Shown here piece after piece: positions 1 to 64,000 of a stretch of 64,000 bases of DNA. The number at the start of each line of letters is the position of its first letter. The first letter of the stretch is position 1. Made by a program: the position numbers and the translations under genes. This DNA is from Variovorax sp. KK3 (lineage in GTDB: Bacteria > Pseudomonadota > Gammaproteobacteria > Burkholderiales > Burkholderiaceae_C). The notes beneath the pieces were generated by a model. That model did not search any database. It had not been told where the DNA came from and worked only from the letters and a program-made list of their open reading frames with translations. The DNA lies in assembly GCF_001984055.1 (NCBI RefSeq), contig NZ_LYVO01000024.1:1-64000 (forward strand), written 5' to 3'.

Positions 1-586
1 GCGCGCCGCCGAAGGCGGTCTGCGGCCCGGGCTCCTGCTGGGGCGGTCGGCGCTTTGCGCCGACTCCGCTGCGGTGCTCGCCCGAAGGCGGTGCCGCAGA
101 ACTCGCTTCGCGCCCTTCGGCCGCTGCGCTCAGACAGCTGCGGCAAGCTAGACAACGAAGCACGCCTGTCCTTCGGCAGGCGTGCCCGCCCTCGGGCTGC
201 GCTCCTCGCCGCCCCAGAAGTCGCCCGGGCCGCAGACCGCCTTCGGCGGATCAACCGGCAGAGAGTTGCTTGCGCCGAAGGCGGGAGCGGGGCCAGGGGC
301 CGGATACCGACACGACCTACCCCCGCAAAGGCGGCTGCGGGTGTGCCGGCGTCGCGCCTCTGTGGCGCCGAGGAGCGCAGCGAAGCCGGCCTGCACGCCT
401 GCCGAAGGACAGGCGTGCTTCGTGATCTGACTTGCCGCAGCTGTCTGAGCGCAGCGGCCGAAGGGCGCGTAGCGAGTTCTGCGGCAGGCCGGCTTCGCGA
501 GCACCGCAGGGAAGCCGAAGCGAAGCGCAGGCCGCCACAGTGAAGCGATGCCGGCACACCCGCAGCCGCCTTTGCAGCGCGCAGGC
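1..586. repeat. Non-coding region of nested inverted repeats
   Basis: No believable gene is seen here. At least three inverted-repeat pairs occur. Positions 6-31 pair perfectly with 224-249 (26 bp). Positions 92-184 pair with about 393-486 (about 93 bp with a few mismatches). Positions 325-355 pair with 545-575 (30 of 31 bp). The open frames across the stretch are low-complexity Ala/Arg/Cys-rich translations present on both strands, as expected from GC-rich repeats. The block ends at the stop codon of the MarR gene at 587 and could fold into a very stable structure in its 3' untranslated region. It may belong to a dispersed repeat family, but that cannot be tested inside this window. Confidence 0.75.
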
Positions 587-1060
587 TTATCTAGCCCGCC
601 CCCAAGCTTCCTCTTCTTCAATCAACGCCAACGCCCGAGCCTTCAGCTTGCGCAAGGCAGCCACCAGTTGCTCCGCCTCGCCTTCATCGAGCACAGAACG
701 AAACGCACGGTCCCGCGACCGAGCCGCACGCGCGAGGCCTTTGATCTTCACGCGCCCTTCGTCGCTCAGCGACAGTTGGGCCGAGCGCGCATCGCTGCTG
801 TGTGCGCTGCGTTCCACCATGCCGCGCTCGACCAGGCCGCTGACGATGCGGCTGATCTGCGCCTTGTCGGTGCTCGAATAGTCGGTGAGGGCGCGCAGCG
901 TCACGGGCTGCAGATGCTCGATGAGCGCCAGCGTGCGCCATTCCATCAGGCTCACATCGTGCTCGCGCCGGAAGCGCAGCGCGGCGCTGCGCCGAAGCAC
1001 GTCGGAGGTGCTGTTGACCTCGTAGCTCAAGAGCGGCAGAAAGGCGGGCGCGGCTGGCAT
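587..1060 (-). CDS. MarR-family transcriptional regulator
   Basis: A 157-residue protein of typical MarR length. The winged helix-turn-helix lies at about residues 35-110. It has the family pattern of a recognition-helix region around STDKAQISRIVSGLVERG and a wing containing SSDARSAQLSLSDEG. It should bind DNA as a dimer and respond to a small ligand or an oxidant. The ATG at 1060 was chosen; the open frame runs further upstream but there overlaps the hydrolase gene in another frame. It lies 5 bp after the S-formylglutathione hydrolase gene and is therefore probably cotranscribed with the formaldehyde genes and may control them. The ligand is unknown. Confidence 0.85.
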   Translation of the reverse strand: MPAAPAFLPLLSYEVNSTSDVLRRSAALRFRREHDVSLMEWRTLALIEHLQPVTLRALTDYSSTDKAQISRIVSGLVERGMVERSAHSSDARSAQLSLSDEGRVKIKGLARAARSRDRAFRSVLDEGEAEQLVAALRKLKARALALIEEEEAWGRAR

Positions 1061-1065
1061 GCGCC

Positions 1066-1923
1066 TCAGCCCTTCAGGACGGCCGCGTGATGCGCCACGT
1101 GGTCCGCCACGAAGCTTTGCACGAAGTAGTAGCCGTGGTCGTAGCCCTCTTGGCGGCGCAGCACCAGCGGCTGGCCGGCTGCGCGGCAGGCCGCTTCGAG
1201 GCGGTGCGGATGCAGCTGCTCGGCCAGGAATTTGTCGGCCAGGCCTTGGTCGACGAGGATGCCCTCGGGGTAGGGCGCTGCAGTCTGCGACTGCATCAAC
1301 GCGCTGGCGTCGTGCGCGAGCCAAGCCTCTCGGTCTGCACCGAGGTAGCCACCGAAGGCTTTCTCTCCCCACGGGCATTCGGTGGGTGCGCAGATCGGCG
1401 CGAAGGCCGACAGCGAGCGGAAGCGGCCGGGATGGCGCAGCGCCAGCGTCAGCGCGCCGTGGCCGCCCATCGAGTGGCCGAAGATGCCGAGGCGATGCAA
1501 GTCGATGGGGAAGCGCTGGCCCAGGAGCGGCAGAAGCTCCGTCACGATCCAGCTTTCCATGCGCCAGTGCGTGGCCCAGGGCTCCTGCGTGGCGTCGAGG
1601 TAGAAGCCGGCGCCAACGCCGAAATCCCAGCTGTCGCTCTCGCCCGGCACGTTCGCGCCGCGCGGGCTGGTGTCGGGCGCGATCAGGGCCAGGCCGTGCT
1701 CGGCCGCGAGGCGCTGGGCGCCTGCCTTGACCATGAAGGTCTCTTCGTTGCAGGTCAGGCCCGCCAGGTACAGCAGCGCCGGCACAGGGCCCTGCGCAAC
1801 CTGCGGGGGCAGGTACACCGAAAAGCGCATCGGCAACCCGATCTCGCGCGACGCATGTTCGAAGAAGCCTTGGGTGCCGCCGAAGCAGCCGTGTTCGGAG
1901 AGGGTCTTGATGTCGGGATTCAT
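1066..1923 (-). CDS. fghA: S-formylglutathione hydrolase
   Basis: A 285-residue esterase-D family alpha/beta hydrolase of normal length. It hydrolyses S-formylglutathione to formate and glutathione, the second step of glutathione-dependent formaldehyde oxidation in the cytoplasm. Visible signatures are the N-terminal GCFGGTQGF, the glycine-rich YLAGLTC segment, the nucleophile elbow GHSMGGHGA with the catalytic serine near residue 148, and the C-terminal GYDHGYYF with the catalytic histidine. Its ATG overlaps the stop codon of the upstream hydrolase (ATGA), which indicates translational coupling. It shares the operon with the matching dehydrogenase frmA. Function is confident from family motifs and context. 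Confidence 0.93.
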   Translation of the reverse strand: MNPDIKTLSEHGCFGGTQGFFEHASREIGLPMRFSVYLPPQVAQGPVPALLYLAGLTCNEETFMVKAGAQRLAAEHGLALIAPDTSPRGANVPGESDSWDFGVGAGFYLDATQEPWATHWRMESWIVTELLPLLGQRFPIDLHRLGIFGHSMGGHGALTLALRHPGRFRSLSAFAPICAPTECPWGEKAFGGYLGADREAWLAHDASALMQSQTAAPYPEGILVDQGLADKFLAEQLHPHRLEAACRAAGQPLVLRRQEGYDHGYYFVQSFVADHVAHHAAVLKG

Positions 1924-2840
1924 GGTCCGGGGAACGCGAGTTCGGCCAGTTCGAGCACCGCATCGGCGAAGGCCTGCGGTTTTTCCTGGGGAAGATTGTG
2001 GCCGGCGCCTGGCACCACGCGGTGCTGGTGCGGGCCGGTGAAACGGGGCGCGTGCGCGGCGCTGCCACCGATCGGCATCACGCCGTCGTCGGCCCCGTCG
2101 AAGGTGATGGCCGGCACGCCGATGGGCGGCTGCGCGGCCAGGCGGCGCTCGATGTCGTCGTAGGCCGGGTCGCCCGGCACCAGCGCGTAGCGATGGCGGT
2201 ACGAGTGGATCACCACGTCGACGAAGTCGGGGTTGTCGAAGGCCGCGGCACTGCGCTCGAAGCTCGCGTGGTCGAAGGCCCAGGTGGGCGACCACAGTTT
2301 CCACAGCAGCTCGCACAGCGCACGACGGTCCTGCGTCAGCCCGGCGCGGCCGCGCTCGCTGTGAAAGTAGTACTGGTACCAGTAGCGCAGCTCGTTCTCG
2401 GGCGCCGCCGGCTTCGACGAGGCCGCGATGTCCTGGATGTTGTAGCTGTTGAGCGAGACCAGCCCCGCGCATCGTTCCGGCCACAGCGCCGCCACGATGC
2501 AGCAGGCGCGCCCGCCCCAGTCGTAGCCCGCGAGCACCGCGCGCGGAATCGCCAGCGCATCGAGCAGTGCGAGCAGGTCGGCACCGAAGGCGGCTTGCTG
2601 GCCGGAGCGCGGCGTGCCCGCATCGAGAAAGCGCGTGCTGCCGTAGCCGCGCATGCAGGGCACGATGACCCGGCAGCCGCGCGCCGCGAGCAGCGGCGCC
2701 ACCTCTCCATAGGCATGGATGTCGTAGGGAAAGCCGTGCATCAACAGCACGGGCGGCCCGTCGGCCGGGCCGCTCTCGTGGTAGCCCACGTCCAGCACGC
2801 CGGCGCGGACCTGGCGCAGCGGCGTCATGGTCGTGGCCAC
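1920..2840 (-). CDS. Alpha/beta hydrolase, epoxide-hydrolase-like
   Basis: A 306-residue cytoplasmic alpha/beta-fold hydrolase. It shows the oxyanion motif HGFP near residue 35, a nucleophile elbow GYDWGG with aspartate as the likely nucleophile, and a late PGAGHNLP segment supplying the catalytic histidine. Asp in the elbow is the mark of epoxide hydrolases and haloacid or haloalkane dehalogenases rather than serine esterases. The GTG start at 2840 has a GAGG ribosome site 8 bases upstream; an ATG four codons later (2828) is the alternative. It sits between frmA and fghA, an unusual addition to a formaldehyde operon. The substrate is unknown. Confidence 0.8.
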   Translation of the reverse strand: MATTMTPLRQVRAGVLDVGYHESGPADGPPVLLMHGFPYDIHAYGEVAPLLAARGCRVIVPCMRGYGSTRFLDAGTPRSGQQAAFGADLLALLDALAIPRAVLAGYDWGGRACCIVAALWPERCAGLVSLNSYNIQDIAASSKPAAPENELRYWYQYYFHSERGRAGLTQDRRALCELLWKLWSPTWAFDHASFERSAAAFDNPDFVDVVIHSYRHRYALVPGDPAYDDIERRLAAQPPIGVPAITFDGADDGVMPIGGSAAHAPRFTGPHQHRVVPGAGHNLPQEKPQAFADAVLELAELAFPGP

Positions 2841-2850
2841 CGCCGACGCC

Positions 2851-3957
<1,107 letters not shown>

Positions 3958-3979
3958 GGGGGATGGCAGGGAGTGAAAG

Positions 3980-3999
3980 GCGCGGAGAGGGTTCCGCGC
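3980..3999 (-). terminator. Hairpin between the fucose-type and formaldehyde operons
   Basis: A perfect 7-bp inverted repeat (GCGCGGA, 6-nt loop, TCCGCGC) lies directly after the stop codon of the minus-strand lactonase gene. On the minus strand it is followed by CCTTTCAC, a weak U-tract. It may end or dampen transcription between the two operons; it is not a strong intrinsic terminator. Confidence 0.4.
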
Positions 4000-4000
4000 A

Positions 4001-4846
4001 TCACTTTATGCCATAGAACGCGGCGGCATTCGTGCCGCGGATGGCGGCCTGTGCATCGATGGGCAACGCATCGAGCAGCGTGTCGGCCACGGCAATCCAT
4101 TGCCGGTAGTCGCCGGCGAGCTCGAGCACTGGCCAGTCGCTGCCCCACATCAGGCGCGTGGGGCCGAAGTGCATCACCAGGTGGTCGACCCAGGGGCGAA
4201 GGCGCGCGGCGTCCCAGCCGGGGCCGGCCTCGTTGGCCAGGCCCGAGAGTTTGCAGAGCACGTGCGTCTCGGCGGCGAAGCGCGCCATCTGCGACGCCCA
4301 GGGCTCGAACTGCGCGTTCGCGATGTCGGGCTTGGCCGCGTGGTCGATGACCATCGGCAGCCGCGGATGCGCACGCGCGAAGCGGAAGGCGGCGTCGAGC
4401 TGATGCGGCTTGATCAGGAGGTCCAGCCGCAGGCCGGCCTCGGTCATCGCATCGACGGCCGGTTGCACGGCAGGGCGAAGGATCCATTCCGGATCGGCGA
4501 TGTCCTGCAGCATCGGGCGCAGGCCCTTCAGCAGCGGCTCTTGCGCGAGCCGGCGGATGCGCGCGGGCGCATCGGCCGGCTCGAAGTCGGCCCAGCCGAC
4601 CACTGCGCGCACGCCGCTGTCGGGCTGCGCCGCCAGCACGAGCAGCCGCCAGGTCTCCGCCTCGCTGGGCGCGGCCTGCACGAGCACGGTGCCGTCGATG
4701 CCGGCTTCGGCCAGCAGGGGTGCAAGGTCGGCCGGGCCGTAGTCGCGGTAGATCGGCCGCAGCGCGGGCGTGTCCTGCAGCCAGCCGTAGTCCTGGTGCG
4801 CGGTCGACCAGTAGTGCTGGTGCGCATCGATGCGCAGCGCGGCCAC
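4001..4846 (-). CDS. Amidohydrolase-2 family sugar lactonase (L-fuconolactonase-like)
   Basis: A 281-residue protein of the COG3618 amidohydrolase family. The metal-binding IDAHQHYW motif is at the N-terminus and LMWGSDWP with the metal-ligand aspartate is near residue 250. Characterised relatives hydrolyse L-fucono-, L-galactono- or L-rhamnono-lactones. The GTG start at 4846 has AGGAG 8 bases upstream, and the upstream gene ends 3 bases before it. It follows an aldo/keto reductase and a FucU/RbsD mutarotase, so the three form the first steps of an oxidative L-fucose-type route (beta-pyranose, lactone, aldonate). The exact sugar is inferred from context. Confidence 0.8.
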   Translation of the reverse strand: MAALRIDAHQHYWSTAHQDYGWLQDTPALRPIYRDYGPADLAPLLAEAGIDGTVLVQAAPSEAETWRLLVLAAQPDSGVRAVVGWADFEPADAPARIRRLAQEPLLKGLRPMLQDIADPEWILRPAVQPAVDAMTEAGLRLDLLIKPHQLDAAFRFARAHPRLPMVIDHAAKPDIANAQFEPWASQMARFAAETHVLCKLSGLANEAGPGWDAARLRPWVDHLVMHFGPTRLMWGSDWPVLELAGDYRQWIAVADTLLDALPIDAQAAIRGTNAAAFYGIK

Positions 4847-4848
4847 GG

Positions 4849-5823
4849 TCAGCGCTCCTGGGCCAGCGCGTCCCACAGCGCATGTGGGATGGGCGTGCGC
4901 GCCAGTGCGACGCTCTGGGCGATCTCTTCGGCGCTGCGTGCGCCGACCACCACCGCGGCGGCGGCGGGGCAGTCCAGCGCGAAGCGCAGCGCGGCGGCCG
5001 GCAGCGCGACGCCGAAGCCGGCGCACATGGCCGCGATGCGCTCGACGTGCGCGCGCACGGCCTCCGGTGCGGGCCGGTAGTGAAAGTGCGCACCGGGCGT
5101 CGCCCCGCTGGCGAGGATGCCGGAGTTGAAGACGCCGGCCAGGATGAGCTTCACTCCCCGCGCCACGCACAGCGGCACCAGCTCGCGCCCGGCCGAATCG
5201 TCGAGCAGCGTATAGCGGCCGGCGAGCATCATGCAGTCGAAGTCGCCGGCGGCCAGCGCGTCGCGGCAGACCTCCCATTCGTTCACGCCGATGCCGATGG
5301 CGCCGACCACGCCTTCGCCGCGCAGGCGATCGAGCGCACGGTAGGCGCCGTCCATCGCTTCGCGAAAGCGCGCGGGCTGCGCCTCGGCGCCGTGCGTGTG
5401 GCGGTCGATGTCGTGGATGAGTGCGATGTCGATGCGCGACAGGCCCAGGCGCTCCAGGCTCTGCTCGATGGAGCGCAGCGCGCCATCGTGGCTGTAGTCG
5501 AAGCGCGGCGCCAGGGGCAAGCCGCGCACGTAGCCGTCGCGCTCGACGGGCGGTGCGGGGTCGGGGCTCAGCAGGCGGCCGACCTTGGTGGAGAGCACGA
5601 AGTCGTCGCGGGGCTTGCGGCGCAGCACCTGGCCCAGGCGCTGTTCGCTGAGGCCGTGGCCGTAGAGCGGTGCGGTGTCGAAGTAGCGCAGGCCGAGGCG
5701 CCAGGCTTCCTCGACGGTGCGCCCGGCTTCGTCGTCGTCGAGCGGCGCGTAGAGGTTGCCGAGCGGCGCGCCGCCCAGCCCGAGCGGGCCGATGCGCGAC
5801 AGCAGATGCGCGGCTGCACTCAT
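4849..5823 (-). CDS. Aldo/keto reductase, L-fucose (D-threo-aldose) dehydrogenase-like
   Basis: A 324-residue TIM-barrel aldo/keto reductase. The catalytic tetrad is visible: Asp and Tyr in YFDTAPLYGHG, Lys in STKVGR, and His in ALIHDIDRH. The IGVNEW and MLAGRYTLLD segments match the D-threo-aldose 1-dehydrogenase group, which oxidises L-fucose with NAD(P) to the lactone. The ATG at 5823 overlaps the stop codon of the mutarotase gene (TGATG); a TTG one codon earlier exists but is less likely. Its position between a mutarotase and a lactonase supports oxidation of an L-fucose-like sugar rather than a general reductase role. Confidence 0.82.
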   Translation of the reverse strand: MSAAAHLLSRIGPLGLGGAPLGNLYAPLDDDEAGRTVEEAWRLGLRYFDTAPLYGHGLSEQRLGQVLRRKPRDDFVLSTKVGRLLSPDPAPPVERDGYVRGLPLAPRFDYSHDGALRSIEQSLERLGLSRIDIALIHDIDRHTHGAEAQPARFREAMDGAYRALDRLRGEGVVGAIGIGVNEWEVCRDALAAGDFDCMMLAGRYTLLDDSAGRELVPLCVARGVKLILAGVFNSGILASGATPGAHFHYRPAPEAVRAHVERIAAMCAGFGVALPAAALRFALDCPAAAAVVVGARSAEEIAQSVALARTPIPHALWDALAQER

Positions 5824-6266
5824 CAATGCGGCCCCTCGGGGCGGACCACGCCCTTGCGCAGCAGCACGTTGCCGTAGAGGCGGGTCTCTGCGGTCTGCAC
5901 GACGGCGAAGGCTTCGCGCGCGCGTGCATAGAAGTGCTCGCGCGGCAGCGGCTCGACGACCAGCGGCCGCGCTTCAAAGCCTTCCGCGAGGCGCTGGAAC
6001 GCCTGCACCACCGGCGGCAACGTGTCGGGCGCATCGACCACGGCCATGCTGGCGATCGGCGATTCCACGAAGTCGTCCAGCGGCAGCAGGCTCAGCACCG
6101 CGGCCAGCACCTGCGTGGCGTCGGCGCCATCGACACGCACCAGCCGGCGCGCGCAGGCGGCGCCGGGAAAGTTGGCATCGACGATGGCCAGTTCGTCGCC
6201 ATGGCCCATCGCGGCCAGGGCGTGCAGCAGGTCGGGGCCGAGCAGCGGGTCGAGGGTCTTGAGCAT
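5823..6266 (-). CDS. fucU: RbsD/FucU family sugar mutarotase
   Basis: A 147-residue protein of the FucU/RbsD family, which interconverts sugar anomers so that the following dehydrogenase receives the right one. Family marks are the N-terminal LLHALAAMGHGDELAIVDANFP, whose core GHGDELAIVDANFP carries the catalytic His and Asp, and the C-terminal RLYGNVLLRKGVV. FucU (fucose) fits better than RbsD (ribose) because the next two genes look like L-fucose dehydrogenase and fuconolactonase. It lies 21 bp after the transporter binding-protein gene, so it is probably cotranscribed with the transporter. Confidence 0.85.
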   Translation of the reverse strand: MLKTLDPLLGPDLLHALAAMGHGDELAIVDANFPGAACARRLVRVDGADATQVLAAVLSLLPLDDFVESPIASMAVVDAPDTLPPVVQAFQRLAEGFEARPLVVEPLPREHFYARAREAFAVVQTAETRLYGNVLLRKGVVRPEGPH

Positions 6267-6287
6267 GGGGTGGCGGCCGTGTGCGGA

Positions 6288-7850
6288 TCAGGGTGCCTTG
6301 CGGATGTTCCAGTACACCGGCACCGCCGCGTTGAGCACGCCGTCGAGCTTGCCCGAATAAGCGCGCACCAGCGACATCTGGCCGAGCGGCACGTAGGGCA
6401 CGGTTTCGAGCGCGCGGGCCTGCACGGCGGCGGCGATCTCCTTGCGCTTGGCCAGGTCGGGCGCCACCGCGAACTGGTCACGCAGCTTCTCGACCTGCTC
6501 GTCGCATGGCCAGCCGAACCAGGCCTTGTCGCAGTTGGAGCGCAGGCCCAGGTGGCCCAGCGGGTCCATCATGTCGGCGCCGGTGGGGGCCGAGATGAAG
6601 AGCGACCAGCCGCCTTGCGCCGGCGGGTTCTTGCTGGTGCGGCGCGCGGTGAGCGTGCCCCAGTCCATCGACTGCGCATCGACCTTGAGGCCGGCGTCAC
6701 GCATCACCTGCTCGGCCACCAGGCTCAGCACGTTGGTCAGGCCCTCGTTGCCGTGCAGCACCACCACCGGCTCGCCCTTGTAGCCGCTGTCCTTGATGAG
6801 CTGCTTCGCTTTCGCCATGTCGGGCTTGGGCCAGCCGGCAGCGGTGTAGTACGGCGAGCCGCACATATAGAAGGAGCCGCAGACCTTGTAGAGCTTCGGG
6901 TCGTCGACCGCCGCGCGCAGGAAGGTCTCCTGGTCGATCATCGTCAACACGGCCTGCCGCACCTTCGGGTTGTCGAAGGGCGGCTGCGTGGTGTTCATGC
7001 GGAACACGGCCTGCACGCCGAGCGAATCCTGCGGCGCCACCTTCACGTTCTTCGCACTCGCCAGGCCCTTGAGCATGTCGGCCGGCACTTCTTCGAAGAT
7101 GTCGAGCTCGCCGGCCTGCACGGCGTTGACGGCGCTCTGCGGGTCGGGCATGTAGAGCCATTCCACGCGGTCGACCAATGCGCGCTTGGCGCCGGCCAAA
7201 CCGCTGGGTTCGTCCTTGCGCGGCACGTAGCCGGGGTTCTTGACGTAGACGATCTTCGAACCGGGCACCCATTCCTCCTTCTTCATGATGAAGGGGCCGG
7301 AGCCGGTGGCGTCGGTGATAGGCGTGGTGGCCGGCGTCTTCGCGATGCGCTCCGGCATGATGAAAGGCACGTTCGAGCTCGGCTTGCCGAGCGCATCGAG
7401 CACCAGGCCCCAGGGCTCGCGCAGCTTCAGGCGCACCGTCTTCGGATCGACCGCCACCAGCTCGGCCGTGCGGCTCGCCAGCTGCTGGCCCAGCCCGTCG
7501 CGCTGGCCCCAGCGCTGCAGCGACGCGACCACGTCGGCCGAGGTGACGGCGCCGCCGTCGCTGAACTTGAGGCCCTCGCGCAGCACGAATGTGTACGTCA
7601 GGCCGTCGGGGCTGGCGGTATGGCTCTCGAGCATCTGCGGCTTGATCTGCAGCTTGTCGTCGAGCGCGAACAGCGTGTCGTAGACCATGTAGCCGTGGTT
7701 GCGCGCCATGTAGTCGGAGTTGACGATGGGGTCGATGCCCTTGAGGTCGCCGAAAGGCCGCACGCGTAGCGTGCCCTGGGCATGGGCGCCGGCGACGGCG
7801 GCGAGCAGCAGCGCGGCGGCGAGCACGCGCGGACGGAACGAGCGGGGCAT
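6288..7850 (-). CDS. ABC transporter family 5 (Dpp/Opp-type) substrate-binding protein
   Basis: A periplasmic solute-binding protein of about 520 residues, the usual size for the peptide/nickel/opine family. A cleavable signal peptide covers residues 1 to about 25 (hydrophobic LAAALLLAAVAGAHA ending AHA-Q). Family marks include YTFVLREGLKFSDG and the late VPLGQMSLVRAYS. The ATG at 7850 is preferred because GGAG lies 6 bases upstream; an ATG at 7865 overlaps the ATPase stop codon. Family 5 proteins bind peptides but also opines and some oligosaccharides. The sugar genes directly downstream suggest a glycoside, while the amidase beside the divergent LacI gene leaves an amide or peptide cargo possible. 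Confidence 0.88.
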   Translation of the reverse strand: MPRSFRPRVLAAALLLAAVAGAHAQGTLRVRPFGDLKGIDPIVNSDYMARNHGYMVYDTLFALDDKLQIKPQMLESHTASPDGLTYTFVLREGLKFSDGGAVTSADVVASLQRWGQRDGLGQQLASRTAELVAVDPKTVRLKLREPWGLVLDALGKPSSNVPFIMPERIAKTPATTPITDATGSGPFIMKKEEWVPGSKIVYVKNPGYVPRKDEPSGLAGAKRALVDRVEWLYMPDPQSAVNAVQAGELDIFEEVPADMLKGLASAKNVKVAPQDSLGVQAVFRMNTTQPPFDNPKVRQAVLTMIDQETFLRAAVDDPKLYKVCGSFYMCGSPYYTAAGWPKPDMAKAKQLIKDSGYKGEPVVVLHGNEGLTNVLSLVAEQVMRDAGLKVDAQSMDWGTLTARRTSKNPPAQGGWSLFISAPTGADMMDPLGHLGLRSNCDKAWFGWPCDEQVEKLRDQFAVAPDLAKRKEIAAAVQARALETVPYVPLGQMSLVRAYSGKLDGVLNAAVPVYWNIRKAP

Positions 7851-7861
7851 GGTGGTCTCCT

Positions 7862-8869
7862 TCATGGTTGTGGCGCGGTCGAATCAGAAGCGGGGGAGCC
7901 CGCCACCGCGTGGCAGGCGACGAAATGCGCGGGCTCGATCTCGCGCAGGGCGGGCTCTTCGGCCGCGCAGCGCGCATGGGCCAGCGGGCAGCGGGTTCGG
8001 AAGCGGCAACCGCCCGGCAGCGCCGCGGCGCTGGGCACGTCGCCTTCGAGCAGCACGTGCTGGCGGCGCCTGCGCGGATCGATGGCGGGCACCGAGGCCA
8101 GCAGCGCTTCGGCGTACGGATGCAGCGGCCGCGCGAAGAAGGCCTGGCGCGGCGCACGCTCGACGATCACGCCGAGGTACATCACGGCGACCTCGTCTGC
8201 GATGTACTCGACCACGCCCAGGTCGTGGCTCACGAACAGGTAGGCCAGGCCGCGCTCGCGCTGCAGGTCGCGCAGCAGGTTCAGCACCTGGGCCTGCACC
8301 GACACGTCGAGCGCGGAGACCGGCTCGTCCGCGACGATCAACGCCGGCGACAGGGCCAGCGCGCGGGCGATGCCCAGGCGCTGCTTCTGCCCGCCGGAGA
8401 ACTCGTGCGGATAGCGCGACTGCATGGCCACCGGCAGGCCGACGCGTTCGAGCAGTTCGCGCGCCTGGCGCTCGCGCCCGGCGCGGTCGCCCAGGCCGTA
8501 GTTGCGCAGCGGCTCGGCCACGATGTCGAGCGCGCGCATGCGCGGGTGCAGCGACGCGGCCGGGTCCTGGAACACCATCTGCATCTGCCGCCACACGCGG
8601 CGCAGCGCCGCGCTGCTGCGCGCGTCGACCGCCTCGCCGGCCACGCGCACCTCGCCCTCGCTCGGCGGCAGTAGCTGCATGACGAGGTTGGCGACGGTCG
8701 ACTTGCCGCAGCCACTTTCGCCGACCAGGGCCAGCGTCTGGCCGCGGCGCACCTGGAAGGAGATGCCGTCCACCGCGCGCAGTTCGCGTCGCGCGCGGCC
8801 CCAGCCGCCGTCCATCTGAAAGCGCTTGGCGAGGTCGCGCACGTCCAGCAGAGGAGCCTCAGTCTGCAT
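7862..8869 (-). CDS. ABC transporter ATP-binding protein, DppF/OppF type
   Basis: A 335-residue ATPase subunit. The Walker A GESGCGKST is near residue 45, the ABC signature FSGGQKQR near 152, and Walker B LIVADEPVSALD just after. The C-terminal oligopeptide-transporter extension carries the CRFRTRCPLAHARC cysteine cluster typical of DppF/OppF, which in some relatives holds an iron-sulphur cluster. The ATG at 8869 overlaps the end of the preceding ATPase gene by 11 bp. It powers import of the family-5 substrate together with the sister ATPase and two permeases. Confidence 0.92.
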   Translation of the reverse strand: MQTEAPLLDVRDLAKRFQMDGGWGRARRELRAVDGISFQVRRGQTLALVGESGCGKSTVANLVMQLLPPSEGEVRVAGEAVDARSSAALRRVWRQMQMVFQDPAASLHPRMRALDIVAEPLRNYGLGDRAGRERQARELLERVGLPVAMQSRYPHEFSGGQKQRLGIARALALSPALIVADEPVSALDVSVQAQVLNLLRDLQRERGLAYLFVSHDLGVVEYIADEVAVMYLGVIVERAPRQAFFARPLHPYAEALLASVPAIDPRRRRQHVLLEGDVPSAAALPGGCRFRTRCPLAHARCAAEEPALREIEPAHFVACHAVAGSPASDSTAPQP

Positions 8870-9875
8870 GTGCCACCTCTTGCGCGGCAACTGCCGTGGG
8901 GCCGGGGTTGAAGCAGGCGAAGCCGTGCCCGGCCGCCGGCCAGGCCATCGGCGGCTGCTCGTGCGCGCAGTGCGGCAACGCACGCGGGCAGCGGCCGGCG
9001 AAGGCGCAACCCGGCGGCAACGCGGCGGGCGACGGCACGGTGCCCGCGATCTCCTGCAGCCGCGCGGCGCCGGTGCGCAGCGCGCGGCGCGGCATCGCAC
9101 CCATCAGGCCCTGCGTGTAGGGATGCACGGGCGCGTCGAAAAGCTGCGGCACGGTCGCCTGCTCGGCCACGCGCCCGCCGTAGAGCACCATCACGCGTTC
9201 GGCCATCTCGCACACCACGCCGAGGTCGTGCGTGATCAACACGATGGCGGTGCCCTGCTCACGCTGCAGCTCGGCCAGCAGCGCGAGGATCTGGGCCTGG
9301 ATGCTGACGTCGAGCGCGGTGGTCGGTTCGTCGGCGATCAGCAGGCGCGGCCGGCAGGCCAGCGCCATCGCGATCATCACGCGCTGGCGCATACCGCCGG
9401 AAAGCTGGTGCGGATACATCGCGGCGCGGCGCTCGGCATCGGGAATGCGCACGCGCTCCAGCGCCGCGACGGCTTCGCGCCGGGCCTCGCGCCGGCCCAG
9501 GCCGCGGTGCAGCACCAGTGCCTCGGCCACCTGGCGGCCGATGTCGAGCACGGGGTTCAGCGAGGTCATCGGCTCCTGGAACACCATCGCCATGCGGTTG
9601 CCGCGCAGGCTGCACAGCGTGTCTTCGTCGGCCTGCAGCAGGTCGCGTCCTTCGAAGACGATGCGGCCGGCCTCGACGCGTGTGCCGTTGGGCTGCAGCA
9701 GGCCCATGATGGCCAGCGCGCTCAGGCTCTTGCCGCAGCCGCTCTCGCCGACGATGGCGAGCGTCTCGCCTTCGCGCACGTCGAAGGCCAGCTCGCGCAC
9801 GATGGGGTGGAAGCCGCCCGGCCCGCGCACCGCGATGCGCAAGCCGTCGACCTGGAGCAGGGGAGGCGCGCTCAT
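8859..9875 (-). CDS. ABC transporter ATP-binding protein, DppD/OppD type
   Basis: A 338-residue ATPase with Walker A GESGCGKS near residue 40, the signature LSGGMRQR, Walker B LLIADEPTTALD, and a C-terminal CAFAGRCPRALPHC cysteine cluster of the Dpp/Opp family. It would form a heterodimer with the second ATPase. The start overlaps the permease stop codon (TGATG at 9873-9877), so the two are translationally coupled. Nothing is odd about its length. Confidence 0.92.
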   Translation of the reverse strand: MSAPPLLQVDGLRIAVRGPGGFHPIVRELAFDVREGETLAIVGESGCGKSLSALAIMGLLQPNGTRVEAGRIVFEGRDLLQADEDTLCSLRGNRMAMVFQEPMTSLNPVLDIGRQVAEALVLHRGLGRREARREAVAALERVRIPDAERRAAMYPHQLSGGMRQRVMIAMALACRPRLLIADEPTTALDVSIQAQILALLAELQREQGTAIVLITHDLGVVCEMAERVMVLYGGRVAEQATVPQLFDAPVHPYTQGLMGAMPRRALRTGAARLQEIAGTVPSPAALPPGCAFAGRCPRALPHCAHEQPPMAWPAAGHGFACFNPGPTAVAAQEVAHAD

Positions 9876-10762
9876 CAGGGCAGGGCGCGCGCGAGTCGCG
9901 GATCGAGGATGTCGCGGCAGGCGTCGCCGGTCACGTTGGCCAGCAGCACCAGCGCGGCGAGCGCGATGCCCGGAAAGGCCAGGATCCACGGCGCGCGGCC
10001 CAGGTAGTTGCGGCCCTCGGCCAGCATGTTGCCCCAGCTCGGAATGTCCGGCGGCGTGCCGGCGCCGAGGAAGGACAGCACCGCCTCGAGGATCATCGCC
10101 GAGGCGAAGACGTAGGTGGCCTGCACCAGCACCGGCGACATCAGGTTGGGAATGACGTGGCGGCCCATCAGCCGTGGCAGGCGCGCGCCGTTGGTGATGG
10201 CGGCCTGGATGTAGGGCTGCGCGCGGATGCCCAGCGTGAGGCTGCGCACCAGGCGCGCCATGCGCGGGATCTCGGGGATCGTGATGGCGACGATCACCGT
10301 GCGGATGTCGGCGCCGAACAGCGACATCAGCGCGATGGCGAGCAGCACGCCGGGGATGGCCATCACGCCGTCCATGCAGCGCATGATCACGCCGTCCCAG
10401 CGGCGCAGAAAACCGGCCGCCACGCCGATCGCGAGGCCGATGAGGGTGGTGGCCACCGCGACCGCCGCGCCGATGGCCAGCGACACGCGCGTGCCGTAGG
10501 CAGTGCGCACCGCCACCGAGCGGCCCAGGTGGTCGGTGCCGAACCAGTGCTCCCAGCCCGGCGCGCGCAGCCGCTGGATGGGGTTGAGGCTGCGCGGGTC
10601 CGGCAGCAGCAGCGGCGCGAGCAGGGCGAGCGCGATGAGAAGAAAGAATACGAGGGCGCTGAAGGCCAGCAGCGGATGGCGCCGGGCTCGCCCGGCCCAT
10701 GCTCGCAGCCGGCCGCTGGCGGGCGACGAGGGTGGGGCAGGGGTGTCGAGCACGGCGGCCAT
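9875..10762 (-). CDS. ABC transporter permease, DppC/OppC type
   Basis: A 295-residue inner-membrane permease. It has an N-terminal membrane segment (LLAFSALVFFLLIALALLAP region) followed by the OppC signature GTDHLGRS, about five further hydrophobic segments, and an EAA loop around PEIPRMARLVRS and ITNGARLPRLMGRHVIPN. The ATG at 10762 was taken; an in-frame GTG at 10774, still after the DppB stop codon, is possible. With the DppB-like partner it forms the transport channel. Confidence 0.9.
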   Translation of the reverse strand: MAAVLDTPAPPSSPASGRLRAWAGRARRHPLLAFSALVFFLLIALALLAPLLLPDPRSLNPIQRLRAPGWEHWFGTDHLGRSVAVRTAYGTRVSLAIGAAVAVATTLIGLAIGVAAGFLRRWDGVIMRCMDGVMAIPGVLLAIALMSLFGADIRTVIVAITIPEIPRMARLVRSLTLGIRAQPYIQAAITNGARLPRLMGRHVIPNLMSPVLVQATYVFASAMILEAVLSFLGAGTPPDIPSWGNMLAEGRNYLGRAPWILAFPGIALAALVLLANVTGDACRDILDPRLARALP

Positions 10763-10779
10763 CGCGTCTTTCACGCTCT

Positions 10780-11718
10780 TCAATATCGGATGCGCGGATC
10801 GAAGAGCAGGTAGCCCAGGTCGACCAGCAGGTTGATGGCCGCATAGGTGGCGGCGAAGAGCAGGATCAGGCCCTGCACGATCGGGTAGTCGCGCCGCGAG
10901 ATCGCATCGGCGGCGAGCCGGCCCAGGCCGGGGATGTTGAAGACCGTCTCGGTGACGACCACGCCGCCCAGCAGCGCGGCGATGCCGATGCCCACCACCG
11001 TCAGGATGGGCACCGCCGCGTTCTTCAACGCATGGCGCAGCAGCACCTGCGGGCGCTTCAGGCCTTTGGCGCGCGCGGTGCGGATGTAGTCCTCGGACAG
11101 CACTTCGAGCACGCCGGCGCGCGTGACCCGGGCGATCAGTCCCATGTACAGAAAGGCCAGCGTGATCGCCGGCAGGCACAGGCTGCGCAGGCAGGGCAGC
11201 AGGCCCTCGGCCAGCGGGACGTAACCCTGGGTCGGGAACCAGCCCAACTGCATCGCGAACAGGTACACCAGCAGATAGCCGACCACGAAGACGGGCGTCG
11301 AGTAGCCGGCGACCGCGAGGCCCATCACCGACCGGTCGAGCCAGCTGCCGGCGCGGTAGGCGGCGATGGCGCCGAGCGGGATCGCGCTGGCGACGGCGAT
11401 GACGATGGTCAGCATGGCCAGCAGCAATGTGGGCTCGATGCGCTGTGCGATCAGGCGCGACACGGGCTGTCCCGAGAATATGGACGCGCCCAGGTCGCCG
11501 GACAGCACGCGCCCGAGCCAGCCGAAGAACTGCTCGAGCACCGGCCGGTCGAGCCCGAGCTGGGTGCGGATGGCGGCGATCTGCTCGGGCGTCGCGTAGT
11601 CGCCGGCCAGCACCGCGGCCGGGTCGCCAGGGGTGAGCTGCAGCAGCGCGAACACGAACACGGCCACGAAGCCCAGCACCGGCACGACGGCGAGCAGGCG
11701 ACGCAGCACATAGGCCAT
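10780..11718 (-). CDS. ABC transporter permease, DppB/OppB type
   Basis: A 312-residue permease beginning with the classic DppB N-terminus (YVLRRLLAVVPVLGFV, then TPGDPA) and with six predicted membrane segments. The EAA-loop region DYIRTARAKGLKRPQVLLRHALKN is typical. It is the promoter-proximal gene of an eight-gene minus-strand unit running through the transporter to the fucose-type enzymes. It has an AAAGGA ribosome site and a 14-bp perfect palindrome 22 bp upstream of the start, a likely operator for the divergent LacI protein. Confidence 0.92.
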   Translation of the reverse strand: MAYVLRRLLAVVPVLGFVAVFVFALLQLTPGDPAAVLAGDYATPEQIAAIRTQLGLDRPVLEQFFGWLGRVLSGDLGASIFSGQPVSRLIAQRIEPTLLLAMLTIVIAVASAIPLGAIAAYRAGSWLDRSVMGLAVAGYSTPVFVVGYLLVYLFAMQLGWFPTQGYVPLAEGLLPCLRSLCLPAITLAFLYMGLIARVTRAGVLEVLSEDYIRTARAKGLKRPQVLLRHALKNAAVPILTVVGIGIAALLGGVVVTETVFNIPGLGRLAADAISRRDYPIVQGLILLFAATYAAINLLVDLGYLLFDPRIRY

Positions 11719-11739
11719 CTGGCGGTCCTTTCGTGGGAT

Positions 11740-11753
11740 GTAAAACGTTTTAC
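11740..11753. promoter_or_regulatory. LacI-type operator palindrome
   Basis: The perfect 14-bp palindrome GTAAAACGTTTTAC with a central CG, the layout typical of LacI/GalR operators, lies in the divergent region between the transporter operon and the lacI-type gene. Its placement just upstream of the dppB-like start suits repression of the transporter unit. Binding by the neighbouring regulator is inferred. Confidence 0.7.
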
Positions 11754-11860
11754 GAATTTACGTGCTGCTGCGAATGAGTGGCATCGGTGGAAACCTGTGC
11801 AAGGGAAAACACCGAAGGAATTCATTCATTCAGAAGCACTGCAGCGCCGGCGGTGCATCA

Positions 11861-11881
11861 TGATTGAATCGTTTTATTCAC
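11861..11881. promoter_or_regulatory. Second, imperfect LacI-type operator
   Basis: The imperfect palindrome TTGAATCGTTTTATTCA shares the half-site CGTTTTA with the perfect palindrome about 120 bp away and sits 8 bp before the lacI-type start codon. It could give autoregulation or a DNA loop between two sites. Lower confidence because one half is degenerate. Confidence 0.45.
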
Positions 11882-11888
11882 CGATGAC

Positions 11889-12953
11889 ATGAGCGACGCC
11901 CGCCCGCCTTCGAACGCCACCATTCACGACGTCGCCCGCCTGGCCGCGGTGTCGGTGGCGACGGTGTCGAACGTGCTCAATGCATCGCGCCCGGTCGCGG
12001 CAGCGACGCGCGAGCGGGTGCTGAAGGCCGTTGCGGCGCTGGGCTACACACCGCATGCGGCGGCGCGCAGCATGCGCGGCCGCGGCAGCGGGCTCATCGG
12101 TCTGATCGTGGCCGACATCACCAACCCGTTCTTCACCTCACTGGTCCACGCGGTGGAGCGCGCGGCCCAGGGCGCGGGCTACGCGGTACTGCTGTGCAAC
12201 AGCGACGAGGACCCGGCGCGCGAGCAGCAGCATCTGCAACTGCTGCGCACGCAGCGGGTGGACGGCATCATCCTCGCCGCCACCGGCCATGCCTCGCACG
12301 AGCGCGCCGCCGCGCTGGGCCAGACGCAGGCGCCGGTGGTGCTGGTCGACCGCGGCTCGGCCGAGTTCGGGCGCGATGCGGTGATGCTCGACAACCGCCG
12401 CGCCAGCCTGGAGGCGGTGCGGCACATCATCGGCTTCGGGCACCGACGGATCGCGATGCTGTCGGGCCCCGCCACCGTGAGCACCGCTGCCGAGCGCCTG
12501 GCCGGCTACCGCGAGGCCCTGCTCGAAGGCGGCCTCGCCTACGACGAGCGCTGGGTGCACGACACCGGCTACCGCGAAGAGCGGGCCTACGACGCGGCCT
12601 GCGAGATGCTGCGCACGCGCGATCGGCCGACGGCCGTGTTCGCGGCCAACAACCTGATCGCGATCGGCCTGATGCGCGCGATCGCCGACCTGGGGTTGCA
12701 TTGCCCGGAAGACGTGTCGGTGGTGAGCATCGACGACTTCGCCTGGGCCAACGCCTTTCGCCCGCGCATGACCACGGTGGCGCAGCCGGTCGCGGCGATG
12801 GGCGAGTCGGCGGTGCGCATGCTGCTGTCGCGCATCGACCGCAGCGCGGCCGCGCTGCCGCCGCGCACCGAGATCATGGCGCCCATGCTGGTGGTGCGCG
12901 ACTCCTGCTGCGCGCCGCCGCAGCGCGTGACGGCCGGCGTGGTGGTGTCGTGA
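11889..12953 (+). CDS. LacI-family transcriptional regulator
   Basis: A 354-residue LacI/GalR repressor. The N-terminal helix-turn-helix is ATIHDVARLAAVSVATVSNVLN (residues 10-31) with the hinge helix around HAAARSMRG, followed by a periplasmic-binding-protein-like effector domain (IGLIVADITNPFF to the end). It is divergent from the Dpp-type transporter and fucose-type genes, and two CG-centred palindromes lie between them, so it most likely represses that operon until a sugar effector binds. The stop codon overlaps the GTG start of the amidase gene (GTGA). Confidence 0.92.
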   Translation: MSDARPPSNATIHDVARLAAVSVATVSNVLNASRPVAAATRERVLKAVAALGYTPHAAARSMRGRGSGLIGLIVADITNPFFTSLVHAVERAAQGAGYAVLLCNSDEDPAREQQHLQLLRTQRVDGIILAATGHASHERAAALGQTQAPVVLVDRGSAEFGRDAVMLDNRRASLEAVRHIIGFGHRRIAMLSGPATVSTAAERLAGYREALLEGGLAYDERWVHDTGYREERAYDAACEMLRTRDRPTAVFAANNLIAIGLMRAIADLGLHCPEDVSVVSIDDFAWANAFRPRMTTVAQPVAAMGESAVRMLLSRIDRSAAALPPRTEIMAPMLVVRDSCCAPPQRVTAGVVVS

Positions 12954-14392
12954 GCGACGAACTGATCCGGCTGTCGGCCAGCCGCGTGGCCGACCTGCTG
13001 CGCGCGAAGGCGATCCGGCCATCGGACCTGGTGAAGGCCGCGGCCGCGCGCATCGAGGCGGTCGATGGCCGGCTCAACGCGCTGCCGGTGCGCTGCTTCG
13101 AGCGCGCCCGCGCGCAGGCGCGCTCGCTCGAAGAGGCAGGCGACGCGGGAAAGTTGCTGGGCGGTATCCCGATCGTGGTCAAGGACAACAACGACGTCGG
13201 CGGCGTCGGCACCTCGGGCGGCACGCCGATCTTTCGCGACCGGGTGGCGGTGAGCTCGGATCGCACCATCGCATTGCTCGAAGCGCGCGGCGCGATTCCG
13301 GTGGCCAAGGCGAACCTGTCGGAACTCGGCGGTGCCAACACCACCAACCGCGTGTTCGGCGCGACGCGCCATCCTTACGACCTGGCGTTGACCTGCGGCG
13401 GGTCGTCCGGCGGCTCGGCGGTGGCGGTGGCCACCGGGCAGGTGTGGCTGGCGCACGGCAACGACGTGGGCGGCAGCCTGCGCATCCCGCCCGCCTTCTG
13501 CGGCGTGGTGGGGCTGCGGCCGACGCCGGGGCGGGTGGTGCGCAAAGAGTTGTGCGACCCGTTTGACACGGTGATGGTCGACGGGCCGATCGCCCGGTCG
13601 GTCGAAGACGTGGCGCTGATGTTCGATGCGATGGTGGGCTTCGACGCGCGCGACCCGCTCAGTTCACCGTCGCCGGACGGACCTTTTCGCGGGGCGGGGC
13701 GCAGCCCGGCGCGGCCCGGCGGGTGCGTGGCCTTCAGTGCCTCGCCGGGTGGCCTGCCGGTGGATGCCGAAATCGCGGCGGTCTGCGAGCGCGCCGTGCA
13801 GCGCCTGGCGGCCGGGGGTCTGCACGTAGTGGCCGACGAGCCCGCGACCGAGGGCCTGCGCGACACCGTGCTGGCGCTGCGCGGCGATGCCTATGCCCGC
13901 AGCTGGGAGCCGCTGCTCGATGCCCATCGCGGCGACTTCACGCCCGAGGTGCTGGCAGACATCGAACGCGGGCTGCGCCAGCCGCCGGCAGCGCTGCGCG
14001 CGGCGCTGCGCCATCGCGCCGACCTGCAGCGCGGGGTGACCGATTTCCTGCAGCGCCACGACTTCTTCCTGTGCCCGGCCACGCAGGCCATGCCCTTCCC
14101 GGTCGAGACGCGCTGGCCCACCGACATCGGCGGCGTGCGGCTCACCGACTACGTCGACTGGATCCTGATCGATTACGCCTGGTCGCTGGTCGCCTGCCCC
14201 GTGCTGGCGCTGCCGGTCGGGCGCAGCGCCTCGGGCCTGCCGGTCGGCTTGCAGGTGATGGGCCCGCCGCGCTCCGAGGCGGCGCTACTGCGCTTCGGCG
14301 CCTGGATCGAGCGCGAACTGGCGACGCCCACCGCGCCGGTCGACCCTCCCCTCTCCCCGGAGCGCGCCGCACCTGCTACAAACGGGCCATGA
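12950..14392 (+). CDS. Amidase (amidase-signature family)
   Basis: A 480-residue amidase-signature enzyme. The catalytic Ser-cisSer-Lys elements are visible: Lys in GIPIVVKDN (near residue 78) and the serines in [16 protein letters not shown] (near 150-165), followed by [19 protein letters not shown]. It hydrolyses an amide bond, but the substrate cannot be told from sequence. The GTG start at 12950 overlaps the lacI-type stop codon by 4 bp, and its own stop overlaps the aroQ ATG. Being tied to the LacI regulator, it may process what the divergent transporter imports. Confidence 0.88.
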
Positions 14393-14844
14393 AAAAGATC
14401 CTCGTCCTCAACGGCCCCAATCTCAACCTGCTCGGCACCCGCGAGCCCGCGCAGTACGGCCACGAGACGCTGGCCGACGTCGAGCGCCTGTGCGCCGAGG
14501 CGGGCACGAAACTGGGCGTGGCCATCGAGTGCCGGCAGTCGAACCACGAAGGCCAGCTGATCGACTGGATCCACGAGGCCGGCCGCGACGTGGCCGCCGG
14601 CACCATGCTGGGGGTGGTGATGAACCCCGGCGCCTACACCCACACCTCGGTCGCGCTGCACGACGCCATCAAGGGCGCCAGCGTGCCGCTGGTCGAGTTG
14701 CACATCTCGAACGTGCATGCGCGCGAGGAATTTCGCCACCACTCGTACATTTCGCCGGCGGCGCGCGGCATCATCGTCGGCTTCGGCGTGAAGGGCTATG
14801 CGCTGGCGATCGATGCGCTGGTGCGGGTGAGCACTGCGTCGTGA
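14389..14844 (+). CDS. aroQ: 3-dehydroquinate dehydratase, type II
   Basis: A 151-residue type II dehydroquinase of normal length, which makes 3-dehydroshikimate in the shikimate pathway. Signatures are [15 protein letters not shown], the active-site loop with Tyr (QYG), [47 protein letters not shown] with the catalytic His, and [11 protein letters not shown]. Its ATG overlaps the amidase stop codon (ATGA) and its stop overlaps the following GTG start, which places an ordinary biosynthetic gene inside a LacI-headed string of coupled genes. Confidence 0.96.
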
Positions 14845-15473
14845 GCACGGAAGGCTTGTTCGCAGGCGCCGACGGCGCGCTGCGCTGCCGCTGGTGCGAG
14901 TCCACCGAGGCCTACCAGCACTACCACGACCACGAATGGGGATTCCCGGTGACCGACGACCGGCGCCTGTTCGAGAAGCTGTGCCTCGAAGGCTTCCAGG
15001 CCGGGCTCAGCTGGCTGACCATCCTCAACAAGCGCGAGGCCTTCAGGCGCGGCTTCGCGCAGTTCGACGCCGAGCGCGTGGCGCGCTTCAAGGCCAAGGA
15101 CGTGGAGCGCCTGCTGGGCGACGCGGGCATCGTGCGGCACCGCGGCAAGATCGAATCGGCCATCAACAACGCGCAGCGCGTGCTGGCACTGCGCGAGGAA
15201 TTCGGGTCGCTGGCCGCCTATGCCTGGCGCTTCGAGCCCGATCCGGCGTCGCGGCCGTCTCGCATCACCTATGCGGCGTTGAAGACCATGACGACCTCGC
15301 CCGAGTCGATCGCGATGTCGAAGGATCTGAAGAAGCGGGGCTGGAGCTTCGTCGGGCCGACCACGGTCTATGCGTTCATGCAGGCCATGGGGCTGGTGAA
15401 CGACCACGTGGAGCAGTGCCACGCTCGCTCGCTGGCGCTGGAGGCCAGGGCGGGGCTGAAGCCGCCGCGCTGA
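14841..15473 (+). CDS. tag: DNA-3-methyladenine glycosylase I
   Basis: A 210-residue Tag-family base-excision repair glycosylase that removes 3-methyladenine from alkylated DNA. Family features are the N-terminal zinc-binding CRWCES and [10 protein letters not shown], the helix-hairpin region [24 protein letters not shown], and the C-terminal zinc ligands in [11 protein letters not shown]. The GTG start at 14841 overlaps the aroQ stop codon. It ends 31 bp before the convergent spoVR gene. Confidence 0.95.
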
Positions 15474-15504
15474 CCAGCCCTGCCTTCTGCCTGTCTGCGG
15501 TCTG

Positions 15505-17022
15505 CTAGGCCGACTGAGGGCCGGCCACCTTGCGGTGGCTGATGCGGCCTTGGCTGTCGACGCTCTCCAGGTGCACGTCGAAGCCCCAGAGCCGGGCCAC
15601 GTGCTTGAGCACTTCCGACGCGTTGTCGTGCAGCGGCCGGTCGTTGTGCTGGGTGTGGCGCAGCGTGAGCGCCCGGTCGCCGCGCAGGTTGACGCTCCAG
15701 ACCTGGATGTTGGGCTCGCGGTGGTTCAGGTCGTATTGCCGCGACAGCGACTCGCGCAGCTGACGGTAGCCGCTGTCGTCGTGGATGGCCGACACCTCGA
15801 GTTCGGGGTCGGCTTCCTTATCGGTGATGGCGAAGAAGCGGAAGTCGCGCATGAGCTTGGGCGACAGGAACTGGCCGATGAAGCTCTCGTCCTTGAAGTT
15901 GCGCATGGCGTAGTCCAGCGCGGGCTGCCAGGGCGTTCCGGCCATGTCGGGGAACCAGCGGCGGTCTTCCTCGGTCGGGTTCTCGCAGATGCGCCGCAGG
16001 TCGGTGTACATCGCGAAGCCCAGGGCGTAGGGGTTGATGCCGCTGTAGGCGCGGTGGCCGATGGGCGGCTGGTAGACCACGTTGGTGTGCGACTGCAGCC
16101 ACTCCATCATGAAGCCGTCGGCCAGCAGGCCTTCGTCGTACAGCGTGTTGAGCAGGGTGTAGTGCCAGAAGGTGGCCCAACCCTCGTTCATCACCTGCGT
16201 CTGGCGCTGCGGATAGAAGTATTGCCCGATCTTGCGCACGATGCGCACCACTTCGCGCTGCCAGAAGTCCAACAATGGTGCATTTTTCTCGATGAAGTAC
16301 AGGAGGTTCTCCTGCGGCTCCGACGGGAAACGCTTCGCGGCCTCTTCTTCTTCGGCCGTGCGGCCGGCGCGACGGGGCAGGGTGCGCCAGAGGTCGTTGA
16401 CCTGCTGCTGCAGATGGTGCTCGCGCTCCTCGCGCCGAGTTTGTTCCTGGCTCAGCGACAGGCGCTGCGGCCGGCGGTAGCGGTCGACGCCGTGGTTCAT
16501 CAGCGCGTGGCAGGAGTCGAGCAGGTCTTCGACCGCGGCGACGCCGTGGCGCTCCTCGCATTCGCTGATGTAGTTCCGCGCGTAGACCAGGTAGTCGATG
16601 ATGGACGAGGCATCCGTCCACATCTTGAACAGGTAGTTGCCCTTGAAGAAGCTGTTGTGGCCGTAGGCCGCGTGGGCGATCACCAGGGCCTGCATGGACA
16701 TGGTGTTCTCTTCCATCAGGTACGAGATGCAGGGATCGGAATTGATCACGATCTCGTACGCCAGCCCCATGTGGCCGCGCCGATAGTTCTTCTCGGTGCT
16801 GATGAACTGCTTGCCGTAGGACCAGTGGCGGTAGATGACGGGCATGCCCACCGATGCGTAGGCATCCATCATCTGCTCGGCCGTGATGATCTCGAGCTGG
16901 TTGGCGTAGGTGTCGAGCTTGTAGCCGCGTGCCACGCGGGCGATCTCGCTGTGGTAGCGCTCGATCAGGTCGAAGGTCCAGTCGGAGGGACTGGGCAGAG
17001 GTTCCCGTTTCTTGGCGTTCAA
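15505..17022 (-). CDS. SpoVR-family protein (YcgB-like)
   Basis: A 505-residue SpoVR-family protein, matching the E. coli YcgB length (about 510). Family sequences include HWSYGKQF near residue 67, YEIVINSDPCISYLMEEN, HAAYGHNSFFK and GWATFWHY. The molecular activity is not established. The only suitable start is TTG at 17022, which overlaps the YeaH-like stop codon (TTGA) and follows a GAGGGGG stretch. It is the last gene of prkA-yeaH-spoVR, a set conserved across proteobacteria and tied to stress and nitrogen starvation in E. coli. Confidence 0.92.
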   Translation of the reverse strand: MNAKKREPLPSPSDWTFDLIERYHSEIARVARGYKLDTYANQLEIITAEQMMDAYASVGMPVIYRHWSYGKQFISTEKNYRRGHMGLAYEIVINSDPCISYLMEENTMSMQALVIAHAAYGHNSFFKGNYLFKMWTDASSIIDYLVYARNYISECEERHGVAAVEDLLDSCHALMNHGVDRYRRPQRLSLSQEQTRREEREHHLQQQVNDLWRTLPRRAGRTAEEEEAAKRFPSEPQENLLYFIEKNAPLLDFWQREVVRIVRKIGQYFYPQRQTQVMNEGWATFWHYTLLNTLYDEGLLADGFMMEWLQSHTNVVYQPPIGHRAYSGINPYALGFAMYTDLRRICENPTEEDRRWFPDMAGTPWQPALDYAMRNFKDESFIGQFLSPKLMRDFRFFAITDKEADPELEVSAIHDDSGYRQLRESLSRQYDLNHREPNIQVWSVNLRGDRALTLRHTQHNDRPLHDNASEVLKHVARLWGFDVHLESVDSQGRISHRKVAGPQSA

Positions 17023-18311
17023 ACCGTCCCCCTCTCTTTCTTGAACAGGTCGCGGAACACCGGGTAGATGTCGGCCGCGTCCGAGACCTTTCGCATCGCG
17101 AAGTTCTTGTGGGAGTCGACCAACTGGGTGTATTCCTCCCACATGTTCTGCTCGGCCTCGGCCACCTGTACGTAAGCGTAGTAGCGCACCGCCGGCAGGA
17201 TGTGGTCGGCCAGCAATTCGCGGCAGCGGCCGCTGTCCTGGTGCCAGTTGTCGCCGTCGCTGGCCTGCGCGCCGTAGATGTTCCACTCGCTGCTGGGGAA
17301 GCGTGCGCGGATGATGTCCTGCATCAGCGTGAGCGCGCTCGACACCACGGTGCCGCCGGTTTCGGTGGCGTGGAAGAACTCTTCCTCGCTGACTTCGCTG
17401 GCTTGCGTGTGGTGGCGGATGAAGACCAGCTCGATCTTCTCGTAGTGCCGCGTCAGGAACAGGTACAGCAGCATGAAGAAGCGCTTGGACATGTCCTTGC
17501 GCGCCTCGTCCATGGAGCCCGACACGTCCATCAGGCAGAACATCACCGCCTTGGCCGACGGGATCGGCACCCGGACGCGGTTGCGGTAGCGCAGGTCGAT
17601 CGGGTCGAGGTAGGGGATGTGCCGGGCCTTGGCCTTCAGCTCCTCGATGCGGGCCTCGGTGTCGCGGATCTCGCGCTGCAGCAGGGCGTCGTCCACGCGC
17701 GGGCTGCGCTTGAGGTGAAGCAGGTGTGCTTCGAGCTCGCGGATCTCGCGCCGCGAGTCGCCGCCCAGCGCGATGCGCCGTGCCAGCGCGCCGCGCATCG
17801 AGCGCACCACGTGCAGGTTGGTCGGCATGCCGTCCTGCGTGAAGCCGGCGCGGTGGCTCTTCCATTCCGGCACTTCGGCCAGCTGGGTACGAATCAGGTG
17901 GGGCAGGGCGAGGTCTTCGAAGAAGACCCGCATGAACTCTTCCTTAGTGAGGCGGAAGACGAAATCGTCTTCGCCGCCTTCGCCGTCACCGGCCTGCGAG
18001 CCGCTGCCGGAGCCGCCTCCGCCGCCTTGCGGACGCTCGATGCGGTCGCCCTTGACGTACTCGCGGTTGCCCGGATGCACGTACTCGCGGTTGCCGCCGG
18101 GGCCGTGCCCGAAGACGGGCTCGGACACGTCACGCTTGGGCAGCGTGATGTCCTCGCCTTGCTCCAGGTCGCGGATGTTGCGGCCGCTGACGGCGCGGCG
18201 AACCGCTTCGCCGATCTGCTCGCGGTAGCGCCGCAGGAACCGCTCGCGGTTGCCGATGGACTTGTTCTTGCCCGACAGCCGGCGGTCGATGATCTGCTGC
18301 AGCATGGCCAC
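17019..18311 (-). CDS. yeaH: YeaH/YhbH family protein (DUF444, von Willebrand A-like)
   Basis: A 430-residue protein. The N-terminus IIDRRLSGKNKSIGNRERFL matches YeaH. A Gly/Ser-rich linker lies around residues 90-110, and a C-terminal von Willebrand A-like domain carries the metal-site motif DVSGSMDEA near residue 250. It is thought to act with the PrkA kinase. GTG at 18311 is the probable start because AGGAG lies 8 bases upstream; an ATG at 18305 is the alternative. It overlaps spoVR by 4 bp and lies 49 bp after prkA. Confidence 0.92.
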   Translation of the reverse strand: MAMLQQIIDRRLSGKNKSIGNRERFLRRYREQIGEAVRRAVSGRNIRDLEQGEDITLPKRDVSEPVFGHGPGGNREYVHPGNREYVKGDRIERPQGGGGGSGSGSQAGDGEGGEDDFVFRLTKEEFMRVFFEDLALPHLIRTQLAEVPEWKSHRAGFTQDGMPTNLHVVRSMRGALARRIALGGDSRREIRELEAHLLHLKRSPRVDDALLQREIRDTEARIEELKAKARHIPYLDPIDLRYRNRVRVPIPSAKAVMFCLMDVSGSMDEARKDMSKRFFMLLYLFLTRHYEKIELVFIRHHTQASEVSEEEFFHATETGGTVVSSALTLMQDIIRARFPSSEWNIYGAQASDGDNWHQDSGRCRELLADHILPAVRYYAYVQVAEAEQNMWEEYTQLVDSHKNFAMRKVSDAADIYPVFRDLFKKERGTV

Positions 18312-18360
18312 GGCCGAAACTCCTTGTCAGTTCATCCTTGACGCTTCGTCATGAACTCTT

Positions 18361-20283
18361 TCAGGAGCTCTTGCGCACGCGCAGGTACCACTCGCAGAGC
18401 AGGCGGACCTGCTTGGCGGTGTAGCCCTTCTGCACCATGCGGTTGACGAAGTCCTCGTGCTTCTTCATCTCGTCGGCGCTGCTCTTGGCGTTGAAGCTGA
18501 TCACGGGCAACAGCTCCTCGGTGTTCGAGAACATCTTCTTCTCGATCACCGTGCGCAGCTTTTCGTAGCTGGTCCATACCGGGTTCTTGCCGGCATTGCC
18601 GGCGCGCGCGCGCAGAACGAAATTCACGATCTCGTTGCGGAAGTCCTTCGGGTTGCTGATGCCCGCGGGCTTCTCGATCTTCTCGAGCTCGGCGTTGAGG
18701 GACACCCGGTCGAACACTTCGCCGGTGTCCTGGTCGCGATACTCCTGGTCCTGGATCCAGTAGTCGGCGTAGGTCACGTAGCGGTCGAAGATGTTCTGGC
18801 CATACTCCGAGTAGCTCTCGAGATACGCCGTCTGGATCTCCTTGCCGATGAACTCCGCATAGCGCGGCGCCATCAGCTCCTTGATGTACGACAGGTACTT
18901 CTGCTCGGTCTCCGGCGCGAACTGCTCGCGCTCGATCTGCTGTTCGAGCACGTACATCAGGTGCACCGGGTTGGCCGCGACTTCGCTGCTGTCGAAGTTG
19001 AAGACCTTCGAGATGATCTTGAACGCGAAGCGCGTCGACGTGCCGGCCATGCCTTCGTCGACGCCGGCGTAGTCGCGGTACTCCTGGATCGACTTGGCCT
19101 TGGGGTCGGTGTCCTTGAGGTTCTCGCCGTCGTACACCTGCATCTTGCTGAAGATGCTCGAGTTCTCGGGCTCCTTGAGCCGCGTCAGCGCCGAGAACTG
19201 GGCCATCATGCGCAGCGTGCCGGGCGCGCAGGGCGCCAGCGACAGCGAGGAGTTGCGCACCAGCTTCTCGTAGATCTTGATCTCTTCGGAGACGCGAAGG
19301 CAGTAGGGCACCTTGACGATATAGATGCGGTCGAGAAAAGCCTCGTTGTTCTTGTTGTTGCGGAAGGCCTTCCATTCGCTCTCGTTGCTGTGGGCCAGCA
19401 CGATGCCGTCGAAGGGAATGGCGCCGAAGCCCTCGGTGCCCTTGAAGTTGCCTTCCTGCGTGGCGGTCAGCAGCGGATGCAGCACCTTGATCGGCGCCTT
19501 GAACATCTCGACGAACTCGAGCAGGCCCTGGTTGGCCAGGCACAAACCGCCGGAGTACGCGTAGGCGTCGGGGTCGTCCTGCGCATAGGTTTCGAGCTTG
19601 CGGATGTCGATCTTGCCGACCAGCGACGAGATGTCCTGGTTGTTCTCGTCGCCCGGCTCGGTCTTGGCCACCGCAATCTGGCGCAGCACCGAGGGGTAGC
19701 GCTTGACGACCTGGAACTGGCGGATGTCGCCGCCGTATTCTTCGAGCCGCTTCACGGCCCAGGGCGAGAGCACGCGTTGAAGGTAGCGGCGCGGGATGCC
19801 GTATTCCTTCTCGAGTATTTCGCCGTCTTCGGCCGCGCTGAACAGCCCGAGCGGCGATTCGTTCACCGGCGAGCCCTTGATGGCATAGAAGGGGACCAAC
19901 TCCATCAACTGCTTGAGGCGCTCGGCAATCGAACTCTTGCCACCGCCGACCGGGCCGAGGAGATAGAGGATCTGCTTCTTTTCTTCGAGGCCTTGCGCCG
20001 CGTGACGGAAGTAGGAGACGACCTGTTCGATCGCTTCTTCCATGCCATAGAACTCCCGGAAGGCCGGATAGATCTTGATGACCTTGTTGGCGAAGATGCG
20101 TGACAGGCGCTGATCGTTGCGCGTGTCTACGAGTTCCGGATCCCCGATCGCCTTGAGCATCCGCTCCGGCGCGGTCGCGTAGGCCGCGGGCTCCTTCTTG
20201 CAGATATCGAGATACTCCTGCAGGGACAGGACCTCTTCGCGAGTCCGCTCGTAACGAGCGGCGAAGTTACTGATGACATCCAT
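18361..20283 (-). CDS. prkA: PrkA serine protein kinase / AAA+ family protein (YeaG)
   Basis: A 640-residue PrkA-family protein; E. coli YeaG is 644. The N-terminal AAA-like domain has Walker A GPVGGGKSS near residue 110, and the C-terminal kinase-like domain includes GNAGKNPVWTSYEKLR. The ATG at 20283 has GGAGG 6 bases upstream; a longer frame to 20343 is ignored because this site is so good. It leads the prkA-yeaH-spoVR operon. Reports for E. coli YeaG link it to nitrogen starvation and sigma-54 control, which agrees with the promoter-like sequence about 65 bp upstream here. Confidence 0.95.
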   Translation of the reverse strand: MDVISNFAARYERTREEVLSLQEYLDICKKEPAAYATAPERMLKAIGDPELVDTRNDQRLSRIFANKVIKIYPAFREFYGMEEAIEQVVSYFRHAAQGLEEKKQILYLLGPVGGGKSSIAERLKQLMELVPFYAIKGSPVNESPLGLFSAAEDGEILEKEYGIPRRYLQRVLSPWAVKRLEEYGGDIRQFQVVKRYPSVLRQIAVAKTEPGDENNQDISSLVGKIDIRKLETYAQDDPDAYAYSGGLCLANQGLLEFVEMFKAPIKVLHPLLTATQEGNFKGTEGFGAIPFDGIVLAHSNESEWKAFRNNKNNEAFLDRIYIVKVPYCLRVSEEIKIYEKLVRNSSLSLAPCAPGTLRMMAQFSALTRLKEPENSSIFSKMQVYDGENLKDTDPKAKSIQEYRDYAGVDEGMAGTSTRFAFKIISKVFNFDSSEVAANPVHLMYVLEQQIEREQFAPETEQKYLSYIKELMAPRYAEFIGKEIQTAYLESYSEYGQNIFDRYVTYADYWIQDQEYRDQDTGEVFDRVSLNAELEKIEKPAGISNPKDFRNEIVNFVLRARAGNAGKNPVWTSYEKLRTVIEKKMFSNTEELLPVISFNAKSSADEMKKHEDFVNRMVQKGYTAKQVRLLCEWYLRVRKSS

Positions 20284-20682
20284 AAACACCTCCATCGAGT
20301 CAGCGGGGCGCTGCCCGGAGTCTCCGTGCTGCACACATCGCATCGTTCGCAGGAATGGTGCCAGGTGAGTTGAGCACGCTTAGGAAAAACTCCTCGAGCA
20401 GTAACTTGGCTCAAAGCATAGAACAAACGACGCGTCGAGCAAATTGGTTTCCAAAAATAAGAACGTAGCGACCGTCTAAAAGTTCCAGCGCGAAAGACCA
20501 GGCCATTCGCACCAGACACACGTGCATCATGCAGGCACTCCGTCCACAGGTATAGCGCTTTCGGCACTTGCACAACAGATGTCGATGTAGGACAGCATCG
20601 TTGAACGGCCGGGCCTGCATGAGCGGCATATGAGCAAAGTCCATTCCCGCCATAACGCGGGTGCCCGGAATTGCGTAGACGT
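20284..20682. other. Intergenic region upstream of prkA
   Basis: About 400 bp without a believable gene, lower in GC than its surroundings. It holds the sigma-54-like promoter at 20349-20363 and the prkA ribosome site. Minus-strand open frames crossing it are continuations of shadow frames inside prkA or have no family features. No tRNA or clear small RNA was recognised. Confidence 0.6.
20349..20363 (-). promoter_or_regulatory. Sigma-54-type promoter for prkA-yeaH-spoVR
   Basis: The minus strand reads TGGCACCATTCCTGC, matching the -24/-12 consensus TGGCACG-N4-TTGC with the required GG-N10-GC spacing. The implied transcript start is about 12 bases downstream, leaving a leader of roughly 55 nt before the prkA ATG. 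E. coli yeaGH is also sigma-54 dependent, which supports the call. No activator site was identified. Confidence 0.65.
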
Positions 20683-20711
20683 AAAAAAAAGGCGGCCCTT
20701 GAGGCCGCCTT
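20683..20711 (-). terminator. Intrinsic terminator of dnaJ
   Basis: On the minus strand a 9-bp perfect stem (AAGGCGGCC/GGCCGCCTT) with a 5-nt loop is followed by eight U residues, about 90 bases after the dnaJ stop codon. Confidence 0.85.
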
Positions 20712-20798
20712 GATGCGTGGCGCGCAAGCGCCGTTGTCGAGCCGATGCGGTTGCTGAATGTTGCAACGCCGCAAGCTCGGCTTTTCAAGGCCGACGCA

Positions 20799-21935
20799 TC
20801 AGCTGAAGAATTCCTTCGCCTTGTCCAACCAGCCCTTGTCGGTCGGGCTGTGCTTGTCGCCGCCCTTCTTCAAGGACTCGTCGAGTTCCTTGAGCAGCTT
20901 GCGCTGGTGTTCGGTGAGCTTGACCGGCGTCTCGACGCGAATGTGACAGTACAGGTCGCCGGGGTAGCTGGAACGCACGCCCTTGATGCCTTTGCCGCGC
21001 AGCCGGAACTGCTTGCCGCTCTGCGTGCCTTCCGGAATATCGATGGCCGCCGGACCATTGAGCGTGGGCACGCTGATCTCGCCGCCGAGCGCTGCGGTGG
21101 AAATGCCGACCGGCACCACGCAGTGCAGGTCGTCGCCGTCGCGCTCGAACAGGTCGTGCTTCTTGATCCGGATCTCGATGTACAGGTCGCCGGGCGGGCC
21201 GCCGTTGGTGCCGGGTTCGCCGTTGCCGGTGCTCCGGATGCGCATGCCGTCGTCGATGCCGGCCGGGATCTTGACCTCGAGGGTCTTGTTGTTCTTGATC
21301 TTTCCCTGGCCATGGCAGGTGTTGCAGGGGTCGGGAACGATCTTGCCGGTGCCATGGCAGAGCGGGCAGGTCTGCTGCACGCTGAAGAAGCCCTGGCGGA
21401 TCTGCACCACGCCGTTGCCGTGGCAGGTGGTGCAGGTGATCGGCTTGGTGCCGGGCTTGGCGCCCGTGCCTTTGCAGGTGGCGCAGTCGTCCCAGCTCGG
21501 AATGCGGATCTGCGCCTCTTTGCCCAAGGCAGCCTCTTCGAGCGTGATCTCCATGGCGTAGCTCAGGTCGCTGCCGCGGAAGATCTGGCGCCCGCCGCCG
21601 CCGCCGCGGCCGGCCCGCCCGCCGAAGACGTCGCCGAAGATGTCGCCGAAGGCCTCGGCGAAGCCACCGAAGCCCTCCGCGCCGGGACCGCGCATGTTCG
21701 GGTCGACGCCGGCATGGCCGTACTGGTCGTAGGCAGCGCGCTTTTGCGCGTCCGACAGCATCTCGTAGGCTTCCTTGACCTCCTTGAACTTGCCCTCGGC
21801 GTCCTTGCTGGTGTCGCCGTGGTTGCGGTCAGGGTGGTGCTTCATCGCCAGCTTGCGATAAGCCTTCTTGATTTCCTCCTCGCTCGCGTTCTTGGGAACG
21901 CCGAGGGTTTCGTAGTAGTCGCGTTTGGTGGCCAT
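20799..21935 (-). CDS. dnaJ: Chaperone protein DnaJ
   Basis: A 378-residue type I J-protein of standard length. It contains the J domain with HPD (KHHPDRN, residue 33), the Gly/Phe region ([15 protein letters not shown]), and four CxxCxGxG zinc-finger repeats ([32 protein letters not shown]). These are followed by the C-terminal substrate-binding domains. It stimulates DnaK ATPase and delivers unfolded proteins. It lies 92 bp after dnaK with a terminator-like hairpin between, so its expression is probably lower than that of dnaK. Confidence 0.98.
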
Positions 21936-21972
21936 GATCGATGGTCGGATGGGTCGGATGGGTCGAAAACGG

Positions 21973-22008
21973 AAAAAGGCCGGACCGCCTCTGCAAGGGG
22001 GTCCAGCC
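21973..22008 (-). terminator. Terminator-like hairpin between dnaK and dnaJ
   Basis: On the minus strand the arms GGCTGGACC and GGTCCGGCC (one wobble pair) enclose a 13-nt loop and are followed by UUUUU. It looks like an intrinsic or partial terminator that would reduce read-through from dnaK into dnaJ. Confidence 0.65.
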
Positions 22009-22027
22009 TCGAATCAGGGTCGCGAGA

Positions 22028-23974
<1,947 letters not shown>

Positions 23975-24075
23975 GTTGTTAGCTCCTGAACGCGAAAGAA
24001 ATGTTGTTGTGAACTTGTGGATAACCCGTCTCGATTCAAGGGACGAAGCGGGGATTTCCTGTGAGTTTCCGGTGA

Positions 24076-24642
24076 TCAGCCGGCGGGGGTGACGGTGACC
24101 AGCGCGGGACGAAGCACGCGCTCGGCGATGGTGTAGCCCTTCTGCAGCACGCCGACGATGGTGTTCGGCTCCTGTCCCGGAACCGGGACGACCGAGATGG
24201 CCTGGTGCTGGTGCGGGTCGAAGCGGCTGCCGGCGGCGGGTGCGATCTCGAGCACCTTGTTGCGCTCGAGTGCGCTCTTGAGTTGGCGCAAGGTGGCTTC
24301 GGCGCCTTCGCGGATCTGCTCCGGCGTGCCGCCCTCGTGGCTCAGGCCGGCCTCCAGGCTGTCCAGCACCGGCAGCAGGCTTTCGGCAAAACCCTCGATC
24401 GCGAACTTGCGGCCCTTGCTCACTTCGTCGTCGGCGCGGCGGCGTGCGTTCTGCACGTCGGCCTGCGCCCGCAGGAACTGGTCGGCGAGCTCGGCATTCT
24501 TGGCCTTGAGCTGGGCGATTTCGCCCTCGGCCGCGGCCAATGCGTCGGCTTCATTGGCGGCTTGCGCGGCCTCCAGTTCTTCGGGGCTGGCTTCGCCTTG
24601 CAGGGCCTGTGGATTCGATGAAGGATTTTGCGTGTCGGACAT
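24076..24642 (-). CDS. grpE: Nucleotide exchange factor GrpE
   Basis: A 188-residue GrpE, the exchange factor that releases ADP from DnaK. An acidic disordered N-terminus and a long coiled coil (about residues 35-85, [20 protein letters not shown]) precede the C-terminal beta domain, with [12 protein letters not shown] and [22 protein letters not shown] matching the family signature. It is the first gene of grpE-dnaK-dnaJ and has a sigma-32-like promoter about 70-95 bp upstream. Confidence 0.97.
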
Positions 24643-24708
24643 GCTCGAAAAAGCTCAAAAAAGCCGGCGGCCACGCCGGAAACAAGGAAAAAACGATGAA
24701 TCCCGGGC

Positions 24709-24737
24709 AAGCTGGGGCCGCCAGCATCGATTTCAAG
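24709..24737 (-). promoter_or_regulatory. Sigma-32 heat-shock promoter for grpE-dnaK-dnaJ
   Basis: The minus strand has CTTGAAA (24731-24737), a 13-bp spacer, then CCCCAGCTT (24709-24717), against the consensus CTTGAAA-N11-16-CCCCATNT. The -35 box touches the U-tract of the upstream FKBP terminator, so the two signals abut or overlap. Confidence 0.8.
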
Positions 24738-24763
24738 AAAAAATGCGCCTCGAAAGGCGCATT
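24738..24763 (-). terminator. Intrinsic terminator of the FKBP gene
   Basis: On the minus strand the stem AAATGCGCC/GGCGCATTT is followed by a run of U residues, about 40 bases after the FKBP stop codon. It separates the isomerase gene from the heat-shock operon. Confidence 0.85.
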
Positions 24764-24802
24764 TGCTGGGGCACCGCCGCGGGCGATGCGCCGAATCATG
24801 GG

Positions 24803-25153
24803 TCAGTGCGTGTCGAGCAGTTCGACGTCGAACTTCAGGGTGGCGTTCGGTGGGATCACGCCGCCGGCACCGCGGGCGCCGTAGCCCAGTGCGGCCGGAA
24901 TGATCAAGGTGCGTTGGCCGCCGATCTTCATGCCAGCGACGCCTTCGTCCCAGCCCTTGATGACCTGGCCGGCGCCCAGCGAGAAGGCGAAGGGGTCGTT
25001 GCGGTCGCGGCTGGAGTCGAACTTGGCGCCCTGCACGCCATCGTTGTAGAGCCAGCCGGTGTAGTGCACGTGCACGTGGTGGCCGGCCTTGGCTTCGGCG
25101 CCATCGCCGACGACGGTGTCTTCGTATTGGAGGCCGGAAGGAGTGGTGGGCAT
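24803..25153 (-). CDS. FKBP-type peptidyl-prolyl cis-trans isomerase
   Basis: A 116-residue single-domain FKBP, a cytoplasmic prolyl isomerase with no signal peptide. Family residues are visible in VHYTGWLYNDG, KFDSSRDRNDPFAFSLGAGQVIKGWDEG and IPAALGYGARG, ending PPNATLKFDVELL. It is a monocistronic gene with its own terminator, beside the chaperone operon. It probably helps protein folding. Confidence 0.96.
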   Translation of the reverse strand: MPTTPSGLQYEDTVVGDGAEAKAGHHVHVHYTGWLYNDGVQGAKFDSSRDRNDPFAFSLGAGQVIKGWDEGVAGMKIGGQRTLIIPAALGYGARGAGGVIPPNATLKFDVELLDTH

Positions 25154-25202
25154 GGGGTTCCTTGGGGGGTGACGAAAGCTCCGCAGTTTAGCGAAGGTCG
25201 AT

Positions 25203-25589
25203 TCAGGGAGGCTGCTGGCCGGGCGAGGAGGGCGCGTCGGGCGCGAGCGGCTCCGCGGCGCCGGGCCGGGACGGCGGCAGCGTGCTTTTTCGGGTCTGGT
25301 TCAGGTGCCACTTGACCGCGAAGGCCTGCAGGTCCGACAGCCGCTTGAGCAGATCCTGGCCGCTGGGCGTGAGGCTGTAGCCGTCGCCGCCGTGGCCGAC
25401 CAGGCCGGCTTCGCGCAGTTCCTTGATGCGGGTGTTGAGCGTGTTCGGTGTGATCTGGCCCACGCTGTCCTGCAGCAGCCTGAAGGTCTGGGCGTGGCCG
25501 TCGCGCAGCGCCCAGAGCACACGCAGCGCATAGCGGCCTTCGAGGAGCGCAAGCAATTGACTGATCGCCGCGTTTTCCTTGCTGCTCAT
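25203..25589 (-). CDS. HxlR-like winged-helix regulator
   Basis: A 128-residue protein with one winged helix-turn-helix domain: GRYALRVLWALRDG, FRLLQDSVGQITPNTLNTRIKELREAGLV, then a wing GGDGYSLTPSGQDLL. The pattern is closest to HxlR regulators, although the usual N-terminal cysteine is absent. The C-terminal 25 residues are Pro/Ser-rich and disordered. The ATG at 25589 has AGGAG upstream; a frame extending to 25634 has no better start. It lies 49 bp before the FKBP start on the same strand. Target and signal are unknown. Confidence 0.72.
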   Translation of the reverse strand: MSSKENAAISQLLALLEGRYALRVLWALRDGHAQTFRLLQDSVGQITPNTLNTRIKELREAGLVGHGGDGYSLTPSGQDLLKRLSDLQAFAVKWHLNQTRKSTLPPSRPGAAEPLAPDAPSSPGQQPP

Positions 25590-25792
25590 GGAACGAAGTC
25601 TCCTCTGGACGAAGGCGGCTGCCGTGCCCTTCACTCAAGTCCCCAGGCAGCGCCCATTCTTGTGCTGGACCCGACCGACCGACCGGGGTGGGGACTATAT
25701 CCGAGAAGACGCTGTGCTACTGGTTTTATAGCTGGCTTCCAAGCCTGGCCGCGGGCTGCAGGCGATGAAGGAATCGCGTATGAAGCCGAGGC

Positions 25793-26641
25793 TCAGCCTG
25801 CGGCGTAGTTCGCCATCGCCTCGCCCAGACGAACCGCGCGGCCCGGCGCCCAAGCCGGATTGAATGCCAGCGCGGGCTTGGGAAACAGCATCACGACAGT
25901 GGAGCCGAGCAGGAAGCGGCCCATTTCGTCGCCCTGGGGCAGCACCAGTTGCCGGTCGTAGTGCCACTCGCGCAACTCGCCCGCGCGCGGCGGATTGACC
26001 ACGCCGTGCCAGACGGTGGCCATGCTGCCCACGATGGTGGCCCCCACCAGCGCCAGCACGAAGGGCCCGTGCGCCGACTCGAACACGCAGACCACCCGCT
26101 CGTTGCGCGCGAAGAGCCCCGGTACGCCGCGCGCCGTGACGGGGTTGACCGAAAACAGCGTGCCCGGCACGTAGATCATGCGCAGCAGCCGCGCCGCGCA
26201 GGGCATATGGATGCGGTGGTAGTCCTTCGGGCTCAAGTACAGGGTGGCGAAACTGCCGTGCTCGAACTTCGCGGCCAGCGCGGCATCGCCGCCGACCAGC
26301 GCGGTCGTGCTGTAGCGGTGGCCCTTGGCCTGGATGATCTGGTCGCCCTCGATCTTGCCGAACTGGCTGATCGCGCCATCGACCGGGCAGACCAGGTCGG
26401 CCTCGGCGATCGGCCGCACGCCGGGCCGCAGGGCGCGGGTGAAAAAGTCGTTGAAGCTGCGGTAGCTGGCGATGTCGCTGTCGAGCGCTTCGCCCATGTC
26501 GACGCCGTACTTGGCCACGAAGCGCCGGATGATCCAGGTGGTGACCGCTCCGCGTTCCTTGCCGGCGACCCAGCCGGCGAAATTGGTCAGTGCCTGCTTG
26601 GGAAACAGGTACTGCGGCAGGACGGAAAGGCGGTCGGACAA
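25793..26641 (-). CDS. psd: Phosphatidylserine decarboxylase proenzyme
   Basis: A 282-residue membrane-associated decarboxylase that makes phosphatidylethanolamine. The LGST motif (FLLGSTVVMLF, residues about 241-244) is the self-cleavage site that creates the pyruvoyl group. Other family marks are YRSFNDFFTRALRPGVRP, CPVDGAISQFG and YLSPKDYHRIHMP. Length and motifs match the E. coli-type enzyme. It stands alone on the minus strand with gaps of about 200 bp on both sides. Confidence 0.96.
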   Translation of the reverse strand: MSDRLSVLPQYLFPKQALTNFAGWVAGKERGAVTTWIIRRFVAKYGVDMGEALDSDIASYRSFNDFFTRALRPGVRPIAEADLVCPVDGAISQFGKIEGDQIIQAKGHRYSTTALVGGDAALAAKFEHGSFATLYLSPKDYHRIHMPCAARLLRMIYVPGTLFSVNPVTARGVPGLFARNERVVCVFESAHGPFVLALVGATIVGSMATVWHGVVNPPRAGELREWHYDRQLVLPQGDEMGRFLLGSTVVMLFPKPALAFNPAWAPGRAVRLGEAMANYAAG

Positions 26642-26766
26642 GTCTGGTGCTTCCTGGGAAGGAAGGCGATTCTAGCCAGCGCCCCCTGTGCCGCTTGCGG
26701 GACGGCGCCTACCCGAGCGTCGGTGCTGCGACGTGTCGAAGCCCCGGATACCGAAAGATGTCAGCG

Positions 26767-26856
26767 GCTCACCGCACGCACGGCACTCACCGCACGCACG
26801 GCACTCACGGCACTCACGGCGCTCACGGCGCTCACGGCGCTCACGGCGCTCACGGC
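26767..26856. repeat. 9-bp tandem repeat, ten units, over the end of the lactonase gene
   Basis: Ten consecutive 9-mers of the form GCTCACGGC; the last four are identical and the first six carry one to three changes. On the minus strand the repeat starts inside the stop codon of the exported lactonase gene, so each intact unit supplies another in-frame TGA. In the other frames it encodes simple Ala-Val-Ser or Ala-Leu-Thr repeats. It looks like a slippage-prone microrepeat rather than a gene. Confidence 0.9.
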
Positions 26857-27941
26857 AGTTCGACGATCTCGACCCAGTTCGGGTTCTTGCCCAGTGGCAG
26901 CTGCTGGGGCGTGCCGAGGGCGCCGCTCGCGGCGTCGATCGCGTAGACCGACGCGCTGTGGGAGTCCTGCCCGACGGCGACCAGGAAACGGCCGCCCGGA
27001 TCGATCGCGAAGCTGCGCGGCGTCTTCTCGGTCGGCGTCTGGCCCAGCGGCTGCAGCCGGCCGGTCGCGGCATCGACCTTGAAGCCCGACAGCGTGCTGC
27101 TCGTGCGCTCCGATGCATACAGATGGCGGCCGTCCGGCGTCAGATGCAGGTCGGCGGCCCACGGCTTGCCTGTGAAACCCGCGGGCAGGACGGTCGTGCT
27201 CTGCTGCAGTTGCAGCGTGCCGCGCGCGGCGTCCCATGCATACACGTGCAGCCCGGCGTCGAGTTCATCGAGCAGGTACAAGAAGCGCTGCGCCTTGTCC
27301 CAGACGAAGTGGCGCGGGCCCGATTTCGGCGCGCCGGTGGTCAGCGGCGGATCGTTGGGCGACAGGTTCCCGGTCTGCGCATCGAAGCGCCAACTCGATA
27401 CGTTGTCGCCGCCCAGGCTGGTCGCCAGCACGAAGCGGTTGGCGGCATCGGCCTGGATCGCATGCGCATTGGGCGCCGTCGGTATCAGCTGCTGGATGGC
27501 GCCGACGCTGCCCGTCTTCGGATCGATGCCGTTGACGGTGATCTTGTGGCCCGGGTAGGAGGCTGCGAACAGCCAGCGCCCGGTGGCGTCGGTGGCGATG
27601 TTGGCCATGCTGTCGGCCAGCGGCGCCTCGCCGAGCTTCTTGAGCTTGCCGCTGGTGCCGTCGATCGCGAAGCTCGCGACGCGAAAGGGTTGCGAGCGCA
27701 GCGCCGCATACAGATAGCGCTTGTCCGGGCTCACGGCCATCGGCATCACCATGCCGCCGACGTTAACCGTCTCCACAGGTTTGAGCGTGCCCTGGCCACG
27801 GTCGAGCTCGAGCACCGAGATGTCCTGGCTGTCCGCGTTGGACACGTAGACCCAGGTGGCCGCGTGGACGCCGCCGCCTGCCGCGACGAGCGCCGGGGCC
27901 AGCAGCAGCGCGATGCGGCGCAGTGTGTGCGATGTCGTCAT
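26850..27941 (-). CDS. Exported seven-bladed propeller lactonase (Pgl/YbhE-like family)
   Basis: A 363-residue protein with a signal peptide (basic start, hydrophobic IALLLAPALVAAGGGVHA, cleavage near residue 28) followed by repeated beta-propeller blades such as WVYVSNADSQ, SPDKRYLYAALR and TPDGRHLYASER. The lactonase family includes 6-phosphogluconolactonase and muconolactone-type enzymes, but many members have unknown substrates. It is the last gene of the udh-TRAP operon, so a periplasmic sugar-acid lactone is a reasonable guess. The stop codon lies in a tandem repeat. Confidence 0.75.
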   Translation of the reverse strand: MTTSHTLRRIALLLAPALVAAGGGVHAATWVYVSNADSQDISVLELDRGQGTLKPVETVNVGGMVMPMAVSPDKRYLYAALRSQPFRVASFAIDGTSGKLKKLGEAPLADSMANIATDATGRWLFAASYPGHKITVNGIDPKTGSVGAIQQLIPTAPNAHAIQADAANRFVLATSLGGDNVSSWRFDAQTGNLSPNDPPLTTGAPKSGPRHFVWDKAQRFLYLLDELDAGLHVYAWDAARGTLQLQQSTTVLPAGFTGKPWAADLHLTPDGRHLYASERTSSTLSGFKVDAATGRLQPLGQTPTEKTPRSFAIDPGGRFLVAVGQDSHSASVYAIDAASGALGTPQQLPLGKNPNWVEIVELP

Positions 27942-27958
27942 GGTGCGGATCGGATCGT

Positions 27959-29257
27959 TTATTTGGGCGCGGAGAATAGATCGGGCAGCCAGAGCGAGAA
28001 GGCCGGCACGTAGGTCACCAGCATCAGGCACACCAGCAGCGCGCCGTAGAAGGGCCAGATCGATCGCATCACCTGCCCGACCGACACGCCGCCGATCGCG
28101 CACCCGATGAACTGCGTGGTGCCCACCGGTGGTGTGTTCAGCCCCAATGCGCAGTTGATCAGCATGACGATGCCGAACTGCACCGGGCTCATGCCGAACT
28201 GCATGGCGATGGGCAGAAAGATCGGCGTGCAGATCAGGATCGTGGCCGCCATGTCGAGAAAGGTGCCCAGCAGGAAAAGCAGCACGTTGATCATCAGGAA
28301 GATGACCCAGGGGCTGCTGGACACGGATGTCATCAGCTCGCCGGTTTTCTGCGGCACCTCGTACAGCGCCATGAAATAGCCGAAGGCCGACGAGATGCCG
28401 ATCAGCAGCAGCACCACGCCGGTGGTCTTGCAGGCCTTGGCGCAGGCCTTCAGAAAGTCGTGCCAGCTCAGCGAGCGGTACACCAGCACCGTCACCCCCA
28501 GCGCCCACAGCACGGCGGTGGCCGCCGATTCGGTGGCCGTGAACACGCCCGACAGGATGCCGACCAGGATGATCGCCACGATCAGCAGCCCGGGCAGCGC
28601 GCCGATGAAAGCCGTCAGCACCTCGCCCCAGCCCGGGAACGCGCCGCGGATCGGGTAGCCCCGCTTGATCGCGACGTAGTAGGCGGCCGCCAGGTTGCAC
28701 AGCGTCAGGATCAGCGCCGGGATGAGCCCCGCGAGGATCAGGCTGAGCACGCTGACCGAGGCGATGCCGGTCGTCGCGAGCGTGAAGATGATGAGGTTGT
28801 GCGACGTGGGCATCAACGCGCCCACCAGCGCCGCGTGGGTCGTGACGTTGACGGCGTAGTCCGCGTCGTAGCCCTCCTTCTTCATGAGCGGGATCATCAC
28901 CGAGCCCATGGCCGACACGTCGGCCACCGGCGAGCCCGCCACGCCGCCGAAGAGCGTGCAGCCCACCACGTTGCTCATGCCCAGCCCGCCGCGCACGTGT
29001 CCCACCAGGCTGTTGGCGAAGCGCACGATGCGCTGTGCGATGCCGCCGTAGAGCATGAGCTCGCCCGCGAACACGAAGAAGGGGATGGCCAGGAAGGAGA
29101 AGATCTGCATGCCGCCGACCATCTTCTGGAAGACGACGGCGGTCGGCAGGCCCGCGTACCAGACCGTGGCCACCGAGGCCAGGCCGATCGAGAAGGCCAC
29201 GGGCACGCCCAAGATGAGGAGTGCCGCGAAGGCGATGGTCAGGACAGTCAGTTCCAC
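27959..29257 (-). CDS. dctM: TRAP transporter large permease, DctM family
   Basis: A 432-residue integral membrane protein with about twelve hydrophobic segments and DctM sequences such as GGLGMSNVVGCTLFGGVAGSPVADVSAMG, VTTHAALVGALMPTSHN and LGLNTPPVGTTQF. It forms the sodium-driven channel of the tripartite transporter. The GTG start at 29257 overlaps the end of the small permease gene by 10 bp. Surrounding uronate dehydrogenase and lactonase genes suggest uronic acids as cargo. Confidence 0.92.
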   Translation of the reverse strand: MELTVLTIAFAALLILGVPVAFSIGLASVATVWYAGLPTAVVFQKMVGGMQIFSFLAIPFFVFAGELMLYGGIAQRIVRFANSLVGHVRGGLGMSNVVGCTLFGGVAGSPVADVSAMGSVMIPLMKKEGYDADYAVNVTTHAALVGALMPTSHNLIIFTLATTGIASVSVLSLILAGLIPALILTLCNLAAAYYVAIKRGYPIRGAFPGWGEVLTAFIGALPGLLIVAIILVGILSGVFTATESAATAVLWALGVTVLVYRSLSWHDFLKACAKACKTTGVVLLLIGISSAFGYFMALYEVPQKTGELMTSVSSSPWVIFLMINVLLFLLGTFLDMAATILICTPIFLPIAMQFGMSPVQFGIVMLINCALGLNTPPVGTTQFIGCAIGGVSVGQVMRSIWPFYGALLVCLMLVTYVPAFSLWLPDLFSAPK

Positions 29258-29841
29258 GCTGGCACCACTTCCTCGCCGCGCAGCAGGGCGACGATATGTT
29301 CGATGGAGAAAAGCACGATGAGAATGCCGGCGACCACCAGCGCCAGGTAGTCGGCGCCCACGGGGATGTGGAGCATCGGCTTCAGGTCGGTCCACTTGAG
29401 CGTGGTCCACATCCAGCCGCTCCAGATCATGATGGCGCCGAAGAAGGCGACCAGCGCATGAATCAGGATCTCGACCTTCAGGCGCAGGCCTTCGGGCAGC
29501 AGCGACACGAGCGAGTCGAGCCCGATGTGGCCCGCGTCGCGCACGCCCACGGCCACGCCGAGCGCGGTGACGTACAGCACCAGTTGCAGCGCCAGGTCTT
29601 CGGCCCAGGTCGGGGTGTCGTTGAACACGTAGCGGCCGACCACCTGGTACTGCACGCACACGATGATGGCGATGAGCATCACCACGGCCAGCATCAGGCT
29701 GTACTTGGAAAGGAATGCGCAGATGCGCGAATAGAGATGGCGCGCGGGCGGACGCGCGTGCGCGTCATCCAGCTCGGGGAGCTGGAGCGGCACGTCGGGT
29801 ACGTCCGTGGCCGCCTCTGCCGGTGGGGCAGCGAGGGTCAT
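29248..29841 (-). CDS. dctQ: TRAP transporter small permease, DctQ family
   Basis: A 197-residue membrane protein with four hydrophobic segments. The characteristic region after the second segment contains NDTPTWAEDLALQLVLYVTALG, followed by GHIGLDSL. An N-terminal cytoplasmic extension of about 40 residues is longer than usual. It bridges the binding protein and the large permease. It lies 68 bp after dctP. Confidence 0.9.
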   Translation of the reverse strand: MTLAAPPAEAATDVPDVPLQLPELDDAHARPPARHLYSRICAFLSKYSLMLAVVMLIAIIVCVQYQVVGRYVFNDTPTWAEDLALQLVLYVTALGVAVGVRDAGHIGLDSLVSLLPEGLRLKVEILIHALVAFFGAIMIWSGWMWTTLKWTDLKPMLHIPVGADYLALVVAGILIVLFSIEHIVALLRGEEVVPAWN

Positions 29842-29909
29842 GGATGTCTCTTCGAGATGAAACCGGGGCCGTCCCCGGCGGCACTGCGCCGCGGGGACGG
29901 GCTTGGCGC

Positions 29910-30881
29910 TTACTTCGCGCCGTCCTGCACGGCCTTCACCAGGCGCTGCAGGTCAGGCGTGTTGATGAACTTGGCGTAGACCGGCGCCATGGCCGCGCGG
30001 AACGAAGCCTTGTCCACGTCGGCGACGATGGTCGCGCCGCCCTTGGTCACCACCTCGAGCGACTTGGCTTCCTGCTCGTCCCACTTCTTGCGCTGGAAGG
30101 GCACGGAGTCCTTGGCCGCCTGGCGGAACAGTTCCTGGTCGGCCTTTGACAGCTTGTCGTAGACCGCCTTGGACATGACCAGCATCTCGGGCGCCATCGA
30201 ATGCTCGGTGCGCGAGTAGATCTTCACCGCCTCGTAGTGCTTGAAGCCGTCGTACGACGGGATGTTGTTTTCGGCCGCGTCGATCAGGCCGGTCTTGAGT
30301 GCCGTGTACACCTCGCCGGTGGGCATGGGCGTCGGGTTGGCGCCCATGGCGCTGGCCAGTGCCACCCACAGGTCGGACTGCTGCACGCGGATCTTCAGGC
30401 CCTTGGTGTCGGCCACCGTCTTCACCGCTTTCTTCGCGTAGATGGAACGTGCACCGCTGTCGTAGAAGGCCAGGCCCACCAGGCCTTCATGTTCGCAGCC
30501 CTTGAGGATCTCCTCGCCGACCGGGCCGTCGAGCGTCTTGCGCATGTGCTCGATGGAGCCGAACAGGAAGGGCATGGTCGGCACCAGCGTCTTCGGGCAC
30601 ATCGAGTTGAGGGCGCTGATGTTCACGCGGTTCATCTCGAGCGCGCCGATCTTCACCTGGTCGAGCGTTTCCTTCTCCGAGCCCAGCGCGCTCTTGTTGA
30701 AGACCTTGATCTTGTATTTGCCGTTGCTGCGCTTGTCGAGCAGCTCGCTCATGTGCTTGACGGCGGCCACCGTGGGGTAGTCGTCGCTGTTGTGCACGTC
30801 GGCCGAGCGGAACTCGACCGCGTGCGCGGCCAGGGCGCAGGCGCTCGCGGCGAGCGCGATCAGGTGGCGGGCGTATTTCAT
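29910..30881 (-). CDS. dctP: TRAP transporter substrate-binding protein, DctP family
   Basis: A 323-residue periplasmic binding protein. The signal peptide covers residues 1-21 ([13 protein letters not shown]). The mature protein has DctP features: [25 protein letters not shown], the carboxylate-binding arginine in [13 protein letters not shown], and [25 protein letters not shown]. It captures an organic acid for DctQM. With udh, an SMP-30 lactonase and a FadR-type regulator nearby, hexuronates are the most likely ligands. Confidence 0.92.
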
Positions 30882-30937
30882 TTGTCTTCCTCTTTGGTGG
30901 CTGGTTGAGATTGGATGGAACGCTGAAACACTGATAT

Positions 30938-31837
30938 TCAAAAGCGGCAGTCGGGCTCGGGCAACCCCGTCACGCCGGGCCGCAGCGCGAACACGCCGCC
31001 GGCCAGCGGCTGGTCGGACAGGTCGCCGCCGGGGCGGATGGAGGTCACGAAAAGCGTGTCGAGCCCGCTGCCGCCGAAGGCGCACATCGCGGGCTTCTTC
31101 ACCGGCACGGCTAGCGAGCGGTCGAGTCGGCCCTCGGGCGTGAAGCGGTGCACGAGCCCGGCGTCGTTGCCGCAGATCCAGTAGCAGCCGTCGGCATCGA
31201 CCGCGGCGCCGTCGGGCCGGCCGGGCAGGGGCTTCATGTCGACGAACAGCCGCCGGTGGTGAGGCGCGCCGGTGTCGATGTCGTAGTCGAAGGCCCAGAT
31301 GGCCTGCACGTTCGGATGCGAGTCCGACAGGTACATGGTGCGACCATCGGGGCTGAAGGCCATGCCGTTGGGCACGATCATCCGGTCGAAATGGACGCGC
31401 AGCGCCGCTTCGGCGTTGACGTCGCTCTGATAGCGATAGACGCGGCCCACGTCGCGCGCGGCCGCCATGTCCATCAGCATGGTGCCGGCCCAGAAGCGGC
31501 CCTGGCGGTCGCAGCGGCCGTCGTTGAAGCGCATGCCGTGCTGCTCGTGCGCAACCTGCGCCACGGGCGTGGCAGCGAGGGTGCCGTCATCGCGCGTCGC
31601 GATGGCGAAGAGGCCGCTTTCCATGCCGGCGATCCATTGGCCCGGGTGCCCGGCGCGCGGCGCGACGCAGGCCAGCATTTCGTCGCCGGTCCAAGCTCGA
31701 TGCGCGCCGGTGGCCGGGTCGAGGCGATGCAGCTGGCGGGCGGGGATGTCCACCCAGTAGAGCGCCTGCTCCTGCGCATTCCACACCGGGCTTTCGCCGG
31801 TGCCGCAGCGCGCGTCGAGGATGAGTTCGGCTTGCAT
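30938..31837 (-). CDS. SMP-30/gluconolactonase family lactonase
   Basis: A 299-residue six-bladed propeller of the SMP-30/Gnl family. Metal-site residues are visible in [17 protein letters not shown], the [18 protein letters not shown] segment, [20 protein letters not shown] and [15 protein letters not shown]. It should open the aldarolactone made by the preceding uronate dehydrogenase (the UxuL-type role) to galactarate or glucarate in the cytoplasm, as no signal peptide is present. The start at 31837 lies 22 bp after the udh stop codon. Confidence 0.88.
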
Positions 31838-31859
31838 GCGTGGCAACGCGGCAAGCGCG

Positions 31860-32720
31860 TCAGTCGCCGAACGGCCCTTGGGCGGTGAAGGCGCCGCCCT
31901 GGTAGATGGCGTTGGGGTCGGTCGGCGCCACCGGGGGCTGCGCCTCGACCTTGGCGCGGAACACCTCCGATGTGTCTTGCGGCGCGAAGCCCAGGTGCGC
32001 TGCCGCGCTGTTGTCCCACCACAGGTCGCGATTGGCCGACGCGCCATAGACGATGGTGTGCTTCACGTCGGGCGTGAACAGCGATTTCTCGATCAGTTGC
32101 GTGAGGTCGCGGTAGCTGAGCCAGGTGCTCATCATGCGGCGATTGGCCGGCTCCGGAAACGACGAGCCGATGCGGATGCTGACGGTCTCGATGCCGTAGC
32201 GGTCGAAATAGAACTGCGCGACGTCTTCGCCGAATGACTTCGACAGGCCGTAGTAGCCGTCGGGGCGGCGCGCGGCATGCGCGTCGATGGTGTCGGTCTG
32301 CTTGTGGAAGCCGATCACGTGGTTCGAGCTGGCGAAGACGACGCGCTTCACGCCGTGGCGGCGCGCGCCTTCGTAGAGATGGAAGATACCCTTGATGTTG
32401 GCCTCGAGGATTTCCTCGAAGGGCCGTTCGACCGAAACGCCGCCCAGATGGACGATGGCGTCGCAGCCGGCGACCAGCGCATCGACCGCGGCCTTGTCGG
32501 CCAGGTTGCAGGGCACGACTTCCTCGTGGGCGCCGGTGGCCGGCGCCAGCGCGGCGATGTCGGACAGGCGCAAGGTACGGGCGAAAGGCCGCAGGCTTTC
32601 GCGCAGGACCTTGCCGAGGCCGCCGGCCGCGCCGGTCAGGAGCAGGCGATTCAGCGGCTGGGCCGACGGGGCGGCGGAAGCGGGAGTAGCGGATGTCGCG
32701 GATGTAGCGGGTGCACTCAT
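31860..32720 (-). CDS. udh: Uronate dehydrogenase (NAD-dependent epimerase/dehydratase family)
   Basis: A 286-residue short-chain dehydrogenase. The Rossmann motif LLTGAAGGLGKVLRE is near residue 27 and the catalytic YGLSK near residue 156, with FASSNHVIGFH in front. These sequences are characteristic of uronate dehydrogenase, which oxidises galacturonate or glucuronate to the aldarolactone with NAD. The first 20 residues are an Ala/Ser/Thr-rich extension. It leads the operon with the lactonase and TRAP genes, behind a FadR-type operator. Confidence 0.88.
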   Translation of the reverse strand: MSAPATSATSATPASAAPSAQPLNRLLLTGAAGGLGKVLRESLRPFARTLRLSDIAALAPATGAHEEVVPCNLADKAAVDALVAGCDAIVHLGGVSVERPFEEILEANIKGIFHLYEGARRHGVKRVVFASSNHVIGFHKQTDTIDAHAARRPDGYYGLSKSFGEDVAQFYFDRYGIETVSIRIGSSFPEPANRRMMSTWLSYRDLTQLIEKSLFTPDVKHTIVYGASANRDLWWDNSAAAHLGFAPQDTSEVFRAKVEAQPPVAPTDPNAIYQGGAFTAQGPFGD

Positions 32721-32736
32721 GTCTCGGGTGTGTCGT

Positions 32737-32758
32737 AAGTTATCGGTTGTCGTACAAC
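32737..32758 (-). promoter_or_regulatory. FadR-type operator upstream of udh
   Basis: Read on the minus strand, the 22-bp element starts GTTGTACGA and ends GATAACTT. The same element, with three differences, is found before the Bug gene at 33628. Within it lie matches to the FadR-subfamily consensus TNGTNNNACNA (TTGTACGACAA on the minus strand, TTGTCGTACAA on the plus strand). It sits 17 bp before the udh start and 24 bp before the gntR-type start, so it could control both directions. Confidence 0.75.
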
Positions 32759-32781
32759 GCTCGGTTGATTATCATCACCGC

Positions 32782-33591
32782 ATGTCGAGCGTGTCAACGG
32801 GGTCAACCTCAGCCGCCGAAGCGTTTGCGCTGGCGGGTGCGCCGCGCCGTCGGGGTCGCGGCCTGGCGCATGGCCTGGTGGACGATCTCGGCGAAAAAAT
32901 CCGCAGCCAGCAGCTGCGCCCCGGCGACAAGCTGCCCACCGAGTCGGCCATCATGCAGGCCTACGGCGTCAGCCGCACCGTGGTGCGCGAGGCGCTGTCG
33001 AAGCTGCAGGCCGGCGGGCTGGTCGAAACCCACCACGGCATCGGCACCTTCGTGCTGCAGCCGCGGGCGGCGGGCATGTTCAGGCTCGAAGCCTCGGACA
33101 TCGCGGCCACTGTCGACGTGCTGGCCGTGCTCGAACTGCGCATCAGCCTCGAAACCGAATCGGCCGGCCTGGCCGCCAGCCGCCGCACCGACGAGCAGCT
33201 CACGGCGATGCGCGAGGCGCTCGACGACTTCGAAGGCAACGTGGCGGCGGGCGGGGACACCATCGCGCCCGACTTCCGCTTCCACCTGCAGATCGCCCAG
33301 GCCACCGGCAACCCGTATTTCGCGGACATCATGAGCCACCTGGGCACGTCGATCATTCCGCGCACGCGCATCCCGGCCATTCGCAATCACGACCGTCGCG
33401 GCGAGTACCTGAGCCGCGTCAATCGCGAGCACGAGGAGATCTATGCCGCGATCGCCCGGCGCGATCCGGAATCGGCGCGTGCCGCCATGCGCATCCACCT
33501 GACCAACAGCCGCGAGCGTCTTCGGCTCGCGCAGGAAGCGGCGCAGCGCGAGACGAGCCCGGCAGCCGTCGACGGAAGCGCTTCCGCGTAG
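32782..33591 (+). CDS. GntR-family regulator, FadR subfamily
   Basis: A 269-residue regulator. The N-terminal winged helix includes LRPGDKLPTESAIMQAYGVSRTVVREALSKLQAGGLVETHHGIGTFV (residues about 45-95), and the C-terminal all-helical FCD domain has metal-binding residues around DFRFHLQIAQATGNPYF, RREYLSRVNREHEEI-like and HLTNSRERL. The nearest functional relatives control uronate use (ExuR, UxuR, GudR types). It is divergent from udh and precedes the Bug-kdgD-dehydrogenase genes; a shared motif before both sets makes it the likely local repressor. Confidence 0.9.
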   Translation: MSSVSTGSTSAAEAFALAGAPRRRGRGLAHGLVDDLGEKIRSQQLRPGDKLPTESAIMQAYGVSRTVVREALSKLQAGGLVETHHGIGTFVLQPRAAGMFRLEASDIAATVDVLAVLELRISLETESAGLAASRRTDEQLTAMREALDDFEGNVAAGGDTIAPDFRFHLQIAQATGNPYFADIMSHLGTSIIPRTRIPAIRNHDRRGEYLSRVNREHEEIYAAIARRDPESARAAMRIHLTNSRERLRLAQEAAQRETSPAAVDGSASA

Positions 33592-33627
33592 CAGGGCGAT
33601 CTTTTTACTGGACAGCCTGCGCGCCTA

Positions 33628-33649
33628 GTTGTACGATGACTGATAACTT
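33628..33649 (+). promoter_or_regulatory. FadR-type operator upstream of the Bug-kdgD genes
   Basis: The plus-strand 22-bp element starts GTTGTACGA and ends GATAACTT, matching 19 of 22 bases of the element before udh and in the same orientation relative to its downstream gene. TAGTTGTACGA at its left edge fits TNGTNNNACNA. It lies 72 bp before the Bug gene start. Confidence 0.72.
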
Positions 33650-33721
33650 AGAACAACACGACACGATTCGCGTGCCCATGACGGCACCTCTCTTTCCATC
33701 CCCTCCAGGAGACACAGGAAC

Positions 33722-34696
33722 ATGAGCCTCAATCGACGTGAACTCGTCCTCGGCGCCTTGGGCGCAAGCGCGCTGGCCGCGGCTCCCGCGATGGCCGCCG
33801 ACGCCTGGCCAGCCAAGCCCATCAAGCTCGTCGTGCCTTACCCGCCGGGCGGGTCGTCAGACATCATTGCCCGCGCGATCAGCCAGCCCCTGTCGGAAGC
33901 GCTGAAGCAATCGGTGATCGTCGAGAACCGCGCCGGCGCCAACGGCAACCTCGGCGCCGAACTCGTTTCGCGCGCACCCGGCGACGGCTACACGCTGCTG
34001 TTGTGCGACGTGGGCGCGCTGGCCATCAGCCCCTCGGTCTACACCAAGCTGTCCTTCGACCCGTCGAAGGATTTGCGCGGTGTGACCATGCTGGCCTATT
34101 CGCCCCACCTGCTGGTGGTGCACCCGTCGGTGCCGGCGAACAACCTCAAGGAACTGATCGCGCTGTCGAAGAAGTCCGACCTGAACTTCGCCGTCACCGC
34201 CACCGGCAGCGCGCCGCACCTGGCCGGCGTGGCGCTCGAACGTGCCAGCGGTGCGCGCTGGCAGTACGTGCCCTACAAGGGCGGCGTGCAGGCCATTCAA
34301 GACACGGTCGGCGGCCAGACCCAGGTGCTGATGAACGGCATGCTGGCCACGCTGCCGCACGTGCAGAGCGGCAAGCTCAAGGTGCTGGGCGTCTCGAAGC
34401 CGACGCGCATGCCGCTGATCGGCGACGTGCCCACCATCGCCGAACAGGGTGTGACCGGTTTCGACTCGGGCACGTGGCAGGGCATCCTGGCGCCGCGCGG
34501 CACGCCCGAGGCGGTGATCCAGCGCCTCAACAAGGAACTGGTCACGATCATCCGGTCGAACGACATCCGCTCGCGCATGGCCGGGCAGGGCGCCGAGGTC
34601 GTGACCATGACGCCGGCCGAGCAGGAACAGTTCTTCAACAAAGAGCGCGCGCGCTGGGCCAAGGTGGTCGACGCCGCACAAATCAAGCTGGACTAA
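33722..34696 (+). CDS. Bug/TctC-family tripartite tricarboxylate transporter binding protein
   Basis: A 324-residue periplasmic binding protein. The N-terminus has NRRELVLGALGASALAAAPAMA, a signal peptide with a twin-arginine look, and the mature domain begins with the Bug hallmark WPAKPIKLVVPYPPGGSSDIIAR and later QYVPYKGGVQA. Bug proteins bind carboxylates for TctAB-type permeases, but no tctAB genes are nearby, as is common in Burkholderiales. Its place before kdgD suggests glucarate, galactarate or a related acid. Confidence 0.88.
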   Translation: MSLNRRELVLGALGASALAAAPAMAADAWPAKPIKLVVPYPPGGSSDIIARAISQPLSEALKQSVIVENRAGANGNLGAELVSRAPGDGYTLLLCDVGALAISPSVYTKLSFDPSKDLRGVTMLAYSPHLLVVHPSVPANNLKELIALSKKSDLNFAVTATGSAPHLAGVALERASGARWQYVPYKGGVQAIQDTVGGQTQVLMNGMLATLPHVQSGKLKVLGVSKPTRMPLIGDVPTIAEQGVTGFDSGTWQGILAPRGTPEAVIQRLNKELVTIIRSNDIRSRMAGQGAEVVTMTPAEQEQFFNKERARWAKVVDAAQIKLD

Positions 34697-34735
34697 GCGT
34701 CCTTCCGTTCATCCCTTCACATCCATCAGACCCGC

Positions 34736-35647
34736 ATGAATCCGCAAGAACTCAAGACCATCATGGGCTCCGGCCTGCTGTCCTTTCCGCTGACGGACTT
34801 CGACGCCGAAGGCAACTTCGACAAGAAGGGCTACATCGAGCGCCTGGAATGGCTGGCACCCTATGGCGCGACTGCGCTGTTCGCCGCCGGCGGCACCGGC
34901 GAATTCTTTTCGCTGACCGGCGACGAGTACCCCGGCATCATCGAGACCGCAGTGCAGACCTGCCGTGGCAAGGTGCCGATCATCGCGGGCGCCGGCGGCC
35001 CCACGCGCTTCGCGATCCAGTGCGCGCAGGCAGCCGAAAAGGCTGGCGCGCACGGCATCCTGCTGCTGCCGCACTACCTCACCGAAGCCGGCCAGGACGG
35101 CCTGGCCGCACACGTCGAGGCGGTGTGCAAGAGCGTGAAGTTCGGCGTCATCGTCTACAACCGCGGCCAGAGCAAGCTCTACCCCGAAACGCTCGCGCGC
35201 CTGGCCGAGCGCTGCCCCAACCTGGTGGGCTTCAAGGACGGCATCGGCGACATCGAGCTCATGAGCTCGATCTACCTGACGATGGGCGACCGCTTCGCCT
35301 ACCTGGGCGGCCTGCCCACGGCCGAGGTGTACGCCGCTGCGTACAAGGCGCTCGGCACGCCGGTGTATTCGTCGGCCGTCTTCAACTTCATCCCGAAGAC
35401 CGCGATGGACTTCTACGAGGCCGTGCGCACCGACGACATCGCCACGCAGCACCGCCTGCTCAAGGACTTCTTCATGCCCTACCTGGCCATCCGCAACCAG
35501 GGCCACGGCTATGCGGTGAGCATCGTCAAGGCCGGCGCGAAGATCGTCGGCCACGATGCCGGCCCGGTGCGCACGCCGCTCACCGAACTCAAGTCCGACG
35601 AGTACGAAGCGCTCGCGCGGCTCATCGACAAACTCGGCCCGCAGTAA
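34736..35647 (+). CDS. kdgD: 5-dehydro-4-deoxyglucarate dehydratase
   Basis: A 303-residue enzyme of the dihydrodipicolinate synthase/N-acetylneuraminate lyase barrel family. It shows the substrate loop GGTGEFFSL (residues about 50-58), [16 protein letters not shown], and the Schiff-base lysine in [12 protein letters not shown]. The GTGEFFSLT variant is typical of 5-keto-4-deoxyglucarate dehydratase, which removes water and CO2 to give 2-oxoglutarate semialdehyde. It is followed by the matching dehydrogenase, so the two close the aldarate route to 2-oxoglutarate. Confidence 0.92.
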
Positions 35648-35681
35648 GGCTTGCAGGGGGCGTAGAGTCCTCTTGCGCGCG

Positions 35682-35709
35682 GGGCCGCTCGAGCGGCCCT
35701 TTCTTTTTT
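35682..35709 (+). terminator. Terminator-like hairpin between kdgD and the aldehyde dehydrogenase gene
   Basis: A perfect 9-bp palindromic stem (GGGCCGCTC/GAGCGGCCC) is followed by TTTCTTTTTT, 35 bp after kdgD and 28 bp before the dehydrogenase start, which has its own GGAGGA ribosome site. It should reduce read-through. No obvious second promoter was recognised after it. Confidence 0.65.
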
Positions 35710-35736
35710 CGACACATCTTTCCGGAGGAACCGGCC

Positions 35737-37173
35737 ATGCAGAACTTCGACAACCTCATCAACGGCGAATGGCGCGCCGGCGCGAGCTACAGCCCCAACA
35801 TCAATCCCAGCAACCTCGACGACGTGCTGGGCCAGTACACCCAGGGCGATGCCGCCCAGGTCGACGAGGCCGTGGCGGCCGCCACCGCCGCGTTCCCTGC
35901 CTGGGCCACAGGCAGCGTGCAGGCGCGCTCCGATGCGCTCGACAAGATCGGCACCGAAATCCTCGCGCGCAAGGAAGAGCTGGGCACGCTGCTGGCGCGG
36001 GAAGAAGGCAAGACCAAGGCCGAAGGCATCGGCGAGGCCACGCGTGCCGGCCACATCTTCAAGTTCTTCGCGGGCGAATGCCTGCGCCTGTCGGGCGAGC
36101 TGCTGCCCTCGGTGCGCCCCGGCATCGGCGTCGAGATCACGCGCGAGCCGATCGGCGTGGTGGGGCTCATCACGCCCTGGAACTTCCCCATCGCCATCCC
36201 GGCATGGAAGATCGCGCCGGCGCTCGCCTTCGGCAACTGCGTGGTGCTCAAGCCCGCCGACCTGGTGCCGGGCTGCGCCTGGGCGTTGGCCGAGATCATC
36301 AGCCGCAGCGGCATTCCGGCCGGCGTGTTCAACCTCGTGATGGGCCGCGGCAGCGTCATCGGCAATGCGCTGGTCGACCATCCCGGCATCCATGCCATCA
36401 GCTTCACGGGCTCGGTCGGCGTGGGCCGCAACATCGCCGTGCAGTGCGCGACCCAGGGCAAGAAGGTGCAGCTCGAAATGGGCGGCAAGAACCCGCAGGT
36501 GGTGCTCGACGACGCCGACCTGAACCAGGCCGTGGAGCTCAGCGTGCAGAGCGCGTTCTATTCCACCGGCCAGCGCTGCACCGCGTCGAGCCGGCTGATC
36601 GTCACCGAGGGCATCTACCCGAAGTTCATCGAGGCGATGAAGGCGCGCATGGCCAAGATCAAGGTCGGCGATGCGTTGGCGCAGGGCACCGACGTCGGGC
36701 CCGTGTCGAGCAGGAGCCAGTTCGATCAGGATCTGGAGTACGTCGAGATCGGCCAGAAGGAAGGCGCCACGCTCGCTGCCGGCGGCGAACGCCTGAAGCT
36801 CGCGACCGAGGGCTTCTACATGTCGCCGGCGCTGTTCAGCGAATCGGTGGCGACGATGCGCATCAACAAGGAAGAGATCTTCGGCCCGGTGGCCAGCGTG
36901 ATCCGCGTCAAGAACTACGAAGAGGCGCTCGCCACGGCCAACGACACCGAGTTCGGCTTGTCCGCCGGCATCGCGACCACGTCGCTCAAGCACGCGACGC
37001 ACTTCAAGCGCCATTCGCAGGCCGGCATGGTGATGGTGAACCTGCCGACCGCCGGCGTGGACTACCACGTGCCTTTCGGCGGCCGCAAGGGTTCGAGCTA
37101 CGGGCCGCGCGAGCAGGGGCGTTATGCGCAGGAGTTCTTCACCGTGGTGAAGACCGCGTACACCTCCGCCTGA
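35737..37173 (+). CDS. Aldehyde dehydrogenase, 2-oxoglutarate semialdehyde dehydrogenase type
   Basis: A 478-residue NAD(P)-dependent aldehyde dehydrogenase. Visible motifs are ITPWNFPIAIPAWKIAPAL, FTGSVGVGRNIA, the glutamate in QLEMGGKNP, and the catalytic cysteine in YSTGQRCTASSR. The last is typical of 2,5-dioxovalerate (2-oxoglutarate semialdehyde) dehydrogenases, whose product is 2-oxoglutarate. Context after kdgD makes this the likely role. The ATG at 35737 follows GGAGGA. It is separated from kdgD by a terminator-like hairpin. Confidence 0.9.
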   Translation: MQNFDNLINGEWRAGASYSPNINPSNLDDVLGQYTQGDAAQVDEAVAAATAAFPAWATGSVQARSDALDKIGTEILARKEELGTLLAREEGKTKAEGIGEATRAGHIFKFFAGECLRLSGELLPSVRPGIGVEITREPIGVVGLITPWNFPIAIPAWKIAPALAFGNCVVLKPADLVPGCAWALAEIISRSGIPAGVFNLVMGRGSVIGNALVDHPGIHAISFTGSVGVGRNIAVQCATQGKKVQLEMGGKNPQVVLDDADLNQAVELSVQSAFYSTGQRCTASSRLIVTEGIYPKFIEAMKARMAKIKVGDALAQGTDVGPVSSRSQFDQDLEYVEIGQKEGATLAAGGERLKLATEGFYMSPALFSESVATMRINKEEIFGPVASVIRVKNYEEALATANDTEFGLSAGIATTSLKHATHFKRHSQAGMVMVNLPTAGVDYHVPFGGRKGSSYGPREQGRYAQEFFTVVKTAYTSA

Positions 37174-37177
37174 ATTA

Positions 37178-37202
37178 CTCCCTCTCCCGGAGGGAGAGGG
37201 AG
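37178..37202. repeat. Inverted repeat after the aldehyde dehydrogenase gene
   Basis: The hairpin CTCCCTCTCC-cggag-GGAGAGGGAG begins 5 bp after the stop codon. It has a strong stem but no U-tract. Elements of this CCCTCTCC/GGAGAGGG form are common between genes in Burkholderiales. It may act as a weak terminator or mRNA end stabiliser. Confidence 0.6.
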
Positions 37203-37349
37203 CAAGACCCCGCACCGCGTTCGTGCGCCCCGCACCACAACAAGGGTAACTACCCACCCGCTGGCTCCATACCCCGTGCCCCGCTGGCACTTTGGCCTGC
37301 AGGGCGATGGGTGCAAAGTCCATCTCGATTCACCTACAGGAGAACCGAG

Positions 37350-38363
37350 ATGAGCTTGCCCCGGCGTTTCAAACACTCGTGCGCGGTCTTCGCCGCCACC
37401 CTGGCCTTCGGCACCGGCATGTCGGTGCAGGCCCAGACCAAGGAGCTGACCTTCGCCCACCAGGACATGCTGGTGCCGCTGCGCCTCGTGATGGAGTCGG
37501 GCGAGGTCGAGAAGGCCACCGGCTACAAGATCAACTGGCGCATGTTCTCGGGCGGCGGCGACGTCATCCGCGCGATGGCCTCGGGCGACGTGCAGATGGG
37601 CGAGACGGGTTCGAGCCCGCTCACTGCGGCTGCCAGCCAGGGTCAGGACATCAAGCTGTTCTGGATCTCGGCCGACATCGCCGACGCTGAGGCGCTGATC
37701 GCGCGCAACGCCTCCGGCATCGGCAGCATCAAGGACCTGGCGGGCAAGAAGGTTGCGACGCCTTTCGTGTCAACCGCGCACTACCAACTCATGGCCGGCC
37801 TGAAGATGGACGGCGTCGACGCCAAGTCGGTCAACGTGATGAACATGCGTCCGCCCGAGATCGCGGCGGCGTGGGAGCGCGGTGACATCGACGCCACCTT
37901 CATCTGGGACCCGGTGCTGTCGAAGATCAGGTCGAGCGGCAAGACCATCGCCACGTCGGGCAGCATCGGCAAGCGCGGCGCGCCCACCTTCGAAGGCATC
38001 GTGGTGAACGCCAAGTGGGCTGCCGCGAACGAGCCTTTCATGGTCGCCTTCGTGAAGGCGCTCAATCGCGCCAACGACGAGTACAAGGCCAGCGGCAAGA
38101 GCTGGACACCCGACTCGCCGCAGACCAAGGCCATGGCGAAGTGGACCAAGGCCGACCCGAAGGACGTGGGCCCCGCGATGTCGCTCTACACCTTCCCGAC
38201 GATGGCCGAGCAGCTGTCGCCCACCTGGCTGGGCGGCGGTGCGGCCAAGGCGATGGCCAACACGGCCGTGTTCCTCAAGGAGCAGGGCCGCGTGCAGGAG
38301 GTCAAGCCCGACTACAGCGCCTTCGTCACCACCACCTACGTCGAGAAGGCGATGGCGAAGTAA
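37350..38363 (+). CDS. tauA: Taurine ABC transporter substrate-binding protein
   Basis: A 337-residue periplasmic binding protein with a signal peptide (residues 1 to about 29, ending VQA-Q). Many stretches parallel E. coli Tau[64 protein letters not shown], and the C-terminal [20 protein letters not shown]. It captures taurine or a similar sulfonate. It heads a three-gene transporter; no tauD dioxygenase follows, so the sulfonate must be handled by enzymes encoded elsewhere. Confidence 0.85.
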
Positions 38364-38380
38364 GGCGCCGAGGACTGTTC

Positions 38381-39169
38381 ATGCCCACGCTCGACATCCG
38401 CGACCTCACGGTCAACTACGCCGTCAAGGGCGGCACCCTGCAGGCGCTGGCGCCGGTCAACCTGCAAATGCGCGACGGCGACTTCGTGGTCGCGCTCGGT
38501 GCCTCCGGCTGCGGCAAGACCACGCTGCTCAACTGCATCGCCGGCTTCCTGCCGCCGTCCACCGGCGAGATCCTGCTCGACGGCCAGCCGGTGGCAGGCC
38601 CCGGCGCCGACCGCGGCGTGGTGTTCCAGAAGCATGCGCTGATGCCCTGGCTCAACGTGCGCGACAACGTCTCGCTGGGCCTGCGCCTGGCGGGCGCGGG
38701 CAAGGCCGAGCGCGACCGCATCGCCGTCGAGAAGCTCGGCCTGGTCGGCCTGGAGAAATACGCCGACCGCGCCGTCTACGAACTCTCGGGCGGCATGCAG
38801 CAGCGGGTGGGCATCGCCCGCGCACTGGCCAGCGACCCGGCCGTGCTGCTGATGGACGAGCCCATGGGCGCGCTGGACGCATTCACACGCGAGCAGGTGC
38901 AGGAAATCCTGCTGAAGGCCTGGTCGAAGTCGAACAAGATGGTGTTCTTCATTACGCACTCGGTGGAAGAGGCGCTGTTCCTGGCGACCCGGCTGATCGT
39001 GATGAGCCCGAGCCCCGGGCGCATCTCGCACGTGTACGACGAGGTGCCGTTCTCGCGGCAATTCCTGTCGCACGGCGACTCGCGCAAGGTGAAGTCGGAG
39101 CCCGAGTTCATCCGCATGCGTGAAGAAGTGCTGTCGATCATTCATCATCGGGAGGCTGCTCATGCCTGA
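38381..39169 (+). CDS. tauB: Taurine ABC transporter ATP-binding protein
   Basis: A 262-residue ATPase of the nitrate/taurine family: Walker [10 protein letters not shown] (residues about 38-46), the signature LSGGMQQR, Walker [19 protein letters not shown], and H-loop [30 protein letters not shown] is typical of TauB/SsuB. It lies 17 bp after tauA and overlaps tauC by 8 bp. Confidence 0.92.
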
Positions 39170-40052
39170 CGCCACCATTGCCGCCCCAGTCGCCATGACA
39201 AAGGTCTCGCCACCGAACACCACCGCTGCCGGCGCCCACGCGGCCTCGGGTGCCAAGCTCAAGACGAGTGCCTTCAAGGTGCCCGGCGCGGGCTCGAGCG
39301 TGGGCATCAGCGTGGTCACCGTGATCGTGCTGGTGGCGCTGTGGTTCATCGTCACCAACATGGGCTGGGTCAAGCCGCTCTTCCTGCCGTCGCCACAGGC
39401 TGTGGCGCAGCAGTTCTACGAGTACGTCACCGGGCAGGCCAACGACAAGCCGTTGTGGCAGCACTTCCTGGCCAGCATGTTTCGCGTGTTCTCGGCCTTC
39501 GCGCTCGCCTGCGTGACGGCCATCCCGATCGGCATCGCCATGGGCATGAGCCGTGTGGCACGCGGCATCTTCGACCCGCCGCTGGAGTTCTACCGGCCGC
39601 TGCCGCCGCTGGCCTACCTGCCGCTGATCATCATCTGGTTCGGCATCGACGAACTGCCCAAGGTACTGCTGATCTTCCTGTCGTGCTTCGCGCCGCTGGC
39701 CCTGGCCGCACGCTCGGGCATGCGCAGCGCTTCGCAGGAGCAGATCAACGCGGCCTACTCGATGGGCGCAAGCTACATGCAGGTCATCCGCCACGTCATC
39801 CTGCCCTCGGCCATGCCCGACATCCTGGTCGGCATGCGCATCGCGATCGGCTTCGGCTGGACCACGCTGGTGGCGGCCGAGATGGTGGCGGCCAACATGG
39901 GGCTGGGCCAGATGGTGCTCAACGCGTCGAACTTCCTGCGCACCGACATCGTGATCATGGGGATCATCGTGATCGGCGTGGTGGCCTATCTGTTCGACCT
40001 GCTGATGCGCTGGCTCGAACGCCGCCTGGTGCCGTGGAAGGGCCGCATGTAG
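39162..40052 (+). CDS. tauC: Taurine ABC transporter permease
   Basis: A 296-residue permease of the NitT/TauT type with about six membrane segments and the EAA loop [29 protein letters not shown]. The first 45 residues are an Ala/Thr-rich cytoplasmic extension. The C-terminus [13 protein letters not shown] resembles TauC. Its ATG overlaps the end of tauB, and a strong terminator follows the gene. Confidence 0.9.
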
Positions 40053-40074
40053 CGGGTGCGCATCGACGAAGAAG

Positions 40075-40099
40075 AAAGGGGCCGGATGGCCCCTTTTTT
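40075..40099 (+). terminator. Intrinsic terminator after tauC, possibly bidirectional
   Basis: The stem AAAGGGGCC/GGCCCCTTT with loop GGAT is followed by a run of T residues on the plus strand. The A-rich left side could also serve the convergent glutathione transferase gene that ends at 40105. Confidence 0.88.
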
Positions 40100-40104
40100 C
40101 TTTG

Positions 40105-40821
40105 TCAGGTCGACGCCGGTGTGCGGCTTGGAATGCTCAGCCCGCGTGCGACCGCGGGGCGCGCGACGAAGGCGTCGAGCGCGCGCCGCACGTGCGGAAA
40201 GCCGTCCCATTCCACCAGCTCGGCGGCTTCGTAGAAGCCCACCAGGTTGCGCACCCAGGGAAAGGTGGCGATGTCCGCGATGGTGTATTCGTCGCCCATG
40301 ATCCAGTCGCGGCCCGCGAGCCGCGTTTCCAGCACGTGGAGCAGGCGCCTCGACTCCGCCACGTAGCGGTCGCGCGGCCGCTTGTCGTCGTAGTGCTTGC
40401 CGGCGAATTTGTGGAAGAAGCCGACCTGGCCGAACATCGGGCCGATGCCGCCCATCTGGAACATCAGCCACTGCAGCGTCTCGTAGCGCGCAGCGGGGTC
40501 GGCCGGCATCAGCTTGCCGGTCTTGTCGGCCAGGTAGACCAGGATCGCGCCCGATTCGAACAGCGCCAGCGGCTTGCCGCCGGGGCCGTCGGGGTCGAGC
40601 ATGGCCGGGATCTTGTTGTTGGGGTTGAGCGAAAGGAATTCCGGCGACATCTGGTCATGCGTCTCGAAGTTGACCAGGTGGGGCTCGTAGGGGAGCCCGG
40701 TCTCTTCGAGCATGATCGACACCTTCACGCCGTTGGGCGTGGGCAGCGAATAGAGCTGCAGTCGCTCAGGATGGGCGGCGGGCCACTTCCTGGTGATGGG
40801 GTAGGCGGAGAGGTCGGTCAT
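40105..40821 (-). CDS. Glutathione S-transferase (YfcG/nu-class-like)
   Basis: A 238-residue glutathione transferase. The N-terminal thioredoxin-like domain has LYSLPTPNGVKVSIMLEE with the glutathione-activating TPNG region, LNPNNKIPAML with the cis-proline, and LFESGAILVYLADKTG. The helical C-terminal domain has FGQVGFFHKFAGK and IADIATFPWVRN. These fit the YfcG/Ure2p-like nu class, often with disulphide reductase activity toward glutathione. It lies between tauABC and an MFS gene; the link to either is unclear. Confidence 0.9.
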   Translation of the reverse strand: MTDLSAYPITRKWPAAHPERLQLYSLPTPNGVKVSIMLEETGLPYEPHLVNFETHDQMSPEFLSLNPNNKIPAMLDPDGPGGKPLALFESGAILVYLADKTGKLMPADPAARYETLQWLMFQMGGIGPMFGQVGFFHKFAGKHYDDKRPRDRYVAESRRLLHVLETRLAGRDWIMGDEYTIADIATFPWVRNLVGFYEAAELVEWDGFPHVRRALDAFVARPAVARGLSIPSRTPAST

Positions 40822-40897
40822 CGGAATCCTTCTTGTCGTGAATGACGCAAGGCCGGATTCTGCTACCGACGCGGCCCCTCCGCCGCTAAAAAATGGC

Positions 40898-42238
40898 CTA
40901 GCGCCCGGCGCCGCTCGCGCGGTAGCTCCGGCCGTCGGCATGTGGCTCGACCACCGGCGCCGAGCGCCCGATGAGCCAGGCGCAGATGGCCGACACCACG
41001 CCCGCGAACAGCACGTACATGCAGATCTGCCAAGGCTGCCCGCCGCCGGACTTGAGCAGGGCGGTCGCGATGATCGGCGTGATGCCCGAGGCGAAGATGC
41101 CCGAGAACTGGTAGACGAAGGAAATGCCCGTGTAGCGCACCTTCGCATCGAAGAGGTCGCAGAAGAGCGCCGCCTCCGGCCCGTACACCGAGGCGTAGAA
41201 GATGCCGAAGGGCACGATGATCGCGAGCCAGATCAGGAACACGTTGCCGCCGCTGTTCGTCATCAGCCAGAAGCCCGGGAAGGCGGCGACCGCGGTGATC
41301 AGCGAGCCCCACATGTAGACCTTCGGCCGGCCCAGCCGGTCGGACAGGCGTCCGAAGAAGGGAATGGTGAAGATCATCACCACCGCCGCCGCCATCACGC
41401 CGAGCAGCGCTTCGGTGCGGCTGATCTTGAGCGTGCTCGTCAGGTAGTTGATCGAGAACACGCCGAAGATGTTGAAGAACACGCCGTCGATGTAGCGCGC
41501 GCCCATGCCCTTGAGCACGTTGCCGGGGTAGCGCTTGAGCATGTCGAAGAAGGGAATGCGCAGCTCGGCGTTGCGCGCCTTCACCGCGGCGAACTCCGGC
41601 GTCTCCTGCACGTGCAGGCGGATGTACATGCCCACCACGACCATCACGCCCGACAAGAGGAAGGCGATGCGCCAGCCCCAGGCGAGGAACTGCTCGTCGG
41701 TCAGCAGGAACGACAGCAACGCGACGACGCCCGAGGCCATGCACAGGCCGATGGCCAGGCCGATCTGCGGCAGCGAGGCGTAGAAGCCGCGCTTCTCCTT
41801 CGGCGCGTATTCGTAGGCCATCAGCACCGCGCCGCCCCATTCGCCGCCCAGGCCGATGCCCTGGGCCACGCGCAACAGCAGCAGCAGGATCGGCGCCGCG
41901 ATGCCGATCTGCGCGTAGGTCGGCACCAGCCCGATCAGGAAGGTGGCCACGCCCATGATCATCAGCGTGAGGATCAGCATGCTCTTGCGGCCGATCTTGT
42001 CGCCGAAGTGGCCGAAGATCACGCCGCCCAGCGGCCGCGTGACGAAGCCCACCGCGAAGGTGGTGTAGGCCAGCAGCGTCGACACCACCGGGTCGCTGCC
42101 CGGAAAGTAGAGCTTGTTGAACACGATGCCGGCCACCACGCCGTAGAGGAAGAAGTCGTACCACTCGATGCTGGCGCCTACCAATGCCGACGTCACCACC
42201 CTCCGGATCGCCTTCTCGTCGCCTGTTGCTGCACTCAT
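40898..42238 (-). CDS. MFS transporter, metabolite:H+ symporter (MHS) family
   Basis: A 446-residue twelve-helix transporter. The MHS pattern includes SIEWYDFFLYG in the first helix, FGHFGDKIGRK after helix 2, GIGLGGEWGGAVLMAYEYAPKEKRGFYASLPQ and GRLSDRLGRPKVYM. Relatives include ShiA, ProP and KgtP, importing organic acids or betaines with protons. It lies 66 bp after the GMC oxidoreductase gene on the same strand, so it may import that enzyme's substrate. Confidence 0.9.
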   Translation of the reverse strand: MSAATGDEKAIRRVVTSALVGASIEWYDFFLYGVVAGIVFNKLYFPGSDPVVSTLLAYTTFAVGFVTRPLGGVIFGHFGDKIGRKSMLILTLMIMGVATFLIGLVPTYAQIGIAAPILLLLLRVAQGIGLGGEWGGAVLMAYEYAPKEKRGFYASLPQIGLAIGLCMASGVVALLSFLLTDEQFLAWGWRIAFLLSGVMVVVGMYIRLHVQETPEFAAVKARNAELRIPFFDMLKRYPGNVLKGMGARYIDGVFFNIFGVFSINYLTSTLKISRTEALLGVMAAAVVMIFTIPFFGRLSDRLGRPKVYMWGSLITAVAAFPGFWLMTNSGGNVFLIWLAIIVPFGIFYASVYGPEAALFCDLFDAKVRYTGISFVYQFSGIFASGITPIIATALLKSGGGQPWQICMYVLFAGVVSAICAWLIGRSAPVVEPHADGRSYRASGAGR

Positions 42239-42304
42239 TGCTGTCTCCGATGAAGTTGTTGTTGAAACACCCCTGCGCGAGGGGCTGCGGACTGCGAAAG
42301 AAAC

Positions 42305-43951
42305 TCAGGCGGCGAGCGCGGCGACGGGTGCCGTGGCGTCCTCGCGGATCATGTCGACGGCCTTCTCGGCCATCATCACGGCCGGTGCATTGGTGTTGCC
42401 CGACACCAGCGTAGGCATGGCCGAGCAGTCGATGACGCGCAGCCCGCCGATGCCGTGCACGCGCAGGCGCGCGTCGACCACGGCCAGCGGGTCGCTGCCC
42501 ATGCGGCAGGTGCCGGTGGGGTGGAAGATGGTCGCACCGTTGTTGCGGCAGAACTCCAGGAGCGCCTCGTCGTCGGCGGCGTCGGGGCCGGGCTTGATCT
42601 CGCGCCTGACGTAGGGCCGCATCGCCGGCGCGGCGGCGATGGCGCGCGCCGCCTTCACACCGGCGACCGTGGTCGCGCGGTCCAGCTCGGTCGACAGGTA
42701 ATTGGGCTGCATCTCCGGCGGCTCGGCCGGGTCGCGCGAGCGGATGCGCACGTGGCCGCGCGATTCGGGCCGCAACTGGCACACCGAGAAGGTGAAGCCC
42801 GACCAAGGATGCACCTTGCCACCCGCCATGTCGGCCGACAACGTGGCGACGTGGAACTGGATGTCGGGCGTGGGGGCCACCGGCCTGCCGTGCGCATCCT
42901 TCAGCGCGCGCATGAAGCAGCCGCCCTGGTTGATGCCCACCGCCAGCGGGCCGGTGCGGTGCATCAGCCATTCGAGCCCCAGCTTCGCTTGGCCGACCCA
43001 GGAGTTGAGCTGGTCGTTGGTGGTGATCGGCTGCGTGCACTCGTAGCTCAGGCGGATCTGCAGGTGGTCCTGCAGGTTCTCGCCCACGCCCGGCAGGTCG
43101 TGCACCACGGGCACGCCGTGCCGTTCGAGCAGCGCACGCGGGCCGATGCCCGAGAGCTGCAGCAATTGCGGCGACTGCAGTGAGCCGGCAGCCAGCAGCA
43201 CCTCGGCGCGGCAGCGTGCGGTCTTCTCGACGCCGCCTTGCCGGTAGCGCACGCCGACGGCACGGCGGCCTTCGAGCACCAGTGCGCTGGCCAACGCTTC
43301 GGTCTCGATGCGCAGGTTGTCGCGGTGCCGCGCTGGCGTCAGGTAGGCCTTGGCCGTGCTGCAGCGCCAGCCGCGATGCGTGGTGAGCTGGTAGTAGCCG
43401 GCCCCTTCCTGCGCGGCGCCGTTGAAGTCTTCCGTGCGTGGCACGCCGATCTGCTGGGCGCCGGCGATGAAGGCCTCGATCAGCTCGTTCTTCGCGCCGA
43501 TGTCCGAGACCTTGAGCGGCCCTTCGCCACCGTGAAACGCGTTCGTGCCGCGCTGATTGCCTTCGGACTGGATGAAGTAGGGCAGCACCTCGTCGTAGCC
43601 CCAGCCCTCGTTGCCTAGCGCGGCCCAGTGGTCGTAGTCCTCGCGCTGGCCGCGGATGTAGATCAGGCCGTTGATCGAGCTCGATCCACCCAGCGTCTTG
43701 CCGCGCGGCCAGTAGATTCGGCGGCCGTTCATGCCCGGGTCGGGATCGGTTTCGAAGCGCCAGTTGTAGGTGGGGCTCCACATCGTCTTGCCGTAGCCGA
43801 TGGGCAGGTGGATCCACAGCGACTTGTCCTCGGGGCCGGCTTCGAGCAGCAGCACGCGCGTGGCCGGGTCTTCGCTCAGCCGGCCGGCCAGCACGCAGCC
43901 GGCCGAACCGGCGCCGACGACGATGTAATCGAACTCTTCTTCAACTGGCAT
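42305..43951 (-). CDS. GMC-family FAD oxidoreductase (choline dehydrogenase-like)
   Basis: A 548-residue flavoprotein. The FAD-binding IVVGAGSAGCVLAGRLSE lies at residues 10-27, followed by YWPRGKTLGGSSSINGLIYIRG, LAAGSLQSPQLLQLSGIGP, and the C-terminal active-site histidine in IFHPTGTCRMG and the asparagine in SGNTNAPAVMM. It oxidises an alcohol; choline, polyethylene glycol or alkanol dehydrogenases share these features. No betaine aldehyde dehydrogenase lies nearby, so choline is not favoured. It is divergent from an IclR regulator. Confidence 0.9.
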   Translation of the reverse strand: MPVEEEFDYIVVGAGSAGCVLAGRLSEDPATRVLLLEAGPEDKSLWIHLPIGYGKTMWSPTYNWRFETDPDPGMNGRRIYWPRGKTLGGSSSINGLIYIRGQREDYDHWAALGNEGWGYDEVLPYFIQSEGNQRGTNAFHGGEGPLKVSDIGAKNELIEAFIAGAQQIGVPRTEDFNGAAQEGAGYYQLTTHRGWRCSTAKAYLTPARHRDNLRIETEALASALVLEGRRAVGVRYRQGGVEKTARCRAEVLLAAGSLQSPQLLQLSGIGPRALLERHGVPVVHDLPGVGENLQDHLQIRLSYECTQPITTNDQLNSWVGQAKLGLEWLMHRTGPLAVGINQGGCFMRALKDAHGRPVAPTPDIQFHVATLSADMAGGKVHPWSGFTFSVCQLRPESRGHVRIRSRDPAEPPEMQPNYLSTELDRATTVAGVKAARAIAAAPAMRPYVRREIKPGPDAADDEALLEFCRNNGATIFHPTGTCRMGSDPLAVVDARLRVHGIGGLRVIDCSAMPTLVSGNTNAPAVMMAEKAVDMIREDATAPVAALAA

Positions 43952-44009
43952 TCAGGGCTTCCGGCAGTGAAACAATCGCTACGGTCACCGATGCTAGGTG
44001 ATGGATTTT

Positions 44010-44026
44010 CGGAACACAACGTTCCG
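44010..44026. promoter_or_regulatory. Palindromic operator upstream of the IclR-type gene
   Basis: The inverted repeat CGGAAC-N5-GTTCCG lies between the divergent GMC oxidoreductase and IclR-type genes, 30 bp before the latter. IclR proteins often bind such sites; a GGAAC half is also seen before the second IclR gene at 62374. Confidence 0.6.
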
Positions 44027-44055
44027 TTTTAACTCTTTGCTAGAGGTTTTCCCGT

Positions 44056-44904
44056 ATGACGCAACCTGCGCGCGAAGCTGCCGCCGCCCCCGCCACCACT
44101 GCCGCCGCCCAGGTGAAGAAGCGCGCCGCGGCTGCTTCCGACGCGCAGGCGGAAGAGCCCAGCACCGGTTCGTCGGCCGAGCGCAGCCTGCGCCTTCTGA
44201 CGCTGTTGGCCAACGAGGGCCGCGCGCTGTCGCTCGCCGACCTGGCCGCGCAGCTTTCCTTGCCCAAGGGCACCGCGCACCGCATCTGCACTCAACTGCT
44301 GGCCACCGGTTTTCTCGCACGCGACGTGGACGAGCGCATGTTCAGCGTCGGGCCTGCCCTGCGGCGGCTGGCCTTCGACACGCTCAACCACGGCGTGGTG
44401 CGCGGCCTGCGGCACGACGTGCTGTCGGAGTTGGTCAAGCAGGTGGGCGAGACCTGCAACTTCACCACGCTGGACGGCACGCAGGTGCTCTACCTCGACC
44501 GGGTCGAGGCGCAATGGCCGCTGCGGCTGACGCTCGACGTGGGCTCGCACGTGCCGCTGCATTGCACCGCCAGCGGCAAGCTGTTCCTGGCGCAGATGGC
44601 GAAGAAGGAGCGTGAAGCCGTGATCGGACAGATCACGCTCGAGCGCATGACCGCCAACACCATCACGGACACCGACGCACTGCGCGCCGAGTGCGACGCG
44701 ATCGCCGCACAGGGCTACTCCTGCGACCGCGAGGAATTCATCGCGGGCCTGGTCGCGGTGGCGGTGCCGGTGCTGGACGAATCCGGCAGGCAGCGCGCCG
44801 CCATCGCCGTCCACGCCCCGACCGCACGGATGACGATGGACGATGCGATGCAGCGCATCGATGCATTGAAGGCTGCGGCGAAGCGGATGCGCACGCTGCT
44901 CTAG
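44056..44904 (+). CDS. IclR-family transcriptional regulator
   Basis: A 282-residue IclR protein. An Ala-rich disordered N-terminal 45 residues precede the winged helix (SLADLAAQLSLPKGTAHRICTQLLATGFLARD) and the effector-binding domain (PLHCTASGKLFLAQM, GYSCDREEFIAGLVAVAVPVLDESG). It is divergent from the GMC oxidoreductase/MHS transporter pair and probably controls it in response to the substrate. Confidence 0.9.
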   Translation: MTQPAREAAAAPATTAAAQVKKRAAAASDAQAEEPSTGSSAERSLRLLTLLANEGRALSLADLAAQLSLPKGTAHRICTQLLATGFLARDVDERMFSVGPALRRLAFDTLNHGVVRGLRHDVLSELVKQVGETCNFTTLDGTQVLYLDRVEAQWPLRLTLDVGSHVPLHCTASGKLFLAQMAKKEREAVIGQITLERMTANTITDTDALRAECDAIAAQGYSCDREEFIAGLVAVAVPVLDESGRQRAAIAVHAPTARMTMDDAMQRIDALKAAAKRMRTLL

Positions 44905-45042
44905 CCCGCGGCACGGGGCGATGGTTGCGCCCGACGCCACCCGTGATGGATGTCACACCCGCCGGAGGCCGCGGAACGAGTTTCTCGCTTTTTGTGGATG
45001 CCATCGGCGTGAGCAGAGGCCGGTTCGAACAATGGCGGCCTC

Positions 45043-45759
45043 ATGCTCGAACCCGCTGCAACTGCCCGGATGCCTGCTCCTTCCCGCTGGCGCACTCCAC
45101 GAAAGTCCATCTCCATCAGCCCGGCGCTGTTGCCCGATCCGCTTCGCGAGCGATTCGAATCCATGCTGCCCGTGGCAGCCAAGCGCAGCGTCGTGCAGTG
45201 GGAGCTGTGCAGCGAATCCGATGCCGACGTCGTGCTCCGCGAGCACGGCGTCCGCGGCGATGACCGGGTCAGCGTGTACGTCTCGGACACCGCGGTAGTC
45301 GACGGCGCGAACGGACACCTGCGCATCCAGCGCGAGTTCCGCGTCAATGCGCTGATGGAGGTGCTGGAGCTGGCAGCCGCCCGCGTGCTCGACCGCCGTG
45401 ACAGGGCCGTGCGGCACGTGCAGAGCGTGCTGGGCATGCAGCCCGAGCCTGCCGAGCCGGCAGCCAGCCTCTATCAGCTCAAGTACTGGATCGTCCCCGG
45501 CGATCGGCCTCCGTTGGCCGTGCTTTGCGCGCTCGCCGGCATGACGCGCAGGCCGGTCTCTCGCGAATGGCTGATGGCCGAGGCCGGTCTCGGTGTCGCC
45601 GCGGTCGATGTCCTGCTGGCAAAGCTCGACCGGCTGGGAGCGCTTCGCACGAATCCGCTGCCCCCCGCCGTTCCCCCGCAGCCTTCGGGCCTGGCCGCGC
45701 GACTGCGCCGATGGCTGCGCGGCGGTCGCGCGGCGTCTCTGTCACCGGCATCGCCATGA
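45043..45759 (+). CDS. Unrecognised protein with winged-helix-like C-terminal part, GTPase/Roadblock module
   Basis: A 238-residue protein that I do not recognise. The N-terminal 20 residues are basic. The middle (about 25-125) alternates predicted strands and helices, for example VSVYVSDTAVVD, then an amphipathic helix FRVNALMEVLELAAARVL. The part from about 145 to 205 (LAVLCALAGMTRRPVSREWLMAEAGLG, then VDVLLAKLDRLGALRTN) has the spacing of a winged helix. Its stop codon overlaps the GTPase ATG (ATGA). By position it could be the partner or reader of the GTPase, as DUF742 is in actinobacterial conservons. ATG at 45070 is an alternative start. Confidence 0.65.
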   Translation: MLEPAATARMPAPSRWRTPRKSISISPALLPDPLRERFESMLPVAAKRSVVQWELCSESDADVVLREHGVRGDDRVSVYVSDTAVVDGANGHLRIQREFRVNALMEVLELAAARVLDRRDRAVRHVQSVLGMQPEPAEPAASLYQLKYWIVPGDRPPLAVLCALAGMTRRPVSREWLMAEAGLGVAAVDVLLAKLDRLGALRTNPLPPAVPPQPSGLAARLRRWLRGGRAASLSPASP

Positions 45760-46277
45760 CGCCTCGCATCGTTCTCTTCGGCCCCATGGGCATCGGCAAG
45801 ACAACGGCGATTCGCTCGCTTTGCGGTGACGCGCTGAGCAGCTGCGAAGTGCCGAATCTCGCGGCGACGATGGAGGCCAAGCCGACGACCACCGTCGGTG
45901 CCGAATTCGGCGTGGTGCGCTTGCCGTCGAGCGACGAGGAACTCCACGTCTATGGCAGTCCGGGTCAAGACCGCTTCGGATTCCTGCGCCGATGGTTGCT
46001 GGGCTTCGCGGCAGGCGTGCTGGTGCTGGTCGACGTTCGCGAGCCCGACGCGCTGGGCCATGCCATGAGCATCGTCACTCAAGCCGCAGCGCTCGATCCG
46101 AGCCCCGCCGTCGCCGTGCTGGCGGCGCGCGCTGTGGATCGGTCCCAGCTCGAACAGTTCTCCCGAACCCTGGCGGAGCAGGCCGGCATGGCGGTGCCGG
46201 TGCTCGAAATCGACGTCCGCGATCGCGCGCAGATGCTCGATGCGCTGGAGTTGCTGGTCGCGGTGCTTCCCGACTGA
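45756..46277 (+). CDS. Small Ras-like GTPase (CvnD/MglA-like)
   Basis: A 173-residue single-domain P-loop protein. The G1 motif GPMGIGKTT is at residues 9-17, a G2-like PTTTVGAEFG at 43-52, and a G3-like YGSPGQDRFGF at 66-76. The PTTTV..EFG and GSPGQDRF patterns closely resemble CvnD GTPases of actinobacterial conservons and, more distantly, MglA. The usual N/TKxD guanine-specificity motif is not clear (VLAARAVD at 121-128). It is translationally coupled to the upstream gene and followed by two Roadblock/LC7 genes, whose products typically bind such GTPases. Confidence 0.82.
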   Translation: MTPRIVLFGPMGIGKTTAIRSLCGDALSSCEVPNLAATMEAKPTTTVGAEFGVVRLPSSDEELHVYGSPGQDRFGFLRRWLLGFAAGVLVLVDVREPDALGHAMSIVTQAAALDPSPAVAVLAARAVDRSQLEQFSRTLAEQAGMAVPVLEIDVRDRAQMLDALELLVAVLPD

Positions 46278-46287
46278 CCGGCCCCGC

Positions 46288-46701
46288 ATGTCCACACCGA
46301 AAACCCGAGCGCAGGCGCTGGCCGCGCACCAAGCCCTGGCCGGCCGCTACACCGAGATCCTGCATCGTCACACCGAGCAAGCGCTGGACCTCACGGCTGC
46401 CGTCATCGCCACCGTCGATGGAATCGAGATCGCCTCGCTCGCCGGCAAGCCGGGGCTGAGGCCCGCGCAGCTGGCCGCCATGGCCAGTTCGCTGATGGCG
46501 GTGGCCGTCGCCGCAGGCCGCGAGGTCGGCCACGGGCCCTGCGAGCGCCTCTTCATCGAAACGAGGGCGGGCACGTTGCTGCTCAAGCCGATCGGGCGCG
46601 CCGGCGACCTGGTGCTGTGCATGGCGCTGACGCCCCGCACGGTGCTGGCCAAGGCCTTCTGGGCCGCGGACGAAATCGGAAGGGCCGTCGCGACGAGCTG
46701 A
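46288..46701 (+). CDS. Roadblock/LC7-domain protein (first)
   Basis: A 137-residue protein consisting mainly of one Roadblock/LC7 fold: helix, strands TAAVIATVDGIEIASLAG, helix RPAQLAAMASSLMAVAVAAGREV, strands CERLFIETRAGTLLLKPIGRAGDLVLCMAL, and a C-terminal helix. Proteins of this family dimerise and bind small Ras-like GTPases as regulators. It starts 10 bp after the GTPase gene. Confidence 0.8.
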   Translation: MSTPKTRAQALAAHQALAGRYTEILHRHTEQALDLTAAVIATVDGIEIASLAGKPGLRPAQLAAMASSLMAVAVAAGREVGHGPCERLFIETRAGTLLLKPIGRAGDLVLCMALTPRTVLAKAFWAADEIGRAVATS

Positions 46702-46737
46702 TCGTGCCGCGTTCGCGCGCTGCACCCATCGCGTGTT

Positions 46738-46839
46738 CACCCACCTCCCTTCGCATCTCGCCGCATCTCGCCACATCTCCCCGCGCCCTCCGCTGCTCCC
46801 GCTCCTTCTCGCATCTCTTCCACCCATTTTTTCCACTCT
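46738..46839 (+). other. Pyrimidine-rich leader before the second Roadblock gene
   Basis: A tract of about 100 bp that is roughly 80 percent pyrimidine on the plus strand, with the 10-mer GCATCTCGCC twice in tandem (46753-46772) and a third degenerate copy. It ends 14 bp before the start codon of the second Roadblock gene. It is not coding and shows no stable hairpin. It may mark a promoter or leader, or a Rho-loading stretch. Confidence 0.6.
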
Positions 46840-46853
46840 AGAAAGCGACTGCT

Positions 46854-47213
46854 ATGGCTTCAATCAACGACTCTCTCGCCGCCATCATGGGCATCGACGG
46901 CGCACTCTGCTGTGCGCTGGTCGACAGCGGCTCCGGCATGCTGATGGGCCAGGCCGGCTCCGGCATCGACATGGAGATGGCGGCCGCCGGCAACACCGAG
47001 GTCGTGCGCGCCAAGCTGCGCACGATGAACTCGCTCAAGCTCAACGATTCCATCGACGACATGCTGATCACGCTGGGCAAGCAGTACCACATCATTCGTC
47101 CCTCGGCCGCGCACACCGGCCTGTTCATGTACGTCGTGCTCGACAAGGCCCGTGCCAACCTCGCGCTCGCGCGTCGCAAGGTGCAGGACGTCGAATCCGC
47201 GATCAGCCTTTGA
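46854..47213 (+). CDS. Roadblock/LC7-domain protein (second)
   Basis: A 119-residue protein with the Roadblock/LC7 layout: MGIDGALCCALVDSGSGMLMGQAG (strand-turn-strand), a helix, then DMLITLGKQYHIIRPSAAHTGLFMYVVLDKARANLALARRKV. It is about as short as the fold allows and diverges strongly from the first copy, so it is not a recent duplicate. It lies 152 bp after the first copy behind a pyrimidine-rich leader and may have its own promoter. It ends 22 bp before the convergent VOC gene. Confidence 0.8.
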   Translation: MASINDSLAAIMGIDGALCCALVDSGSGMLMGQAGSGIDMEMAAAGNTEVVRAKLRTMNSLKLNDSIDDMLITLGKQYHIIRPSAAHTGLFMYVVLDKARANLALARRKVQDVESAISL

Positions 47214-47235
47214 ACGCATTCGCGCCGATGCCGCC

Positions 47236-47805
47236 CTAAGGCACGAACATCGACCACGGCGTCTCGCCTTCGCGCAGCGGACGCCGCGCGGTCAGTTTCG
47301 ACAACGGCTCGCCCGCTTCGAAGCGCGCGTGCATCTCGTCAGGGTCGAAGCGGATGCCCATGAAGTTCTCCTCGTAGGCGCCGCTCGCGAAGAAGGCATC
47401 CAAGTCTTCCGCACGCTCGAACACGTCGTACTGCAATTCGAGGCGATGACCGTCCGGGTCTTTGTAGTACAGCGAAATCGTCGGGCCGTGGTTGATCGTC
47501 CAGTAGGGCTGGATGCCGTGCTCCAGCAGCCGCCGATAGGTCGCCAGCAACTCACCCAGCGACGCATAGGTGAACGCGATGTGTTCGAGCCCCGTGTGCG
47601 CATCGCCGGCGTGGCCCAGCTCGGGCCGCGCGATCAGGCCGACGCGATGGTGCTCGTCGTCGTAGCTGAGGAAGCACACCATCTCGTTCTCGAAGGCCGG
47701 CCTGGCTTCCAGCACTGTCAGGTACCAATCGCGCGAACGTCGGAGCTCCGATACGCGCAGCACCACATGGGCCAGCTTTGCAGGCCGGATGGGCCCGGCG
47801 CTCAT
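47236..47805 (-). CDS. VOC-family (glyoxalase/extradiol dioxygenase-like) protein
   Basis: A 189-residue vicinal-oxygen-chelate protein with the likely 2-His-1-Glu metal site: His in KLAHVVLRV, His in GLEHIAFTY, and Glu in GHRLELQYD. The FENEMVCFLSYDDEHHRVGLI segment resembles catechol 2,3-dioxygenase-type domains. It overlaps the fumarylacetoacetase-family gene by 4 bp (ATGA), which suggests ring cleavage or a related step followed by carbon-carbon hydrolysis. Substrate unknown. Confidence 0.82.
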   Translation of the reverse strand: MSAGPIRPAKLAHVVLRVSELRRSRDWYLTVLEARPAFENEMVCFLSYDDEHHRVGLIARPELGHAGDAHTGLEHIAFTYASLGELLATYRRLLEHGIQPYWTINHGPTISLYYKDPDGHRLELQYDVFERAEDLDAFFASGAYEENFMGIRFDPDEMHARFEAGEPLSKLTARRPLREGETPWSMFVP

Positions 47806-48683
47806 GCGCGCTCTCCAGCGGGTTCATCGATGACCACATTCTCGATCGCACCGATCGACTCGATCTCCACGCGCACCCGGTCTCCTGCACGCAGGTAGCG
47901 CGTTGGCGTCATGAGTCCACCGCAGCCGGCCGGGCTGCCGGTGGACAGCACATCGCCAGGTTCCAGCGTGAAGGCGGCAGACAGCTCGACCACCATGTCG
48001 TCGATGCGGTGGATCATCTCCGCGGTACTCGCGTCCTGCCGCAGCTCGCCGTTGATCCAGGTGCGCAAGCGCAGGGCATGCGGGTCCGGTATCTCGTCGC
48101 GCGTGACCAGCCAGGGGCCGAAGGGACCATGCGTGTCGAAGGACTTGCCCAGCGTGTGGGTGGGCGCGCGCAGTTGCCAGTCGCGCACGCTCATGTCGTT
48201 GACCGCGACGTAGCCTGCCACCACCGACGCGGACTCGCCGGCGCGCACGTGGCGGCAGCGGCGCCCGATCACCACGCCCAGCTCGCCTTCGTAGTCGAGC
48301 TGCCCCGACACGCGCGGCAGGTGCACCGCATCGAACGGGCCATTGACGCAAGACACCTGCTTGTTGAACCACACCTGCCCCGAGGCGCCGCGCGACAGTC
48401 CTGCGCGCGCAGCTTCGTCCAGATGCGAGGCGTAGTTGCCACCCAGCCCCAGAAACTTGCGCGGTTCGGGAATGGGCGCGCGAAGACGAACGTCCGACAG
48501 CGGCAAGCGCCGTCCATGCGTCGTTGCCGCTCTTCGCATCCACGCCAGACCATCGTCGCCCCATGCCAGCAACTCGCGCAGGTCCCCAGGCGCGCCGGCC
48601 ACCTCGCTGACGTCGACGACGGCATCGCCTTCTGCCAGTCCGAAGCGATCGCGGCCGAGATAGTGGAAGGTCGTGAGTTTCAT
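47802..48683 (-). CDS. Fumarylacetoacetate hydrolase-family protein
   Basis: A 293-residue FAH-family enzyme. The core includes PRKFLGLGGNYASHLDE, metal-ligand glutamates in LDYEGELGVVIGR, GYVAVNDMSVRDWQ, KSFDTHGPFGPWLVTRDEI and LSTGSPAGCG. Members hydrolyse or decarboxylate diketo acids from aromatic breakdown; the exact reaction cannot be read from sequence. Divergent from a LysR regulator and coupled to a VOC dioxygenase-like gene, it is probably the first gene of a small aromatic-acid operon. Confidence 0.88.
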   Translation of the reverse strand: MKLTTFHYLGRDRFGLAEGDAVVDVSEVAGAPGDLRELLAWGDDGLAWMRRAATTHGRRLPLSDVRLRAPIPEPRKFLGLGGNYASHLDEAARAGLSRGASGQVWFNKQVSCVNGPFDAVHLPRVSGQLDYEGELGVVIGRRCRHVRAGESASVVAGYVAVNDMSVRDWQLRAPTHTLGKSFDTHGPFGPWLVTRDEIPDPHALRLRTWINGELRQDASTAEMIHRIDDMVVELSAAFTLEPGDVLSTGSPAGCGGLMTPTRYLRAGDRVRVEIESIGAIENVVIDEPAGERA

Positions 48684-48824
48684 CCTCGTGTGTCTCCTTG
48701 AAGTGCTGCCGACGATGATGCGGATGGAACGACGCGCGGACAATCCCTTCAGAATGAACGCAACGTTCCGCCAGCAGAACGATCCGCGCGCCATCATGTG
48801 CAACCCCAGGAGCACGCCCCTGCC

Positions 48825-49715
48825 ATGGAAGATCTCAACGACCTGCTGTTCTTCGCCAAGGTGATCGAGCACCGAGGCTTCTCGGCCGCAAGCCGGCAAC
48901 TCGGCGTGCCCAAGTCGCGGCTGAGCCGGCGCATCTCTCAACTGGAGCAGCGGCTCGGCGTGCGCCTGCTGCAGCGCAGCTCGCGCCGGCTGGTGCTGAC
49001 CTCGGTCGGCGAGCTTTTCTATGAACGCTGCCAGCAGATGGTGGCGTTGGGCGAATCGGCGCACGAGCTGATCGACGAAGCGGTCTCGCAACCCCAGGGA
49101 CTGCTGCGGGTCAGTTGCCCGATCTCGCTCGCGCAGTTCTGGCTGACGCCCCTGTTGCCGGAATTCATGAAAGCCTGTCCCGGCGTGCGTCTGGTGCTCA
49201 CGGTCAGCAACCGCCGCGTCGATCCGCTGGAGGAACCGATGGACGTGGTGATACGCGTGCGCCGTCCGCCCTTCGACGACTCCAGCCTCGTCGTGCGCCC
49301 GCTGGGTCGCACGCAGGATGTGCTGATGGCCAGCCCCGCGTTGTTGCGCGAGCGAGGGACGCCGGCCGACTTGCAGTCGCTCGGCGCTTGGCCCACGCTG
49401 TCGCTGCCTGCCGAGGGCGAGCGCTACGCATGGCGGCTGGCCAAGGGGAACCAGGCCGACGAGTTGCTGCATGCCCCGCGCATGGTCTGCGGCGACATGC
49501 TCGCGCTGCGCCATGCGGCCATCGAAGGCCTCGGCGTCGTGCTGTTGCCGCAGATCCTGTGCCGCGACGAACTCGCCGATGGCCGTCTGGTCCGCCTGCT
49601 GCCCGACTGGAGCTGTACCGACAGCGAGGTCCAGGCGGTGTTTCCCACGCGCCGGGGCATGTTGCCGGCCGTCCGCGCGCTGGTCGACTTCCTCGCCCGG
49701 CACGGCCCGACCTGA
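48825..49715 (+). CDS. LysR-family transcriptional regulator
   Basis: A 296-residue LysR protein. The N-terminal helix-turn-helix is FSAASRQLGVPKSRLSRRISQLEQRLGVRLLQRSSRRLVLT, followed by an effector-binding domain. The ATG at 48825 gives the classic start MEDLNDLLFF and follows AGGAG; a GTG at 48798 would add nine residues. It is divergent from the FAH/VOC pair with a 141-bp gap and likely activates it. Confidence 0.92.
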   Translation: MEDLNDLLFFAKVIEHRGFSAASRQLGVPKSRLSRRISQLEQRLGVRLLQRSSRRLVLTSVGELFYERCQQMVALGESAHELIDEAVSQPQGLLRVSCPISLAQFWLTPLLPEFMKACPGVRLVLTVSNRRVDPLEEPMDVVIRVRRPPFDDSSLVVRPLGRTQDVLMASPALLRERGTPADLQSLGAWPTLSLPAEGERYAWRLAKGNQADELLHAPRMVCGDMLALRHAAIEGLGVVLLPQILCRDELADGRLVRLLPDWSCTDSEVQAVFPTRRGMLPAVRALVDFLARHGPT

Positions 49716-49750
49716 GGGGCCTGCGCCGCGCCCTGGGTTAGCCTGTCGCC

Positions 49751-50971
49751 ATGGATTCCCTCATCGCCGCAGCCGGGCGCGCGCTCGCCACAGGCGACGC
49801 GCTCGGCGCGCTGAAGCGTGTCGCGCTGCGCGAAGACCCGCCCGCGCTCGCCCTGCGTGGCATCGCCATGGCGCAGCTCGGCGAGCACGTGCGCGCCCGT
49901 GAATTGCTGCGGCGTGCCGCTCGCGGCTTCGGTGCGCACGAGGCGTTGGCGCGCGCACGCTGCGTCGTGGCCGAGGCGGAGGTCGCGCTGGCCATGCGCG
50001 ACATCGGCGGCTCGCCGCGCACCCTGGCCGCGGCGGAAGCGGCGCTCGAGGCGCGGGGCGACCCCCAGAACGCCTTGCAGGCGCGCCTGATCGCGGTGCG
50101 CCGACTGCTGCTGCTGGGACGGCTCGACCAGGCCGCAGCCGCACTCGAAGGGCTCGACGCCACAGGCCTGCCGCCCGCGCTGGCTGCGGTGTCGGCATTG
50201 GCCGCGGCCGAACTCGCCTTGCGCTCCCTGCAAACCGTGCCGGCGAGGCAGGCTCTCGCGCGCGCTCAGGATGCAGCCTTGCGTGCCCGCGTGCCCCAAC
50301 TCGTGGCCGAGGTGGCGGACTTGAGGGCCACGCTCGATCGCCCGGCCGCGCGCCGTCTGTCTGCCCTCGACGAGCACGTCCTGCGGCTCGATGAAGCCGC
50401 GGCACTGCTCGACTCGGGCAGCCTCGTGGTCGATGCGTGCCGCCGCGGCCTGCGTGTCGGCGATGCATGGCGGCCGCTCGCGCGCCGGCCGGTGCTGTTT
50501 TCGCTGGCGCAGACGCTCGCCGCAGCCTGGCCCGGCGACGTCGACCGCGAGACGCTGATCGCGAAAGCCTTCCGCACCCTCGACCCCGACGAGACGCACC
50601 GGGCCCGCCTGCGCGTCGAAGTCGGGCGGCTGCGAGCGCTGGCCCGTGGCATGGCGCGCATCGAGGCGACCGCGCGCGGTTTCGCGCTGCAGACGGACGA
50701 AGGCCGGGATGTCGCGCTGCTGGCTCCGCCCATCGACGGCGAGCAGGCTTCGATGCTGGCGCTGCTCGCCGACGGCGCGGCCTGGTCGACCTCGGCGCTC
50801 GCACTGGCGCTGGGCGCCAGCCAGCGCACCGTCCAGCGTGCATTGGTCGAGCTCGAGGCCGCGGGCCGCGTGCGCTCCACCGGCCGTGCGCGCGCGCAGC
50901 GCTGGCTCGCGCCGCCACTCGCGGGTTTCACGACGATCTTGTTACTCCCCGCTGCGCTGCCGACTGGATAG
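49751..50971 (+). CDS. Putative transcriptional regulator with TPR-like and winged-helix parts
   Basis: A 406-residue protein I cannot assign to a named family. Residues about 1-200 are Ala/Leu/Arg-rich helical repeats of TPR appearance (for example HVRARELLRRAARGF). Residues about 245-305 (RRPVLFSLAQTLAAAWPGDVDRETLI, then RARLRVEVGRLRALAR) resemble an OmpR-type winged helix. Residues about 345-390 (ALALALGASQRTVQRALVELEAAGRV) form a clear second helix-turn-helix. It lies upstream of and on the same strand as the propeller and DUF899 genes and may control them. Cytoplasmic. Confidence 0.7.
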   Translation: MDSLIAAAGRALATGDALGALKRVALREDPPALALRGIAMAQLGEHVRARELLRRAARGFGAHEALARARCVVAEAEVALAMRDIGGSPRTLAAAEAALEARGDPQNALQARLIAVRRLLLLGRLDQAAAALEGLDATGLPPALAAVSALAAAELALRSLQTVPARQALARAQDAALRARVPQLVAEVADLRATLDRPAARRLSALDEHVLRLDEAAALLDSGSLVVDACRRGLRVGDAWRPLARRPVLFSLAQTLAAAWPGDVDRETLIAKAFRTLDPDETHRARLRVEVGRLRALARGMARIEATARGFALQTDEGRDVALLAPPIDGEQASMLALLADGAAWSTSALALALGASQRTVQRALVELEAAGRVRSTGRARAQRWLAPPLAGFTTILLLPAALPTG

Positions 50972-51018
50972 ATTCGTCTCCACGGCGCCGATGTCCGCGC
51001 GCTGCAAGGAGCAAATCG

Positions 51019-51687
51019 ATGACAAGCAAGAGCAACCCCCAACCGCGCACGCAAGCCGCAGAAATCGTGCGCGAGTACGGCCCCTTCGCCGGTGCAGAAG
51101 CCGTGCACGGCGTGACCCACGACGGCCGCAACGTGTGGGCCGCCACCGGCGCTGCGCTGGTGGCCTTCGATCCGGCCAGCGGCGAATCGACGCACACGCT
51201 CGCCTGCGCGGGCGACGCCGGCACCGCCTTCGACGGCAAGCACCTCTACCAGATCGCCGAGGCACGCATCGACAAGATCGACCCGAGCACCGGCCGGGTG
51301 CTGGCCTCCATTCCGGCGCCGGGCCAGGGCAGCGATTCGGGCCTTGCCTGGGCCGAGGGCAGCCTGTGGGTGGGCCAGTACCGTGAGCGCAAGATCTACC
51401 AGGTCGATCCCGACACCGGCAAGGTCATCCGCACCATCGAGTCCAACCGATTCGTCACCGGTGTCACCTGGGTCGACGGCGAACTCTGGCACGGCACCTG
51501 GGAGGGCGACCAGAGCGAGATCCGCCGCATCGATCCGCAGAGCGGCGCCGTGCTCGACCGCCTCGAGATGCCGGCCGGCACCGGCGTCAGCGGGCTCGAG
51601 TCCGACGGGGCCGGGCTCTTCTACGCGGGCGGTGGCGGCAGCGGCAAGGTGCGTGCCGTGCGGCGGCCCAAAGCCGCAGCACATTGA
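51019..51687 (+). CDS. Beta-propeller protein (glutamine-cyclotransferase/PQQ-repeat-like)
   Basis: A 222-residue protein made of about five repeated blades, such as VWAATGAALVAFDPASGE, LWVGQYRERKIYQVDPDTGKV and EIRRIDPQSGAVL. There is no signal peptide. The repeats resemble glutamine cyclotransferase or SMP-30-like propellers, but no catalytic signature is obvious. AAGGAG lies before the ATG at 51019. It lies 54 bp before the DUF899 gene. Confidence 0.7.
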   Translation: MTSKSNPQPRTQAAEIVREYGPFAGAEAVHGVTHDGRNVWAATGAALVAFDPASGESTHTLACAGDAGTAFDGKHLYQIAEARIDKIDPSTGRVLASIPAPGQGSDSGLAWAEGSLWVGQYRERKIYQVDPDTGKVIRTIESNRFVTGVTWVDGELWHGTWEGDQSEIRRIDPQSGAVLDRLEMPAGTGVSGLESDGAGLFYAGGGGSGKVRAVRRPKAAAH

Positions 51688-51741
51688 CGCGTCGATCGCC
51701 AAGCGATCCGCAACCGCACGACTCATTTGCAGGAGACCTGG

Positions 51742-52539
51742 ATGGACAACCCACGCATCACGACCGAAACAGGCACGGCCCGGCACGCCGTCGTCTCCAT
51801 GGACCAGTGGCTGGCCGAGCGCCGCGCCTTCCTGGCGCGAGAAAAGGAACTGACCCACCTGCGCGACCAGGTCGCGCGCGAGCGCCGCGCCTTGCCGTGG
51901 GTGCGCGTCGACAAGGACTACGTCTTCGCCAGCCCCGACGGGCCGCAAAGGCTCGCGCACCTCTTCGACGGCCGCAGCCAACTGCTGGTGCAGCACTTCA
52001 TGTTCGCGCCGGGGTGGGAGCAGGGCTGCCCCAGTTGCTCCTACATGGCCGACCACACCGACGGCATGACCGTGCACCTGGCCCAGCGTGACGTCAGCTT
52101 CGTCGCGGTCTCGCGCGCGCCGCTGGAAGAGATCGAAACCTTCCGCCGGCGCATGGGCTGGCGGTTCCGCTGGGTGTCGTCCTTCGACACCGAGTTCAAC
52201 TTCGACTTTCGCGTGAGCTTCACGCCCGAAGAAGTGGCCACCGGCAAGATCGACTACAACTTCGGCGACTGGCCCTGGGCGTCCGAAGAATGGCCAGGCA
52301 TCAGCGCCTTTTACAAGGACGAGGCCGGGCAGATCTTCCGCACCTATTCGACCTACGGCCGCGGCGTGGAAGCGATGATGGGCACCTACGCGATGCTGGA
52401 CCTCATGCCCAAGGGCCGCAACGAGCGCGACGTCGACAACAAGATGGAGTGGGTGCGCCACCACGACCGATACGGGCCGGCGCCGCAAGCAGCTGCGGAA
52501 CAGGCATCGTGCTGCCACCACGGCGGCGGCAGCGGCTGA
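51742..52539 (+). CDS. DUF899 thioredoxin-like protein
   Basis: A 265-residue protein of the DUF899 family, a thioredoxin-fold group. Features are the LAREKELTHLRDQVARERRALPWV N-terminal helix, QHFMFAPGWEQGCPSCSYMADHTDG with the CPSC pair in the redox position, and ISAFYKDEAGQIFRTYSTYGRG. The last nine residues, CCHHGGGSG, could bind metal and are not usual for the family. AGGAG precedes the ATG at 51742; a TTG at 51727 is not preferred. Role unknown, possibly redox defence. Confidence 0.82.
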   Translation: MDNPRITTETGTARHAVVSMDQWLAERRAFLAREKELTHLRDQVARERRALPWVRVDKDYVFASPDGPQRLAHLFDGRSQLLVQHFMFAPGWEQGCPSCSYMADHTDGMTVHLAQRDVSFVAVSRAPLEEIETFRRRMGWRFRWVSSFDTEFNFDFRVSFTPEEVATGKIDYNFGDWPWASEEWPGISAFYKDEAGQIFRTYSTYGRGVEAMMGTYAMLDLMPKGRNERDVDNKMEWVRHHDRYGPAPQAAAEQASCCHHGGGSG

Positions 52540-52563
52540 CGCCTCGGCTTCACCAGCGTCGAT

Positions 52564-53643
52564 TCAACGCCTGCACAGCCCCAGCACCAGCTCCTGCTCG
52601 GTGCAAGCCCGCGAAGGCCGCTCCGATACGGGCGAGGGCGCAGCCGTGCTGGCCATGCGCGAGGCCATGCAGGCACGCAGCCGCTTTTCCATCGGCGGGT
52701 AGTAGCGCCACCCTTGCGCCAGCGGCGGCAGCTCGAGCTTCACCTGCTTCCACTTGGGATGCCCGTTCGCCTGCAGCTTGTCGAAATTGGTGCACAGCGA
52801 TTCCGCGAAGCGCGCCAGGTTGCCCACCGTCGACTGCAGGCCGTAGTCGTAAGTGGCCAGGTAGGCCTTCACGGTCAGCGTCGGGATGTCGGCCTGCAGC
52901 CAGCTCGGATAGCTCGACGTGCGGATGGTGGCCGGAAAGTAGGTCTTCTTGGCGCGCGCCGTCTCGGGCGCCGCGTCGTCGAGCTTCAGGATCTTGATGA
53001 AGTTGCGCGCCTCGGGCTTCATGTCCGAGAACAGCTTGGCCGGCTGGCCAGCCACGATGATCGCCACGTCGATGGTCTTGTCGACCGTGAGCTTGACCAG
53101 CGCGTCCTCGTTGGTCAGGTATTGCGCGTTGGCCGACGGCAGCGGCTCGCCGAACATCAGCTGGTAGAGCGTGCGCGAGGTCAGCGCCGTGCCGCTGCCC
53201 AGGGCGCCCACCGCGATCTTCTTGTTCTTGATCTCGTGGATCGAATTGAAGGGCGCATCCGCGCGCGCCACGAAATAGATCTCTTCGTCGTAGAGCGGCA
53301 TGATCAGCCGTAGCGGCTTGATGATGTTGCCCGCTTCGCCATTGCCTGCCTTCGCTTCATCGAGGAAGGCCTGGTACACGTCGGATTGCACGAGCGCCAG
53401 CTTCACGCCCTGCTCGAAGCGCATGCGCTGCACGTTCTCGGCCGAGCCCTTCGACTCCAGCACTTCCAGGTCGATCCCGGCCGGGTCGGCGACGTACTGG
53501 GCCAGGTCGCGGCCGATCTGGATGTAGGTGCCGGTCTTCGACGCCGTGACGATCTTGTAGGGCGTGCGGGTCTGCGCGACCGCTGCCGACGTCAGCAGCA
53601 GGGCCATCGACATCAGCCCCGTCAGCAGTGTTCCGATTCGCAT
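52564..53643 (-). CDS. TAXI-family TRAP solute-binding protein
   Basis: A 359-residue protein with a signal peptide (residues 1-24, ending VAQ) and TAXI-family features: KIVTASKTGTYIQIGRDLA, NVQRMRFEQGVKLALVQSDVYQAF, KKIAVGALGSGTALTSRTL. No TRAP permease gene is nearby. After the binding domain it has a Ser/Pro-rich tail ending in CTEQELVLGLC, a paired-cysteine motif that recurs in the next gene. GGAG precedes the ATG at 53643. It is the last gene of a three-gene minus-strand set. Confidence 0.85.
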   Translation of the reverse strand: MRIGTLLTGLMSMALLLTSAAVAQTRTPYKIVTASKTGTYIQIGRDLAQYVADPAGIDLEVLESKGSAENVQRMRFEQGVKLALVQSDVYQAFLDEAKAGNGEAGNIIKPLRLIMPLYDEEIYFVARADAPFNSIHEIKNKKIAVGALGSGTALTSRTLYQLMFGEPLPSANAQYLTNEDALVKLTVDKTIDVAIIVAGQPAKLFSDMKPEARNFIKILKLDDAAPETARAKKTYFPATIRTSSYPSWLQADIPTLTVKAYLATYDYGLQSTVGNLARFAESLCTNFDKLQANGHPKWKQVKLELPPLAQGWRYYPPMEKRLRACMASRMASTAAPSPVSERPSRACTEQELVLGLCRR

Positions 53644-53672
53644 GGTGGCTCCTTTGAAGCAGGCAGGGCGTT

Positions 53673-54587
53673 TCAACGCGCGGGGGGCTGTGGCTGCGCG
53701 GTGTCGGTGGAAATGCACAGCGAGAGCGCGGCGAGCGTGTCGCTGCAGGGGCTGGGCGCGGGTGCAGGCGGGGCGGTCTGTGCCACTGCCGGTTCGGTTG
53801 CGGATGCGGCTGCTGCTGCGGAAAGCGCCGGTGCCGTCTGTGGCGTAGCCGGCGGGTCTGACAGGCCCGAAAGGCCCGAGAGGCCCAGCGCCTGGGCGGC
53901 CTGCTGCGCCGCGTCGACGGTGGGTTCACGATCGCGCGGCCCGCGTTCTTCTCGCGGCACCTGCGTGGCGGCGGCGAGGGCAGGCGCCGCCGCCGCGACT
54001 GCGCCGGCCGCCATCCCTTGCACCGGCATCGGCTCCGCCTGCGGTGCCTGCTCGGCCCTGGCCACCGGCTCCTGCGCCCGTTCCGGCTCGTCGCGCTGGC
54101 CGGGCTGCACGTAGCCGATCACCAGCGCGAGCACCGACAGCACCAGCGCAGTGCCGATCGCCGCGGGTTTCACCAGCAGTTCGGCCAGCCGCGACTTCGG
54201 CGCGTGCGGCTCCACGGTGATCACGGCCGGCAGGCCTTCGGGCCATTCGAAGGCGGCGGGGCCCAGCAGCGCGGTCTCGGGCTCCGGCGTGCCGCGCGGG
54301 GCCTTCGGCGCAGCGAGCACGGACGGCATGCTGGCCTTGCGCCGGCTACGGGGCTGCGGCTGCGCCACCGCATCGATCGAGAGCTGCGGCATCGGCGCCA
54401 CGGCACTGTCGGCCGCGTGGCTTTCGACTGCCGTCACGCCGACCAGCGCGGTCGCCGCCTCGGCCCCCATGGCGGCTTCCTCACCGCCGCAGTAGGGGCA
54501 GAAACGCACCACGCCGTGCAGCGGCTTCGCGCAATGCCTGCATGCCATCGGAGACGCCCAGTCCAGGTCGGTCGTCGTGTTCGCCAT
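53673..54587 (-). CDS. Zinc-ribbon single-pass membrane protein
   Basis: A 304-residue protein of no recognised family. The N-terminal zinc ribbon uses CRHC and CPYC (residues about 16-34). A single membrane segment lies at about 140-160 (AAIGTALVLSVLALVIGYV). The rest is Ala/Pro/Glu-rich and predicted disordered, including three GLS repeats. The C-terminus holds CSDTLAALSLC (residues 281-291), strikingly like the end of the neighbouring TAXI protein. The predicted topology puts the ribbon in the cytoplasm and the cysteine pair in the periplasm. Confidence 0.7.
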   Translation of the reverse strand: MANTTTDLDWASPMACRHCAKPLHGVVRFCPYCGGEEAAMGAEAATALVGVTAVESHAADSAVAPMPQLSIDAVAQPQPRSRRKASMPSVLAAPKAPRGTPEPETALLGPAAFEWPEGLPAVITVEPHAPKSRLAELLVKPAAIGTALVLSVLALVIGYVQPGQRDEPERAQEPVARAEQAPQAEPMPVQGMAAGAVAAAAPALAAATQVPREERGPRDREPTVDAAQQAAQALGLSGLSGLSDPPATPQTAPALSAAAAASATEPAVAQTAPPAPAPSPCSDTLAALSLCISTDTAQPQPPAR

Positions 54588-54593
54588 GGTCGT

Positions 54594-56102
54594 TCAGGGT
54601 TCGATGCGCCAGCCGGCCAGGCGGCGCTTGTCGGGGTGGTGGAGGTACAGGTGGCCTGCGTACACGAAGGGCCGCGTGGCCCAGGGCCTGGACATGCGGG
54701 CCATCCAGAACTGCACGTCCTGCTCGCCGCCCTGCAGTTCGAAGGTGGCGGTGCAAGTCTCCGAAGACGCGAGCAGGCCGTCCACGGCCCGGGTGTGCGG
54801 CACGCGCACGCACAGCACGGTCGATGCGGAGGTCGATTCCATCAACGGGAAGATCACTTCGTCCGCCTCGGGCGGCATGCACTCGTCGGGCTCGAACCAG
54901 GGCGCGAGCCGCAGGCGCGTGTCGAGCTGGAAGCACGATGCGCCCGTGCTCAAGCGTGGCGAACTCGCGGGCCGCAGCTCCGGCTCGGCCAGGCCGAGCT
55001 GGACGAACACGAACTGCGCCGCGTCGCCCTCGGCCCGCACGCATTGCTGCCAGAGGTTGCCGGTGCGCGACAAATACGGGCTGCCCATGTCGAGGCATGG
55101 CGCCAGGCCCGTGGGCCAGGGCAGGAAGACGGCGCGCGGCGTGGCGCCGTCGCCTTCGCGATCGACGAGCAGCTGGCCTTGCGATGCCATCCACACGATG
55201 CGCCGGCAGTCGGCGAGCGGGCGGACCCAGGCCGTCTCCGCGGCATCGATGGCCAGGCCTTCGATGCGGCGCAGTTCGTTGCTTTCGGGATCGAAGGCAT
55301 GGATGCCGAGCCGGCCGTCGTTGTCCAGCATCGGCACGCAGACCGCGCCCTGCCACAGCATCGGCGCGCCCAGGCAGCGTGTTCCCACGGTCTTCACCTC
55401 GCAGGTGCGGCCGATCAGGTTGATGAAGACGATGGCCAGCCCGGCATCGGTCGGCAGGAAGACGCGGGCGGCGCGCTGCGCGTCCTCCACCGCCAGGCCC
55501 CAGGCCTCTTCACCGAGCGCGCTGGGCGCCAGCGCCTGCGTGCCGCTGGGCCGCAGCGCCTGCCAGCGTTCGGAGTTCGGCAGCCAGTGGTACAGCTGGC
55601 CCTGCGCCGGGTCGACGGCGATCAGCCGGCTGTCGCAGGTGCCGAAGGCACCGACCAGAAACTGGCAGTGACCGGCCGGCGGCATCGGCATCTGGTGGTC
55701 CGGCGGCGACTCAGGTGTGAGCGTGGGGCGCAGCGCGAGGTGCGTGTTGCTCAGGCGCAGGCCCTGCGGCGCGTCCGCCGCGGCGCCATCGGCGCCGAAG
55801 GGCGGCAGCCACACCTCCCGGTCTGCCGTGCGTGGCTCCTGTAGCGCCTTGCCCGTGAGCGGAGAGAACTTGAAGGTGCCGGGGTAGAGCGCCACCGGCC
55901 CGGCGATGCCGTCCTTGGCTTCGATGCTGACCCGCGCACCCACCAGCGTGGCCAGATCGAACGGGTTGCACGCCGGCGGCGGGGCGCCCAAGCCCTTGTA
56001 GTCAGCCAGATCGAAAGCGCCCGTCGCCGGGTCGCGCGACCAGATCTGGTCGCCCATTGCCCAGCGCTCGTTCTGTAGAGCCGACGTCAGCCATGTGGAC
56101 AT
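54594..56102 (-). CDS. Large uncharacterised protein, propeller-like
   Basis: A 502-residue protein that I do not recognise. It has no signal peptide and many short strand-turn elements separated by Pro/Gly/Asp turns, for example SRLIAVDPAQGQLYHWLP and RLGIHAFDPESNELRRIEG, which suggest a beta-propeller. It contains about a dozen cysteines. It lies 6 bp before the zinc-ribbon gene and 1.0 kb before the TAXI gene on the same strand, so the three are probably one operon. Confidence 0.65.
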   Translation of the reverse strand: MSTWLTSALQNERWAMGDQIWSRDPATGAFDLADYKGLGAPPPACNPFDLATLVGARVSIEAKDGIAGPVALYPGTFKFSPLTGKALQEPRTADREVWLPPFGADGAAADAPQGLRLSNTHLALRPTLTPESPPDHQMPMPPAGHCQFLVGAFGTCDSRLIAVDPAQGQLYHWLPNSERWQALRPSGTQALAPSALGEEAWGLAVEDAQRAARVFLPTDAGLAIVFINLIGRTCEVKTVGTRCLGAPMLWQGAVCVPMLDNDGRLGIHAFDPESNELRRIEGLAIDAAETAWVRPLADCRRIVWMASQGQLLVDREGDGATPRAVFLPWPTGLAPCLDMGSPYLSRTGNLWQQCVRAEGDAAQFVFVQLGLAEPELRPASSPRLSTGASCFQLDTRLRLAPWFEPDECMPPEADEVIFPLMESTSASTVLCVRVPHTRAVDGLLASSETCTATFELQGGEQDVQFWMARMSRPWATRPFVYAGHLYLHHPDKRRLAGWRIEP

Positions 56103-56191
56103 CGAGCCAGTGTAGGACTGGTCTGGCGGGTTGTGTGCGAACGAAAGTAGTATTTCTCTTGGCTAGGGGACGAAAGAGAAAACTGCCGCCA

Positions 56192-57412
56192 TCAAACAGC
56201 GATCATCGAACGAGCAATGGCCTTGTTGCGTTCAAGCGCGCTCTCGGTTGCCTCTGTGATCTGATTCGAGGTCTGGTAGGACGTATACAAATCAATTTCG
56301 GTCAAAGTTCGGTTTTGCTGCATCGCTATTTCGATTTCATTGATCACAACTTGAGATTTGGGCAGCGCGTTACCGCGCTCCTGAGTCTCATCCCATATAG
56401 CAAGCTGAAGGCGCCGTAGTGATTTGTTAGCGGCAATTGCGTTGCAGAGCTGGATCGACGTCGATTTGGAAATAGGTTGTAAATTGAAGTTGAATGCTTC
56501 GATAGGAGGGCTTGTCGCCAGCCATTTAGCGATCAAGAGGAGTTCACCTTCATCTTTGACGGTGCAGGCCAGAAACTTGATCGCAGCGTCTTCGAGGCAG
56601 GCATTTAGGTCGGAAATCGAGTCTTTTGAGTTTTTCAGGACATGAATGACGATCATCATCGTCAGAAGCGTCTGCTCAGAAGTCGGAAAGGTACCAGTTT
56701 CAAAGAAATGTTTGATCTGGGGGTCGACAGCGTGATCACGACATTGCGATGCCAACTTATAAGCACTTGATGGCGAGTATGCGTTCCTTTGTGCCGCGGC
56801 CTCGAGGATGGCACTACCTTCTTTGGAAAAATTATTGCCACTCGTCGAGATGAAAACTGGGCTCAGTCTAAAAATAAGGCATTCGGCCAATTTTTCGACC
56901 GCGCCATCTCCAAGATTGCAGCTGTCGAGGCGAACCGACCGAATGCTTGCGTTGTGCATCAGCACATCAGCCAGGATCTTCGCACCTTGATCGTCACCGA
57001 TTTGTTTGCCAGACAAATCGAGGTGAGTCACGTTCCACCGCTCCAGTACCTCGCCGACCAATTTAGGAAATTCTCGCTTGAGTGCCCAGCGCACAAAACG
57101 GTTCACCTCGTTCAAATGCGTCTTGGGGTCGAGGTAGCCAACTTTCATCGAGGCACATTTTCTCTGTTCATCGGGCGATTTTTCGTAATAATCGCTGACA
57201 TATCGCTCTGGAAACAACATTTTTTCGACCAAGCTGCGATCCCCTGGAGATTTTGGATCGCAGAAAGAATCGAGATAGTTTGTTACCCCATTTTTCTTGA
57301 TGAAATTAACATGGTTTGGTGTAAGAAAATTAGCCAGCGATGAATCCGGGAATGGAGCGCTGTTTAGATTTTGAGTATTGGGTCGTGAGCGCTCGACGGT
57401 CGTTGAAAACAT
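56192..57412 (-). CDS. Leucine-rich-repeat-like protein of atypical composition, possible effector
   Basis: A 406-residue protein whose gene is clearly lower in GC than its neighbours and rich in A/T third positions and codons rare elsewhere in the window. Residues about 127-200 carry RNI-type leucine-rich repeats (VTHLDLSGKQIGDDQGAKIL, then SIRSVRLDSCNLGDGAVEKL), and a second set occurs at about 310-390 (KSLRRLQLAIWDE and RTLTEIDLYTS). No signal peptide or enzyme motif is visible. Such repeats often bind host proteins, so a secreted effector is possible, but no secretion gene is in the window. Signs favour horizontal transfer. Confidence 0.7.
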   Translation of the reverse strand: MFSTTVERSRPNTQNLNSAPFPDSSLANFLTPNHVNFIKKNGVTNYLDSFCDPKSPGDRSLVEKMLFPERYVSDYYEKSPDEQRKCASMKVGYLDPKTHLNEVNRFVRWALKREFPKLVGEVLERWNVTHLDLSGKQIGDDQGAKILADVLMHNASIRSVRLDSCNLGDGAVEKLAECLIFRLSPVFISTSGNNFSKEGSAILEAAAQRNAYSPSSAYKLASQCRDHAVDPQIKHFFETGTFPTSEQTLLTMMIVIHVLKNSKDSISDLNACLEDAAIKFLACTVKDEGELLLIAKWLATSPPIEAFNFNLQPISKSTSIQLCNAIAANKSLRRLQLAIWDETQERGNALPKSQVVINEIEIAMQQNRTLTEIDLYTSYQTSNQITEATESALERNKAIARSMIAV

Positions 57413-57533
57413 GATCGGGTAGATGGTTGAATGACCGCACTTAGTTGCCAGAACATTGCGTTCGTTCCATTTGCCAATCTGAGATCGCGCACAGGTCTAC
57501 AACCGCGGGCAAGCGACGGCATCCGGAATAGTG

Positions 57534-59057
57534 CTAGCCAAAAAGCGGCAGCAATTTCAAGCGCTGTACCTTGCCCGAAGGCCCGCGCGGCAATTCGTCG
57601 ACGAATCGGTAGTGTGCAGGCGCCTTGTAGCGCCCCAGCGCATCGGCGCACCAATCGCGCAGTTCCTGTTCTCCCGCGCTCGCACCCGCGCGCAAGATCA
57701 CCGCTACCCCGATCTCCTGCCCGTAGTGCCGATCCGGCACACCCACCGCCGCCGCATCGCGAACCGCTGGGTGCGCCAGCAGCGCCTCGTCGATTTCCCG
57801 CGGCGCGATGTTTTCGCCGCCTTTGATGATCAGTTCCTTGATGCGCCCGGTGACGAAGAAGAACCCATCCGCATCGCGGTGCCCGAGGTCGCCGGTGCGA
57901 AGCCATCCGTCGGGCGTGAAGCTGGCGCGCGTGGCCTCGTCGTTCTTGTAGTAGCCGCGCATCACGTTGGGCCCGCGGATCACGAGCTCGCCGGTGCTGC
58001 CGTCGGGCACCTCGGCCAGCGCGGCGTCGACCACGCGCGCCTCGCATCCGGACGCACGGCCGACCGAGCCGAGCTTGCGCGCGGCGGGGTCCATGGGGTT
58101 CGAGAACGAAGGGGCGGCCGTTTCAGTGAGGCCCATGGTTTCGACGATGCCGATGCCGAACATCTGCTCGAAGGCACGGTGATGTTCGGGCGGCAGCGCG
58201 GCCGAGGCCGAGCGGCAGAAGCGGATGCGCGCGCAGGCCGTGGCATCGGCCGGCGCCGGCTTTCCGCCTTCGAGCAGATAGGAAATCATGGTCGGCACCA
58301 CGTTGATCCAGCTGCACTGCGCCTGCGCGGCCTGCGACCAGAAGCGGCCGGCCGAGAACCTGGCCGGCATCGCCAGGCTTCCGCCGTGCGCGAGCGGTGC
58401 CAGCATGGTCACGGCGAAGGCGTTGATGTGATACAGCGGCAGCACGGCCAGCACGCGGTCGTCCGGGCCCAGGCCGTGCTCGGCGCTGATGGCATGCGCG
58501 TTGGCGGCCAGGTTGCCCTGCGTGAGCATCACGCCCTTGGGCATGCCGGTGGTGCCGGAGGTGTACATCAGCAAGGCCACGTCGTTCGCATCGGGCGCCG
58601 CCGCTGCCGACACGGCTTGCACATCGGCCTCGCCGGGCAGCGCGGCCGCGTCGGGCTCGACCACCAACAGCGACACCGGCCTGCCGATGTCCTGCAGCAG
58701 GGCGCGCACACGCTCTTCCCACTCCGGCGCGACGCACACCAGCCTGCAGTCGGAATGCGAGAGCACGTAGCGCATCTGCTCGGGCTGCGACAGCAGGTTG
58801 ACGGGGTTCACGCACAGCCCGGCGTGCATCGCTCCGAGCAGCAGGCGCAGCGTCTGCAGGCCATTGGGCATGACCAGCGACACGGTGTCGCCGGCCTGTA
58901 CGCCGTGCTGGCCCAGCACCGCGGCCACGTTGCGGCAGCCGCGTGCCAGCGCGTCGAAGCGGATGTGCGCGTCACTTTCGGTGGACAGCGCGTACACCGA
59001 CTGTGGGCGCTGTCGAGCCTGCGCTTCGATCAGCGCGTAGACCGTCTGGGCATTCAT
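57534..59057 (-). CDS. AMP-forming acyl-CoA synthetase (candidate sulfoacetate-CoA ligase)
   Basis: A 507-residue ANL-superfamily ligase. Motifs are the P-loop YTSGTTGMPKGVMLT (near residue 165), the adenine-binding GLTETAA, the hinge TGDLGHRDADGFFFVTGRIKELIIKGGENIAP, and the C-terminal catalytic lysine in LPRGPSGKVQR. It activates a carboxylic acid to its CoA thioester. Its neighbour, an acylating aldehyde dehydrogenase, would use or make the matching acyl-CoA. The pairing recalls SauT/SauS of Cupriavidus necator sulfoacetate degradation, but the substrate is inferred only from this arrangement. Confidence 0.85.
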   Translation of the reverse strand: MNAQTVYALIEAQARQRPQSVYALSTESDAHIRFDALARGCRNVAAVLGQHGVQAGDTVSLVMPNGLQTLRLLLGAMHAGLCVNPVNLLSQPEQMRYVLSHSDCRLVCVAPEWEERVRALLQDIGRPVSLLVVEPDAAALPGEADVQAVSAAAAPDANDVALLMYTSGTTGMPKGVMLTQGNLAANAHAISAEHGLGPDDRVLAVLPLYHINAFAVTMLAPLAHGGSLAMPARFSAGRFWSQAAQAQCSWINVVPTMISYLLEGGKPAPADATACARIRFCRSASAALPPEHHRAFEQMFGIGIVETMGLTETAAPSFSNPMDPAARKLGSVGRASGCEARVVDAALAEVPDGSTGELVIRGPNVMRGYYKNDEATRASFTPDGWLRTGDLGHRDADGFFFVTGRIKELIIKGGENIAPREIDEALLAHPAVRDAAAVGVPDRHYGQEIGVAVILRAGASAGEQELRDWCADALGRYKAPAHYRFVDELPRGPSGKVQRLKLLPLFG

Positions 59058-59090
59058 GTTCGACCTCCCGGGCTTGTCATTCGACGCGCG

Positions 59091-60536
59091 TCACGTCGAG
59101 CCGTGCTTGGCGAAGAACTCGCCGAAGATTTCTTCCTGCGTCGGCACGCGCTCGGGAATGGGCCGCGAAATGCGCGTGATGTTCAGGTAGTGCCGGTAGT
59201 TCATGTTCTCCGAGAAGTTGTTGCGGCCCCAGGTGCCGCAGCCCATCGACAGCGAGAAGGGCAGGCCGTTGTTGAAGCTGCCGCCGGTGGCGATGGCATG
59301 GGCCTGGTCCACGATGACGCGCGACACCGGCAGGTGTAGGCCGAGCTGCATCGCCCGCTCGGGCTTCGTGCTGTGCAGGCCCACCGAGTGGCCCGCGCCC
59401 TGGTGGCCGTAGATGCGCTCGACCGCGGCGGCCGCCGCATCGAAGTCGGGCACGGCATAGAGCGCCAGCACGGGGCTGAGCTTCTCGCCCGAGTAGGGGT
59501 GGTCGTTGCCCACGCCGTCTTCGTCGACCATCAACGCGCGCGGCTTGCCCTCGGCGATGGCAAGCCAGCCCGCGCGGCCGGCGGAGTCCTGCGCAGCAGC
59601 GCGTTCGGCAATCTCGCGCGCCGACTTGCCGATGACTGCCGCCGAGAGCTTGCCGTCGGGCCACATGAGTTGCTGCAGCGTCTTCTTCTGCGCCGCATCG
59701 AGCAGCACCGCGCCGCGCTCCGCGAGCGCCGCGAGCAGGCGAGGGCGGATCGCGTCGACGATGACCAGGCTGTTCTCCGACGAACAGCTGGTCGCGTTGT
59801 CGAAGGTCTTCGATTGCATGATGCGGTCGGCCGCGAGCGCAGGGTCGGCCGTTTCGTCGACGATGCTCGCCACGTTGCCTGCGCCCACGCCGAAGGCCGG
59901 CGTGCCGCTGGCGTAGGCCGCGCGCACGTTGGCCTGCGAGCCGGTGGCCACCACCAGGTCGCACAGGCGCATCAGCTCTGCGGTGGAGGCCTTGCTCACC
60001 GGTGAAGGCAGCAACTGGACCAGGTCGCGCGGCGCGCCGATGCGGTCGAGCTGTGCGTGGATGAATTCGATGAGCCGTGCGGCCGTGCCCCAGCCCTTGG
60101 GCGAGGGCGCCACGATCACCGCGTTGCGGCCCTTGAGCGCATTGATGATCTTGTTGGCCGGCGTCGCACCGGGGTTGGTCGACGGCGTGACGGCGCAGAC
60201 CACGCCCACCGGCCGTGCGATCTCGACGATGCCGCGTGCCGGGTCTTCCGCGATCACGCCGACCGACTTCGCGCCTTTCAGGTCGCGCAGCAGGCCGAAG
60301 GTCTTGCGGTGGTTCTTGGCGACCTTGTCCTCGAAGTTGCCGACGCCGGTGTCGGCAACGGCCAGCTCGGCCAGCTCGCGGTTGCGCTTCGGTTCCATGA
60401 TGGCCCAGCCGGCGGCGGCCACGGCCATGTCGACCTGCTCTTGCGTCCAGCTGTCGTAGATGCGCTGGGCCGCGCGCGCGCGGGCGACGAGTTCGGCCAC
60501 CGGGCCGCTTGCTTCGGGGGATTCGATGTGTGCCAT
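59091..60536 (-). CDS. Acylating aldehyde dehydrogenase (EutE/SauS-like)
   Basis: A 481-residue CoA-dependent aldehyde dehydrogenase. Features are PVGVVCAVTPSTNPGATPANKIINALKGRNAVIVAPSPKG, with core VTPSTNPGATPANK, the catalytic cysteine in NATSCSSENSLV, HQGAGHSVGLHST, and the C-terminal RNNFSENMNYRHYLNITRIS. These fit the EutE/AdhE-N-terminal group, which includes sulfoacetaldehyde dehydrogenase (acylating). With the CoA ligase next to it, it could reduce an activated acid to its aldehyde. No xsc or pta gene follows here, so the sulfoacetate reading is a hypothesis. Confidence 0.85.
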   Translation of the reverse strand: MAHIESPEASGPVAELVARARAAQRIYDSWTQEQVDMAVAAAGWAIMEPKRNRELAELAVADTGVGNFEDKVAKNHRKTFGLLRDLKGAKSVGVIAEDPARGIVEIARPVGVVCAVTPSTNPGATPANKIINALKGRNAVIVAPSPKGWGTAARLIEFIHAQLDRIGAPRDLVQLLPSPVSKASTAELMRLCDLVVATGSQANVRAAYASGTPAFGVGAGNVASIVDETADPALAADRIMQSKTFDNATSCSSENSLVIVDAIRPRLLAALAERGAVLLDAAQKKTLQQLMWPDGKLSAAVIGKSAREIAERAAAQDSAGRAGWLAIAEGKPRALMVDEDGVGNDHPYSGEKLSPVLALYAVPDFDAAAAAVERIYGHQGAGHSVGLHSTKPERAMQLGLHLPVSRVIVDQAHAIATGGSFNNGLPFSLSMGCGTWGRNNFSENMNYRHYLNITRISRPIPERVPTQEEIFGEFFAKHGST

Positions 60537-60563
60537 GGGGTTGATATCTCGATGGGAGCGGAT

Positions 60564-61577
60564 TCAGTCCACTCTGATGTTGGCTTCTTTCGCCAGCTTG
60601 TTCCAGCGCACGAGCTCGGTCGACACCACCTTGCCCAGCTGCTCCGGCGTACCGCCCACGCCTTCGCTGCCTTGCGCGAGCAGCTTGTCGCGGATCTCCT
60701 GCTCGCGCACGACGGTGTTGACCACGCGGTTGAGTTTGTCGATGGCCGCCTTGGGTGTCTTGGTCGGCACGAACATCGCGTACCAGGAGTCGACCTCGAA
60801 GTCGGCGATGCCGGCTTCCTGCATGGTCGGCACGTCGGGGAAGGCCGCGCTGCGCTTGGTGGTCGACACGGCCAGCGCCTTGAGCTTGCCGGCCTTCACG
60901 AACTGCGCGGCCGCGGGAATGGACACCCACAGCAGCGGCACCTGCCCGCCCATCACGTCGGTGACGGCCGGGCCGCCGCCGCGATAGGGCACGTGGGTCA
61001 GCTCGGTGCCGGTGCGCAGCTTCATGAGCTCGCCTGCGAGGTGCCCCGGCGAGCCGTTGCCCACCGTTGCATACGACAGCGTGCCGGGCTTGGACTTCGC
61101 CAGCGCCACCAGCTCGGCCACGTTGCTGGCCGGGAAGCTCGGGTTGGCCACCAGGATCTGCGGCAGCGAAGCCACCATGGCCACCGGTTCGAAGTCCTTT
61201 TGTGTGTCGAAGGGCAGCTTGGCGTAGATGGCGGGGTTGATGGTGTGCGACGACAGCGTGAACAGTACCGTGTAGCCATCGGCCGCCGATTTGGCCGCGA
61301 CCTCGGTGCCGATCGAGCCGGCCGCGCCGCCGCGGTTGTCGATCAACACCGGCTGGCCCAGCTGCTGCTGAAAACGCTCCTGCACGATCCGCGCGATCAC
61401 GTCGGTGCCGCCGCCGGGTGGGTAGGGGACGATGAGCTTGATGGGTTTGGTGGGGTAGTCGGTGACGTTGGCGCCGTTGGTGTTGCTGTTGGCGTTGTTC
61501 TGGGCCTGTGCGGCCAGGGGCAGGGCGACGGCCGTCGTGAGGATGGCGGCGTGCAGCCAGGGGGCGAATCGAATCAT
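60564..61577 (-). CDS. Bug/TctC-family periplasmic binding protein
   Basis: A 337-residue binding protein. The signal peptide covers residues 1-25 (AAILTTAVALPLAAQAQ) and is followed by an Asn-rich stretch of about 12 residues, then the Bug core YPTKPIKLIVPYPPGGGTDVIAR and THVPYRGGGPAVTDVMGGQV. No tctAB permease is adjacent. Within the operon it probably captures the acid activated by the CoA ligase. Its ATG overlaps the IclR stop codon (ATGA). Confidence 0.9.
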   Translation of the reverse strand: MIRFAPWLHAAILTTAVALPLAAQAQNNANSNTNGANVTDYPTKPIKLIVPYPPGGGTDVIARIVQERFQQQLGQPVLIDNRGGAAGSIGTEVAAKSAADGYTVLFTLSSHTINPAIYAKLPFDTQKDFEPVAMVASLPQILVANPSFPASNVAELVALAKSKPGTLSYATVGNGSPGHLAGELMKLRTGTELTHVPYRGGGPAVTDVMGGQVPLLWVSIPAAAQFVKAGKLKALAVSTTKRSAAFPDVPTMQEAGIADFEVDSWYAMFVPTKTPKAAIDKLNRVVNTVVREQEIRDKLLAQGSEGVGGTPEQLGKVVSTELVRWNKLAKEANIRVD

Positions 61578-62374
61578 TCCAGTCTCCTTCTTTGGGGTGT
61601 CGTGATCGTCGTCGGCCCCGGGCCCACCCGGTAGCCCAGCGTGGCGCTGGCATCGCGCGCGCAGGCCATGACCTGCTCCGCGAGCCCGCGTGCCTGGGTG
61701 CGCGCGAAGCGGATCGAGGGCACGCTCATGCCCAGTGCTGCGATCGCCTCGCCGCGCGCATTGAAAACCGGCACGCCCAGCCCGCACACGCCGAGCCGCC
61801 ATTCTTCGCGGTTCTCGGCGTAGCCGCGCGCGCGGGTGCGTTCGAGTTCGGCGTGGAGCGCGTCGTAGTCGGTGATGCTCTGCGGCGTGTGTGCCACCAG
61901 CGCGCCGAGCCGGGCGCGCAGCGCGTCGACATCGAGCCGCTCGGCCGCCAACAGCGCCTTGCCCGAGGCGACGCAGTAAGCGGCAGCACGGCCGCCGACG
62001 CGCGAGTAGGCAGCGACCGGCAGCGGGCTGTCGAACTTGTCGAGGTAGACGATCTCGGCGCCGTCGAGAGATGCGAGGTGGATCGTCTCGCCCGTCGCGC
62101 GGGCCAGCGTTGCCAGGTGGGGCCGCAGCAAGGCACCGATGTCCGCCACCTCCGACACGAGCGCACCCAGCTCGAAGAGCCGCAGGCTGGGCCGGTAGGC
62201 GCTGGTGGCCGGGTCTTGCACCGCCCAGCCGCATTCGACCAGCGTCTGCAGCGTGCGATGCGCATTGCTGCGCGCCATGCCGAAGGCCTGGGCCAGGTCG
62301 GTCACGCGGCAATCGCGCTGCTGGCGAACCATCCATTCGAGGGCGGCAAGGCCCTTGGCGAGCGTAGAGTCCAT
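61574..62374 (-). CDS. IclR-family transcriptional regulator
   Basis: A 266-residue IclR protein. The winged helix is RVTDLAQAFGMARSNAHRTLQTLVECGWAVQD (residues about 22-54); the effector domain includes AAYCVASGKALLA and GYAENREEWRLGVCGLGVPVFN. It is the first gene of the operon it probably controls and overlaps the Bug gene by 4 bp. Inverted GAACAAC repeats lie just upstream, suiting autoregulation. Confidence 0.92.
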   Translation of the reverse strand: MDSTLAKGLAALEWMVRQQRDCRVTDLAQAFGMARSNAHRTLQTLVECGWAVQDPATSAYRPSLRLFELGALVSEVADIGALLRPHLATLARATGETIHLASLDGAEIVYLDKFDSPLPVAAYSRVGGRAAAYCVASGKALLAAERLDVDALRARLGALVAHTPQSITDYDALHAELERTRARGYAENREEWRLGVCGLGVPVFNARGEAIAALGMSVPSIRFARTQARGLAEQVMACARDASATLGYRVGPGPTTITTPQRRRLE

Positions 62375-62381
62375 GAAGACT

Positions 62382-62424
62382 GTTGTTCTAAATAATGGAA
62401 CAACGTTCGTGAATATGGAACAAC
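62382..62424. promoter_or_regulatory. IclR-type operator region with GAACAAC repeats
   Basis: A perfect 7-bp inverted repeat GTTGTTC (62382-62388) / GAACAAC (62398-62404) with a 9-bp spacer is followed by a third GGAACAAC (62417-62424) facing an imperfect GTTC at 62405. It starts 8 bp upstream of the IclR-type gene, a common place for an autoregulatory site that could also shut down the whole operon. Confidence 0.75.
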
Positions 62425-62570
62425 TTTAGGTGCAGGGTGCGTCCGTGTCAACCGGGTTTGCCGGTCGCCTTCATTGCGAGTGCCCGTGCCGCGCGTGGAA
62501 CCACGAGAGGGCGGGTGTTACCCAGGCGGGTACAACCACTTCAGCGGCACCCCACCGTTACACGTCATTC

Positions 62571-63683
62571 ATGAACCCGAAAAACATTGCGCCTAGGGCA
62601 TTCGGTCTTTGGCCGAACCGACCGGGGGAGTCTCCGCCTGAAACCGTCGAAGGTGACCGTTCCGATCTGATCGCTCCGTCGCAACTGGAGCTGAAAGACC
62701 GTTCGTTCCAAGATTCCAGCGATGACGACGCGTTCGATGGCACACGGGGGTACCTGTTCTACTGGTATCTTCCTTCGGACATGGGCCTCGTCTTGCCGCA
62801 GAACGACCAGGGGGATTGGCTCGCAGAAAGAGGGGAAATGCGCTACCCCGATCCCATGGAGGAGCCTGCGCATGCGTACTTGAGCGTTCAGCTCTCTGGC
62901 CTTGACGATCCGCGTGCGAAGCTGGGCGATGAAGAGCCCTTGCGCAAGCGGCTTCGCATCGACCCGCCTCCTTACGAAAACGAGACCGGGCATTGCCCCG
63001 AGACAGAGCGACCGCCTCGCCCAGAGGTCTACACGCGTACCAAGGTAAAGATTCCGCTGACTGGCAAGATCGTCTTCGGGACAACCACGCGGCATGTCCC
63101 AATGCCGCCGCGGGCAGATCGCTTAAATGTTCAAGAACCGCCGAGGCCGCTCGATCGAGCGTTGCCTCAAGGCACAGATGCCGGGCGCGATCCCGGCAAT
63201 GTGATGCGTGACCTCCTCGTACACGCCCTTCATGAATGCGTGCTGCATCCGACGCAATGCGCCATGAAAGACGTGGCAGACAGCCTGATTCAAAGGCACA
63301 CGAGCACCGAAATGTTCGACTACGCGCGCGGCCTGAACGAAGGAACCGCCAACGCGATGTTGCGTCTGGCAACACGCGTGGCTCCACACAGCGAGAAAGC
63401 CGGGCAGTTCCTCATACTGCTATATCTGTACTCGGGGTTAAGACCCACGCTGGAACATATGACGACCGTGGAAGGCCTTCGCCCAAAGACCTGGTTCCGT
63501 GAATTGGACTTCTGGCGACATCGCTGCACGGACAAATGGAACAAGGGGCGCCACGACACATCAAGCGATACAGCCCAGCGAATGAACGCGATCTATGCGG
63601 GCTATGGCTGCTCGTTGTCGCCGCTTGTGCTCGCCGCCGACCGCGTGCTCGGTCTACACACCACCCGCCACGACCTGCGTTAA
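62571..63683 (+). CDS. Unrecognised protein with eukaryote-like short motifs, possible effector
   Basis: A 370-residue protein that I do not recognise. Residues 1 to about 215 are Pro/Asp/Glu-rich and look disordered, with a basic cluster RKRLR (125-129) followed by PPPY (132-135). Residues about 225-360 are predicted helical (NVMRDLLVHALHECVLH, GTANAMLRLATRVAP, QFLILLYLYSGL). No signal peptide is seen. The GC content is lower than that of neighbouring metabolic genes. The ATG at 62571 was taken because the frame upstream has no good ribosome site and runs into the IclR operator region. Confidence 0.6.
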   Translation: MNPKNIAPRAFGLWPNRPGESPPETVEGDRSDLIAPSQLELKDRSFQDSSDDDAFDGTRGYLFYWYLPSDMGLVLPQNDQGDWLAERGEMRYPDPMEEPAHAYLSVQLSGLDDPRAKLGDEEPLRKRLRIDPPPYENETGHCPETERPPRPEVYTRTKVKIPLTGKIVFGTTTRHVPMPPRADRLNVQEPPRPLDRALPQGTDAGRDPGNVMRDLLVHALHECVLHPTQCAMKDVADSLIQRHTSTEMFDYARGLNEGTANAMLRLATRVAPHSEKAGQFLILLYLYSGLRPTLEHMTTVEGLRPKTWFRELDFWRHRCTDKWNKGRHDTSSDTAQRMNAIYAGYGCSLSPLVLAADRVLGLHTTRHDLR

Positions 63684-63719
63684 GCATTCGATAAGGCCGG
63701 GCTCGCATCATCGCGAGCC

Positions 63720-64000
63720 ATGGCGCACAGCACCGCGAATGCCGGCAAGGCCCCCATCGGGCGCCTCCGCAAAGAAGCCGACCTCCCGGCCCGGCATGAG
63801 TTTCAACACGTCCTCGTGTGGGACGCACCGACGCGCGTCGTCCAGGGGCTGATGCTCGCCTGCCTCGCAGGTGCTTTTGCGACAGCCGGCGAGAACGGGT
63901 CGCCGCTGCTGCATGCGAGCTTCGGCTGGACCCTCGCCGGCCTCGCCGCGTTCCGCATTCTCTGGGGCTTCATCGGCACACGCCATGCCCGCTTCGCAAG
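63720..64000 (+). CDS. Cytochrome b561/b-type membrane protein, 5' part only
   Basis: The gene starts at the ATG at 63720 and runs off the window; 93 residues are visible. After a basic 25-residue N-terminus come VWDAPTRVVQGLMLACLAGAFATA (first membrane helix) and LLHASFGWTLAGLAAFRILWGFIGTRHARFA (second helix), the arrangement of cytochrome b561-like, hydrogenase b-type subunits. The second-helix heme-ligand histidine is present in LHASFGW. In the first helix the usual RVFHW histidine is replaced by Gln in RVVQG. A role in electron transfer is likely, with the odd ligand noted. Confidence 0.7.
   Translation, partial: MAHSTANAGKAPIGRLRKEADLPARHEFQHVLVWDAPTRVVQGLMLACLAGAFATAGENGSPLLHASFGWTLAGLAAFRILWGFIGTRHARFA

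Follow-up and report, generated by a model that had tools for sequence, protein, structure and literature searches.

Four genes, here called A to D, lie in tandem on the forward strand of the window, the 64,000-nucleotide stretch of Variovorax sp. KK3 DNA that was analyzed. Gene A (45043..45759, 238 aa, with an alternative ATG start at 45070) would encode an adaptor protein. It is followed by gene B (45756..46277, 173 aa), which encodes a predicted MglA-type small GTPase according to its Pfam match to Ras, a PDB profile search, a motif table, and a tree. Gene C (46288..46701, 137 aa) encodes an MglB-like Roadblock/LC7 protein, and gene D (46854..47213, 119 aa) a second predicted Roadblock protein with a VDxxSGM signature, assigned by modeled fold, a weak profile search, and conservation. 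The stop codon of A and the start codon of B share an ATGA overlap (45756..45759, forward strand; read from the sequence), making translational coupling at this junction possible. No promoters, terminators, or Rfam families were found at the A-B-C-D locus, and the window contained no tRNA genes. The flanks of the module vary between relatives: on the left, the window (MFS, GMC, and IclR genes) matches Variovorax sp. WS11 (L029), while on the right (glyoxalase-type, FAH-type, and LysR genes) it matches genome G005 (L034). The GMC, IclR, glyoxalase, and LysR labels come from Pfam, and MFS and FAH from reading alone.

Relatives of the module were surveyed by tblastn and profiles. Strong copies (E of 1e-14 or better, counted by hand) were present in 12 of 37 genus genomes, the window's own included; six of the 37 were less than 90% complete. 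The genus survey comprised 15 of the 18 strong copies, excluding the window itself, G010, and one of two copies in G017, and seven weak matches (L015-L021) were left out of the module counts. The order A-B-C-D was kept in all 15 genus modules fetched, which had been found by B, in agreement with the original prediction that the four genes stay together. Among five named relatives, A-B-C was present in all and A-B-C-D in three. The family survey covered 33 D places of at least 121 bits outside the genus, in 32 stretches, and D-like domains in larger open reading frames were excluded from it except in three stretches (L109-L111). Here, A-B-C-D was present at 18/18 GTPase copies, the places having been selected by D, so that D is given, and D occurred without B in 15 of the 32 stretches. 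At the class level (65 of 87 places outside the family, in 60 stretches), A-B-C was found in 49/65 copies, 17 of which also had D within 3.5 kb, and an A-type protein lay 5' of B in 55/65, a count that includes BLUF-type proteins caught via their C terminus. A, B, C, and D are real genes and form a conserved unit.

The product of A is predicted, from its sequence and an AlphaFold model, to consist of a receiver-like domain (residues 20-133; 45100..45441), a winged helix (residues 140-212; 45460..45678), and, after a Pro-rich linker, a basic C-terminal tail (residues 216-228; 45688..45726), all encoded on the forward strand. The model had a mean pLDDT of 73.5 and a pTM of 0.45 and was built from a six-sequence alignment; together with this architecture, it bears out the winged-helix-like first gene that had been proposed. 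In the alignment, the window protein has a Glu at the position read as the receiver acceptor. A net charge of +2 or more was reached by the best tail 11-mer in 77 of 93 relatives. A first, stricter tail motif was found in only 21 of the 93, and a loose motif, drawn up after the tails had been seen, in 89 of them versus 642 of 1,860 control stretches. A membrane-binding helix at the tail was considered but is not claimed, the hydrophobic moment being only weakly above that of shuffled tails (mean z, 0.59; 18/93 at a P value of 0.05 or less). The suggestion that A could be a counterpart of DUF742 found some resemblance, confined to the winged helix: in profile-profile alignment with hhalign, it matched DUF742/CvnC over 51 columns (probability, 78%; E, 1.8e-5), while an unrelated IclR protein gave an E of 8e-4 against DUF742, below the cut-off. 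A Pfam search up to an E of 1 gave no DUF742 match for A. The profile model of A was iterated, and it also catches BLUF-type proteins through their C terminus.

The sequence of B places it as a Ras-like GTPase, as had been proposed, and of the MglA type. Ras was its best Pfam match, followed by ATP_bind_1 below the cut-off, and its profile reached SEC4 best among PDB chains (E, 1.2e-13), the best 60 of 509 rows being all eukaryotic Rab/Ras types, with MglA absent from those 60. On these matches, the candidate reading of B as a member of an unrelated ATPase family is rejected. Motifs G1 (45780-45806), G2 (45879-45899), G3 (GSPGQ, 45954-45968), and a G5-like DVR (46212-46220) were located on the forward strand. 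In a tree of 65 hand-picked loci out of 100 with B, in which Groups 1, 4, and 5 are hardly represented, B fell inside a 63-row clade of beta- and gammaproteobacterial sequences (support, 96/93, from a bootstrap still short of full convergence). Inside that clade, it belongs to an 11-row subclade (100/100) that also contains sequences of Variovorax, Xenophilus, Ralstonia, and Comamonas type. All 11 members have G[SC]PGQ at G3 (GSPGQ in 8 and GCPGQ in 3), while 46 of the 55 other rows have GTPGQ and 2 have GSPGQ. The P loop, the G2 Thr, the G3 Gln, and the G5-like D-x-R were kept in 11/11 members, none of which has [NT]KxD in the aligned G4 region; the noted lack of a clear N/TKxD motif was thus confirmed. 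A different small GTPase occurs in the genus at L052 (5460-9045) and L053. The one at L052, flanked by an OmpA-domain protein and a SpoIIE-type phosphatase, resembles the Rup Group 1 neighborhoods outlined in the excerpted text of PMC4316618. That text describes the Rup family as not coupled to MglB; B itself has two Roadblock genes 3' of it, and the sole Rup-like row lies far from it in the tree.

The presence of two different Roadblock proteins, also part of the original prediction, was upheld on different grounds for each. C matched Robl_LC7 in Pfam (E, 1.2e-8), and an Asp-Gly pair was present in all 103 aligned C rows; PMC4316618, as excerpted, gives this pair as a conserved feature of MglB in Groups 2 to 5. 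D carries VDxxSGM in place of the Asp-Gly pair, had no Robl_LC7 match in Pfam up to an E of 1, and returned nothing in a single-sequence phmmer search, and its profile reached Roadblock chains weakly (best E, 0.0034). Its model, from four sequences, has the Roadblock fold (helix, two strands, helix, three strands, helix) and resembles MglB (6hjm) and MglC (7ct3). D is thus modeled as a fold relative of Roadblock proteins outside the Pfam family, and on this fold a non-Roadblock protein is rejected, weak as the profile evidence is by itself.

Of the four proteins, D stands out as much the best conserved in the genus modules, where mean identity to the window was 71% for D, 38% for B, 34% for C, and 16% for A (15 modules). 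The corresponding values were 68, 37, 31, and 16% in 18 family modules, which were chosen by D so that D identities are biased upward, and 36 (range, 7 to 69), 31, 25, and 11% in 26 class-level modules, a small lead for D. Matches to D were present in 27 plasmid records, 21 of them with 80% or more of its length covered; identity was 47 to 55% in Streptomyces, Nocardia, Nonomuraea, and Deinococcus and 39 to 43% over 57 to 71% of the length in Hymenobacter. Seven of nine plasmid stretches fetched have D without B according to the model, although in one of the seven, from Acinetobacter, a GTPase match spans the record start. Among the neighbors of D in the 15 family stretches without B, viewed as a possible functional clue, recurrent ones appeared only in small sets of loci, at most 4 of 15, D itself and frames antisense to it aside. 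On a Streptomyces plasmid (L062, 4031-6363), two D-type genes accompany a Roadblock gene and a protein whose DUF4388 match is below threshold; the model found no GTPase there.

D can also be part of a larger protein: at all seven Burkholderiaceae loci examined for this, it forms the C terminus of open reading frames of 388 to 573 aa. Larger frames with a C-terminal D-like Roadblock domain were seen at L109, L110, L111, L088, L089, L091, L092, and L094-L096 (388 to 573 aa, counted from the first possible start); in most of them, an SLFG[DE]L stretch is present close to the probable start. The wider stretches of L109-L111 each contain two D-like places 5 to 6 kb apart, and the one such large protein scanned (L095) matched no Pfam family. 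A third, D-like Roadblock gene, D', lies between C and D at L097-L099, L118, L120, L124, L127-L129, and L132, giving A-B-C-D'-D; the one scanned (L118) had a sub-threshold Robl_LC7 match (E, 5.8e-4).

The original prediction had proposed the module as a candidate undescribed switch, which does not hold: Group 3 MglA proteins of beta- and gammaproteobacteria were described in 2014 by Wuichet and Sogaard-Andersen, with the same gene content. In the excerpted text of that study (PMC4316618), Group 3 loci encode a conserved two-domain protein, MglA, and one or two MglB proteins, and systems with two coupled MglB proteins are already described. The first protein has a receiver-like N terminus, a variable linker, and a wHTH C terminus, and the GTPase has GTPGQ at G3, Thr replacing the Group 1 Arg at G2, a G4 without Lys, and DAR with a conserved Arg at G5. 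A-B-C-D has this gene content and first-protein architecture, and C is a coupled MglB with the Asp-Gly pair. In B, the G2 Thr is present; across its subclade, the aligned G4 regions lack [NT]KxD, and D-x-R is kept in 11/11 (DVR in the window). The differences from the excerpted description are GSPGQ instead of GTPGQ at G3 (Thr to Ser), the absence of [NT]KxD, and the Glu at the putative receiver acceptor of A. B was placed among beta- and gammaproteobacterial rows and apart from seven CvnD proteins of Group 2, in a tree composed without named published Group 3 rows. Taken together, these sequence features make A-B-C-D a probable Group 3 member from a divergent subclade.

Other known systems resemble the module in part. 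The Snodgrassella mgl locus, set beside it by description, belongs to the same group and has one mglA and two coupled mglB genes, but differs in having a third, orphan mglB (PMC11112851, as excerpted). In Snodgrassella, a mutation of the orphan mglB is associated with motile flares on soft agar, ascribed by the authors to type IV pili, and with better colonization of a non-native host (PMC11112851, as excerpted). Among the literature matches listed, this is the sole experimental lead on Group 3. Myxococcus MglA/MglB/MglC likewise combines a GTPase with two Roadblock proteins, which D resembles in fold, but the Myxococcus-type Group 1 motifs given in the excerpted PMC4316618, TVPGQ and an Arg beside the G2 Thr, are both absent from B of the window. 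In a Thermus plasmid module (L229), the protein encoded immediately 5' of the GTPase and Roadblock genes likewise has an input-type domain; the module differs in that this domain is DUF4388, a single Roadblock gene is present, and a protoglobin gene (3896-4486) is attached.

Modules with other apparent inputs were also encountered. At L060 (6396-7121) and L214 (8815-9564), both scanned, a BLUF domain replaces the receiver-like domain in the protein 5' of the GTPase, and these proteins pass the A model through their C terminus; the BLUF-type cluster comprises five loci (L060, L214, L200, L213, and L217). Three gammaproteobacterial BLUF-type rows (L060, L200, and L213) lie outside the 63-row clade of the tree, beside two Thermus/Deinococcus rows (81/43). 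Protoglobin genes lie inside or beside gammaproteobacterial MglA modules at L199 (8591-9151), L209 (11056-11646), and L175 (8347-8934), the scanned members of a four-locus cluster. Protoglobin genes at MglA modules suggest a gas or redox input. A PAS-domain gene and a phosphonate-binding-type gene, one of each scanned, lie 3' of the module at the same nine loci (L170, L176, L183, L188, L191, L192, L196, L208, and L209). At L204 (8298-9647), an ABC ATPase fused to a dual-specificity phosphatase domain lies just 3' of the GTPase, in a cluster of four loci of which one was scanned.

The new observation made here concerns pili: pilY1 lies beside the module, within 3.1 kb, in 5 of 18 modules versus 0.068 expected under random placement, the limit having been set after the distances were seen. 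The count took in 18 modules (17 from the genus and one from the order), 12 genomes (11 and one), and 28 pilY1 copies, found with the pilus-linked PilY1 of L041 as the query (E of 1e-20 or better) and grouped by hand. If the modules are treated as independent, the probability is 1.1e-8 for five or more, 4.9e-5 for three or more, and 0.002 for two or more. In L041, L047, and L048, pilW-pilX-pilY1 is followed on the same strand by A-B-C-D, across a gap of about 12 to 31 bases, apparently as a single operon. In L043, the pilus set and the module are convergent, and in L035, pilY1 lies about 2 kb past D on the opposite strand. Because the GTPases of L041, L047, and L048 share one clade (100/98), which also holds L049 without a pilus link, the pilus-linked cases amount to at most three independent ones, perhaps two. 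In L041, PilY1 and PilW were identified by Pfam (T4P_PilY1, 1e-40; PilW, 3.7e-19) and PilX by position and between-locus homology only. The PilY1, PilW, and PilX models had no match anywhere in the window or within the next 19 kb, and no such link was found for the window's own module; the pilW-X-Y1 cluster of the strain lies on another contig. In the stretches fetched around other B copies (18 from the family survey, 65 at the class level, and 5 from named relatives), a model built from Burkholderiales sequences likewise found no PilY1. A link of Group 3 MglA with PilY1 or BLUF did not appear in the titles and abstract openings among the literature matches listed. The pilus-adjoining sister modules suggest what such switches may control.

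We consider it likely that A-B-C-D is a GTPase switch of the MglA Group 3 type in which C and D regulate B and A serves as the input or adaptor, with type IV pilus-dependent surface behavior as the likeliest output. B would cycle between nucleotide states, and C and D, which probably pair as a heterodimer or form two distinct dimers, would set its hydrolysis, exchange, or cell location, a role modeled on MglB and MglC acting on MglA. The winged helix and tail of A may link it to the GTPase, DNA, or some other partner; in more remotely related modules, the protein that precedes the GTPase has a BLUF domain instead. The output could act through pilus assembly or through expression of minor pilin and PilY1 genes, and we infer it from the sister modules that adjoin pilY1 and from the Snodgrassella work on Group 3.

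The original prediction had placed the module close to the actinobacterial conservons, and the two do share a GTPase with a deviating G4, a Roadblock protein, and a wHTH-type partner, to which the hhalign match of A to DUF742 can be added. That A-B-C-D derives from a conservon by rearrangement and loss of the CvnA kinase is nonetheless very improbable. B and its clade are separated in the tree from seven CvnD proteins (97/99), and six aligned CvnC proteins, at 111 to 156 aa, are too short to hold a receiver-like domain. Six of seven actinobacterial records have the order kinase-like gene, Roadblock, DUF742, GTPase, the seventh being without a listed DUF742 gene. A-B-C-D differs from this in gene order and in content: its GTPase lies apart from those CvnD proteins, A has no DUF742 match in Pfam, and no CvnA-type sensor kinase was found among five flanking proteins scanned. 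On the tree and gene order, a conservon that lacks its kinase is rejected. A degenerate B, no longer dependent on guanine or on hydrolysis and serving C and D as a scaffold, would fit the subclade-wide G[SC]PGQ and the missing [NT]KxD, yet the other motifs are intact in every subclade member. The absence of the G4 lysine has, moreover, been reported before in Groups 2 and 3 in the excerpted PMC4316618, where CvnD9, from a group often without this lysine, has GTPase activity. We therefore regard a degenerate B as unlikely, and the relaxed nucleotide specificity proposed for it does not follow, because CvnD9 has GTPase activity despite its deviating G4.

A closer contender, to which we give somewhat less than an even chance, is that the output is transcription: A would regulate by binding DNA, the GTPase would switch its winged helix, and pilus genes would be no more than one target of several. 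The receiver and wHTH architecture of A and the frequency of A-type proteins 5' of B across the class speak for such a regulator, but CvnC/DUF742, a component of a protein complex, is matched by the winged helix too, and the basic tail would fit an adaptor equally well. The same suggestion of a transcriptional role is made in the excerpted text of PMC4316618. A bolder reading would put D at the center in place of the GTPase, as a Roadblock family without annotation that is conserved across Pseudomonadota, Actinomycetota, Deinococcota, and Bacteroidota and occurs also without a GTPase or as the C-terminal domain of larger proteins. Exchangeable inputs (receiver, BLUF, and DUF4388) and MglA-type GTPases would assemble around it. 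Modules of this sort would have been captured into the pilW-pilX-pilY1 operon in Variovorax-like bacteria, setting pilus-tip assembly in response to the A-type input. We hold this to be doubtful.

For the preferred Group 3 switch, the mechanism is one that we infer; what most deserves follow-up is its linkage to pilus genes in sister modules and the D family. Because this family is conserved across phyla yet escapes Pfam, it would serve well for locating and dissecting similar systems. The sister modules that apparently share an operon with minor pilins and PilY1 would offer a direct and cheap test of prokaryotic Ras switches outside Myxococcus.
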